DNA from: Rhodospirillaceae bacterium
Lineage (GTDB): Bacteria; Pseudomonadota; Alphaproteobacteria; GCA-2731375
Assembly (NCBI GenBank): GCA_018667855.1
Contig: JABIRL010000139.1
Coordinates: forward strand, 1 to 41,488
DNA length: 41,488 bases
Direction of reading: 5' to 3'
The notes under the pieces were generated by a model that saw nothing but the letters and a program-made list of their open reading frames with translations, made no database searches and had not been told where the DNA came from. The position numbers and the translations under genes were made by a program. Shown here piece by piece: positions 1-41,488 of the stretch (positions within the stretch are counted from its first letter, which is position 1; the number at the start of each line of letters is the position of its first letter).

Positions 1-1
1 C

Positions 2-733
2 CGGGCCGATATCCCCGCCGCTCAACGGGCCGGCGTGCCCATATCCAACAATGGCGGGGCCAACGCGGTCGCGGTATCGGAACATGCCATCATGTTGATG
101 CTGGCCGTCTCCCGCGATTTGATCTCTCAACATGCCAATGTCGCCGGTGGGCGCTGGCGCGGCAACGATGTGCCGAAATTGTACGAACTGCGCGACAAGA
201 CCTTGGGTATTGTCGGGCTGGGCACCATCGGCAAAAAGACCGCGCGTCTGGCCCAGGCCTTTGGCATGAACGTCATCTACTACGATATCGCCCGGCTGAA
301 CGAGGGCGAGGAAGACGCCCTGAATGTGCGTTTCCGCCTGTTGCGGGAATTATTGGGCCAGGCGGATCTGGTCAGCCTGCATGTGCCCTTAAACGAAAGC
401 ACCACGCATCTGATCGGGGCGGGCGAACTGGCGGACATGAAACCCGAGGCGATCATGATCAACACCTCGCGCGGCCCGGTGATCGATGAGGTGGCGATGT
501 ATAATGCGCTCACTAACGGCACCATCGCGGCCGCGGGACTTGATGTCTACGACCAGGAACCACCCCCCGCCGACAACCCGCTACTGGCCCTGGACAACGT
601 CATATTGACCGCCCACATGGCGGGCCCGACCCAGGAAAGCAATCAGGCACGGGTGCGCAACGCCTTTGACAATGTGCAGCGTGTCAACCGGGGCGAGGCG
701 CCGTTGTGGGTCATTCCGGAACTGGATGATTAA
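2..733 (+). CDS. D-isomer-specific 2-hydroxyacid dehydrogenase, 5' partial
   Basis: This is the C-terminal 243 residues of an NAD(P)-dependent D-2-hydroxyacid dehydrogenase of the SerA/PdxB family; the reading frame is open to the left edge, so the true start lies outside the window (a GTG at 35 is internal). Visible are the segment NNGGANAVAVSEHA at the domain hinge, the Rossmann motif GIVGLGTIGKK, and the catalytic set: Arg in NTSRGPV, Glu in DVYDQEPP and His in LTAHMAGP. The family reduces 2-oxoacids or oxidises D-2-hydroxyacids. There is no C-terminal ACT domain, so classic regulated SerA is less likely; the substrate cannot be read. It heads a same-strand run of five catabolic-type genes, with 81 bases to the next gene. 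Confidence 0.88.
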   Translation, partial: RADIPAAQRAGVPISNNGGANAVAVSEHAIMLMLAVSRDLISQHANVAGGRWRGNDVPKLYELRDKTLGIVGLGTIGKKTARLAQAFGMNVIYYDIARLNEGEEDALNVRFRLLRELLGQADLVSLHVPLNESTTHLIGAGELADMKPEAIMINTSRGPVIDEVAMYNALTNGTIAAAGLDVYDQEPPPADNPLLALDNVILTAHMAGPTQESNQARVRNAFDNVQRVNRGEAPLWVIPELDD

Positions 734-814
734 GGCGGGCCCGCTTGCATATGGCTTTGTCGTGGCTCTTTGGGTAGCATCAGGGCCAGATCGGCATCAT
801 GACGTGGGAGAGCG

Positions 815-1420
815 ATGATGACAGACAATAAATCCGAGACGGTGGCCGTTCCTGCGCGGGCGGTAAGGCCCAGCGGCCTGAACCATCTGGTCCTGAATGT
901 TCGGAACCTGGAAGAATCCCATCAGTTCTGGACCGAACTCATGGGTTTCAAACAGGTGGGCGAGCTGCATGCGACCGAGGAGCGCCCGAACCCGCCGAAA
1001 ATGCGCTTCTACAGCGGCGATCACGACGGCAGGGATCATCATCACGATCTGGCCCTGGTGGAAAACTCCGAACTGCCCGAGCCGCCCGAAAAATGGAGCA
1101 TGTTTGGCGCCCCCATGGCCGTCAATCACATCGCCATTACCCTGCCCGATCGCGAGGCCTGGCAGGCGCAACTGGCCTTTTTGCAAAGCAAGGGCGTTAA
1201 GTTCGGCCGCCGTGTCGACCACGGCATGACCCACAGCCTGTATATCTCCGATCCCAACGGCTACGGCGTGGAATTGGTTTACGATCTGCCGCGTGCGATT
1301 TGGGAGGGCGATATCGATGGCGCCCTGAACTGGGTACGTCCCCTGCCCACCGAAGGTGCCGAGGCGCTGATTGACGAGACGGAAGACAACCCGGTCTTCA
1401 GTGCGGCGGGCGACGATTAG
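815..1420 (+). CDS. VOC-family (glyoxalase/extradiol dioxygenase-like) protein
   Basis: A 201-residue protein with the paired beta-alpha-beta-beta-beta modules of the vicinal oxygen chelate superfamily. Candidate metal ligands are the His in LNHLVLNV, the His cluster in GRDHHHDLALV, the His in VNHIAITL and the Glu in GYGVELVYD, which is the usual H-H-E pattern of extradiol ring-cleavage dioxygenases and glyoxalases. The C-terminal tail of about 35 residues is acidic and probably flexible. A GGGAGAG ribosome-binding site precedes tandem ATG codons at 815 and 818; either may be used. It lies one base from the RidA-like gene, suggesting cotranscription. Ring cleavage of a catechol-like intermediate is plausible but not proven. 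Confidence 0.8.
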   Translation: MMTDNKSETVAVPARAVRPSGLNHLVLNVRNLEESHQFWTELMGFKQVGELHATEERPNPPKMRFYSGDHDGRDHHHDLALVENSELPEPPEKWSMFGAPMAVNHIAITLPDREAWQAQLAFLQSKGVKFGRRVDHGMTHSLYISDPNGYGVELVYDLPRAIWEGDIDGALNWVRPLPTEGAEALIDETEDNPVFSAAGDD

Positions 1421-1421
1421 A

Positions 1422-1811
1422 ATGGCGAAACGAAGAAGCGTCAATTTCCCAGGCTTCTCTCACGCCAACCCGATCCCCAATGCCAGCCGGATCGGCAATA
1501 TCATGATGTCGTCGGTCATAAATGGGCGCGATCCGGAGACGGCCCAGATGCCGGAAGATATGGCGGCCCAGGTGGTCAATATTTTCAAGCATGTCGCCGC
1601 CGCCGTTGCCCATGAGGGTGGCTCGCCCGAAGATATCCTCAAGATCAGTTTTTGGGTCGGGGACCCAAGCACTGGTCGCGGCGCCCTGAACGGCGAATGG
1701 GAAGCGATGTTCCCCGATGAAAACGCCAGACCGGCGCGGCACACCCATACCTTGAACGCGAGCGGTCCGGCCAAGGTCACGTGTGAGTTTACCGCCGTAT
1801 TCAGCGATTAG
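1422..1811 (+). CDS. RidA/YjgF-family protein (enamine/imine deaminase-like)
   Basis: A 129-residue protein of standard RidA length. Family hallmarks seen are the start NFPGFSHANPIPNASRIGN, the strand IMMSSVINGRDP and the C-terminal TCEFTAVF. RidA proteins form trimers that hydrolyse reactive enamine or imine intermediates, or act in catabolic pathways as deaminases. The Arg that binds the substrate carboxylate in RidA would be the one in PARHTHT, which is offset from the usual site, so classic 2-aminoacrylate deaminase activity is uncertain. The ATG at 1422 follows the VOC stop by one base; an in-frame TTG at 1371 would overlap that gene and is not preferred. Confidence 0.85.
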   Translation: MAKRRSVNFPGFSHANPIPNASRIGNIMMSSVINGRDPETAQMPEDMAAQVVNIFKHVAAAVAHEGGSPEDILKISFWVGDPSTGRGALNGEWEAMFPDENARPARHTHTLNASGPAKVTCEFTAVFSD

Positions 1812-1832
1812 ATTTTTTTGGAGAAAGATCAG

Positions 1833-2663
1833 ATGGATTACCAGACAATTGATGTGAAACCGCTGAACCCGGTGATTGGGGCCGAGATTTCCGGCGTCGA
1901 TATCTCCAAGCCCCTGGGCAATCAAATGTACCAGGAAGTCCATGATGCGCTGATGGAGTATCAGGTTATTTTCTTCCGTGATCAGGAGATGACCCTGGAA
2001 GAGCACATGGCGTTCGGTAAACTGTTCGGCGAACTGCACATTCATCCGGCCGCGCGGAAAACCCAGAATCATCCTGAAATCATCACCATTCATGCGGACG
2101 AACGATCCAAGGTGGTCGCGGGCATGCGCTGGCATTCGGATGTCTCCTGCGACCAGGATCCGCCCATGGGCAGCATCCTGCATCTGCACGAAATCCCAGC
2201 CTCGGGCGGCGATACCATGTTCGCCAGCATGTATGCCGCTTACGATGCCTTGTCGGAACCCGTCAAAGGCTTCGTCGATGGTTTGCAGGCCTGGCATGAA
2301 TCGGCCCATGTTCATCGTGACCGTCTGGGCCACAAGGGCGAATTACGGGATGGCGAAGATACCTATCCCGTCTCCCTGCATCCCATCGTCCGTACTCATC
2401 CGGTGACCGGGCGCAAATGCCTGTTCGTGAACGAAAACTTCACCACCCGGATCGAAGGCTTGAACCCGAACGAGAGCGAAGCGTTGCTGAAGATGCTGTA
2501 CGAGCATATTGCGACGCCGGAATTTCAATGCCGCTTCACCTGGGCCGAAAAATCCGTCGCGTTCTGGGATAACCGTTGTGCCCAGCACCGCACGGTCTGG
2601 GATTATTATCCTCAAGTGCGCCATGGCTACCGGGTCACGGTAGCGGGCGACCGGCCTTACTGA
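1833..2663 (+). CDS. TauD/TfdA-family Fe(II)/2-oxoglutarate dioxygenase
   Basis: A 276-residue non-haem iron dioxygenase. The iron triad is visible: His101 and Asp103 in RWHSDVS and the distal His252 in CAQHRTVWDYYP; the 2-oxoglutarate-binding Arg lies shortly after, in RHGYRVTVAG. The family motif GGDTMFA and the N-terminal GAEISGVDISKPL are typical. Members hydroxylate substrates such as taurine, 2,4-D, alkyl sulfates or carnitine precursors while decarboxylating 2-oxoglutarate; the substrate here is unknown. The ATG at 1833 has a GGAGAAA ribosome-binding site six bases upstream; an in-frame TTG at 1818 lacks one. It follows the RidA gene by 21 bases in the same probable operon. Confidence 0.92.
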   Translation: MDYQTIDVKPLNPVIGAEISGVDISKPLGNQMYQEVHDALMEYQVIFFRDQEMTLEEHMAFGKLFGELHIHPAARKTQNHPEIITIHADERSKVVAGMRWHSDVSCDQDPPMGSILHLHEIPASGGDTMFASMYAAYDALSEPVKGFVDGLQAWHESAHVHRDRLGHKGELRDGEDTYPVSLHPIVRTHPVTGRKCLFVNENFTTRIEGLNPNESEALLKMLYEHIATPEFQCRFTWAEKSVAFWDNRCAQHRTVWDYYPQVRHGYRVTVAGDRPY

Positions 2664-2768
2664 GGCGGCGATAGTCCAACCATACAACAACCCACCAATT
2701 TAGAACCGGGTGACGCGGCGAAATCCGAAACCGCGCGCCGGGACAATCAACCGAAGGACAATGATGCA

Positions 2769-3647
2769 ATGAGTGCGGGAGAACGACTGCCTGGAACACC
2801 GGATCCGGATCATAAATGGCCCGGCGCCGGCGGTGTCATGATCGCCGGCGATACCTGGGGCGACCCCAACGGGCCGCTGGTCATGCTGCTCCACGGCGGC
2901 GGCCAGACCCGCCACGCCTGGAAGGGCGCGGGCGAGACCCTGGGCGCATCGGGCTATCACGCGGTGGCGTTTGATGCCCGGGGGCATGGCGATTCCGGCT
3001 GGGCGGACGAAGAGTCCTACGGCCCGGAATTCATGGTTGATGACTTGCAATGCGTCGCCGAGGCGATGGGCTCCGAGAGCCCCATTCTGGTCGGCGCCTC
3101 CATGGGCGGCGGCGTCAGTCTGATGGCCATCGGCACGGAAAAGGTCGACGCCAAGGCCCTTGTGCTGGTCGATATGGCGCCGAAGATCGAGCCCGAGGGT
3201 TCCCGCCGCATTCAGGAATTCATGAACCAGGCACCGGATGGTTTTGACAGTCTGGAAGAGGTTGCCGCCGCCATCGCCAACTACCAACCCCACCGCCCGC
3301 GCCCGCGCAATCTGGATGGCCTGGCAAAAAATGTCCGTCTGGCCGCCAACGGCAAATATCGCTGGCATTGGGACCCCGCGCGCCGAAAGAGGCAGATCGC
3401 CAACAACCCGGCCTACCGCCAGCGCCTGCATGAATGCGCCGATACCTTGTCCCTGCCGACCCTGCTGGTCCGGGGCGGTCTGTCGGATGTGTTAAGCGAG
3501 GAGGGCGCGCAAAGTTTCCTCCAGCAATGCCCCCATGCGGAGTACGTCTCGGTCAAGGATGCCGCCCATATGGTGGCGGGCGACCGCAATGACATCTTCG
3601 CCAGCTCGGTGATCGAATTCCTGGGCCGCGTGGCGCCCGCGCAATAA
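2769..3647 (+). CDS. alpha/beta hydrolase
   Basis: A 292-residue alpha/beta-hydrolase fold enzyme. The oxyanion segment MLLHGGGQTRHAW, the nucleophile elbow VGASMGGG (Ser111), Asp240 in GGLSDVLSE and His267 in DAAHMVAGDRND form a complete catalytic triad. Such enzymes hydrolyse esters, amides, epoxides or carbon-carbon bonds of meta-cleavage products; next to a VOC protein and a dioxygenase, a C-C or ester hydrolase step would fit, but this is inference. ATG codons at 2761, 2764 and 2769 lie close together; only 2769 is in frame, with a GAAGGA site upstream. It is the last gene of the plus-strand run. Confidence 0.9.
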   Translation: MSAGERLPGTPDPDHKWPGAGGVMIAGDTWGDPNGPLVMLLHGGGQTRHAWKGAGETLGASGYHAVAFDARGHGDSGWADEESYGPEFMVDDLQCVAEAMGSESPILVGASMGGGVSLMAIGTEKVDAKALVLVDMAPKIEPEGSRRIQEFMNQAPDGFDSLEEVAAAIANYQPHRPRPRNLDGLAKNVRLAANGKYRWHWDPARRKRQIANNPAYRQRLHECADTLSLPTLLVRGGLSDVLSEEGAQSFLQQCPHAEYVSVKDAAHMVAGDRNDIFASSVIEFLGRVAPAQ

Positions 3648-3675
3648 AGTGGCCTGCTAACCAACAGAGATATTC

Positions 3676-3700
3676 AATCCATAGGATTAATGGATTTTTC
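3676..3700 (+). terminator. probable Rho-independent terminator
   Basis: An AT-rich hairpin 28 bases after the alpha/beta hydrolase stop: seven-base arms at 3676-3682 and 3690-3696 around a seven-base loop, continuing into a run of five T. A looser outer pair (ATTCAAT at 3672 and ATTGAAT at 3709) may also form. The stem is weak, but position and T-run suit the end of the five-gene unit. Confidence 0.5.
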
Positions 3701-3889
3701 AACAGTCTATTGAATAATTCTTTCAAGTAATCCGAGGAAGCCGGGCAGTGATTGTCCATAGGGCTGTTCCGATTTCCACCGGACGTGATCTCCGAGAAGC
3801 GTCAACATCCGCTGAAGAGTTGTGCTTGTATGTTGGGGCGTTCATTTGGACCAACGTGAGCTGATGCTCGGTCGTAGGGAGGCAGAAAC

Positions 3890-6145
3890 ATGAAACAATG
3901 TTTTGGCCGGGTTCCGAAAAGCATTCGTCGAGCCCGTATACCGCGGTTTGCCGGAATTCTATTTTTGACTTTGGCCATTTCTTGCGGATTGTTCGCCAAT
4001 CCGAGTTCGGCCGACCCCGTGAAATTAACTGGAAATTGTGCGTCTCTTTATGAAGCTTTTGAGCAATCCGGAGAATATTATCGCACTTTCGTCCTGGCAT
4101 TGGGCGACGACCACCACATATGCTCTTGGAGCACTTCGGCATCCGAAGCTGTATCAAAATGCATAGATCAAGTTTACGGACAGCGATTGCGTAAGAACGG
4201 CGAAGTCGCCATATGCGAGGAATATGCAAAATCGCCGGTCGATGGCCGACTAAAAATCGTTTGGGAAGACAATCGGACCCAAACGGCCAACCAAACGCCG
4301 CCACCTTCCCCCAAGCGCATGCAAAGGGAGGAAACCGCGCGACAATTTGCCGAGGCTGAAAGCAAACGAAAAAAGGCCGCGGCACTGAAATCTGCCGCTG
4401 CCGCGCAATTGTATAAGTGGATTGTTCAAGCCCAGAATGCACTTAGAGAGCTGTCACTCTATGATGGCCCCGACAATGGCGTTATGGGCGTCAAGACGCG
4501 CCGTGCCTATCAAACGTGGCTGAAGGCGAATAATTATCCACCGGAAAAAGCTCTTTCAGACGCCCTAGTGGCCGATCTCCGTCAGCAAGCTCAGGAAAAG
4601 AAGGCGCGGCGCGTTGCCAAAGCCAAAGCAGAGAGAGAAGAGAACGCTCGCAAACTCGCCGTGGCTAGCCGCAAGCGCACGGAAGCCGAAGCAAGAGAAG
4701 TGGCGCTCCATGCCAGATTATCAACGCAGGCTGACGCTTTGATGGCGGATGTTCAGGGGTTTCTAGCCGCCGATCCGGGCATCAAGAACATTTTGGAAGT
4801 CAGCATCGCCTTCTCCGACCTTGAGGCTGCCTTGGGTGAAAAACAGGGCAGGAAAAGCAGTGGCGCGGTGCGGAAAAGCATGGATCAGTTGAAAAAACTG
4901 GTCACCAAGAACAAAACCTTTCGTACCTTCCTGGCCAAGAAGGAAGAGGCTCGGAAAATGGCCGAGCTGAGCGCATTTGCCCTTAGTACCGCCAAGCTTG
5001 AAAGCTTTCACAAATTCCTGAAAGTCTATTTGGCCAAGAACCTCGGATCGAAATCCGCACGTCGTCTGATCCCGGTGATCAAGGAAATAAAGGCGACGCT
5101 GGGTGCGCCGACGAAAACAAATCTCGATGAATTATCGGCAAAAGTTGCGTCCCTGATCAATACGACGCCAAACCTCCGCAAGGCCTTTGCCAATCAAAAG
5201 TCCGCCGTTGAAATAGCTGCCGCCCGCGTGGCGTCCGAGGTCAAACGTAAATCCGACGCGGACAAAAAGTTGAAGGCGGAAGCAGCTGCTAAAGCCAAAG
5301 CCGACCGTAAGCGCCGGCTCGCCATGGCCAAAGGCAAACGACGCAGGGCTTTAGAGAAGAAGCACAAACATGCGATTGCGGTAATTATCGGCAACCGAAA
5401 TTATTCAGGCTCGGTGCCGGAGGTAAGTTTCGCCCATAACGACGCTGACGCGGTCCGTAAATTCGTCGTTGAAAAGCTTGGCTACAGAACGGGGAATGTC
5501 ATCGATATTCGCGATGCGAGCCAAGCCCGAATGATGGCTTTGTTCGGTACGGCTGATACCCACAAGGGGGAGCTTTACAGCTACGTCCGTCCGGGAAAAT
5601 CCGATGTAACCGTGTTTTATTCCGGTCATGGTGTTCCGGGCCTCGAGGACCGGCGCGGTTATCTGCTGCCGGTCGACGCCAACCCCAATCTGGTCGAGAT
5701 CAATGGCTATCCCGTGGATTTATTATTCAGCAATCTGACGAAAATAAATGCCAAATCGACAACTGTCTATTTGGATGCCTGTTTTTCAGGCGACAGCCCG
5801 AAGGGAATGCTGGTGCGCGCGGCGTCCGGTCTAACCGTAACACCAACGATGCCAGCCAAGATGCCCGGCATGATCGTTATCACCGCAGCCAAGGGTAACC
5901 AGTTCGCCAGTTGGGATGAAGATGCCAAACTGGGTCTTTTCACCAAACATCTTCTGATCGCCCTGAATGGCCTGGCGGACAATGAGGATTACGGCAACGG
6001 CGACGGTCGTATTTCGCTTTCCGAGGTCCGGACCTACCTTGATGAAGAAATGACTTATCAGGCACGGCGACGGTATAACCGCGAGCAGCAGGTATCGGTA
6101 CAGGGCGACTTGGGAGTGGTCCTGGTTGACAACGAAACCCGATAG
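3890..6145 (+). CDS. exported caspase-like (peptidase C14) protease with peptidoglycan-binding-like region
   Basis: A 751-residue protein. Residues 20-41 are a hydrophobic signal sequence ending in a likely SSA cleavage site, so it should leave the cytoplasm. Residues 49-115 form a small cysteine-containing domain of a kind often seen in secreted alphaproteobacterial proteins. A PG_binding_1-like segment (about 173-215, with DNGVMGVKTRRAYQTWL) follows, then a long Lys/Ala/Glu-rich coiled-coil region to about 485. The caspase-like domain starts at AIAVIIGNRNY; the dyad is His580 in FYSGHGVPG and Cys631 in YLDACFSG. An EF-hand-like loop (DYGNGDGRISLSE, from Asp700) suggests calcium control. A GGGAGGC site precedes the ATG. 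The gene is less GC-rich than its neighbours, hinting at transfer. Targets are unknown. Confidence 0.88.
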   Translation: MKQCFGRVPKSIRRARIPRFAGILFLTLAISCGLFANPSSADPVKLTGNCASLYEAFEQSGEYYRTFVLALGDDHHICSWSTSASEAVSKCIDQVYGQRLRKNGEVAICEEYAKSPVDGRLKIVWEDNRTQTANQTPPPSPKRMQREETARQFAEAESKRKKAAALKSAAAAQLYKWIVQAQNALRELSLYDGPDNGVMGVKTRRAYQTWLKANNYPPEKALSDALVADLRQQAQEKKARRVAKAKAEREENARKLAVASRKRTEAEAREVALHARLSTQADALMADVQGFLAADPGIKNILEVSIAFSDLEAALGEKQGRKSSGAVRKSMDQLKKLVTKNKTFRTFLAKKEEARKMAELSAFALSTAKLESFHKFLKVYLAKNLGSKSARRLIPVIKEIKATLGAPTKTNLDELSAKVASLINTTPNLRKAFANQKSAVEIAAARVASEVKRKSDADKKLKAEAAAKAKADRKRRLAMAKGKRRRALEKKHKHAIAVIIGNRNYSGSVPEVSFAHNDADAVRKFVVEKLGYRTGNVIDIRDASQARMMALFGTADTHKGELYSYVRPGKSDVTVFYSGHGVPGLEDRRGYLLPVDANPNLVEINGYPVDLLFSNLTKINAKSTTVYLDACFSGDSPKGMLVRAASGLTVTPTMPAKMPGMIVITAAKGNQFASWDEDAKLGLFTKHLLIALNGLADNEDYGNGDGRISLSEVRTYLDEEMTYQARRRYNREQQVSVQGDLGVVLVDNETR

Positions 6146-6325
6146 GAACCAGGGCAATGCCTAAACTGTATCGCCGCCGCAGGTTATAACTTGGATTAAA
6201 TTGAATCCGATCCAGCTTTTTATCGATCGCGATTGTGCGCCATGGCACGCCGCTCCGCGCGGGCGGCGCATCGGCGCCGGGCCGCGGTCGCGGTCTAGTT
6301 CGCGCAAATCAAAATCGCAAATTAT

Positions 6326-7141
6326 CTAGCGGTCTTTGCCGCCCCGCAATTTTTCCCAATCGTAGCGGGAAGGTTCCTTGTCCTTGAAGCGTTGGACAGC
6401 CGCTTTGTGATACGGGGTTACCAGGGCCATGCCTTGGGCGTCCGCCTCTAGTTCCAGCAAGGTACGGTGATCCAGATTGTGCGATTGGTTGAGGATGTTT
6501 TTCGACATCCCGATGGCCGCGGTCGAGGCATGACGGAACCGCCCGGCGAACTCCCGAACCTCCTCCATGGCATTTTCCTGCGATACCAGATCCAGGATCA
6601 GGCCGATTTCCTTCGCCTCTTCGGCACCGACCTTGCGGGCGCTGTAAACCAGCTCCTTAGCCCGTTGCAGGCCGACCAATCGCGGCAGGATGTAGAACCC
6701 GCCCCAATCGGGAACGGCGCCGATCCGCCCAAAGGCCTGCATGAACATGCCCGATGGCGTGGCGAATACGAAATCCGCCGACAGGGCCAGGTTGCAGCCC
6801 GCGCCCGCCGCCGGACCATCGACCAGGCTGATCACCGGCAATTCGATATTGGTCACGTCATAGATGAGGTCGTGATCGGCGCGCAGGCCATTGCGGGTCA
6901 TTAAAGCCGTGCGCTCCTCACCGCCCATGCTCTTGATATCACCGCCGGCACAAAAGGCACCGCCGCCACCGGTTAAAATCAGCGCCTTTACCTCTTCGCC
7001 CGCCTGTTCCTTCACCATCTTCAGAGCCGCGCGCAGATCATCGCGCATCTCCCGGCTGAGGGCGTTGCGGGCTTCCGGGCGGAACAGGGTGATGGTTGCA
7101 ATTTCATCGCTGATGTCGAATTTGATGTGTGTGAAGTCCAT
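6326..7141 (-). CDS. enoyl-CoA hydratase/isomerase (crotonase) family protein
   Basis: A 271-residue crotonase. The oxyanion-hole segments are GGGGAFCAGGDIKSMGG and DGPAAGAGCNLALSADFVFA. In the active-site loop FGRIGAVPDWGGFYILPRL the two catalytic glutamates of classic hydratases are not both present; an Asp occupies the second position, as in isomerase-type and PaaB/PaaG-like members, so hydration should not be assumed. The family acts on acyl-CoA thioesters. A GAAGGA ribosome-binding site precedes the ATG. It is the last gene of a minus-strand block with thiolase and flavin oxidoreductases, but 177 bases and a palindromic element separate it from the preceding gene. Confidence 0.9.
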   Translation of the reverse strand: MDFTHIKFDISDEIATITLFRPEARNALSREMRDDLRAALKMVKEQAGEEVKALILTGGGGAFCAGGDIKSMGGEERTALMTRNGLRADHDLIYDVTNIELPVISLVDGPAAGAGCNLALSADFVFATPSGMFMQAFGRIGAVPDWGGFYILPRLVGLQRAKELVYSARKVGAEEAKEIGLILDLVSQENAMEEVREFAGRFRHASTAAIGMSKNILNQSHNLDHRTLLELEADAQGMALVTPYHKAAVQRFKDKEPSRYDWEKLRGGKDR

Positions 7142-7199
7142 GGTGGGTAATTTCCTTCTTTCGATATATCGATCAGGGGCGGACGGAATAGATAGCGGC

Positions 7200-7255
7200 C
7201 TAGTGGTCCGATTCTAACGGATGGTACCCATCCGTGAGGATAGAAAGACCACTAG
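7200..7255. other. nested hairpin (left arm of the palindromic element)
   Basis: Outer nine-base arms at 7200-7208 and 7247-7255 are perfect complements. Inside, TTCT (7212-7215) can pair with AGAA (7242-7245), and eight-base arms at 7217-7224 and 7228-7235 close a three-base loop: about 21 pairs in 56 bases. There is no T-run on either strand, so it is not a standard terminator. Confidence 0.65.
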
Positions 7256-7268
7256 ACTCTGAAGAATC

Positions 7269-7319
7269 GTGGTGCGCAAGACACCTAACAGAAGGTCTCT
7301 TCTGTTTGGTTCGCACCAC
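7269..7319. other. nested hairpin (right arm of the palindromic element)
   Basis: Outer arms GTGGTGCG (7269-7276) and CGCACCAC (7312-7319), a three-base pair ACC/GGT (7283-7285 with 7308-7310), and inner arms AACAGAAG (7287-7294) and CTTCTGTT (7299-7306) around a four-base loop: about 19 pairs. In a minus-strand transcript it begins at the stop codon of the upstream gene. Confidence 0.65.
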
Positions 7320-8395
7320 TAAGCCGCAACGAAACCCTTCCAGCCGGACATGTAAACCACGAAATCCTCGCCCAGACCCTGGCCGCGCAGGTAATCGGCC
7401 GTAACGGGCAGGGAAACAGCCGTGAAGTCCTCGTCTTTTTCGGCCTGCAGGGGGAAATCGTGATGCAGGATAGCGGCCCGGCCCAGCAGGACAAAATCAC
7501 AACCTTGCTCCAGGCATTCATTCGCCGCCCTGACGGAATTGACCTTTCCGGCCACGCCCAGCTTGACGTCACCGCGATCCAGATCGGCAAAATAGGACAG
7601 CAGGCTGCGGCCCTTGAACTCTTCCTCTTCCGGTTCCTTGAAGACATCCCACAGGGACATATCGAGGAAATCGATGGCGCCTTCCGTCATGAATTGCTGG
7701 GCCACTTCCCGTACTTCCGCCAGACGCAGTCCGAACCGTTCCGGTGATAGACGGATGGAGACGTTGAAATCCGGCCGGCAGCGGGCGCGAATGCCGTTGA
7801 CGATATCGAACATGATCCGGCTTCTGTTTTCCAGACTGCCGCCGTATTCGTCATCCCGGTGGTTGATTTCCGGGCTGAGGAACTGGCTGAGGATATAGCC
7901 GTGGGCGCCATGCACCTCGACACCGTCAAATCCGGCAGCCTCGCATCGTTTGGCGCCCAGAATGAAGTCCTCGATCAACTGGCCGACTTCGTCGTGGCTC
8001 AGGGCGCGGGCGGCGGGGTTTTCGCTGTCCGAGGGGCAGACCGGCGTTGTACCGATCACCTCGGCGGGGGAGCGCTGGCCGGCATGGTGCAACTGCACTA
8101 CGGCGACGCTGTCCTTGGCCTTGATGCCGGCGGCCATGCGGGCCAGGCCCTCGATATGGTCATCGGAATAGGCGCCCAACTGGCCGGGAAATCCCTGGCC
8201 GATGGCCTGCACATGGGCGGCGCAGGTCATGGTCAGACCGAAACCGCCCGTGGCGCGCATCTCCAGCCATTTGAATTCGTCGTCGGAAAGACGACCGTCT
8301 TCGTGGCTTTGGGTATTGGTCAGGGGGGCCAGCATGAATCTGTTTTTCATGGCCGGACCACGGGTATAGGATAGAGGCTCGAACAATGATGGCAT
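7319..8395 (-). CDS. NADH:flavin oxidoreductase, Old Yellow Enzyme family
   Basis: A 358-residue FMN-dependent TIM-barrel oxidoreductase, a single-domain member without the C-terminal iron-sulfur/FAD part of 2,4-dienoyl-CoA reductase. Seen are the N-terminal MKNRFMLAPLTNTQS, the substrate-site motif VVQLHHAGQRS, and the signature GVEVHGAHGYILSQFLSP followed by YGGSLENRSR. Such enzymes reduce activated double bonds of enones, nitro compounds or dienoyl substrates. The C-terminal MSGWKGFVAA looks like the family's natural end, so the palindromic element that supplies the stop codon has not obviously truncated it. It lies 74 bases after the luciferase-like gene and probably belongs to the same transcript. 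Confidence 0.92.
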   Translation of the reverse strand: MPSLFEPLSYTRGPAMKNRFMLAPLTNTQSHEDGRLSDDEFKWLEMRATGGFGLTMTCAAHVQAIGQGFPGQLGAYSDDHIEGLARMAAGIKAKDSVAVVQLHHAGQRSPAEVIGTTPVCPSDSENPAARALSHDEVGQLIEDFILGAKRCEAAGFDGVEVHGAHGYILSQFLSPEINHRDDEYGGSLENRSRIMFDIVNGIRARCRPDFNVSIRLSPERFGLRLAEVREVAQQFMTEGAIDFLDMSLWDVFKEPEEEEFKGRSLLSYFADLDRGDVKLGVAGKVNSVRAANECLEQGCDFVLLGRAAILHHDFPLQAEKDEDFTAVSLPVTADYLRGQGLGEDFVVYMSGWKGFVAA

Positions 8396-8469
8396 GGGTT
8401 TCCAAGTCCTGGTTTGTTTTTTTGAGTTGGCCGAACCTACTCCGCCACCGTTGCGGAGGGAAATATTTT

Positions 8470-9333
8470 TTATCCCCCGCCGCCGCGTATCCCGTCGACC
8501 AACCGGGCCAATTTATCCAGCCGGGGCAGGACATCTTCCGCCGGCGCGGCCTTAAGGCCGAAAATACAGCGCGTGACGCCGGATGCGGCCAGTTTCTCAA
8601 TTGCCTTCGGGTCCCGGGGTGTGCCGAAGGTCGTGATGGGATAGGGCGCCCGCCCGGCGTCCTTGGCCAGGGCGGCCAGTTCCGCCATGCGCTCCTGCTT
8701 CAGGTCGATTTCATTGTCCCGTCCGGCCAGCATGGGGATCCAGCCATCGCCGTAGTTAAGTACGCGCTTGAACGTACCGCCCGCATCACCGCCCACAAAG
8801 ACCGGCGGATAGGGTTTCTGCACCGGTTTGGGCCAGGACAAGATTCGGTCGAAATTGACGAATTCGCCGCTATAGCTCGCCTCGTCCTGGGTCCAGATCG
8901 CCTGCATGGCCTCGATCCGTTCCCGCGCCGCCTTCCAGCGGCGGTTCCAGGGGATCCCGTGGTTCTCCAACTCTTCCTGGTTCCAGCCGCCGCCGATGCC
9001 GAAATCCACCCGTCCGCCCGAAATATGATCCAGGCTGGCAACTTCCTTGGCGGTGATGATCGGATCGCGCTCTACCACAAGACAAATGCCGGTGCCCAGG
9101 CGGATGCGTTTGGTTACCGCCGCCGCCGCCGTCAGGGCGAGAAACATATCCACGTTGTGGGAATAGTCCGGCGGCAGCTCGTCACCAATGGTAAATTGCG
9201 TCTCCCGGCTGGCGGGGATGTGGGTGTGATCGGGAATGAACAGGGCATCAAAGCCTCGTTCCTCCACCGCAACGGCCAGATCCGCCGCCTGCATGGAATA
9301 ATCCGTCGCGAACATACAAATTCCGAATTCCAT
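8470..9333 (-). CDS. LLM-class (luciferase-like) F420/flavin-dependent oxidoreductase
   Basis: A 287-residue luciferase-like monooxygenase-fold protein. Characteristic segments are FGICMFATDYSM at the start, FDALFIPDHTHIP, RIRLGTGICLVVERDP and the signature LDHISGGRVDFGIGGGWNQEE, matching the F420-dependent TIGR03619-type group. Whether it uses F420 or FMN cannot be told from sequence alone. The ATG at 9333 follows an AAGGAAAAGGA ribosome-binding site; an upstream in-frame start at 9393 would run into the preceding gene. Nineteen bases separate it from the GNAT gene, so cotranscription is likely. It probably performs a hydride transfer or monooxygenation in the same pathway as the thiolase. 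Confidence 0.9.
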   Translation of the reverse strand: MEFGICMFATDYSMQAADLAVAVEERGFDALFIPDHTHIPASRETQFTIGDELPPDYSHNVDMFLALTAAAAVTKRIRLGTGICLVVERDPIITAKEVASLDHISGGRVDFGIGGGWNQEELENHGIPWNRRWKAARERIEAMQAIWTQDEASYSGEFVNFDRILSWPKPVQKPYPPVFVGGDAGGTFKRVLNYGDGWIPMLAGRDNEIDLKQERMAELAALAKDAGRAPYPITTFGTPRDPKAIEKLAASGVTRCIFGLKAAPAEDVLPRLDKLARLVDGIRGGGG

Positions 9334-9352
9334 TAACTTTTCGTCCTTTTCC

Positions 9353-10102
9353 TTAGCTGCCGTCTGCGATACGCGGCGCGACCAACCGTTCACTCATGCG
9401 TTCCGTCAATGAACTTTGCGCCAGACCATCGCCGTCGAAATTGCCAGCATCCAGCCACGCGGCGATGGTTTTCCGCACCGCCGGCCAATCCGAATCCAGG
9501 ATGGAATACCAGGCGGTATCCCGGTTCAACCCCTTGAAAATCATGTGATTGTAAAATATGCCCTCGTATTTGAAGCCAAGACGCAGGGCGGCGTTGCGGG
9601 ATTTTTGGTTCAAGGCATTGCAGCGCCATTGCATGCGGCGATAACGCAGTTCCGTCATGGCGTAATCCAGCATCAGGAACAAGGCCTCGGTCGCGGCCTG
9701 GGTTCGCTGCAGGTCGGGGGCAAACCAGATACCGCCGATCTCGATCACGCCCTGAGATGGCTGGACATCCAGGTAACAGGCCATGCCCTTGATCCTGCCG
9801 CTGTCGCGGTGACGGAAGGCATACCAGATGTAATCGAAACTGGCGGCACAGCCTGCCAAATGGTCCAGGTAAGCGGCTTCCGTGCTCCATGGCCCCCAGG
9901 GCAGATAGGTCCAGATCTCCAACGCCTGATCGGTGCCGTGGGATACGGCATAAAGCTCCTTGCCATGAACGGCGGGGTCCAGGGGTTCGAGAATAATTTC
10001 CCGGCCCGTCATTTCTCGACGCGCGGGAACAAGGCCGCTCGGTGGATTGTCGACATGTTCACCGTTCAAGGGCCTCTCGAAGGCCGTTTCATGATCAGAC
10101 AT
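9353..10102 (-). CDS. GNAT-family N-acetyltransferase (RimJ/RimL-like)
   Basis: A 249-residue acetyltransferase. The GNAT core is visible as IKGMACYLDVQPSQGVIEIG, IWFAPDLQRTQAATEA (acetyl-CoA-binding loop region) and the closing ALNQKSRNAALRLGFKYEG, the typical RimJ/RimL ending. WTYLPWGPW near the start is common in this subgroup. It transfers an acyl group from acyl-CoA to an amine, either a protein N-terminus or a small molecule. Its ATG (10102) shares one base with the TGA of the thiolase upstream, an overlap that suggests translational coupling, with AGAAGGA lying in the thiolase end. A role in the surrounding acyl-CoA pathway is inference. Confidence 0.88.
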   Translation of the reverse strand: MSDHETAFERPLNGEHVDNPPSGLVPARREMTGREIILEPLDPAVHGKELYAVSHGTDQALEIWTYLPWGPWSTEAAYLDHLAGCAASFDYIWYAFRHRDSGRIKGMACYLDVQPSQGVIEIGGIWFAPDLQRTQAATEALFLMLDYAMTELRYRRMQWRCNALNQKSRNAALRLGFKYEGIFYNHMIFKGLNRDTAWYSILDSDWPAVRKTIAAWLDAGNFDGDGLAQSSLTERMSERLVAPRIADGS

Positions 10103-11355
10103 CAACTGTCCTTCTCCAAAATCGTGATACAGGCAGCGGCCTCTTCCACGCCCATGACGCCGCCGCCGTTTTCGGCCAGGGCCAGGCGCGCGCCGTCAAC
10201 CTGCCGGGCGCCGGCTTCGCCCCGCAACTGGCTGGTCAACTCATGGATCATGGACAGCCCGGTGGCGCCCACGGGATGCCCTTTGGAGACCAGGCCGCCG
10301 GAGGTATTCACGGGGATCTTGCCATCCAGCATGGTATGGCCGTCACCGACGAACTTGCCGCCTGCCCCGATATCGCAAAAGCCCATCATTTCCACCTGAT
10401 AGATCTCGCAAAATGATGTGGCGTCATGCACCTCCGCCACGTCGATATCCCCCGGCTTGATACCGGCGAAGGCATAAGCCTTGTCGGCCGCGATCTTGGT
10501 CAGGCCCGGTTCATCCAGGCTGCGGTACTTGCCGCCCGACATTGCCGATGCCTTGACCTTGACCGCGCGGTCGCGCACGGGGCCGGACAGATTGCGCAAA
10601 TAATCCTCGGAACACAGAATGGCGGCGGCGGCACCGTCACCGATGGGCGCGCACATGGCGCGAGTCAGAGGATAGCTGACCTCCCGGTCCGCCAATACCT
10701 CGTCCACGGACATTTCAAACTGGTACTGCGCCAGGGGATTGAGGGCGCCGTTGTTGTGGTTTTTCGCCGCCCCGGTGGCGATCTGCGCCTGGGTCGTGCC
10801 CCATTTTTTCATGTGATAGCTGGCCTGCATGGCGTAGGTATCCATGAAGATGGTGCGTCCCGGCCCGGTTTCGAACGGCTTACCCATGGCCTCGCCCTGC
10901 CGGCGGTAATGTTCCTGCCATTCTTCCGGATCCAGTTGGTCGATGCCGCCCGCGAACAATTCCATGGTCCGGGCCGGATCGTCGGGCACATAGGTCTTCT
11001 CCACGCCGATGGCCAGGGCCAGATGCGACTGGCCGGAGAGAATATCCTTCCAGGCACCGTTCATGGCCACGGACGAGGTCGCACAAGCATCCTCCACATT
11101 GACCATCGGCACCCGTTCGGGAAACAGGCCGTCCCGCACCAAGGGTGTGAAACAGACCTGGCCGCGAATGCAGGGCTGGCCGAAGGTCCCCAGCCCGCAA
11201 TTGCCGAAATAGGCGATATCGATGTCGCCGCCGTCATCCAGGCCGCTGTCGTCCAGGGCGCCCAGATAGGCGTCCCGGCTCAGATCCTTGAAGCTCTTGT
11301 TGGGCCATTTCTGAAAGCGCGTGGAATAACTGCCGATGATATAGACATCCGACAT
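10102..11355 (-). CDS. thiolase-family protein (SCP-x-like acetyl-CoA acyltransferase)
   Basis: A 417-residue thiolase of the SCP2/lipid-transfer type. The nucleophilic Cys is in VEDACATSSVAMNGA; His residues of the active site are in AEVHDATSFCEIYQ and in GGLVSKGHPVGATGLSM; the C-terminal glycine-rich loop is LAENGGGVMGVEEAA. A second catalytic Cys of biosynthetic thiolases is not in its usual C-terminal GG(C) place, which is normal for SCP-x-like enzymes. The family cleaves 3-ketoacyl-CoA, often with branched or ring-derived chains. It is the first gene of the minus-strand unit and starts 96 bases from the divergent EamA-exonuclease gene. Confidence 0.92.
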   Translation of the reverse strand: MSDVYIIGSYSTRFQKWPNKSFKDLSRDAYLGALDDSGLDDGGDIDIAYFGNCGLGTFGQPCIRGQVCFTPLVRDGLFPERVPMVNVEDACATSSVAMNGAWKDILSGQSHLALAIGVEKTYVPDDPARTMELFAGGIDQLDPEEWQEHYRRQGEAMGKPFETGPGRTIFMDTYAMQASYHMKKWGTTQAQIATGAAKNHNNGALNPLAQYQFEMSVDEVLADREVSYPLTRAMCAPIGDGAAAAILCSEDYLRNLSGPVRDRAVKVKASAMSGGKYRSLDEPGLTKIAADKAYAFAGIKPGDIDVAEVHDATSFCEIYQVEMMGFCDIGAGGKFVGDGHTMLDGKIPVNTSGGLVSKGHPVGATGLSMIHELTSQLRGEAGARQVDGARLALAENGGGVMGVEEAAACITILEKDS

Positions 11356-11451
11356 GGGCTGATCCTCCTGTATGGTATCGCCAGTCTAGTTCATTCATTA
11401 CCTGAATGGCCAAGACGACGTTGATTCTAGTTACGAGGATCGAAATTATTC
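11356..11451. promoter_or_regulatory. divergent intergenic region between thiolase and EamA-exonuclease genes
   Basis: This 96-base gap must hold the promoter of the minus-strand thiolase unit and probably that of the plus-strand fusion gene. A small inverted repeat, CATTC (11392-11396) with GAATG (11404-11408), lies near the middle and could be a regulator site. No clear -35/-10 pair stands out. Confidence 0.3.
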
Positions 11452-12945
11452 ATGCCCGTTCTGGCGATGCTTCTGGCTGCCTCCCTGTGGGCTTCTTCCA
11501 TGATCGGGGCCAAAGTCGCGGTCGCCGAGCTTGCGGTCGCGGAGGTGGTATCGGGCCGGTTTCTTTTTGCCGTCGCCATATTGTGGGCCATGGTTTTGCT
11601 GACCCGCCAGCCCGTGCGCCTGGCCGAGGCTAAACGGCCGCTGTTGATGGGCATGCTGGACCCGGGCCTGGTATCCCTGTTCATGGTCTGGGGCCTGTTT
11701 CATACCTCCGCCGTCAATGCCGCGGTCTTCTGGGCCCTGATGCCGTTGATCATGCCCCTGGCCGCCCGATTGGTATTGAAGGAGCCGATCAACCCCATGG
11801 TGGCGGTCGGCGCCATCCTCGCCGTTACCGGCGCTTTCATGCTGGTCAGGACCAACCAGGCGGCGGGCGAGGGTAATCTGTTCGGCGATTTGCTGGCTGT
11901 CTGTGGTGTGCTGTGTGCCATTTGCAGCTCCCTCCTGGCGCGCCGGGTGGCGCAGCAACAGGGCCGGCCCATGGTGACCACCGCCTGGCAGATGACCATG
12001 GCGCTTGTGGTCGGGGGCGTGGCATTCCTGATACTGGAAGAACCGGGCGCCTCGTATGACCGGGTCAGTCAGGGGCCGCTGCTGTTGCTGCTTTATCTGG
12101 GCGTGGTCGCCACGGCCGGGCCGTTCTTTCTGTTGAACTTCGCCCTGCGCCATTTGTCCGTGGGCCGGACATCATTGTTTGCCAGTCTGGTGGGGCCGCT
12201 ATCCGTACCCATGGCCGTCGTCTTCCTGGGCGAGACGATCCAGACAATGGAAATCGTCGCCATCGCCATTGTCATGCTGGGGGTTTTCCTGCCCACCCTG
12301 ATCAGCGGGGAGGTTCTGGCGCGGTTCCGCGGGCCAGCGGATACCCGTCGGCTCTCGGAATTGAATTTCGTGGTGTTCGATACAGAAACCACGGGTCTGA
12401 CGCCCAGGAGCGGTGATCGCATCATCCAAATCGCCGCCGTCCGTATCGTCGACGGCGTCATTCGCCGGGACCTGATCTTTGACGAACTGGTCTATCCGGC
12501 CCGGGTCATTCCGCCGCTCTCCACAACCATCCATGGGCTGACGGATGGGGATGTCGCCGACAGCCGCCCCATCGGACCGGTATTACAGGATTTTCATGAA
12601 TTCTGCGGTGACAGCGTCCTGGTCGCCCACAACGCCGCCTTTGATATGAAGTTCCTGGAGCTGGCCCGGCCGGACGGCGCACCGGTGTTTGAACAAACGG
12701 TCCTCGATACCCTGCTGCTTTCCGCCGTGCTGGAGCCGGGCGCCCGGGATCACGATCTCGATGCCCTTGCCGCCCGCCATGGCGCGACGTTCGAAGGCCG
12801 CCACACCGCCCTGGGCGACAGCCTAGCCACGGCAGAGGTCTTTCTTGCATTGTTGAAGTTAGCCGAGAAAGCGGAAACACTGGGTCAGTTGACGGCCATT
12901 TCCCGAAAAGCGCGTCGTTTTCGCCGCTTGCAGAAACAATATTAA
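11452..12945 (+). CDS. fusion of EamA/DMT transporter and DEDDh 3'-5' exonuclease (DnaQ-like)
   Basis: One 497-residue frame joins two unrelated modules. Residues 1-285 are an EamA (drug/metabolite transporter) domain with about ten membrane spans and two repeats; LKEPINPMVAVGAILAVTGA and FLGETIQTMEIVAIAIVMLG are typical repeat ends. After a short linker, residues 305-497 form an epsilon-type exonuclease: Asp310 and Glu312 in FDTETTG, Asp398 in AHNAAFDMKF, His451 and Asp456 in RHTALGDSLATAEVF, so all five DEDDh residues are present. The exonuclease would face the cytoplasm. No in-frame stop or obvious internal start with a ribosome-binding site separates the modules. The stop overlaps the stop of the convergent CBS/DUF294 gene in a shared TTAA. 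Substrates are unknown. Confidence 0.85.
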   Translation: MPVLAMLLAASLWASSMIGAKVAVAELAVAEVVSGRFLFAVAILWAMVLLTRQPVRLAEAKRPLLMGMLDPGLVSLFMVWGLFHTSAVNAAVFWALMPLIMPLAARLVLKEPINPMVAVGAILAVTGAFMLVRTNQAAGEGNLFGDLLAVCGVLCAICSSLLARRVAQQQGRPMVTTAWQMTMALVVGGVAFLILEEPGASYDRVSQGPLLLLLYLGVVATAGPFFLLNFALRHLSVGRTSLFASLVGPLSVPMAVVFLGETIQTMEIVAIAIVMLGVFLPTLISGEVLARFRGPADTRRLSELNFVVFDTETTGLTPRSGDRIIQIAAVRIVDGVIRRDLIFDELVYPARVIPPLSTTIHGLTDGDVADSRPIGPVLQDFHEFCGDSVLVAHNAAFDMKFLELARPDGAPVFEQTVLDTLLLSAVLEPGARDHDLDALAARHGATFEGRHTALGDSLATAEVFLALLKLAEKAETLGQLTAISRKARRFRRLQKQY

Positions 12946-14405
12946 AAGAGTTCGCCACTCAGATCGCTGCGCACCCGGTCGCGCAGGTCACGAATGGCCT
13001 TGAGGGCATCAACCAGTTGGTCGTCTTCCCGGTCCGTCAGGCTGTCGGGGTGAACATAGTTGCTGACGGCTTCGCCTTTACGCTGATCCGCCAATTGCTG
13101 GCGCAACAACAGATGCGTGATGTGATGGAAGGCGCCGGTCAGGTAATCCGCCTCGTCATTGTCCAGGACAGCCAGTTCCTTCAGTTTCGCGATACGAACC
13201 AAGGTACCGGTATCCGCCACGCCATTAAGTAGCGCCAGGGCACGAACGGCATCAACCAGGGGCAAGGTACCGGTGATCTTCAGGTTCAGCTCGCCGCGAT
13301 GGCCGGCGTCTTCTTTTTCCAGGATAAAGCGGTTGAAAAGGCCCAGGGCGACCCCGAAATGTTCATCCTGCAGAAACATGTCCCGCATAAAATGGCGGTT
13401 ATTCCGTAAGCGGCTTGTTATATAGTCACGCAATTCAGCGGCCAGGCGGCGCTCTCCCGCCACACCGCGAAAGTCAAAGAAGATATCCGCCAGACGCAGG
13501 GCCGCAGGGTTGCGCCGGTTGATCCAGTAATCCATCTGTGCCCGCCATTGGCTGGCGGTCTTGCGCCACAATGGGTTCACCGCCATGACATAGCCATTGC
13601 ACAACGGCATACCGGCGCCGTGCATGGCCTGGGTCACCCGATCGGCCAGTTCGGAAAAATAGCCGTCGATCCGGTCGTGCTCTGCATCGGGATAATCGGC
13701 GATGATCAGGCCGTTGTCCTGATCCGGGTTCAGATAACTTTCCTGGCGCCCGCCCGAACCCATGACGATCAGGCAAAAATCACGGGGCGGCGGCCCATGC
13801 CCGGCATATCCCATGGCGCGGATGCAATGGCGCGTCAGGCGACGGTAGACATCATTGTTAATGTGGCTGACCAGGGCCTGGATATCCGGCGTCGGCACCT
13901 GGTCGGCCATTAACTGCTCCGCCACCAGCAACTGCGCCGCCCGGACCTGGGTCATGCCGTCCGGCGTTTCGGGCTGGGTCAGGTTTTCGATCTGTTCGAC
14001 CAATTGGCTGTTGATAGTGACCAGGGTGCTGTCTAGGGTCAGCATGCCGACCAGTTGGTCGCGGGCATCGACCACGGGCATATGATGCAAGCCGGCCCTG
14101 CGCATGCGGGCGACGGCATGAAACATCAAATCCTCGGCCCGGATCACCCGCACCGGCTGGCTCATGATGGTATCAAGGGGGCTGCCGGCATCCAGGCGGA
14201 ATGCCACCTTGCGCACCACATCTTGTTCCGTCAGCACGCCCCGTGGAATGTTGTTTGCATCGACCGCGACCACGCAGTCAGCGGTGGCCTCCGCCAACAG
14301 CGCCACCGCTTCCCCGACGCTGCTGCCCAGGGGCAGGGTGGGGGGTGCGGCGAGCATGTGTTCGCCGGCCAATCGCCGAAACGCCATGGCACGGGATAAC
14401 GGCAT
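12942..14405 (-). CDS. CBS-domain/DUF294 putative nucleotidyltransferase
   Basis: A 487-residue signalling-type protein. Two CBS motifs occupy about residues 15-135 (GVLTEQDVVRKVAF and HHMPVVDARDQLVGMLTLD) and probably bind adenine nucleotides. The DUF294 nucleotidyltransferase-like part carries GSGGRQESYLNPDQDNGLI, which matches the G-G-R-x-E...D-x-D pattern of the GlnD-type fold, and a DUF294 C-terminal helical domain follows. Its substrate is not known for the family in general. The ATG at 14405 has AAAAGGGG upstream; an in-frame GTG at 14438 would add eleven residues. It lies 41 bases downstream of the indolepyruvate oxidoreductase gene and may be cotranscribed with it. Confidence 0.88.
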   Translation of the reverse strand: MPLSRAMAFRRLAGEHMLAAPPTLPLGSSVGEAVALLAEATADCVVAVDANNIPRGVLTEQDVVRKVAFRLDAGSPLDTIMSQPVRVIRAEDLMFHAVARMRRAGLHHMPVVDARDQLVGMLTLDSTLVTINSQLVEQIENLTQPETPDGMTQVRAAQLLVAEQLMADQVPTPDIQALVSHINNDVYRRLTRHCIRAMGYAGHGPPPRDFCLIVMGSGGRQESYLNPDQDNGLIIADYPDAEHDRIDGYFSELADRVTQAMHGAGMPLCNGYVMAVNPLWRKTASQWRAQMDYWINRRNPAALRLADIFFDFRGVAGERRLAAELRDYITSRLRNNRHFMRDMFLQDEHFGVALGLFNRFILEKEDAGHRGELNLKITGTLPLVDAVRALALLNGVADTGTLVRIAKLKELAVLDNDEADYLTGAFHHITHLLLRQQLADQRKGEAVSNYVHPDSLTDREDDQLVDALKAIRDLRDRVRSDLSGELF

Positions 14406-14446
14406 CCACTTGCCCCTTTTCGCACGGGACCTACGCACCCATGGAA

Positions 14447-17400
14447 TTACTCGGCGGCGGTCGGCCGCTTCGATGGCGCGTGGTACAATTCCAACATTTC
14501 CGCCTCGTTCTTTTTGGCCTGGGCCAAGGCCTTTTCCTTGACGTGGCCAAAACCACGAATGCGGTCCGGTACTTCCGCGATGTTTACCGCCATGGCGTGG
14601 TTGTCATGGTCCAATACGGCAAGAACCGCACCGATTGTTTTTTCGTAATCGGCAATCAATTGCCGTTCCATACGCCGTTCCGCCGTGCGGCCGAAAATAT
14701 CGAAAGCGCCGCCGCGCAATCCCTTCATGCGGGCCAGCAGCGGCATCAGCTTCAGCATCCAGGGGCCGAACTCCCGCTTTTGCAGATGGCCGCTGTCCGG
14801 GTGCCGCCTGGCGATCAGGGGCGGGGCCATATGCAGACGCAGGCTGAAATCGCCCTCGAACTGTTGGTTAACCTGATCCATGAAGCGGCCGTCCGTATAC
14901 AGCCGCGCCACTTCATATTCATCCTTGCAGGCCATCAGGCGGAAGAAATTCAGGGCCACGGCTTCCGACAAGCCGTCCAGACCGGCGGCCCGGTTTTGCT
15001 CCGCCGCGCGAGCCGTATCGACCAGCGCCACATAACGCTGGGCATAGGCCGCGTCCTGGTAGTCCGTCAGATAATCCGACCGGCGGGCGATCTGCTGCTC
15101 CAGGGTCAGGGCCTCCGCCTTGCCCTCCTGCTTCGGTATCAGGGGCGCGGCGATGGTTTCCACCGCGGCCGGGTCATGGGCCGCCAGGCGGCCCCAGGCA
15201 AAGGCCAGTTTGTTGGCCGCCACGGCCACGCCGTTGATTTCGATGGCGCCTTCGATGGCTTCCAGGGTCAGGGGCAGATAACCGAACTGATAGGCCGCGC
15301 CCAGCAGGAACAGGTTGGTGGCGATGGAATCCCCCAACAGCGCCGTGGCGATCTTGGTCGCATTGAGGAAATGGCTGAAGTCCTTGCCCACGGCCTTCTG
15401 TAACTCGGCGACCAGATTTTCGCCCGCCATCTCCATATCCTGATCGGCCAGGAACTGCGCCGTCGGCACCACGTGGCTGTTGATCACCGCGCCGGTGACC
15501 CCTTCGTTGACGGTGGACAACACGTCCGGGCCGGCGGCGACAACGATGTCGCAGCCCAGGATCAGCTTGGAACCACCGGTGGCGATGCGCACGGCGTGCA
15601 GATCCTCCGGCGTATCGGAAATACGGATATGAGACGTCACGGCGCCGTTTTTCTGCGCCAGACCGGCCATGTCCAGGGCCGAGACGCCCTTGCCCATTAT
15701 ATGCGCCGCCATGCCCAGCAGGGCCGAGACGGTGACGACGCCGGTGCCGCCGATGCCGGTGATCAGAATGCCAAAAGGTTCCGCCGACGACGGCAGCGTC
15801 GGCGTCGGCAGCCCGGCGAACAATTCATCCCAATTGGCGCCGCCGTCCGCCGCGCTGGTCGGCTTTTGCGCCTTGCGCAGGTTGCCGCCATGGACCGTGA
15901 CGAAACTGGGGCAGAAGCCGTTGACGCAGGAAAAATCCTTGTTGCAGTTGGATTGATCAATCTGCCGCTTGCGGCCCCATTCGGTTTCCTTGGGCAGTAC
16001 CGAGACACAGTTCGAGGCGACGGAGCAATCGCCGCAGGCCTCGCACACCAGATCATTAATGAACGCCCGCTTGGCCGGGTCCGGAAACAGGCCCCGCTTA
16101 CGCCGCCGCCGCTTCTCCGCCGCGCAGGTCTGGTCATAGATCAGCACCGTGGTACCGGGCGTGGCCCGCAGGTCCTTTTGCACCTGGTCCAGGTCGTCGC
16201 GGTGATGAATGGTGGTGCCCGGCGCCCAGTTGGTGCCGATGGGGTATTTATCCGGCTCGTCCGTGACCAGGGCGATCTTTGTGATGCCCTCGGCGTGGAC
16301 CTGGCGGCTGATCTCGTCCGGGGTCAGTTTACCGTCTTCCACATTGACCACCGGCTGGCCGCCGGTCATGGCCACGGCGTCGTTGAACAGAATCTTGTAG
16401 GTGATGTTGACACCGGCATCGACGGCGGCCCGGATCGCCAACAGGCCGGAATGGTAATAGGTGCCGTCACCGAGGTTCTGGAAAATATGATCGGTCTTGG
16501 AAAACGGCGCCTGGCCGATCCAATTGACGCCCTCGGCGCCCATGTGGGTAATGGTCTGGGTATTGCGGTCGGGCATCCACAGGGCCATGCCGTGACAGCC
16601 GATACCGGCCATGGAGCGGCTGCCGTCCGGCGTCCGGGTCGAGGTGTTGTGCGGACAGCCGGAACAAAAATAGGGCGTGCGCAAAATGGTCGGCGGCGAA
16701 CCCTGGGCGCCGCTTTCGATCTGTTCGATGCGCGCCAGACGCTGATCGAAATCCGGCATTTCGCTGAAGGTTTTCAGCCGACCCACGATGGACCGGGCCA
16801 CCATGCCCGGTGTCAGTTCGCCAATCTCCGGCAGCAGGATCTGATTGTTTTCGTCCCGTTTACCGACAATGCGGCGCGGAGCGTCCATCTGGCCATACAG
16901 CAATGTGCGCAACTGGTCTTCCAGGATCGGGCGCTTTTCCTCGACCACCACAATCTCTTCCAGGCCCTTGGCGAATTCCAGGGCGCCATGGGGTTCCAGC
17001 GGCCAGGTCATGGCTACCTTATAAAGGCGGATGCCCATATCAGCGGCCATTTCGGCTGTCAGACCCAATTCGTCAAAGGCCTGCCGCACATCCAAATAGG
17101 CCTTGCCGGTGGTAACGATGCCCAGGCGCGCCTTGGGACTATCGAAAATCAGTTTGTCCAGGCCGTTGGCGCGCACATAGGCCTGGGCCGCCGGCAGCTT
17201 GTGCTCCAGCAGCCGGCTTTCCTTTTCCATGACCCCGTCGGGATACCGCAGGTTCAGGCCGCCATCGGGCATATGGAAATCGATCTGCTTGGCGATCTGC
17301 ACCGCTTCGGGATCAATATTGACCGAAGCCGAGCTTTCCACCGTCTCACCCACAGCCTTGAAACCCACCGCGCAGCCGGAAAACCGCGACATGGCGAAAC

Positions 17401-17959
17401 CGTGCAGGCCCAAATCCAGATATTCCTGCACACCGGCGGGATGGAACACGGGCACCCCGGCCGCCATGAAGGCCGGCTCGCTTTGATGGGGCAGGGTCGA
17501 GGATTTGGCGCCATGGTCATCGCCGGCAACCAGCAGCACGCCGCCGTATTGAGATGTCCCGTCATAGTTCAAATGCTTGATGGCGTCGCCGCTGCGGTCC
17601 ACGCCGGGGCCCTTGCCATACCAGATACCGAAGACGCCGTCGTATTTGCCGCCCGACCACAAATTCACCTGTTGCGTGCCCCAGACGGCGGTGACCGCAA
17701 GATCCTCGTTCAAGCCGGGTTGAAATTTGATATGGCTGCGGGAGAGAAAGCGCTGCGCCGACCACAGGGCGGCGTCGTATCCGCCCAAGGGCGAACCCCG
17801 ATAGCCTGAGATAAAGCCGGCCGTGTTCAAACCGGCCGCCACATCCCGCTGCCGCTGCAACATGGGCAGGCGCACCAGGGCTTGCATGCCGGTCATGAAG
17901 ACCCGGCCCTGTTCCTGTTCGTATTTGTCGTCCAGCGTTACGGCGGCGGCGGTGCTCAT
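14447..17959 (-). CDS. indolepyruvate ferredoxin oxidoreductase, fused alpha-gamma type
   Basis: A 1170-residue cytoplasmic enzyme that oxidatively decarboxylates aryl 2-oxoacids such as indolepyruvate to acyl-CoA, passing electrons to ferredoxin. In order: N-terminal thiamine-pyrophosphate pyrimidine domain, starting near GFISGYRGSPLGGYD; TPP-binding region with CSGCPHNTSTR and GIGCHGMALW; a cysteine-rich iron-sulfur segment (CEACGDCSVASNC and NCNKDFSCVNGFC); then the gamma-subunit domain with GITGIGGTGVVTVSALLGM; and a long C-terminal region (DUF6537-like). The fused layout is usual for proteobacterial versions, unlike the split IorA/IorB of archaea. The start has GGGGACC upstream. The product, arylacetyl-CoA, would suit aromatic amino acid breakdown. 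Confidence 0.93.
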   Translation of the reverse strand: MSTAAAVTLDDKYEQEQGRVFMTGMQALVRLPMLQRQRDVAAGLNTAGFISGYRGSPLGGYDAALWSAQRFLSRSHIKFQPGLNEDLAVTAVWGTQQVNLWSGGKYDGVFGIWYGKGPGVDRSGDAIKHLNYDGTSQYGGVLLVAGDDHGAKSSTLPHQSEPAFMAAGVPVFHPAGVQEYLDLGLHGFAMSRFSGCAVGFKAVGETVESSASVNIDPEAVQIAKQIDFHMPDGGLNLRYPDGVMEKESRLLEHKLPAAQAYVRANGLDKLIFDSPKARLGIVTTGKAYLDVRQAFDELGLTAEMAADMGIRLYKVAMTWPLEPHGALEFAKGLEEIVVVEEKRPILEDQLRTLLYGQMDAPRRIVGKRDENNQILLPEIGELTPGMVARSIVGRLKTFSEMPDFDQRLARIEQIESGAQGSPPTILRTPYFCSGCPHNTSTRTPDGSRSMAGIGCHGMALWMPDRNTQTITHMGAEGVNWIGQAPFSKTDHIFQNLGDGTYYHSGLLAIRAAVDAGVNITYKILFNDAVAMTGGQPVVNVEDGKLTPDEISRQVHAEGITKIALVTDEPDKYPIGTNWAPGTTIHHRDDLDQVQKDLRATPGTTVLIYDQTCAAEKRRRRKRGLFPDPAKRAFINDLVCEACGDCSVASNCVSVLPKETEWGRKRQIDQSNCNKDFSCVNGFCPSFVTVHGGNLRKAQKPTSAADGGANWDELFAGLPTPTLPSSAEPFGILITGIGGTGVVTVSALLGMAAHIMGKGVSALDMAGLAQKNGAVTSHIRISDTPEDLHAVRIATGGSKLILGCDIVVAAGPDVLSTVNEGVTGAVINSHVVPTAQFLADQDMEMAGENLVAELQKAVGKDFSHFLNATKIATALLGDSIATNLFLLGAAYQFGYLPLTLEAIEGAIEINGVAVAANKLAFAWGRLAAHDPAAVETIAAPLIPKQEGKAEALTLEQQIARRSDYLTDYQDAAYAQRYVALVDTARAAEQNRAAGLDGLSEAVALNFFRLMACKDEYEVARLYTDGRFMDQVNQQFEGDFSLRLHMAPPLIARRHPDSGHLQKREFGPWMLKLMPLLARMKGLRGGAFDIFGRTAERRMERQLIADYEKTIGAVLAVLDHDNHAMAVNIAEVPDRIRGFGHVKEKALAQAKKNEAEMLELYHAPSKRPTAAE

Positions 17960-18018
17960 TGTCGGTCCCCAAATTTATTTATCTTGTTTGATAGGAGGGT
18001 AGCATAGCGGTTGCGACG

Positions 18019-18987
18019 CTACATTTCGAATCTGTCCTGGGCGTTGTCAGCCTTGGTCAAAATGTGACGGGCCTGTTCGCCATCCAGGGCAATTTGCGCC
18101 TTGATGGCGTCTATGCCATCGAACTTCTTTTCCGGGCGCAGATGCTCGACGAAGGCAACCCGGCCGTGACGGCCATAGATATCGTCGCTAAAATCGAACA
18201 AATGAGACTCCAGGACAATGCCCTTGCCATCGAACGTGGGGCGCCGTCCCAGATTGGCGACGCCGGGATACCACCGGGTGCCACCGGCCTCTTCCAGACC
18301 GAAGCGGATGGCATAAACACCCAACGCCGGACGCAGGGCGGAGGGGCCAAGGTGCAGGTTTGCCGTGGGAAAGCCCAACTGCCTGCCGCGCCGGTCGCCA
18401 CCCTGGACCCGGCCCTCGATCTCCCACCAATGGCCAAGCAGCTCGGCAGCCCGTCGGCAGCGGCCGGTTTCCAGATCGACCCGGATAATGGTCGAGGAGC
18501 AAACATCGTCGTCGTGAGTGACCGGGTCCAGTACCGTTACCTCAAAGCCGTGACGGGAGCCAAATTCCCCCAACAGATCCGCATTGCCGGCCCGGCGATG
18601 GCCAAAGACGAAATCATACCCCACCACCACGTGGCGGGCGCCCAGGGCCTGCACCAGAATATCCTGAATAAAGGCCTCGGGCGATTGCTGACTGACCGCA
18701 AGATCGAACCGTAGACTGACCAGGCCGTCGACCCCAAGGTCCGACAACAGGCGCACCTTGCTGCGGAATGGCGTCAGGCGAAAGGGCGGAGCATCGGCCT
18801 GGAACACCCGTCGTGGGTGTGGCTCGAATGTCAGGGCAAGGGTGGGGCCCCGGACTGTCTCGGCCAGGGTCCGGCAATGATTGATCAAGGCCTGGTGGCC
18901 GCGGTGAATGCCATCGAAGTTGCCGACCGCGACCGCGCCGCTTTTCAACTCATCAGGAATGTTCTGGATATGACGGATAATACGCAT
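18019..18987 (-). CDS. ribF: bifunctional riboflavin kinase/FAD synthetase
   Basis: A 322-residue RibF, close to the usual 310. It phosphorylates riboflavin to FMN and adenylylates FMN to FAD. The N-terminal FAD synthetase domain carries VAVGNFDGIHRGHQAL with the HxGH-type nucleotide motif, VVGYDFVFGHRRAGN and SSTIIRVDLETG. The C-terminal kinase domain has GDRRGRQLGFPTANL, YPGVANLGRRPTFDG and ESHLFDF. The ATG at 18987 is chosen because the family begins just before the first strand; a longer frame to 19056 adds 23 unlike residues. No FMN riboswitch was seen upstream. It supplies cofactors for the many flavoenzymes nearby, though that need not explain its position. Confidence 0.94.
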   Translation of the reverse strand: MRIIRHIQNIPDELKSGAVAVGNFDGIHRGHQALINHCRTLAETVRGPTLALTFEPHPRRVFQADAPPFRLTPFRSKVRLLSDLGVDGLVSLRFDLAVSQQSPEAFIQDILVQALGARHVVVGYDFVFGHRRAGNADLLGEFGSRHGFEVTVLDPVTHDDDVCSSTIIRVDLETGRCRRAAELLGHWWEIEGRVQGGDRRGRQLGFPTANLHLGPSALRPALGVYAIRFGLEEAGGTRWYPGVANLGRRPTFDGKGIVLESHLFDFSDDIYGRHGRVAFVEHLRPEKKFDGIDAIKAQIALDGEQARHILTKADNAQDRFEM

Positions 18988-18995
18988 GGCCGGGA

Positions 18996-19148
18996 TTATT
19001 GGGGCTTCCGCCCCCCCTGGCAACCACCTAATGCGGCGGTTGCCGCGCCGGCCCAACTTTCAAACGCCTCGCGGCCGGCTACCAACAGCCGGGCATCGCC
19101 CTTGACCATGACAACTGCCGTGGTGGTGCGGGAATGTGTATCGATCAT
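18996..19148 (-). CDS. possible short ORF upstream of ribF
   Basis: A 50-codon frame from ATG at 19148 to TAA at 18996, eight bases before the ribF start. Its predicted product begins MIDTHSRTTTAVVMVKGD and has GC-rich third positions like genuine genes here. A good ribosome-binding site is missing (a GAGG lies too far upstream) and I recognise no family. It could be a leader peptide, the eroded end of a gene, or chance. Confidence 0.25.
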   Translation of the reverse strand: MIDTHSRTTTAVVMVKGDARLLVAGREAFESWAGAATAALGGCQGGRKPQ

Positions 19149-19510
19149 GCCGACTTTCAGACCTCTATGAAATGGCCATGCATATCCTTGAACAAGTTGA
19201 TGGATTGCATGGCTGTCTGGCTTTTGATCAGAGCCTGTCGGCGACTGACTTGTTCATAACTGGGAATCCAATGAATTGTTTTCGGACAATTTGGCGGCGC
19301 AATATATCGGGCTACGACTGGCTCACGACAAATAGCGGGAAATAAACAGCAAGACTTGAAAACCATCTGCCCTTCGTTAACCAAATATTCAGTGCCCTGA
19401 CGCAAACTGCCCCTCGTTGCACCTACGGGGGAGGGCGCTCTGGCGTCGAAGACCGCTGGACAACACACGCACTGACTGAATGAACAACCGGATTGGATGG
19501 GACAGAAACA
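19149..19510. other. gene-free stretch upstream of cheY
   Basis: About 360 bases without a convincing gene; frames here are short and lack ribosome-binding sites. It should contain the cheY promoter; TTGAAA near 19355 followed 16 bases later by TAACCA is a weak candidate. No sigma-54 or sigma-28 consensus and no strong hairpin was seen. Confidence 0.4.
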
Positions 19511-19897
19511 ATGGCTGTCGATATGGAAATGACGATCCTGATCGTCGACGATTACAAGACAATGCTGCGCATCATTCGCAACCTGCTGAAGCAACTTGGC
19601 TTCAATAATGTGGACGAAGCAGCCGATGGCGCGGCGGCTTTGCAAAAGCTTCGCGGCAAGGATTACCACCTGGTGATTTCCGATTGGAATATGGAGCCAA
19701 TGACCGGCTACCAGCTGCTGAAGGAGATGCGTTCGGACGATAAGTTGCAGGAAACGCCTTTCATCATGATCACCGCGGAATCCAAGACCGAGAATGTGAT
19801 CGCGGCGAAAAAGGCCGGGGTTAACAACTATATTGTGAAGCCCTTCAACGCGGCGACCCTGAAGACCAAAATGACATCGGTCATCGGCGACTTCTGA
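19511..19897 (+). CDS. cheY: CheY-like single-domain response regulator
   Basis: A 128-residue receiver domain and nothing else. The acidic pair Asp13/Asp14, phospho-acceptor Asp58 in VISDWNMEPMTG, Thr88 in MITAES and Lys110 in IVKPFNA are all present, and DWNMEPMTGYQLLK closely resembles true chemotaxis CheY. Phosphorylated CheY binds FliM at the flagellar motor switch. The ATG at 19511 has GGGACAG upstream. A cheZ-like gene follows after 49 bases on the same strand, which strongly supports the chemotaxis assignment. No other che or flagellar gene lies in the window, so the kinase must be elsewhere. Confidence 0.9.
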   Translation: MAVDMEMTILIVDDYKTMLRIIRNLLKQLGFNNVDEAADGAAALQKLRGKDYHLVISDWNMEPMTGYQLLKEMRSDDKLQETPFIMITAESKTENVIAAKKAGVNNYIVKPFNAATLKTKMTSVIGDF

Positions 19898-19946
19898 TCC
19901 GTAATGGATCGGTTGTGTTGTCCAAGGGTTGCATGGAGTTACATTG

Positions 19947-20945
19947 ATGGATACGGAAGAGGTCAGCGCGGGGATCGAACAGCTTGTCGATCACCTGCGC
20001 GTCAACAAACCGGCTGTTGTGAATCTTGGTGACATCGCCAGCGTCACCGAAATTCTGCTGGCTGCCATGCGCAGCTATTTCAATTCCATCGATACAACGC
20101 TGTATTCGGAATTTCGAGGCCTGTCGGAATATATTCAACGGGCGCGTACCGAAATCTCGGAATTGCGGCCGAACGACTTGAAGCAGGACAAGATCCCCCG
20201 GGCCGGTTTGGAATTGGAGGCTATCGTCGCCTCGACCGAGACGGCCACGGGCACCATCATGGATTCGGCGGAAGAAATTATGTCCGCCGATCCGACCGCC
20301 GATGATTACGCCGAAAAAGTGAATGAAGCCTGCATGAACATATTCGAGGCCTGTTCGTTCCAGGATATTACCGGTCAACGGATCACCAAGGTGGTCGCGA
20401 CCCTTACTTATATCGAGGAGCGCCTTCACGGCCTGCAGGATGCCTGGGGCCCGGATATCGCCGATGCGGATGGTGAAGCGCCCGATCCCATCAAAAATGA
20501 GGATGTCCGGCCTGACAGCGATCTGTTGAACGGTCCGGCCTTGGATGGCGAAGGTATCGCGCAAAACCAGGTCGATGATCTATTCGGTGAAGCCGTGGCC
20601 GCCGATATGACGGGCAGTAACATCGAAGTCGAAATCGAAGCGGATTCGTTGGAAACGGCCTCGGAAGCACCGGCCGATGCGCCGGAACATACAGACCAAG
20701 GCGGCCAAGACGGCCAAAACGATCAAATGAATGGCAAGAATCTTGAAGAAAATGATGATGCCATTTCCGAGCCGGCGCCCGAACCAACACCCGAACCGAC
20801 ACCTGAACCAACACCGGAGGTCGCCGCCGAAGATGCCGGCGCGGCCAAGGCCGCTGACGAACCGAAATTAGACGACATTGTCGCCCTGTCATCCGGTGAT
20901 GGAGAGGAAGCCTCGCAGGACGACATCGACGCCCTGTTTGATTAG
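19947..20945 (+). CDS. cheZ: CheZ-like CheY-P phosphatase with extended tail
   Basis: A 332-residue protein whose first 175 residues form the CheZ four-helix-bundle region. The catalytic motif FQDITGQRI places Asp140 and Gln144 with the same spacing as Asp143 and Gln147 of E. coli CheZ. The rest is a long acidic, proline-rich tail with PEPT repeats. Two segments look like the CheY-docking peptide that closes E. coli CheZ: NQVDDLFGE (residues 207-215) and the extreme C-terminus SQDDIDALFD (323-332). It would dephosphorylate CheY-P from the gene just upstream. The ATG at 19947 follows a GGAG site; a weaker start at 19929 adds six residues. E. coli CheZ is 214 residues, so the tail is long. Confidence 0.85.
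   Translation: MDTEEVSAGIEQLVDHLRVNKPAVVNLGDIASVTEILLAAMRSYFNSIDTTLYSEFRGLSEYIQRARTEISELRPNDLKQDKIPRAGLELEAIVASTETATGTIMDSAEEIMSADPTADDYAEKVNEACMNIFEACSFQDITGQRITKVVATLTYIEERLHGLQDAWGPDIADADGEAPDPIKNEDVRPDSDLLNGPALDGEGIAQNQVDDLFGEAVAADMTGSNIEVEIEADSLETASEAPADAPEHTDQGGQDGQNDQMNGKNLEENDDAISEPAPEPTPEPTPEPTPEVAAEDAGAAKAADEPKLDDIVALSSGDGEEASQDDIDALFD
20781..20816 (+). repeat. 12-base tandem repeat coding for Glu-Pro-Thr-Pro
   Basis: Three near-identical 12-base units (20781-20792, 20793-20804, 20805-20816) inside the cheZ tail encode EPTP three times. The copies differ at one or two bases. They form part of the linker before the C-terminal docking-like peptide and could vary in number between strains. 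Confidence 0.8.
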
Positions 20946-21096
20946 AGCAATTCCGAACAACTGTGAATCGCCCGAACCAACTGGAGCGATTCTAAGTGAT
21001 TGGAAAAATTGCTCTATCCTTAAAGATCGGAGCATTTCCAATTCAGAAATGCCTAGGTCAAACAGCCGAAAGACGGAATCGTTTCGCTTTCGGCTG
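20944..21096. repeat. intergenic palindromic repeats between cheZ and HAD gene
   Basis: Two inverted repeats lie between convergent genes. AGAGCAATT (20944-20952) pairs with AATTGCTCT (21006-21014), and CAGCCGAAAG (21063-21072) pairs perfectly with CTTTCGGCTG (21087-21096) around a 14-base loop. Short words such as GGAGCGATTC and GGAATCGTTTCG recur in dispersed palindromes of alphaproteobacteria, as I recall. The second hairpin may also help end transcription from either side, though it lacks a T-run. Confidence 0.45.
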
Positions 21097-21132
21097 ATAA
21101 TTTGATCTCGTTCAACGCGTTGGCGCAACCTG

Positions 21133-21987
21133 TTACCACCGCAACCACGGCAATATCGCACGAGGCCATTCGCCCGCTGCCTTGGCGGTGGCGTGCACCT
21201 TGTCCTGAAGCAAATGCCCATCGGGGCCCAAACCCAGGTCATCCGCATGAATGCCGCCGGCGACCCAGACAGCATCGATACCGGCCCGGCGGGCCCCTTG
21301 GATGTCTGTCGGCAGGCCGTCGCCAACCATCACCGTCCGGGATTTGGGTATGTCCGGCGACGCCGCGAACAGACGTTCGAAAATATCCGGAAATGGTTTG
21401 CCGAAACGCTGCACCCGTCCCCCCAGTTCCTCGTAAAAGGCCGCCACGGCGCCGGCACAGGGGATCATTTGCTCACCCCGCATGACCACCAGATCGGGAT
21501 TGGCGCAAATCATCGGCAGGTCGCGGGCCGCGGCCCCTTGCAAGATTTCCCTATAGTCCTCCGCCCGGTCGGCCTCGTCGTCGAACAACCCCGTGCAAAG
21601 GATCAATTCGGCCGCAGCGATGCTGACTTCGCGGCCGCCGCACGCATCCAGCGTGGGGCGGTTGCGCTCGGGCCCAAGGTGGAAATACGCCGGTTGGGGT
21701 TGCCGCGCGGCGATGGCGCTGGCGGTTGCTTCCCCCGATGTCAGCAGCCAATCATACAACGAAGGGGCAACGCCAAGCTCCTCCAGATGGCCGGACACGG
21801 ATACGCTGGGGCGGGGCGCATTGGACAGCAAAACCACCCTAGCCCCGTGTCCGCGCAACCGGCGCAGGCAATCGGCGGCACCGGGATATACGGCGACGCC
21901 ATCATGCACGACACCCCAAAGATCGAAGATGAAAAGGTCGTAGTCCCCGGCCAACCCGGCCAAACCATCAATAATGGAAATGTTCAT
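21133..21987 (-). CDS. HAD-superfamily class IIA hydrolase (TIGR01459-like)
   Basis: A 284-residue phosphatase-like protein. HAD motif I is FDLWGVVHDGVAVYPGA, motif II is VVLLSNAPRP, the motif III Lys is in FGKPFPDIFERLF and motif IV is MVGDGLPTDIQGARRAGI, so the catalytic set is complete. A class IIA cap lies between motifs II and III. The subgroup is common in alphaproteobacteria, often near ribF; the substrate is unknown, with phosphosugars or nucleotides likely. The ATG at 21987 is used rather than the TTG one codon before. It is transcribed towards cheZ and away from the exchanger gene. Confidence 0.88.
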   Translation of the reverse strand: MNISIIDGLAGLAGDYDLFIFDLWGVVHDGVAVYPGAADCLRRLRGHGARVVLLSNAPRPSVSVSGHLEELGVAPSLYDWLLTSGEATASAIAARQPQPAYFHLGPERNRPTLDACGGREVSIAAAELILCTGLFDDEADRAEDYREILQGAAARDLPMICANPDLVVMRGEQMIPCAGAVAAFYEELGGRVQRFGKPFPDIFERLFAASPDIPKSRTVMVGDGLPTDIQGARRAGIDAVWVAGGIHADDLGLGPDGHLLQDKVHATAKAAGEWPRAILPWLRW

Positions 21988-22223
21988 CAATATGTCCGCG
22001 TACCGCTAATGTGTGTCGTGAGGCTGCCACGGCATAACCGAGGGCCGGGTCCTTGTCCATATCTAGCGACGGGCGAGTTGAATTTTCAGATAATTTTGCC
22101 GGTTTGCACCGATCACATGGAACTATCCCTTCAAACCAAGGGCGGTCGCCGCTATATATGTCGAGAGCGCGGTCGGGGCCGCGCCCTAGATTTTTCTTGG
22201 GTAACCAGCGGTGTGGTCGAGGC

Positions 22224-23273
22224 ATGACGTATCTAATGGTTGCCGGTGGCCTGGTGCTGCTTCTGATTGGCGGGGACGTCCTGGTACGGGGCGCCGTCAC
22301 ATTGGCGCAACGGCTGAAAGTGCCGCCGCTGGTTATCGGGCTGACCGTGGTAGCTTTCGGGACGTCGTCGCCGGAATTGGTCGTCAGTCTCGATGCGGTT
22401 CTAAGCGGCGCCCCGGAAATAGCCATCGGCAATGTCGTCGGCTCCAACATCGCCAATATTCTGCTGGTTTTGGGCCTGCCGGCGATCATTTTTCCCATCG
22501 CTTGTGACGTCAACGCCATCCGCCGCGATGGCGCGATCATGTTCGCCGTGTCAATTGCCTTCATCGCCCTATGCTGGAGCGGGCAGTTGCTGAATTGGCA
22601 GGGCGCCATCATGACGTCGATGTTGTGCGGTTATTTGACCTGGTCCTATTTCTCGGGGCGGGATGAAAACGAAGCCACGGCGGAGGCCATTGTCGACGAG
22701 ATCGAGGGCATTGCCGCCCGGCCCCATTCCACCTGGCTGTCCCTGGCATTCATCGCTGTCGGCATAGCGGGCCTGGTGGTTGGTGCCGATCTGTTAATCA
22801 ACGGCGGCATTGCCATAGCGGTGGCCGCCGGAGTATCGGAAGCGACCATTGGATTGTCCTTGATTGCCTTGGGAACCTCCCTGCCGGAGCTGGCGACTTC
22901 GTTGGTTGCCGCCATTCGCCGCCACGGCGATGTGGCCATCGGCAATGTGATCGGCTCCAACCTGTTCAATATTCTCGGTATCATGGGTATCACGGCAATG
23001 GTGAAGACGGTGCCCATACCCGACCAGATTATCCGATATGATTTGTGGATCATGCTGTCCGCCGCCATCCTGGTGACGCCGTTCGTATTGCGCGGGCGGC
23101 CCATCAGCCGGCGCTATGGGGCCTTTCTAACCTTCGCCTACCTAATTTATGTGCTTTCCCTCTATCACGGCATGTCTGGGGTATCTAAAACAGAGCCGGC
23201 GCAAGCTGCCTCGCCGTCGTCCGCAAAACAGAGTGCGCGAATACTTTTAAACCATAAACAATTACTTGCCTGA
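22224..23273 (+). CDS. calcium/sodium antiporter (CaCA family, YrbG-like)
   Basis: A 349-residue inner-membrane exchanger with about ten spans in two inverted halves. The two alpha repeats are plain: GTSSPELVVSL with GNVVGSNIANI, and GTSLPELATSLVAA with GNVIGSNLFNI, which hold the ion-coordinating Glu and Asn residues. Between the halves is an acidic cytoplasmic loop (DENEATAEAIVDEIEG). The last 30 residues are hydrophilic and atypical. It probably exchanges Ca2+ for Na+ or H+. The ATG at 22224 is chosen because the first span starts there; a longer frame to 22053 is not family-like. The GAGG just before it is very close, so the start is not certain. Confidence 0.92.
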   Translation: MTYLMVAGGLVLLLIGGDVLVRGAVTLAQRLKVPPLVIGLTVVAFGTSSPELVVSLDAVLSGAPEIAIGNVVGSNIANILLVLGLPAIIFPIACDVNAIRRDGAIMFAVSIAFIALCWSGQLLNWQGAIMTSMLCGYLTWSYFSGRDENEATAEAIVDEIEGIAARPHSTWLSLAFIAVGIAGLVVGADLLINGGIAIAVAAGVSEATIGLSLIALGTSLPELATSLVAAIRRHGDVAIGNVIGSNLFNILGIMGITAMVKTVPIPDQIIRYDLWIMLSAAILVTPFVLRGRPISRRYGAFLTFAYLIYVLSLYHGMSGVSKTEPAQAASPSSAKQSARILLNHKQLLA

Positions 23274-23672
23274 ATTGGTCGATTGCCGATGATTGGTAGC
23301 TTTTGATATTTCGTCGCCGGTTCCGGTATGGGTTTGGAGACTTGCCGGTAACTGATTGAACCACTGTCGGACGGCGCCTTTTGTACACAGGCTATTGAGA
23401 TTGTTGAGCTTTTGGTAACGTTTGGGTTACTTACAGGTTATGCACCGATGTCAATCCGGACGCCGTTAACTTTTATGTTTAAATTCAATGGTTTAAAATT
23501 CTGCCTATTTTTTATGCAAAGAGGGCGAATAGGCGGGATTCCGCCAATTCAACACCGTATGAATTGGCTTTCCCACACAGTTATCCACAAGTTAAGTGGA
23601 TATCGATCAAAGCCCGGATCATTCCTTGCGATCAGCCATTGACGAACGGACCAAGGCGCGGAATATAACGTT
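23274..23672. other. AT-rich intergenic region with a DnaA-box-like cluster upstream of uvrC
   Basis: A gene-free 399 bases. It holds the perfect DnaA box TTATCCACA (23581-23589) and near matches TTGTACACA (23381-23389), TTATGCACC (23438-23446), TTATGCAAA (23512-23520) and, on the other strand, ATATCCACT (23595-23603). A strongly AT-rich block occupies about 23465-23520. A hairpin GGCGG-GATT-CCGCC sits at 23532-23545. The layout recalls a replication origin or a DnaA-controlled promoter, but near matches to nine-base words are common in AT-rich DNA. A 76-codon frame at 23412-23642 shows no family features and is not called. Confidence 0.4.
23581..23589 (+). promoter_or_regulatory. consensus DnaA box
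   Basis: An exact match to TTATCCACA, the highest-affinity DnaA-binding word, 84 bases before the uvrC start. Binding is inferred from sequence only. Confidence 0.5.
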
Positions 23673-25712
23673 ATGGCAAAAGCCGACAAACCAACTCCGC
23701 AGCCCCTGAATCTGCCGTCCGATGCGCCGGTGGACGGCTTTTCGGAGTCCGGAACTGATTTCCGGCCCGGTGCTGTACCCGGCAGCGACACTGACCCTGG
23801 GATTGGTAGCGGGATCGATACCGGGATCGATCGTGGCCGCGGGGCGATCCAGAAAGCGCTGGAAACCATGCCGGGGGCGCCAGGGGTCTATCGCATGCTG
23901 GCCCATGACGGCGAGGTGCTGTACGTGGGCAAGGCCAAGAACCTGAAAAACCGGGTGCGAAACTATGCCCAGCCGGCGGGCCTGAATACCCGCACCCTGC
24001 GCATGATCGCCGAAACCCGGGCCATGGAGGTCGTCACCACCCATACGGAGGTGGAGGCATTGTTGCTGGAAAGCAATCTGATCAAACGCCTGCGCCCGCG
24101 CTACAATATCCTGCTGCGGGACGACAAATCATTCCCCTTCATCGTAATTACCGCCGACCATGAATGGCCGCAATTGGCCAAGCATCGCGGCGCCCGCAAT
24201 CGCAAGGGGGAGTATTTCGGTCCTTTCGCCTCCGCCTCGTCCGTTAACCGCACCCTGAATACTTTGCAAAAGGCATTTCCCCTGCGTTCCTGTTCGGACA
24301 GCATATTCGCCGCCCGCACCCGGCCGTGCCTGCAATACCAGATCCGCCGCTGCGCCGGTCCCTGTGTCGGGCGCATAGACGAAGAGGCCTACGGAGTATT
24401 GGTGACCGAAGCACGGGATTTTCTGTCCGGGCGCAGCCGCGAGGTTCAGACCGGTTTATCCCAGCGCATGGAGGCCGCCGGCGCCGATCTAGCGTTCGAG
24501 ACGGCGGCCATTTATCGCGACCGTCTGCGCGCCCTGGCCCATGTCCAGGCCCACCAGGGGATCAATGTGGCCAGCGTGGCCGAGGCCGATGTCATCGCCA
24601 TTCACATGGAAGCGGGGCAAAGCTGCATACAGGTGTTCTTTTTCCGGGCCGGGCAGAATTGGGGCAACCGGGCCTATTTTCCCAGCCATGGCAAGGAACG
24701 CGGCCCGGCGGAGGTGTTGGGCGCTTTCATGGGGCAATTTTATGATGACAAGCCGCCGCCTAGGGAAATTCTGCTCAATGAATGGCCAGAGAACCACGAA
24801 TTGATCGGCGAAGCCCTAAGCGTCAAGGCGGAGCGCAAGGTCCGCCTGCACCATCCCGAACGGGGCCAGCGGCGCGAGCTGGTCAACCATGCCCAGACCA
24901 ACGCGCGCGAGGCCCTGGCCCGGCGCCTGGCGGAAAGCGCCAGCCAACGGCGTCTGCTGGACTCGGTCGCCGAACTGTTCGCCCTGGACGGCCCGCCCCG
25001 GCGTATAGAGGTCTATGACAACAGCCATATCATGGGCACGGATGCGATCGGCGCAATGATCGTGGCCGGCCCCGAAGGCATGCAGAAAAACGCCTATCGC
25101 AAGTTCAATATCAAGGACAAGAACATCACCCCCGGTGACGATTACGGCATGATGCGTGAAGTGCTGCACCGGCGCTTCGCCCGTCTGCTGAAGGCCCAGG
25201 CGGCGGCGGAAAGTGATGAAGATGACGGCAATCGCGGCGAAGACGCACGGGTTGCCGGCGAATGGCCGGATCTGGTGCTGGTTGACGGCGGCTTGGGCCA
25301 GTTGACGGCGGCCCGCGAAGTTTTCGCCGATCTGGGCGTAAGCGGTGTCGCCTTGGCAGCCATCGCCAAAGGACCGGACCGCAACGCCGGGCTGGAACGT
25401 ATCTATCTGCCGGATAAGCCGGAGATCGAATTGGCCCCGCGCAGCCCGGTTTTGTATTTTCTCCAGCGCCTGCGGGACGAGGCTCACCGTTTCGCCATCG
25501 GCACCCACCGGGCACGGCGGGCCAAGCGCATGGATCGCTCGGCCCTGGATTCCATTGCCGGTGTCGGTCCCGGCCGCAAGCGGGCGCTGTTGAATCATTT
25601 CGGCTCCGCCCGCTCGGTCGAGACGGCGGGGTTGACCGATTTGGAAAGCGTCGACGGCATTTCCAAGGCGGTCGCACAAAAAATCTATGATTTCTTTCAT
25701 CCCGAAGGGTGA
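23673..25712 (+). CDS. uvrC: excinuclease ABC subunit C
   Basis: A 679-residue UvrC, the nuclease that cuts on both sides of DNA lesions in nucleotide excision repair with UvrA and UvrB. In order: a hydrophilic N-terminal extension of about 55 residues with a Gly/Ile/Asp-rich repeat ([15 protein letters not shown]); GIY-YIG domain (GVYRML and [16 protein letters not shown]); UVR segment near [15 protein letters not shown] that contacts UvrB; RNase H-like nuclease domain with [18 protein letters not shown] and [12 protein letters not shown]; and tandem helix-hairpin-helix ([19 protein letters not shown]). The extension makes it longer than the usual 600-620. The gene follows an AT-rich region with DnaA-box-like words and precedes pgsA by 90 bases. 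Confidence 0.96.
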
Positions 25713-25802
25713 GGCGACGCTTTCGCCATGGCGGGAAATCCTTATACTTGGCCTAACCCCTGTGTAGTTGCCTGAGACGCCTAAGGACCGTTGCGCGAGG
25801 AC

Positions 25803-26390
25803 ATGCTTACGACCGTACCAAATCTATTGACCCTGTCACGTATCCTGGCCATTCCGGCCTTGATCGGGGCCTTCTATTTGTCTTCGCCGCTGTCCAACTG
25901 GCTGGTCTTCGCAATCTTTACCGCCGCCGGCATTACCGACATTCTGGATGGCTATCTGGCCCGCAGTCTGGGCGAGGAAAGCGGCCTGGGCCGGTTTCTC
26001 GACCCTGTCGCCGATAAACTGCTGGTCGCCGCTACCTTGTTGATGCTGGTCTATGTGGGCCGCATTGGCGATTGGACCATTTTACCGACAGTGGTCATTC
26101 TATGCCGGGAGATATTGGTCTCGGGCCTGCGGGAATTTTTGGCCGAATTGCGGGTCAGCGTTCCGGTCAGCCGCGTGGCAAAATGGAAAACCGCCGTTCA
26201 GATGGTCGCCATCGGCTTCCTGATCGTGGGCGAAGCGGGTTGGGAACCCATCCCGGTGATGGAGATCGGCCGCGCCGGCATGTGGATCGCCGCCCTGGTC
26301 ACCATGTATACCGGCTATGATTATCTGCGTGCCGGGCTGCAGCATGTCACCGCGCCTGCCGCGGGCGGCGATGGACGTGATGGGCCATGA
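25803..26390 (+). CDS. pgsA: CDP-diacylglycerol-glycerol-3-phosphate 3-phosphatidyltransferase
   Basis: A 195-residue inner-membrane enzyme that makes phosphatidylglycerol phosphate from CDP-diacylglycerol and glycerol-3-phosphate, the committed step to phosphatidylglycerol and cardiolipin. The CDP-alcohol phosphotransferase signature is complete: DGYLAR, then GRFLDPVADK with the spaced Asp residues. Four to five membrane spans are seen, and the start TTVPNLLTLSRI is typical. The ATG at 25803 has GCGAGGA directly upstream; a TTG four codons earlier is in frame. Its TGA overlaps the mobB ATG in ATGA, so translation is probably coupled. The uvrC-pgsA-Moco order is familiar in alphaproteobacteria. 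Confidence 0.95.
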   Translation: MLTTVPNLLTLSRILAIPALIGAFYLSSPLSNWLVFAIFTAAGITDILDGYLARSLGEESGLGRFLDPVADKLLVAATLLMLVYVGRIGDWTILPTVVILCREILVSGLREFLAELRVSVPVSRVAKWKTAVQMVAIGFLIVGEAGWEPIPVMEIGRAGMWIAALVTMYTGYDYLRAGLQHVTAPAAGGDGRDGP

Positions 26391-26905
26391 AGGCGCTTGG
26401 CGTGACGGGATGGAGCGGCGCGGGCAAGACCACCCTGCTGACCAAGCTTATCCCGCTGCTGACCGGACGTGGCTTGCGCGTTTCCACCATAAAACATGCC
26501 CACCACAGCTTTGACGTGGACAAGCCGGGCAAGGATTCATATCTGCATCGCGACGCCGGCGCGACGGAGGTTCTGATCGGATCGGCCGAACGCTGGGCCC
26601 TGATGCACGAGATCCGGGAGGACGACGAACCGGGGCTGGAGCAGCTGATGGCGATGATGACTCCCGTCGACCTGGTTCTGGTAGAGGGCTACAAGTTCGA
26701 AGGCCACAACAAGATCGAAGTTCATCGCAAGGGCCTGGGAAAGCCCTTGCTGTGCCGCGAGGATCGGAGCTTTATTGCCCTGGCCGCCAACTACCGGCCG
26801 GACGACGTGGACCTGCCGGTGTTGGACCTGGATGATGTCGAAGGGGTGGCGGATTTCGTCATGAATTATTGCCGTTCAAGCAAGCCAGAAGAGCTGGCGT
26901 CATGA
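26387..26905 (+). CDS. mobB: molybdopterin-guanine dinucleotide biosynthesis protein B
   Basis: A 172-residue P-loop GTPase. The Walker A motif is GWSGAGKTTLL near the start; STIKHAHHSFDVDKPGKDS and the conserved LVLVEGYK complete the MobB pattern. MobB assists MobA in attaching GMP to molybdenum cofactor, though it is not always essential. It starts inside the end of pgsA (ATGA, 26387-26390) and its own TGA overlaps the moeA ATG, so it sits in a translationally chained operon. No mobA was seen in the window. Confidence 0.94.
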   Translation: MKALGVTGWSGAGKTTLLTKLIPLLTGRGLRVSTIKHAHHSFDVDKPGKDSYLHRDAGATEVLIGSAERWALMHEIREDDEPGLEQLMAMMTPVDLVLVEGYKFEGHNKIEVHRKGLGKPLLCREDRSFIALAANYRPDDVDLPVLDLDDVEGVADFVMNYCRSSKPEELAS

Positions 26906-28164
26906 ATAAGCTGGCGGACGATTGCTTCAACCAGGTCGAGGACCTGATGTCCACGGCCGAGGCCCTGGCGATCCTGCGACAGCGCATCGTGGCGGTAACC
27001 CAGGACCAACTGGAGCAACTGCCGCTGCGGCAGGCTACGGGCCGCATTTTGGCTCGGGACATTGTCTCGGCAATAGATGTGCCGCCGCATGACAATTCGG
27101 CGGTCGATGGCTACGCCCTGCGGCATGCCGATCTGTCCCAGGACAGCACCAGCGAATTCACCATTCAGGGCCGCTCCGCCGCCGGCCATCCCTTTGCCGA
27201 ACCGTTGGCACCTGAAGGGGCGGTGCGCATATTCACCGGTGCCGTGATGCCCGATGGCGCCGACACGGTGGTTATGCAGGAGGATGTGGAGGCAACGGAT
27301 GGCATTGTTGCCGTCCCGCCCGGTCTGAAGCCGGGTGCCAATCGACGCCACCGGGGTGAAGACAGCAAACGGGGGGATATGGCATTACGGGCCGGGCGAC
27401 GCTTGCGTCCCCAGGACCTTGGCCTTGCGGCCTCGGTCGGTCATGGTGAGGTGACGGTCTACCGGCCCTTGCGGGTCGGGGTGTTTTCCACCGGTGATGA
27501 ATTGGCCGAGCCCGGCGGTGCGCTGCCCATCGGCGCCATCTATGATGCCAACCGCCATATTCTCATGGCATTGATCAGGAGCCTTGGCGCCGATGTGTCC
27601 GACCTGGGTATTTTACCCGACGAGGCGGCGGCGGTACGCAGCGGTCTGGCCGATGCGGCCAGGGATCACGATCTGCTGCTGACATCGGGCGGCGTCTCGG
27701 TGGGCGATGAGGATCATGTCCGCGGCGCGGTCGAAGACCTTGGGCATTTGCATTTCTGGCGTCTGGCGATCAAGCCGGGCCGGCCCCTGGCCCTGGGCCA
27801 GGTGGGCGAGGCCGCTTTTGTCGGTCTGCCGGGCAATCCGGTGGCGGCGACGGTTTGTTTCCTGCGTTTCGCCCGGCCGTTGATTTTGGGCCTGGCGGGC
27901 GCTACGGATCTGGAACCGGTGCTGTATCGGGTGCGAGCGGATTTCGACTACGAAAAGAAGGCCGGGCGGCGGGAATGGCTGCGCGCCCGTCTGGATCGCA
28001 AACCCGATGGGGAACCTTGCGCGGTTTTGTTCCGGCCGTTGGGGTCGGGCATCATCAATTCCCTGGTGCAGACCCATGGCCTGGTTGAAATCGGCGAGGA
28101 TGTAACCCGGATCAAGGCCGGCGAGGCGGTGGATTTTCTGCCCTACGACGAGGTGGCGTCATGA
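26902..28164 (+). CDS. moeA: molybdopterin molybdenumtransferase
   Basis: A 420-residue MoeA, which inserts molybdenum into adenylylated molybdopterin. Family motifs are VPPHDNSAVDGYAL, RIFTGAVMPDGADTVVMQED, FSTGDELAEPGG, the MoCF-fold motif LTSGGVSVGDEDHV and GLPGNPVAATVCF. The length is normal. The ATG at 26902 overlaps the mobB TGA (ATGA); an in-frame ATG at 26869 would reach further into mobB and is not preferred. The TGA in turn overlaps the moaD ATG. Molybdoenzymes that need the cofactor are not encoded in this window. Confidence 0.95.
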   Translation: MNKLADDCFNQVEDLMSTAEALAILRQRIVAVTQDQLEQLPLRQATGRILARDIVSAIDVPPHDNSAVDGYALRHADLSQDSTSEFTIQGRSAAGHPFAEPLAPEGAVRIFTGAVMPDGADTVVMQEDVEATDGIVAVPPGLKPGANRRHRGEDSKRGDMALRAGRRLRPQDLGLAASVGHGEVTVYRPLRVGVFSTGDELAEPGGALPIGAIYDANRHILMALIRSLGADVSDLGILPDEAAAVRSGLADAARDHDLLLTSGGVSVGDEDHVRGAVEDLGHLHFWRLAIKPGRPLALGQVGEAAFVGLPGNPVAATVCFLRFARPLILGLAGATDLEPVLYRVRADFDYEKKAGRREWLRARLDRKPDGEPCAVLFRPLGSGIINSLVQTHGLVEIGEDVTRIKAGEAVDFLPYDEVAS

Positions 28165-28412
28165 AGGTGCTGTATTTTGCCTGGCTGCGTGACCGGGTTG
28201 GCGTGGCGGAAGAGGTTGTTGATCCGCCCGGGGACATCAAAACGGTCGGCCAGCTGGCCGCATGGCTGGCGCAACGGTCGCCGGGGCATGCAGAGGCGTT
28301 CGCCGACCCCGCTGCCGTGCGCTGTGCGGTCAATCAGGATTTCGCTAGGGCGGAGGAACCATTCAGCACCGACGATGAAATAGCCTTCTTCCCGCCCATG
28401 ACCGGGGGCTGA
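28161..28412 (+). CDS. moaD: molybdopterin synthase sulfur carrier subunit
   Basis: An 83-residue ubiquitin-like protein ending in the double glycine FFPPMTGG that is thiocarboxylated to donate sulfur to precursor Z. The start MKVLYFAWLRDRVG is typical of MoaD. Length matches the family. Its ATG overlaps the moeA stop (28161-28164) and moaE follows after four bases, so both subunits of molybdopterin synthase are made together. Confidence 0.94.
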   Translation: MKVLYFAWLRDRVGVAEEVVDPPGDIKTVGQLAAWLAQRSPGHAEAFADPAAVRCAVNQDFARAEEPFSTDDEIAFFPPMTGG

Positions 28413-28416
28413 CCCC

Positions 28417-28878
28417 ATGATCAAGGTGCAGGCCGAGGATTTCGACATGGGCGCCGAGTTGGAGGCCCTTAGCCAGGGGCGCCAAAACGTGGGCGCCGTG
28501 GCATCGTTCCTGGGCCTGGTTCGCGACGTGGCCGGGCCTGGCGAATTGTCCGCCATGACCCTGGAACATTATCCCGGCATGACCGAAAAACAATTGGAAC
28601 GGCTGGAGGCGGAGGCGCTGGAGCGCTGGCCCCTGGACCGGGTCCTGATCATTCACCGTCATGGCCGTCTGGAGCCGGGCGATCGCATCGTCCTTTGCGC
28701 CGCCACGTCCGCCCATCGGCAGGCGGCGTTCGAGGCCTGCGCCTTTCTGATGGACTGGCTGAAAACCAAGGCGCCGTTCTGGAAGCTGGAAGAAGTCGGT
28801 GGCCAGGCCAATTGGGTCGAGGCCAAGGAAACCGACGACGAAGCCGCTGCCAGATGGAATGAGAACAAGCAACATTGA
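28417..28878 (+). CDS. moaE: molybdopterin synthase catalytic subunit
   Basis: A 153-residue MoaE. Seen are GAVASFLGLVRD, LEHYPGMTEKQL, IIHRHGRLEPGDRIV and the active-site segment LKTKAPFWKLE, where the Lys residues correspond to the catalytic pair in E. coli MoaE. With MoaD it converts cyclic pyranopterin to molybdopterin. It is the last gene of the Moco chain; the SDR gene starts 16 bases later and may share the transcript. Confidence 0.95.
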   Translation: MIKVQAEDFDMGAELEALSQGRQNVGAVASFLGLVRDVAGPGELSAMTLEHYPGMTEKQLERLEAEALERWPLDRVLIIHRHGRLEPGDRIVLCAATSAHRQAAFEACAFLMDWLKTKAPFWKLEEVGGQANWVEAKETDDEAAARWNENKQH

Positions 28879-28894
28879 GTGAGAGGAAACTTGT

Positions 28895-29671
28895 ATGGCT
28901 TACCAACCTTTTGATCTGACCGGCAAGGTTGCCCTGATAACGGGCGGCAACAGCGGTATCGGCCTGGGCTTCGCCGAGGCCCTGGCCCAGGCCGGCGCCG
29001 ATGTCTGCATCTGGGGCACCAACCCGGACAAGAACGCCGCCGCCCTGGAGCAGCTGCAAAGCCATGGCGGCAAGGCGGCGGCGCAGATCTGCAACGTGGG
29101 TGATCAGGCGGCGGTCAAGGCGGCCTTCGCCGAGACCCTGGCGAATTTCGGCCGGGTGGATAGCTGTTTCGCCAACGCGGGCGTCTCCGGCCGCAGTGAT
29201 CAATCAAACTTCACCGATATGCCAGTGGAGGAATGGCACCGGGTCACAAATGTCAATCTGGACGGCGCCTTCTTTACCCTGCAGGCCGCCGCCAAGCATA
29301 TGACCGAACGCGAAGGCGGCGGCCGTCTGGTCGGCACCACCTCCCTCTCGGCGATGGAAGGCGCGCCGCGCGGGATCCATTATGCCGCCACCAAGGGCGC
29401 TCTGGTGTCCATAATGATTTCCCTGGGCGTTGGTTTGGCCCGCTATGGCATCACCGCCAATACGGTCATGCCCGGCTGGATCGAAACGCCAATGACCGAA
29501 AACGCCTTCAACTGGGACAAGTTCGCGGCGGCCGTGAAACCGCGTATCCCCATGCGGCGGTGGGGCGAGAAGGAAGATTTCGGCGGCCTGGCGGTCTATC
29601 TGGCCTCGGACGCATCCGCCTATCACTCAGGCGACAACTTCATCATCGACGGCGCCTATAACAAGTTCTGA
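28895..29671 (+). CDS. SDR-family NAD(P)-dependent oxidoreductase
   Basis: A 258-residue classical short-chain dehydrogenase. The cofactor motif is TGGNSGIG, NAG lies in CFANAGVSG, and the catalytic Ser, Tyr and Lys are in TTSLSAMEG and HYAATKGAL. VMPGWIETPM and the C-terminal DGAYNKF are typical. It resembles 3-ketoacyl-ACP reductase or glucose dehydrogenase-type members, but the substrate is open. Sixteen bases after moaE with a GAGAGGAAA ribosome-binding site; its link to Moco synthesis is probably only positional. Confidence 0.92.
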   Translation: MAYQPFDLTGKVALITGGNSGIGLGFAEALAQAGADVCIWGTNPDKNAAALEQLQSHGGKAAAQICNVGDQAAVKAAFAETLANFGRVDSCFANAGVSGRSDQSNFTDMPVEEWHRVTNVNLDGAFFTLQAAAKHMTEREGGGRLVGTTSLSAMEGAPRGIHYAATKGALVSIMISLGVGLARYGITANTVMPGWIETPMTENAFNWDKFAAAVKPRIPMRRWGEKEDFGGLAVYLASDASAYHSGDNFIIDGAYNKF

Positions 29672-29684
29672 CACGAAGGAAAGC

Positions 29685-29780
29685 CTGATCGACCTCGACA
29701 GTCTGCAGCCGCTGTTTCAGCCCCGGTTCATCGCAGTCCTGGGCGCCCTGGCCCTGGATGCGGCGTTGGAATTACGTTGA
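29685..29780 (+). pseudogene. possible remnant of an NDP-forming acyl-CoA synthetase N-terminus
   Basis: Directly after the SDR gene, a GAAGGA site and a CTG lead into an open frame of 31 codons whose first part, LDSLQPLFQPRFIAVLGA, closely resembles the usual start of NDP-forming acyl-CoA synthetases (a pattern like LFxPRSIAVIGAS). After the GA the sequence stops matching and a TGA follows. The remaining 2 kb of such a gene is absent. It looks like the stub left by a deletion; chance resemblance over 18 residues cannot be excluded. Confidence 0.35.
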
Positions 29781-29791
29781 TTTTTGGCGGA

Positions 29792-30052
29792 TTAACTGGC
29801 CCGGCGCAACTGTGCCAAGGCGATGGCAATAACCGGGGCGGCGATCAGGGCGATCACCAGCAACAGGTGCAAGGCCTCAACCAGGCTGACGCCCATGGCG
29901 GTATGGGCCATCAAAACCAGCACGGCCAGGGTCATCACGCCGGCGACCATGATCATGGCCGGCAGGCCGCGCGTCATGTTCGACAGCCAGACCATCAGAG
30001 CCGCTGTCGCCAGGATTACAATGGCGGCGCCAAGAACGAATTCAATGACCAT
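29792..30052 (-). CDS. small three-span membrane protein, unknown function
   Basis: An 86-residue, almost wholly hydrophobic protein with three predicted spans (about residues 5-23, 30-52 and 60-81) and few charges: Arg and Asn only in the first short loop. A strong ribosome-binding site, GGGAGGG, sits six bases before the ATG, which supports a real gene. I recognise no family. It is 78 bases downstream of the MATE gene on the same strand, with a hairpin between them, and ends against the synthetase remnant. A helper for the pump is possible but speculative. Confidence 0.6.
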   Translation of the reverse strand: MVIEFVLGAAIVILATAALMVWLSNMTRGLPAMIMVAGVMTLAVLVLMAHTAMGVSLVEALHLLLVIALIAAPVIAIALAQLRRAS

Positions 30053-30095
30053 TTTTCGCCCTCCCGCCTGTGTTTGTCATAATCATCACGCCCAG

Positions 30096-30114
30096 GTTAC
30101 CATGACCTGGTAAC
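30096..30114. other. hairpin between MATE and small membrane gene
   Basis: Seven-base arms GTTACCA (30096-30102) and TGGTAAC (30108-30114) with a five-base loop; an alternative pairing CCAGG/CCTGG overlaps it. It is 17 bases beyond the MATE stop in the minus-strand transcript. There is no T-run after it in that direction, so it may stabilise the message end or attenuate rather than terminate alone. Confidence 0.4.
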
Positions 30115-30130
30115 AAAAATCAAATCGGCC

Positions 30131-31516
30131 TCACATTCCGGTGATCGCGCGGCGGGTTTGACGGCGAAAACGGGCCACGAAAAGGGCCGAGACGACAAAC
30201 AGACCAACCGCCATGCCGGCCCAGATCGCCTGGCCGCCAAGACCCAAATGGATACCGAAATAGGCCGCTGCCGGCAGGCCCAGGCCGCCATAGCCCAGGA
30301 CGGCAATAAGCATGGGCACGGTGGTATCCTTCAATCCGCGCAGGGCGCCCATCATGGTCACCTGGGCGCCGTCGGCGAATTGAAAAATGGCGGCGACGGC
30401 CAGAAAACCCACCGCGATGCCGGCGGTGGCCGCCTCCCCCTCCAGGAACAGCGCCACGATGGCCGGACCCAGCAGCCAGAAAGCCGCCGCCGGCAGGCAC
30501 ATGACCAAACAACCCAGGCCCAGGGCGGTCCAGCCGGACCGGGCCGCGGCCCTGTGATCGCCGGCCCCGGTGGCCCAGCCCACGCGCACCGTCGCGGCGC
30601 GGGAGATGCCGTTGGGGATCATATAGGCGATGGCGCAGCATTGAACGGCGATGGCGTGGGCGGCAAGCTGCTCGGTGCCCAACAGCCCCATCAACAGGGC
30701 GGCGGCTGCGAACAGACCGATCCCGGCCAGGGCGGCGATGCCGATGGGCAGACCGACGGTGAAAATTTCCCAAAACTGTGCCCAGTCCGGGCGCCAGAAG
30801 CGGCCCAGCAGACGATAACGCCGCAGCCGCCGGTCGGTCAGGGCGTAGGTGGCCAGACCGATGAACATCAAAATGGCGACAACGGCGCTGGACAGCCCTG
30901 CCCCCGCCAGGCCCATGTCCGGGAAGCCGAAATTGCCAAACATCAGGGCATAATCGGCGATGCCGTTGACGAAAATGCCGATGATCGCCAGCACCATGGA
31001 AGGCCGGGGTCGGCCATGGGCGGTCATGAAGGAGGCCACCACGATATAGCCCAACAGCGGCACGAAACCGGGAGAAAGATGGCGCAGATAATCCTGGGCC
31101 ATGGCCGCAAGCACCGCATCTTGCCCCAGGGCCCCCAGTACCGCGCCGCTATGCCACATGGCAACCAGACAGGGGATCGCCACCACAATGGCGACCCAAA
31201 AGCCCTGGCGCACGGCGCGGCGCACCATGCGGAAGCGCCTAGCCCCGATATGCTGGGCCAAAATGGCGGCCAAAGACCCCAACAGCCCCATGGCCCCCAT
31301 GTCCAGCAGCCAATAATAGTGATTCGCCAGCGCGCCTGCCGCCAAGGCGCGGGGCCCCAGCCAGCCCATCATCACCACGTCCGTGGTCACCATGGCGATG
31401 TGGGACAGCATGGTCAGCGCGATGGGCACCGCCAGGGCGGCAAGGGCCGTGCTCTCCCGCCGCCAACTGGCCAAGGAGCCGGCACCGCCGGGCTTGGAAT
31501 GGGAATAAATATTCAT
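30131..31516 (-). CDS. MATE-family multidrug/sodium efflux transporter (NorM-like)
   Basis: A 461-residue inner-membrane transporter with twelve predicted spans in two similar halves. Family features are the N-terminal LAVPIALTMLSHIAMVTTDVVMMGWLG, GFVPLLGYIVVASFMTAHGRPRPSM in the first half and SRAATVRVGWATGAGDHRAA in the second. The length fits NorM-type pumps, which expel cationic drugs in exchange for Na+ or H+. The ATG at 31516 has GAGGGAAAA upstream at a rather long spacing; later starts are possible. About 200 bases with no gene lie between it and the creatininase-family gene upstream. Confidence 0.93.
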   Translation of the reverse strand: MNIYSHSKPGGAGSLASWRRESTALAALAVPIALTMLSHIAMVTTDVVMMGWLGPRALAAGALANHYYWLLDMGAMGLLGSLAAILAQHIGARRFRMVRRAVRQGFWVAIVVAIPCLVAMWHSGAVLGALGQDAVLAAMAQDYLRHLSPGFVPLLGYIVVASFMTAHGRPRPSMVLAIIGIFVNGIADYALMFGNFGFPDMGLAGAGLSSAVVAILMFIGLATYALTDRRLRRYRLLGRFWRPDWAQFWEIFTVGLPIGIAALAGIGLFAAAALLMGLLGTEQLAAHAIAVQCCAIAYMIPNGISRAATVRVGWATGAGDHRAAARSGWTALGLGCLVMCLPAAAFWLLGPAIVALFLEGEAATAGIAVGFLAVAAIFQFADGAQVTMMGALRGLKDTTVPMLIAVLGYGGLGLPAAAYFGIHLGLGGQAIWAGMAVGLFVVSALFVARFRRQTRRAITGM

Positions 31517-31722
31517 GAGATCGGTTTTCCCTCAACAGGGTAACGAAACACATGCGCGCCGAGGAAACGATTGGATTTGTGATGGATCATGGGCGCACGT
31601 CGCACGCCAGACCACTGGACGGCCCAGCGCTTGCGGCAGCTACATTCGCCGCTGCAAATATCCGATAAGCGATCTCATAGGCGGGTTATAGGCCATGGAT
31701 GTTTGGCCCGCAATACGGCGTT

Positions 31723-32469
31723 TCAGCTCTCGGCGAACTTCCCGACGTCCTCGCAGATCTCCTCCACCGCCTGATCGAAAATCCGTTTGCCGGCTTCGGG
31801 CGTGGCCAGGTCGGGGTGGGAGCCGATGCGGCCGTCGGGGTATTTGGCACGGTAGTCGTTGCCGTCGGACCACGGACCGGTGATGGGCCCTGGCGGCGCC
31901 ATGGCCACGTCCTTGATATTGTCCGGGAACAGATGTTGCGTGACGGCGACTTCCGAGGCGGTGGCGTGGCGGCCGTCCTTGTCGCCGTAAAGCTCCTTCA
32001 GCAACTTGCCGGTCTTCTGGCCCTGCCACCAGTTGCGCAGGCCGCATCTGACGGAAGGCTCGTTGTTGCCTGCGCCGCCCAGAATATGCGCGGTATAGAT
32101 TTCCTGAAAGGCGGCCTGAATAGTGGCCATGTTGCCGCCGTGGCCGTTGATGAAATAGAAATGATCAAAGCCATGGTGGGCCAGGCTGTCCACGTAATCA
32201 CTGATCACGCTGATCAGGGTGGCGGGCCGCAGGGTCATGGAGCCTTTGAAGGCCATGTGATGCTGGGCCATGCCCACCGAAATGGTCGGCGCGACCATGG
32301 TGTTGGTCAATTCGCCCACTTTGTAGGCGATTTCCTCGGACGTCACCGCGTCGGTGCCGATCAGGCCGTTGGGGCCGTGTTGTTCCGTGGAGCCGATGGG
32401 CATGATGGCGGTAGTGGAGGTTTCCAGGTATCGTTCCACCTCGGCCCACGTTTGCAACTGTAACCGCAT
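31723..32469 (-). CDS. creatininase-family amidohydrolase
   Basis: A 248-residue metal-dependent hydrolase. The conserved metal-site motifs are present: Glu and His in GSTEQHGPNG, Asp in IGTDAVTSE, His in AQHHMAFKGSMTL, FINGHGGNMA, and Glu in ASEVAVTQ. Members include creatinine amidohydrolase, MftE-like peptidases and the riboflavin-pathway ArfB; the substrate here is not evident. The ATG at 32469 follows GAGGA by eight bases; a GTG at 32484 is also in frame. It is divergent from the VOC gene, with only 26 bases between the two start codons. Confidence 0.92.
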   Translation of the reverse strand: MRLQLQTWAEVERYLETSTTAIMPIGSTEQHGPNGLIGTDAVTSEEIAYKVGELTNTMVAPTISVGMAQHHMAFKGSMTLRPATLISVISDYVDSLAHHGFDHFYFINGHGGNMATIQAAFQEIYTAHILGGAGNNEPSVRCGLRNWWQGQKTGKLLKELYGDKDGRHATASEVAVTQHLFPDNIKDVAMAPPGPITGPWSDGNDYRAKYPDGRIGSHPDLATPEAGKRIFDQAVEEICEDVGKFAES

Positions 32470-32495
32470 TTCCAAAATCCTCACTGGAGCGAAAA

Positions 32496-32864
32496 ATGAT
32501 CAAAGGCATCGACCATATTGAATTGATTGTACGCGATCTGGATGAATATGTGGCGTTCTTCAAGACCCTGGGCTTCGAAATGGTGCGGGAGACGCCGCAT
32601 CATGGCGGCTCGGTCGAGATGAAGCCGCCCGGTGACGGCCAGCCGGTGTTCGAAATTCACCAGGTGGTGGGCGAGGAAGTGATCGGCGTCAATCATATCG
32701 CCTTCAAGGTGGATGATGTGAACGCCGCCCACGACGCCATGGCCGACTATCCGGGCATGGTCTCGGGCAAGCCGGGACATGTGCCAGACACGGGGCGGAC
32801 CAATCTGAACCTGCGCGACCCGGACGGCTGGCGCCTGCAGCTGGTGCAAAATCCAACAGACTGA
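32496..32864 (+). CDS. VOC-family glyoxalase-like protein
   Basis: A 122-residue single-unit VOC protein: IDHIELIVRDLDEYVAFFKTLGF at the start, the second module at VNHIAFKVDDV, and the closing NLRDPDGWRLQLVQ. Potential metal ligands include the His in IDHIEL, Glu in PVFEIHQ, His in VNHIAF; the last ligand, usually a Glu in such an ending, is Gln in RLQLVQ, so metal binding or catalysis may differ. It could be a methylmalonyl-CoA epimerase-like, glyoxalase-like or drug-binding protein. A GGAGCG site precedes the ATG. The acetyl-CoA synthetase gene starts 83 bases downstream on the same strand. Confidence 0.85.
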   Translation: MIKGIDHIELIVRDLDEYVAFFKTLGFEMVRETPHHGGSVEMKPPGDGQPVFEIHQVVGEEVIGVNHIAFKVDDVNAAHDAMADYPGMVSGKPGHVPDTGRTNLNLRDPDGWRLQLVQNPTD

Positions 32865-32947
32865 AAGTAGACTGAAACGAGTCATCTTGTCCGCGCGGCC
32901 ATAATCGCGATAATCAAAGTCAACATCAGACGCCTTTGGAGGCTAAA

Positions 32948-34888
32948 ATGAGCCACAACGAACTTTTCCCCGTTCCCGATAATTGGGCCCAGAAGGCCTT
33001 CGCGGACAACGACAAGTATCTGGCCATGTACCAGCAGTCCATCGACGATCCCGATGGCTTCTGGGGCGAGCAGGGCAAGCGCATCGATTGGTTCAAGCCC
33101 TATACCAAGGTGAAGAACACCACCTATGGTCCCGGCGATGTTTCGGTCAAATGGTACGAGGATGGCGTCCTGAATGCCTGCTACAACTGCCTGGACCGGC
33201 ACCTGGACAGCCGCCGGGATCAGACCGCGATCATCTGGGAAGGCGATGACCCGGCGGATGACAAGAAATTCACCTACGGCGAACTGCATGCCGAAGTCTG
33301 TAAATTCGCCAACGGCCTGAAATCCCTGGGCGTCAAGCGCGGCGACCGGGTCACCATTTATTTGCCCATGATCCCGGAAATCGCCGTTGCCGTGTTGGCC
33401 TGCGCCCGCATCGGGGCGGTGCATTCCGTGGTTTTCGGCGGCTTTTCCCCGGATGCCCTGGCGGGCCGTATTCACGATTGCGAATCCAACATCGTCATCA
33501 CCTCCGACGAAGGCGTGCGCGGCGGCCGTCCGATCCCGTTGAAAGCCAACACGGACGCGGCATTGGAAAAATGCCCGACCGTCAATCATTGCGTGGTGGT
33601 CAACCGCACCGGCGCCGATATCACAATGGCCGAGGGGCGGGATGTCTGGTACCACGACCTGGTGGCGGATCAGTCCGCCGATTGCCCGGCTGAGGAAATG
33701 GGCGCCGAGGACCCCTTGTTCATCCTCTATACCTCCGGCTCCACCGGCAAGCCCAAGGGCGTGTTGCACACCACGGGCGGCTACATGGTCTATGCCTCCA
33801 TGACGCACCAATATGTCTTCGACTATCACGACGGCGATATCTATTGGTGCACGGCCGATGTGGGCTGGGTCACGGGGCACAGCTATATCCTCTATGGCCC
33901 GCTGTCGAACGGCGCCACCACGGTGATGTTCGAAGGTGTACCGAACTATCCGGACGCCTCGCGCCACTGGCAGGTCTGCGACAAGCATCAGATCAATATC
34001 TATTACACCGCGCCCACCGCCATTCGCGCCCTGATGCGGGAAGGCGACGGACCGGTGAAGAAAACCTCCCGCAGCTCGATCCGTCTTCTGGGCTCGGTCG
34101 GCGAACCGATCAATCCGGAAGCCTGGCTATGGTATTACAACGTGGTGGGCGACGGCCGCTGCCCCATCGTCGATACCTGGTGGCAGACCGAAACAGGCGG
34201 CATCCTGATCACGCCGCTGCCGGGCGCCACGGCGTTGAAGCCGGGTTCCGCGACACGGCCGTTTTTCGGCATCAAACCGGCCCTGGTGGATGCGGAGGGC
34301 GAACTGCTCGACGGCGCGGCCTCGGGGAATTTATGTATTCTCGATAGCTGGCCCGGCCAGATGCGGACCCTGTATGGCGATCACGACCGCTTTATCGAGG
34401 CTTATTTCTCCACCTATCCTGGCAAGTATTTCACCGGGGATGGCTGCCGCCGGGACGAAGACGGCTATTACTGGATCACCGGCCGGGTCGATGATGTGAT
34501 CAACGTATCGGGCCATCGCATGGGCACGGCGGAAGTGGAAAGCGCGCTGGTTGGTCATCACGACGTGGCCGAGGCGGCGGTGGTGGGCTATCCCCACGAC
34601 ATCAAGGGCCAGGGCATCTATGCCTATGTCACCCTGAATGCCGGTTTGGAAGGCGACGAGGACCTGCGCAAGGAATTGGTGCAATGGGTGCGCAAGGACA
34701 TCGGCCCCATCGCCTCGCCCGACCTGATCCAGTTCGCGCCGGGCCTGCCGAAAACCCGTTCCGGCAAGATCATGCGCCGCATCCTGCGCAAGATCGCCGA
34801 GGATGATTTTTCCAACCTGGGCGATACATCCACTTTGGCGGAACCGGCGGTGGTCGAGGATCTGATCGAAAACCGCCAGAACCGTTAG
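32948..34888 (+). CDS. acs: acetyl-CoA synthetase (AMP-forming)
   Basis: A 646-residue enzyme that activates acetate with ATP and CoA through acetyl-AMP. The P-loop-like motif [56 protein letters not shown] and the lysine-acetylation segment [14 protein letters not shown] are all present; the length is standard. The Lys in SGKIMRR is the site whose acetylation commonly switches Acs off. GGAGG lies six bases before the ATG at 32948. It is convergent with the SDR gene, 16 bases apart. The nearby MFS, SDR and homocysteine methyltransferase genes do not make an obvious acetate pathway. Confidence 0.96.
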
Positions 34889-34904
34889 AGGGACGAAACT
34901 CGGA

Positions 34905-35669
34905 TCAAGCGGTCAAGCCCATGCGCTTCTGGATGGCCTCGTCGCGCAGATAGACATCGCCGCCGTCGAACTCCGCCGCATCGACGGTGCAAAGCCAGGC
35001 GATGGCCTTGGCCGGCCATGCGGCGGGCAGGTGGATGGACGGGTCCAGCTGGCTGACCGGGTTGATACCGGAGGCCTTGATGATGACCTGCATTTCGGTT
35101 GCCACGGTGCCGGGGCTTAGTCCGAGTACCCGGATGCCGCGCTCGCGGTATTCTTCATGAGCGGAACGAGTCAGGGACAGGGCGGCTGCCTTGCTTGCGC
35201 AATACTGGCTCCATCCTTCCAGGGCGGAGACCGCCGCACCGGAACTGATATTGACGATCACGCCGCCGCCTTGTTCCACCATCACGGGGATCGCCGCCCG
35301 CAGACCGTGATAGACGCCTTTGAAGTTGATATCCGTGGCCTGGCCCCAAAGTTCGGGGTCGGACTCCGCCAGGGGCCCGATAGGCTCTATTACGCCGGCG
35401 TTGTTGACCAGAATATCCAGACTGCCATGGATTTCTCGACAGCTCGCGACAACATTCGCGACATCCTCATAGCGGGCCACATCGCAGGCCACCGCTTGGG
35501 CCTTGCCGCCGGCGGCCCAGATCTCGGCCGCGATGGCTTCGCTCTGATCCAGGGTCCGCGCCGCTAGAACCACGGTGGCGCCTAGTTCGGCAAATTCCCG
35601 CGCCGTGGCGGCGCCGATACCGCGTGAGGCGCCTGTAATGATCGCCACCTTGCCTGATATTTCGTGCAT
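34905..35669 (-). CDS. SDR-family oxidoreductase
   Basis: A 254-residue classical short-chain dehydrogenase. The nucleotide motif is TGASRGIG, NNAG is in LVNNAGVIE, and the catalytic residues are Ser in NISSGAAVS, Tyr and Lys in YCASKAAAL. The AARTLDQ segment after the second strand suggests NADP preference, by the Arg next to the acidic site. The C-terminal region (GGDVYLRDEAIQKRMGL) is unlike sugar-specific members, and the substrate is unknown. It lies 96 bases downstream of the MFS gene on the same strand and may be cotranscribed. Confidence 0.92.
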   Translation of the reverse strand: MHEISGKVAIITGASRGIGAATAREFAELGATVVLAARTLDQSEAIAAEIWAAGGKAQAVACDVARYEDVANVVASCREIHGSLDILVNNAGVIEPIGPLAESDPELWGQATDINFKGVYHGLRAAIPVMVEQGGGVIVNISSGAAVSALEGWSQYCASKAAALSLTRSAHEEYRERGIRVLGLSPGTVATEMQVIIKASGINPVSQLDPSIHLPAAWPAKAIAWLCTVDAAEFDGGDVYLRDEAIQKRMGLTA

Positions 35670-35765
35670 GTAACTCTATTCCTATTGATAGTTTGGCTCA
35701 CCCGGCCAGCTGTTCGGCACCAAATACGACAGCCTGCAATTTGGCGCAATTCGGTTTTGATGATT

Positions 35766-36980
35766 TCAGCATCGTACTTTCGACTTTGGTTTCCACGCCA
35801 TCGCGGCAGCGGAAACAACGGAACCCAAGGCCATGACCAGAAAGGACCAAAACCATGCCACGGGTTCCCCGCGGCCGCCAGCCAGATCAATCGCCAATCC
35901 TACGGCAAGGGGCCCAAGAAATCCGAAGGTGAAACCAATCAACCCAAATAGAGCGAGCGCCGCCGCGCGGGTTTCCGGGGTTGACGCCGCCACGACGCCG
36001 CCAGCGATGGCCCCCACGTCGCCATAACTGGTGATGCCATGAAGCAATAGCAGGCCGAGCACGAGTACATAAAGGCCGGAGGCCTGCCAGCCAAGTATGA
36101 TGCAAACCACCACGGAGGCCGCCGATACCACGAAGATGACGGGCTTCCGCCCCCAACGAACGCCGAGCTCCGCGATCACAAGGTTCAACGGCACCGCGAT
36201 AAATACGGATAAACCGACGGCCGTGGTCGGCTCCAGTCCCAACCCGGAACCCTCGTTCATTGCCAGATTGTATGCCAGAAACGGTACGAACCAGACACGA
36301 ACCGCGAAAACCTCCCACAGGTTCCCGGCGTAGGCGATCACATAACGAATAATCTCCCAATCCCGGAACGCCGATGTGAAATCGGGAAACAGCCGGTTAG
36401 ATCGCAATTCATTGCCGGCCAACGGCGGGCCTATCAATGCAAGCAGCGGCAACGCCAATAGCGACCCAATCGCGGCAAAAATAAATACCGCTTCCCAGCC
36501 AAACAGTGTCGAGAGGAAACCGGCGACCAGGAACGAACAGCCGCTGCCGATAGCGAATGCGGCCGTGTAGAAGGCGCTGGCCCGGGACTGTGCGTCACCA
36601 CTCAGGCGGTCCACCAGCAATTTCATGCCGATAATATGAATGCCGGCAAAGCCGATGCCGGCGGCAAATCGAAACGCCAGGGCCCACCAGAAACCATCGG
36701 CGAAAATGGCCACGCCGAATGATGTGGCGGCGCTGATCAGTGCCGCGGCAAAATAGACAATGCGGCCGTCCATCCGATTGGCGGCACCGGTCAGGAAAGG
36801 CAACGCAACAGCATAGCCGGCGAAATAAATCCCACCGAGCCAGCCGATTTGCACCGCGTCCATCTTCCATAGGGCCGCCAATTCGACGGTAAGGGCCGGG
36901 ATCGCCATTATTGGTAGCTGGCCCAGTATCAGGCCTACCGACAATAACAGGGTGATTGATACCGGAGACCGGCCGGTCAA
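35766..36980 (-). CDS. MFS transporter
   Basis: A 404-residue major facilitator with twelve predicted spans. The first half holds IGWLGGIYFAGYAVALPFL and the loop GAANRMDGRIVYF (motif A-like GxxxDRxGR position, partly degenerate); AAGIGFAGIHIIGMKLLVD is typical of span 4. A central hydrophilic loop surrounds NELRSNRLFPDF. The only in-frame start before span 1 is a TTG at 36980 without a clear ribosome-binding site; an ATG at codon 25 (MAIPAL) would cut into span 1. Substrate unknown; the sequence resembles sugar- or organic-acid-exporter groups loosely. It is upstream of the SDR gene. Confidence 0.88.
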   Translation of the reverse strand: MTGRSPVSITLLLSVGLILGQLPIMAIPALTVELAALWKMDAVQIGWLGGIYFAGYAVALPFLTGAANRMDGRIVYFAAALISAATSFGVAIFADGFWWALAFRFAAGIGFAGIHIIGMKLLVDRLSGDAQSRASAFYTAAFAIGSGCSFLVAGFLSTLFGWEAVFIFAAIGSLLALPLLALIGPPLAGNELRSNRLFPDFTSAFRDWEIIRYVIAYAGNLWEVFAVRVWFVPFLAYNLAMNEGSGLGLEPTTAVGLSVFIAVPLNLVIAELGVRWGRKPVIFVVSAASVVVCIILGWQASGLYVLVLGLLLLHGITSYGDVGAIAGGVVAASTPETRAAALALFGLIGFTFGFLGPLAVGLAIDLAGGRGEPVAWFWSFLVMALGSVVSAAAMAWKPKSKVRC

Positions 36981-37127
36981 TTTGGGATCATGCGGTGACG
37001 CCGCCCTTCGATATTAACGGCTCGGATTGAAATACCGCCTTCTCTCCTATTTTTGATGTTTGCGCGCCGAAAGACAAGTTGGTTGACCGGACCGGCAGGC
37101 CGGGCGCCTTGATAACGGGGGCGGGCA

Positions 37128-37162
37128 AGACGTCGAACAGCAAGCTCTACTGTTCGACGTCT
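37128..37162 (-). terminator. probable terminator of the homocysteine methyltransferase-like gene
   Basis: A perfect 13-base stem (37128-37140 with 37150-37162) and nine-base loop, six bases after the minus-strand stop at 37168. The T-run after it is short and mixed (TTGCC), so strength is uncertain, but length and position suit transcription ending. The GACGTC halves are themselves palindromic. Confidence 0.6.
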
Positions 37163-37167
37163 CAACC

Positions 37168-38115
37168 CTAGGCCGCTATTTGCAAGGCGGTGCTGATTTG
37201 TTCGATATGGCGATGGTCCGTGCCGCAGCAACCGCCGAAGACGTTGATGTGAGGCAACCGATCCACGATGTCGCGGTATTCAGCGGCCAGCTGCACGGGA
37301 TCGCCCGCATCCAGCTCCGTGGCCTCGTCAAGTTCGGCGTGACTGCAACGGGATGCATTGCAGCGCAATCCACGCAGGCGGTTTTTCCAATCACCGCCAT
37401 CCGCCAGCTTGTCCTCGAAATGCGACGGATGGGCGCAATTGACCATGTAATAAATCGGGCCAGACGCCGTGGCGTCGTCCACCTCCTTGATGGCATCGGC
37501 CAGGGTTTGCCCGGTGGGCAGACAGCCGTCGGTTTCCACGGTGAAGCCGATCACGACAGGCATGGCGGCGGCCTGCGCCGCTTTCGTGATGCCGATGGCT
37601 TCTGCTGTATTGGTGATGGTCAGGGCGGTGATCATATCCGCGTTGGTACGGGCGAACACGGCGATCTGCCGGTCGTGATAGGCCTGGGCCTCTTCAACGC
37701 TCATGATCTCGCCCGGATCATAGCCATCACCCCTGGGGCCGATCTGGCCACTGATGACCATGGGCGTTTCCGGCATTTCGAATTCGCCGCGCATTTCCTC
37801 CATCAGGGCAACGGCATCGAGATTGATGGCGTCCAGTGCCTCGGGAGAATAGCCCAGCTTCGCGCCCCAATCGGGGTTGGCCCGCCAGGTCGGCGCCTCC
37901 AGAATGAAACCGACCCCGGCATCACGGGCCGTGGCGGCATGGGTCCGGTAGTAGTTTCGTAACGTCGCCGTGCCGGATTGTTCCCGCAACAGATCAAACG
38001 CCGCGAAATGAGGCAGTTCGAGATTTTCGTGAAAGACCAATATTGTTTCCAGTCCACTGTCGGTCAAGAACAGCCCGCCATCCAGTTGCGGCGGGTGCGT
38101 GCGATACTTTGTCAT
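37168..38115 (-). CDS. homocysteine S-methyltransferase-family protein
   Basis: A 315-residue TIM-barrel methyltransferase. The zinc-binding cysteines are visible: NCAHPSHF in the middle-late part and the CC pair in FGGCCGTDHRHI, near the C-terminus. Seen also are LFLTDSGLETILVFHENLELP at the start and MVISGQIGPRGDGYDPGE. The family transfers methyl from S-methylmethionine, betaine or similar donors to homocysteine or a related thiol; the donor here is unknown. The ATG at 38115 has GGAGC upstream; a frame extended to 38277 includes unlike residues. It is divergent from the TetR gene, which may control it. Confidence 0.92.
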   Translation of the reverse strand: MTKYRTHPPQLDGGLFLTDSGLETILVFHENLELPHFAAFDLLREQSGTATLRNYYRTHAATARDAGVGFILEAPTWRANPDWGAKLGYSPEALDAINLDAVALMEEMRGEFEMPETPMVISGQIGPRGDGYDPGEIMSVEEAQAYHDRQIAVFARTNADMITALTITNTAEAIGITKAAQAAAMPVVIGFTVETDGCLPTGQTLADAIKEVDDATASGPIYYMVNCAHPSHFEDKLADGGDWKNRLRGLRCNASRCSHAELDEATELDAGDPVQLAAEYRDIVDRLPHINVFGGCCGTDHRHIEQISTALQIAA

Positions 38116-38361
38116 TGTCTTTGCTCCTAGCATTTTGCCGGTCCGCCAAGTGGCCCGGCTCTGTGTAGGAATTTCGTATTTTTGCCCCTGCCAAACTAGT
38201 GAACTCGTGGTTTGGGCATGAAAAAAAATTGAAAATGACATATATATCAAAAGGTTAAGGGTCATATCTCCGATCACGAATGGCCGGTCGTTTCCCCCTG
38301 GCCACGGCTAACTTTACCTGTGGTACACTAAAATTTGACCAGGATTGAAAAAGGCTTGGCC
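38116..38361. promoter_or_regulatory. divergent intergenic region with palindromic operator candidate
   Basis: The 246 bases between the divergent methyltransferase and TetR genes. At 38236-38249 lies TGACATATATATCA, symmetrical at 12 of 14 positions; a wider pair ATGAC (38235-38239) and GTCAT (38261-38265) surrounds it. TetR regulators often bind such sites next to their own gene. The region is AT-rich compared with its surroundings. No -35/-10 pair is certain. Confidence 0.4.
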
Positions 38362-38988
38362 ATGAGTGATGTACTGCCCCGGCGCGGCGCGGAAACCCGC
38401 GAAAATTTAATGGCGGCGGCCGAGACGGCGGTGCTGCAAAAGGGCTTCGCCGCGACCTCGATCGATGAACTGATCGCCGCCGTGGGCATCACCAAAAGCG
38501 GTTTTTTCTACCACTTCAAGGGCAAGAACGAATTGGCCAAGGCGTTGTTGCAACGCTACATCGATAGCGAAGAGGCGCTGCTGGACGATCTGTTCCGGCG
38601 CGGCGATGAGTTGCACGAAGACCCCCTGCACGGCTTCCTGGTTGGGTTGAAGATGTTCGCCGAAATGATGCAGGATCTGCCCAACGGCCACCCTGGCTGC
38701 TTGGTCGCCTCCTACTGCTATCAGGAGAACCTATTCAGCCAGGACATCCGTACCTTGAACACCGAGGCTGTTCTGGCCTGGCGCGCCCGCTTCCGCGAAC
38801 GCCTGGACCTGATTGTCGAGCAATACCCGCCCAAGAGCGACGTGGACTTGGACGCCTTGGCAGACATGGTCACGGTGCTGGTGGACGGCGGTATCATATT
38901 ATCCAAGGTGGCCCATGACACCCAGATCCTGCCGCAACAGATCATGCTGTTCCGGGATTATGTCCGTTTGATTTTTCTGGGCACCTGA
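38362..38988 (+). CDS. TetR/AcrR-family transcriptional regulator
   Basis: A 208-residue repressor-type protein. The N-terminal helix-turn-helix is ATSIDELIAAVGITKSGFFYHFKGKNELAKAL, an excellent TetR match in two segments around KSGFFYHFKGK. The C-terminal ligand domain has GHPGCLVASYCYQENLFS, found in a subgroup of TetR_C proteins; the ligand is unknown. The ATG at 38362 is preferred, with AAAAAGG nearby; a TTG at 38335 is in frame. It is divergent from the homocysteine methyltransferase-like gene, so self-control and control of that gene is a reasonable guess. The next gene starts 23 bases downstream and may be cotranscribed. Confidence 0.9.
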   Translation: MSDVLPRRGAETRENLMAAAETAVLQKGFAATSIDELIAAVGITKSGFFYHFKGKNELAKALLQRYIDSEEALLDDLFRRGDELHEDPLHGFLVGLKMFAEMMQDLPNGHPGCLVASYCYQENLFSQDIRTLNTEAVLAWRARFRERLDLIVEQYPPKSDVDLDALADMVTVLVDGGIILSKVAHDTQILPQQIMLFRDYVRLIFLGT

Positions 38989-39011
38989 ATTGATTGACGG
39001 GGCGTAATTTA

Positions 39012-40895
39012 GTGGGTTCGGAGCTTGATGCGACGATCTACGTGTTCGGCGACTGCGAACTGGATCTCGGGCTTCATGAGCTGCGGTTCGAGGGGCAAGT
39101 CCGCGCCGTCGAGCCGCAAGTCTTCGACCTGCTTGCTTATTTGATCAAACACCGCGACAGGCTGGTCGACAAGGACGAGTTGAACGAGAAAATCTGGCAC
39201 GGGCGGTTCGTCTCGGATGCCTCCCTGACCACGGCGCTGAAACAGGCACGCCAGGCGATCGGGGACAGCGGGCAAAAGCAGGCTCTCATCAAAACATTTC
39301 CACGGCGGGGTTACCGCTTTGTTGCTGCGGCAAAGGCTCGTAGGAATAACGCTGATGACAAAGTCGGCGCAAAGAAAATTGCCGTACTGCCGTTCGAAAA
39401 CATGAGCAGCGACCCGGAGCAATCCTACTTCGCCGATGGTATGACCGACGACCTGATCACTCATTTGTCCAAGGTCGAAAATCTGTTCGTCATTTCGCGA
39501 AATTCCGTCTTCACCTACAAGGGTCGCAATGTAAAGGTGGAGGCCATCGCGGACGATCTGGGCGTCAGATTTGTGTTGGAAGGCAGCGTTCGGCGGGCGG
39601 GCAGTGTTATACGCATTAATGCGCAGTTGATTGATGCCGAAACCGGCGACCATATTTGGGCCGATCTGTTCGACAAGGACGTCACCGATATCTTTGCCCT
39701 GCAGGATGAAGTGATTGGAAAAATTGTCGCTGCCCTGCGCATCAACTTGACTACACAAGACAAAAACAGACAGACAAATCCGCCGACCGAAAATCTGCAA
39801 GCCTACGAATTAGTTCTCAGGGCACGAGAGATTCATTATGGGTTTCAATTGGGCGGCATGACAAAGGCGACAGATCTGTACCGCCGGGCGCAAGAGCTCG
39901 ACCCCCATTATGCCGATGCCTATAGCGGGGAAGCCGCTGCCGCTGCCTGGGCCCTGCGTTACAACCTATTCGGCGTTTACAAGCCGGACGAGGCGCGCAA
40001 CACCGCCGATCAGGCTATTGCCAAGGCGTTGGCAATAATGCCCAACAATGCCGCCGCCCTTGGCGCCCGTGCCCTTCTGCTTTCCACCGACCGGTCATAC
40101 GATCAGGCCATATCGTTTGCCCGACAGGCGGTCGGGGCTGAACCCAATAACGCCGCCGCGCTGCGCACTTTAGCGGATTGCTTCATGGTCGCAGGCCGTT
40201 CGGAGGAGGCGATTGCGGAGATCGAGGCCGCCTTGCTGATGGACCCAAAACCAACCCCGCAGGATACTTTCGCAACGGGCGAGGTTTATCTAACCGACGG
40301 TCAATATGACCGGGCCTTGGATTATTATCGCGATGTGTTGCAAAGAGACCCGGAAAACTGGCAGGCCCATAATGGGATTATGGCCTGCTGCGGAGAGCTA
40401 GGCTTGAAGGACGAGGCGAAGGCATCGGTGGGTGCCCGTTTGCAACAATGGCCGCAATTCAATGTGCAAGCCACGGCCCTGCACCGCCATCATTGGGAGC
40501 CCTCGACTTTTGAGCGTTGGTTGACGTCTTACCGCAAAGGCGGCGCGCCGGAATGGCCTTATGGATTTCAAGGGTCGGAAGACGACAGGCTCGACAACAA
40601 AGATCTGGAGAAATTGCTGCTGGGCCATAAGGTGACGGGCAAGGGTCAATTTCGCGGTGCCTACACCTTGAAAATTGCCAAGGATGGCCATTGGGTCTAT
40701 GCCGACAATGACATTGAATTCAAAGGTCATGGCTGGGCTGAGGACAATTTTTGGTGCCATGTCACCGACGGCAGCGCCGCCGGCCGGATAAACCGATCTG
40801 CCTATTATCGAAACCCAACAGGCCGCCGCGAGATGTTGAACGAATACGTCAACGTGGATACCTACGACGTCTTCTGGTTTTCCGTTGATGTCTAA
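39012..40895 (+). CDS. winged-helix regulator with TolB-like, TPR and extra C-terminal domains
   Basis: A 627-residue protein. Residues 8-105 are an OmpR-type DNA-binding winged helix (EPQVFDLLAYLIKHRDRLV and RRGYRFVA). Residues 118-245 match the TolB-like region found in many adenylate cyclase-type TPR proteins (IAVLPFENMSSDPEQSYFADG, LEGSVRRAG). Tetratricopeptide repeats follow to about 480. The last 100 residues (from about GHKVTGKGQFRGAYTLKI) form an aromatic-rich domain with spaced Trp and Cys, perhaps a sensor. No cyclase domain and no membrane span is seen, so it is a cytoplasmic regulator of unknown signal. The GTG at 39012 has GGGG upstream; a TTG at 38994 is in frame. The frame is less GC-rich than neighbours. 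Confidence 0.85.
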   Translation: MGSELDATIYVFGDCELDLGLHELRFEGQVRAVEPQVFDLLAYLIKHRDRLVDKDELNEKIWHGRFVSDASLTTALKQARQAIGDSGQKQALIKTFPRRGYRFVAAAKARRNNADDKVGAKKIAVLPFENMSSDPEQSYFADGMTDDLITHLSKVENLFVISRNSVFTYKGRNVKVEAIADDLGVRFVLEGSVRRAGSVIRINAQLIDAETGDHIWADLFDKDVTDIFALQDEVIGKIVAALRINLTTQDKNRQTNPPTENLQAYELVLRAREIHYGFQLGGMTKATDLYRRAQELDPHYADAYSGEAAAAAWALRYNLFGVYKPDEARNTADQAIAKALAIMPNNAAALGARALLLSTDRSYDQAISFARQAVGAEPNNAAALRTLADCFMVAGRSEEAIAEIEAALLMDPKPTPQDTFATGEVYLTDGQYDRALDYYRDVLQRDPENWQAHNGIMACCGELGLKDEAKASVGARLQQWPQFNVQATALHRHHWEPSTFERWLTSYRKGGAPEWPYGFQGSEDDRLDNKDLEKLLLGHKVTGKGQFRGAYTLKIAKDGHWVYADNDIEFKGHGWAEDNFWCHVTDGSAAGRINRSAYYRNPTGRREMLNEYVNVDTYDVFWFSVDV

Positions 40896-40957
40896 TCAGT
40901 AATCTTCAGGAAATCATCGCCGTGCCATCATGCGGCGGTTGGTGAACCGGACTAGCC

Positions 40958-40984
40958 TTCCCTTGTATCGCAAACGCAAGGGAG
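40958..40984 (+). promoter_or_regulatory. hairpin that may hide the ribosome-binding site of the next gene
   Basis: Arms at 40958-40965 and 40977-40984 pair (seven Watson-Crick pairs and one G-U) around an 11-base loop. The right arm contains AAGGGAG, the ribosome-binding site of the ATG at 40992. An outer pair, CTTCAGG (40904-40910) with CCTGAAG (40985-40991), reaches up to the start codon. Folding could restrain translation. Confidence 0.4.
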
Positions 40985-40991
40985 CCTGAAG

Positions 40992-41471
40992 ATGCAACAC
41001 ATACCAAGAGCTATACTTAGTTTCGCCCTGGCCCTCGGCCTGGCCGCTCCAGCCTTGGCAAAGACCGAGACCATAAAAGGCACATCATGCTGGACCGGCA
41101 AACTGGACATGATCGCCACTACCAAGAAAGATATGGGCTGGACCTATAAGCTAGATTTCACATGGCTGGCCGAGGGCAATGACAAGGATAAAAGCTTGTC
41201 AGGCAGATGCGTGGGGTCGGGTGGCATGGTCGGCGGCAAATACCAATCATCGCCGTTTTTCTGCACGATAAACGCCGCTGACGGCTCTTCATATATGAGC
41301 CGAGGCATGGGCAGCCCGAAAGGCGCGAAGTCAACGCTTTTTGGCGGTACCGGTGCCTTTGCCGGGGTTACGGGAACAGTAACGGGCGGTCCGGCCGTCA
41401 AGATGCACGCGCCCAAGGGCAGCTTCGCCCGATGCCGCGCCGACGTCGTCGTTCGCACCCTGCCTGATTAG
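40992..41471 (+). CDS. small secreted protein, allene-oxide-cyclase-barrel-like
   Basis: A 159-residue protein with a clear signal peptide (ILSFALALGLAAPALA, cleaved about residue 23), so the mature chain of about 136 residues is exported. It contains three or more Cys (GTSCWTG, SGRCVGSG, FFCTINA, FARCRAD) that may form two disulfides. The stretch TLFGGTGAFAGVTGTVTGG is the loop-strand pattern of allene-oxide-cyclase/dirigent-like beta barrels. Function unknown. AAGGGAG lies before the ATG within a possible hairpin. It follows the winged-helix regulator by 96 bases on the same strand. Confidence 0.82.
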   Translation: MQHIPRAILSFALALGLAAPALAKTETIKGTSCWTGKLDMIATTKKDMGWTYKLDFTWLAEGNDKDKSLSGRCVGSGGMVGGKYQSSPFFCTINAADGSSYMSRGMGSPKGAKSTLFGGTGAFAGVTGTVTGGPAVKMHAPKGSFARCRADVVVRTLPD

Positions 41472-41488
41472 GTGCCGGATCGGCGGGC

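Follow-up and report, generated by a model that had tools for sequence, protein, structure and literature searches.

Why would a complete transporter fold be joined, in a single polypeptide, to an intact exonuclease, and with which partner does each half work? The question is raised by a gene in the window, i.e. the whole stretch of 41,488 nucleotides of DNA from a Rhodospirillaceae bacterium that was analysed. The original prediction, made from the sequence letters, had described this gene as a fusion of an EamA transporter and a DnaQ-like exonuclease, and had suggested that nuclease breakdown could be coupled to export. The relevant features of the locus are listed here with window coordinates, strand and supporting evidence.

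10102..11355, minus strand: thiolase-domain protein, divergent, given as context (Pfam; conserved neighbour)
11452..12945, plus strand: EamA-exonuclease fusion gene, 497 aa (open reading frame; full-length homologues in nine other genomes)
11452..12300, plus strand: EamA/DMT transporter half, residues 2–283 (two Pfam EamA matches, AlphaFold2 helices, YddG/LicB fold, loop charges)
12301..12363, plus strand: junction and linker, residues 284–304 (low pLDDT; start of the apparently independent deletions in relatives)
12364..12945, plus strand: DEDDh (DnaQ/PolC-like) exonuclease half (Pfam RNase_T, 2p1j, fold match, conserved residues)
12942..14438, minus strand: CBS-DUF294-DUF294_C nucleotidyltransferase, convergent, overlapping the fusion stop by 4 bases (Pfam)
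14447..17959, minus strand: indolepyruvate-ferredoxin-oxidoreductase-like 2-oxoacid enzyme (IOR; POR and DUF6537 domains; Pfam, conserved neighbour)

Architecture and reality of the fusion

The reading frame contains no internal stop. Pfam assigned EamA to two stretches of the protein (E 8e-33) and RNase_T (PF00929) to residues 307–464 (E 7e-29, above the cut-off), and found no domains in it other than EamA, TPT and RNase_T. Catalytic residues D310, E312, D398, H451 and D456 are all present and are conserved in every fused homologue, and the motifs FDTETTG, HNAAFD and RHTA(L/A)GD recur in 10/10 of these proteins. By sequence, the exonuclease half matched the PolC exonuclease 2p1j (E 7e-23), and no match among solved structures was obtained for the EamA half. 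The AlphaFold model of the fusion protein (mean pLDDT 85, pTM 0.69) comprises ten transmembrane helices up to residue 283, a low-confidence hinge at residues 291–295 and a complete nuclease. In fold searches, the transporter half matched LicB and YddG (5i20; TM-score 0.80 on target), and the nuclease half matched PolC, Pol III epsilon and ExoX. Loops of the EamA half carry 12 K/R residues on the cytoplasmic side versus one on the periplasmic side; since the cytoplasmic loops are the richer ones, both ends of EamA, and hence the nuclease, are predicted to be cytoplasmic. The linker measures ~20 residues in the window's protein and ~50 in two outlying genera.

With two EamA repeats, ten transmembrane helices and a YddG-like fold, the first half is an EamA/DMT transporter, for which transport is predicted. 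The RNase_T profile and the D, E, D, H, D set identify the second half at the sequence level as a DEDDh exonuclease with putative enzymatic activity. The original description of a single gene encoding a full ten-span transporter fold, five intact catalytic residues at the given positions and a linker of about 20 residues was accurate for the window's protein. Separately, contigs C2 and C10 of another genome (G039, L017) carry about nine EamA homologues in tandem, of which two contain an internal stop.

The full-length fusion was found in ten genomes of three genera, namely eight of the window's genus (window included) plus G011 and G014, and the nine other copies share 56–81% identity. Comparison of these relatives, which had been proposed as a check, showed a continuous junction in all ten; no pair of genes split by a stop and a start near 12300–12360 was found, and only loss of the whole nuclease half was seen. 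In G010, no ATG, GTG or TTG codon occurs from the last helix to the active site, so that its fusion must be one polypeptide. An internal start yielding a separate nuclease was rejected because candidate start codons differ among genomes and are missing in G010. A frameshift, a misassembly or a chimeric contig as the source of the fusion has negligible probability: every named fusion-bearing genome is metagenome-assembled, but independent assemblies from different projects agree on both junction and neighbours, and ten concordant genomes refute an artefact. Among the fused homologues, dN/dS is 0.07–0.19 for the exonuclease and 0.15–0.33 for EamA, and these low values indicate purifying selection on both halves. 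The combination had been called unusual, and it is indeed rare: the phylum sample of 398 genomes held no further EamA + exonuclease protein at E ≤ 1e-40, and the literature searched contained nothing relevant on an EamA-DnaQ or EamA-exonuclease fusion.

Origin of the fusion and its DUF294 neighbour

The search for exonuclease relatives covered a class-level set of 385 genomes and a phylum-level set of 398. The family is widespread in Proteobacteria, and its usual N-terminal half is a pair of membrane helices together with a PAS-type region, which bears out the earlier remark that exonucleases of this subgroup sometimes carry membrane segments; such segments are the family's usual state. Bare anchors of one or two transmembrane helices occur in three relatives (G326, G015 and G126), and three others (G013, G393 and G051) have no membrane part. 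Proteins of the 2TM-PAS-RNase_T type from Alpha- and other Proteobacteria (G021/L043, G197/L088, G092/L091) are members of the fusion nuclease's family, at 50–54% identity, and like the fusion they have a tail-to-tail DUF294 neighbour; they differ in bearing a two-helix/PAS sensor at the N-terminus, where the fusion has EamA. The window's protein thus lacks a sensor half that is usual, not universal or defining, in the family.

In the exonuclease tree, the fused proteins form one clade (support 96/86), which joins sensor-type members at a fork supported by 97/92. One fused clade implies a single origin of the fusion; several independent fusions are not favoured, as this clade holds all fused exonucleases. 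A motif, RPEFYDF, is strongly conserved between sensor and nuclease in most sensor-type relatives (e.g. L043, L088 and L091). It is missing from the EamA fusions, and the earliest-branching fused protein, that of G014, keeps a look-alike, ARPVYHP, which by its sequence looks like a remnant of the motif. Most likely, as judged by comparison with the relatives, the sensor half was exchanged for EamA once, in place, in the ancestor of the window's bacterial family.

The order thiolase, fusion, DUF294 and IOR is common to most members of the genus, and the nucleotidyltransferase motif GSGGRQESYLNPDQD is intact in the window's DUF294 protein. Elsewhere in the window, a 751-aa reading frame (3890–6145, plus strand) has a caspase-like (Peptidase_C14) domain at residues 496–699. 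Across 28 alphaproteobacterial exonuclease loci, CBS-DUF294 lies in the same 7.5–14 kb locus as the exonuclease in 22, and was not found within the stretch read in the other six. The two genes are commonly tail-to-tail there, with a gap of 8–53 bases; in the window they overlap by 4 bases. Coordinate comparison placed DUF294 within ~7 kb of the exonuclease in 15/18 further genomes from the phylum sample, and the pair is common in Proteobacteria. Exonuclease, CBS and DUF294 even form one protein in G071, where a single reading frame (L102:5179-7314) encodes exonuclease, CBS pair, DUF294 and DUF294_C; a second single reading frame for exonuclease-CBS-DUF294 is likely at G586:C1:845406-846968. 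Gene adjacency and tree placement assign the window's fusion to this DUF294-partner exonuclease family. DUF294_C has been grouped with the C-terminal domain of GlnD/GlnE (PMC3710099), and no biochemical function of the DUF294/exonuclease pair is known in the literature searched.

Joint loss of nuclease and DUF294

Three genomes (G008, G005 and L039) carry a standalone EamA gene, and each groups with a different fused relative. G005 groups with fused G009 (EamA tree 100/99, IOR tree 99/99) and L039 with fused G004 (EamA tree 91/88, IOR tree 100/98). G008 groups with fused G000 and G001 (84/81 with G000 in the EamA tree; 100/99 for the trio in the IOR tree). This nesting beside different fused relatives led us to reject the view that the standalone genes represent the state before fusion. 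L039 (PCAU01000009.1) is titled 'Acidobacteria bacterium', has the gene block of the window's genus and nests inside that genus in the trees, so that it is probably a mislabelled or contaminated bin.

The DNA itself preserves the breakpoints, with the IOR gene (14447..17959 in the window) marking the far side of the deletions. At loci L045 and L037 (genomes G008 and G005), it runs from the EamA/nuclease junction straight to the end of IOR. In L039, it runs from that junction to residue 76 of DUF294, leaving residues 15–76 as a remnant. The breakpoint in L045 corresponds to window position 12333, and those in L039 and L037 fall at equivalent positions. Apart from the L039 remnant, DUF294 is absent from all three standalone-EamA loci; whole-genome searches of G005 and G008 returned none, and L039 was judged at its locus. 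The remaining EamA genes are strongly constrained, with pairwise dN/dS of 0.08–0.21. The simplest reading of these sequences is that three separate deletions took the nuclease half together with DUF294 and spared EamA. Genome G003, in which all three parts are missing, was left out of the tally of losses; its best IOR match is 59% identical, its contamination is 7% and its placement is doubtful.

Deletion of nuclease and DUF294 together, with EamA kept, indicates that the nuclease works with DUF294 and that the transporter can work without the nuclease. Because of their co-conservation and the three joint deletions, exonuclease and DUF294 nucleotidyltransferase very likely form one functional unit. 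The locus thereby amounts to a natural genetic dissection, in which the membrane half appears to have been swapped once, and nuclease and DUF294 to have been co-deleted three times with the transporter kept; swap and joint deletions reveal which parts work together.

Role of the EamA half and comparison with known systems

With moderate confidence, we read the fusion as a membrane-anchored DEDDh exonuclease of the CBS-DUF294-partner family in which EamA replaces the sensor, and which acts as a functional unit with DUF294 in one arm of a carbon-metabolism switch. The EamA half would tether the exonuclease to the membrane's inner face, and may also signal the presence of its small-molecule substrate. 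The exonuclease would strip nucleotides, either from RNA 3' ends or in the form of nucleotidyl groups that the CBS-regulated DUF294 enzyme had attached, and would oppose or follow the CBS-controlled nucleotidyltransferase, with the direction of regulation provisional. In carbon (organic-acid) metabolism, such nucleotide removal would then act as one arm of a switch.

A passive anchor accounts for the data equally well. That EamA is an anchor only, an unrelated transporter attached by a near-neutral gene joining that merely keeps the nuclease at the membrane, is a possibility we entertain tentatively. Relatives with one or two bare transmembrane helices, or with none, indicate that the anchor is replaceable, and EamA and nuclease have proved separable in evolution. 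Against this, the fusion persists in three genera with zero cases of a split in which both genes survive, and the linker has shortened instead of drifting.

Conversely, EamA and exonuclease may form a working transceptor, in which metabolite transport or binding by EamA alters exonuclease activity in the manner of the SLC5-type domains of CrbS-like histidine kinases. EamA does occupy the position of the former sensor half, the short linker is retained across the genus, and transporter genes recur beside the exonuclease/DUF294 pair, both at loci with an SSF gene and in Pseudomonas aeruginosa, with actP (PMC9927547). A gene for an SSF sodium:solute symporter lies ≤10 kb from the exonuclease in 15/28 genomes, often as the sole strong SSF of its genome. 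Among five SSF proteins analysed with NCBIfam, three (G015, G047 and G195) score above the cut-off for VC_2705 and so belong to that family; the cut-off was not reached by the SSF near the G126 exonuclease or by the SSF on another contig of the window's genome. However, EamA has a job of its own, surviving alone under constraint after nuclease loss in three lineages; moreover, STAC, PAS or comparable coupling domains are missing from the linker, and the AlphaFold2 model puts a low-confidence hinge in it. We consider a transceptor unlikely. A more elaborate version, in which a DEDDh exonuclease is informed of metabolite flux directly by a DMT transporter and opposes CBS-regulated DUF294 in a writer/eraser nucleotide switch, appears more unlikely still.

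Export by the attached EamA domain of nucleotides or short oligonucleotides made by the exonuclease is very improbable. Nucleotide-sugar transporters do figure among the DMT-superfamily relatives and were present in the fold search, but the nearest folds among transporters are those of YddG and of LicB, a choline importer, and relatives of the nuclease lack such a transporter fusion. The nuclease, furthermore, was lost along with DUF294 and not with EamA, which persists alone and constrained in three lineages, and the partner conserved with it throughout Proteobacteria is DUF294, a nucleotidyltransferase rather than an exporter. The originally suggested coupling of breakdown to export is not supported by these observations; the data are better fitted by a membrane-anchored regulatory nuclease for which EamA serves as the anchor and may also sense a ligand.

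As to known systems, the EamA half shares its 10-TM fold with YddG and LicB of the DMT superfamily, for which no member with a nuclease half was found in the literature searched. The nuclease half has the fold and all five catalytic residues of the DEDDh exonucleases PolC, DnaQ and ExoX and, unlike these, has no polymerase partner and is membrane-tethered. The nearest studied pair, PP_0353 and PP_0354 of Pseudomonas putida, comprises an RNase_T exonuclease and a CBS partner, and is an analogue of the window's pair by domain content and partner, its exonuclease being no more than a candidate orthologue. The two genes form an operon bound directly by the acetate regulator ErdR and are included in the MxtR/ErdR (CrbS/R) regulon; deletion of PP_0353 impaired growth on pyruvate, deletion of PP_0354 had no phenotype, and the P. 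aeruginosa homologues adjoin the actP/yjcH transporter genes (PMC9927547). In P. fluorescens, Pflu5625 belongs to the CrbS/R gene set and encodes a CBS-nucleotidyltransferase protein; its mutant likewise had no phenotype (PMC5715377). In contrast to the window's exonuclease, PP_0353 has no reported transporter fusion. Pfam found no SSF/SLC5 domain, STAC or histidine kinase in the fusion protein, which places it outside the CrbS-like proteins. The CrbS-type sensor kinases (SLC5 symporter-STAC-histidine kinase; PMC5715377) nonetheless resemble it in having a complete N-terminal transporter fold ahead of a cytoplasmic effector; they differ in that the transporter is of another superfamily, STAC is present, and a kinase stands where the fusion has its nuclease.
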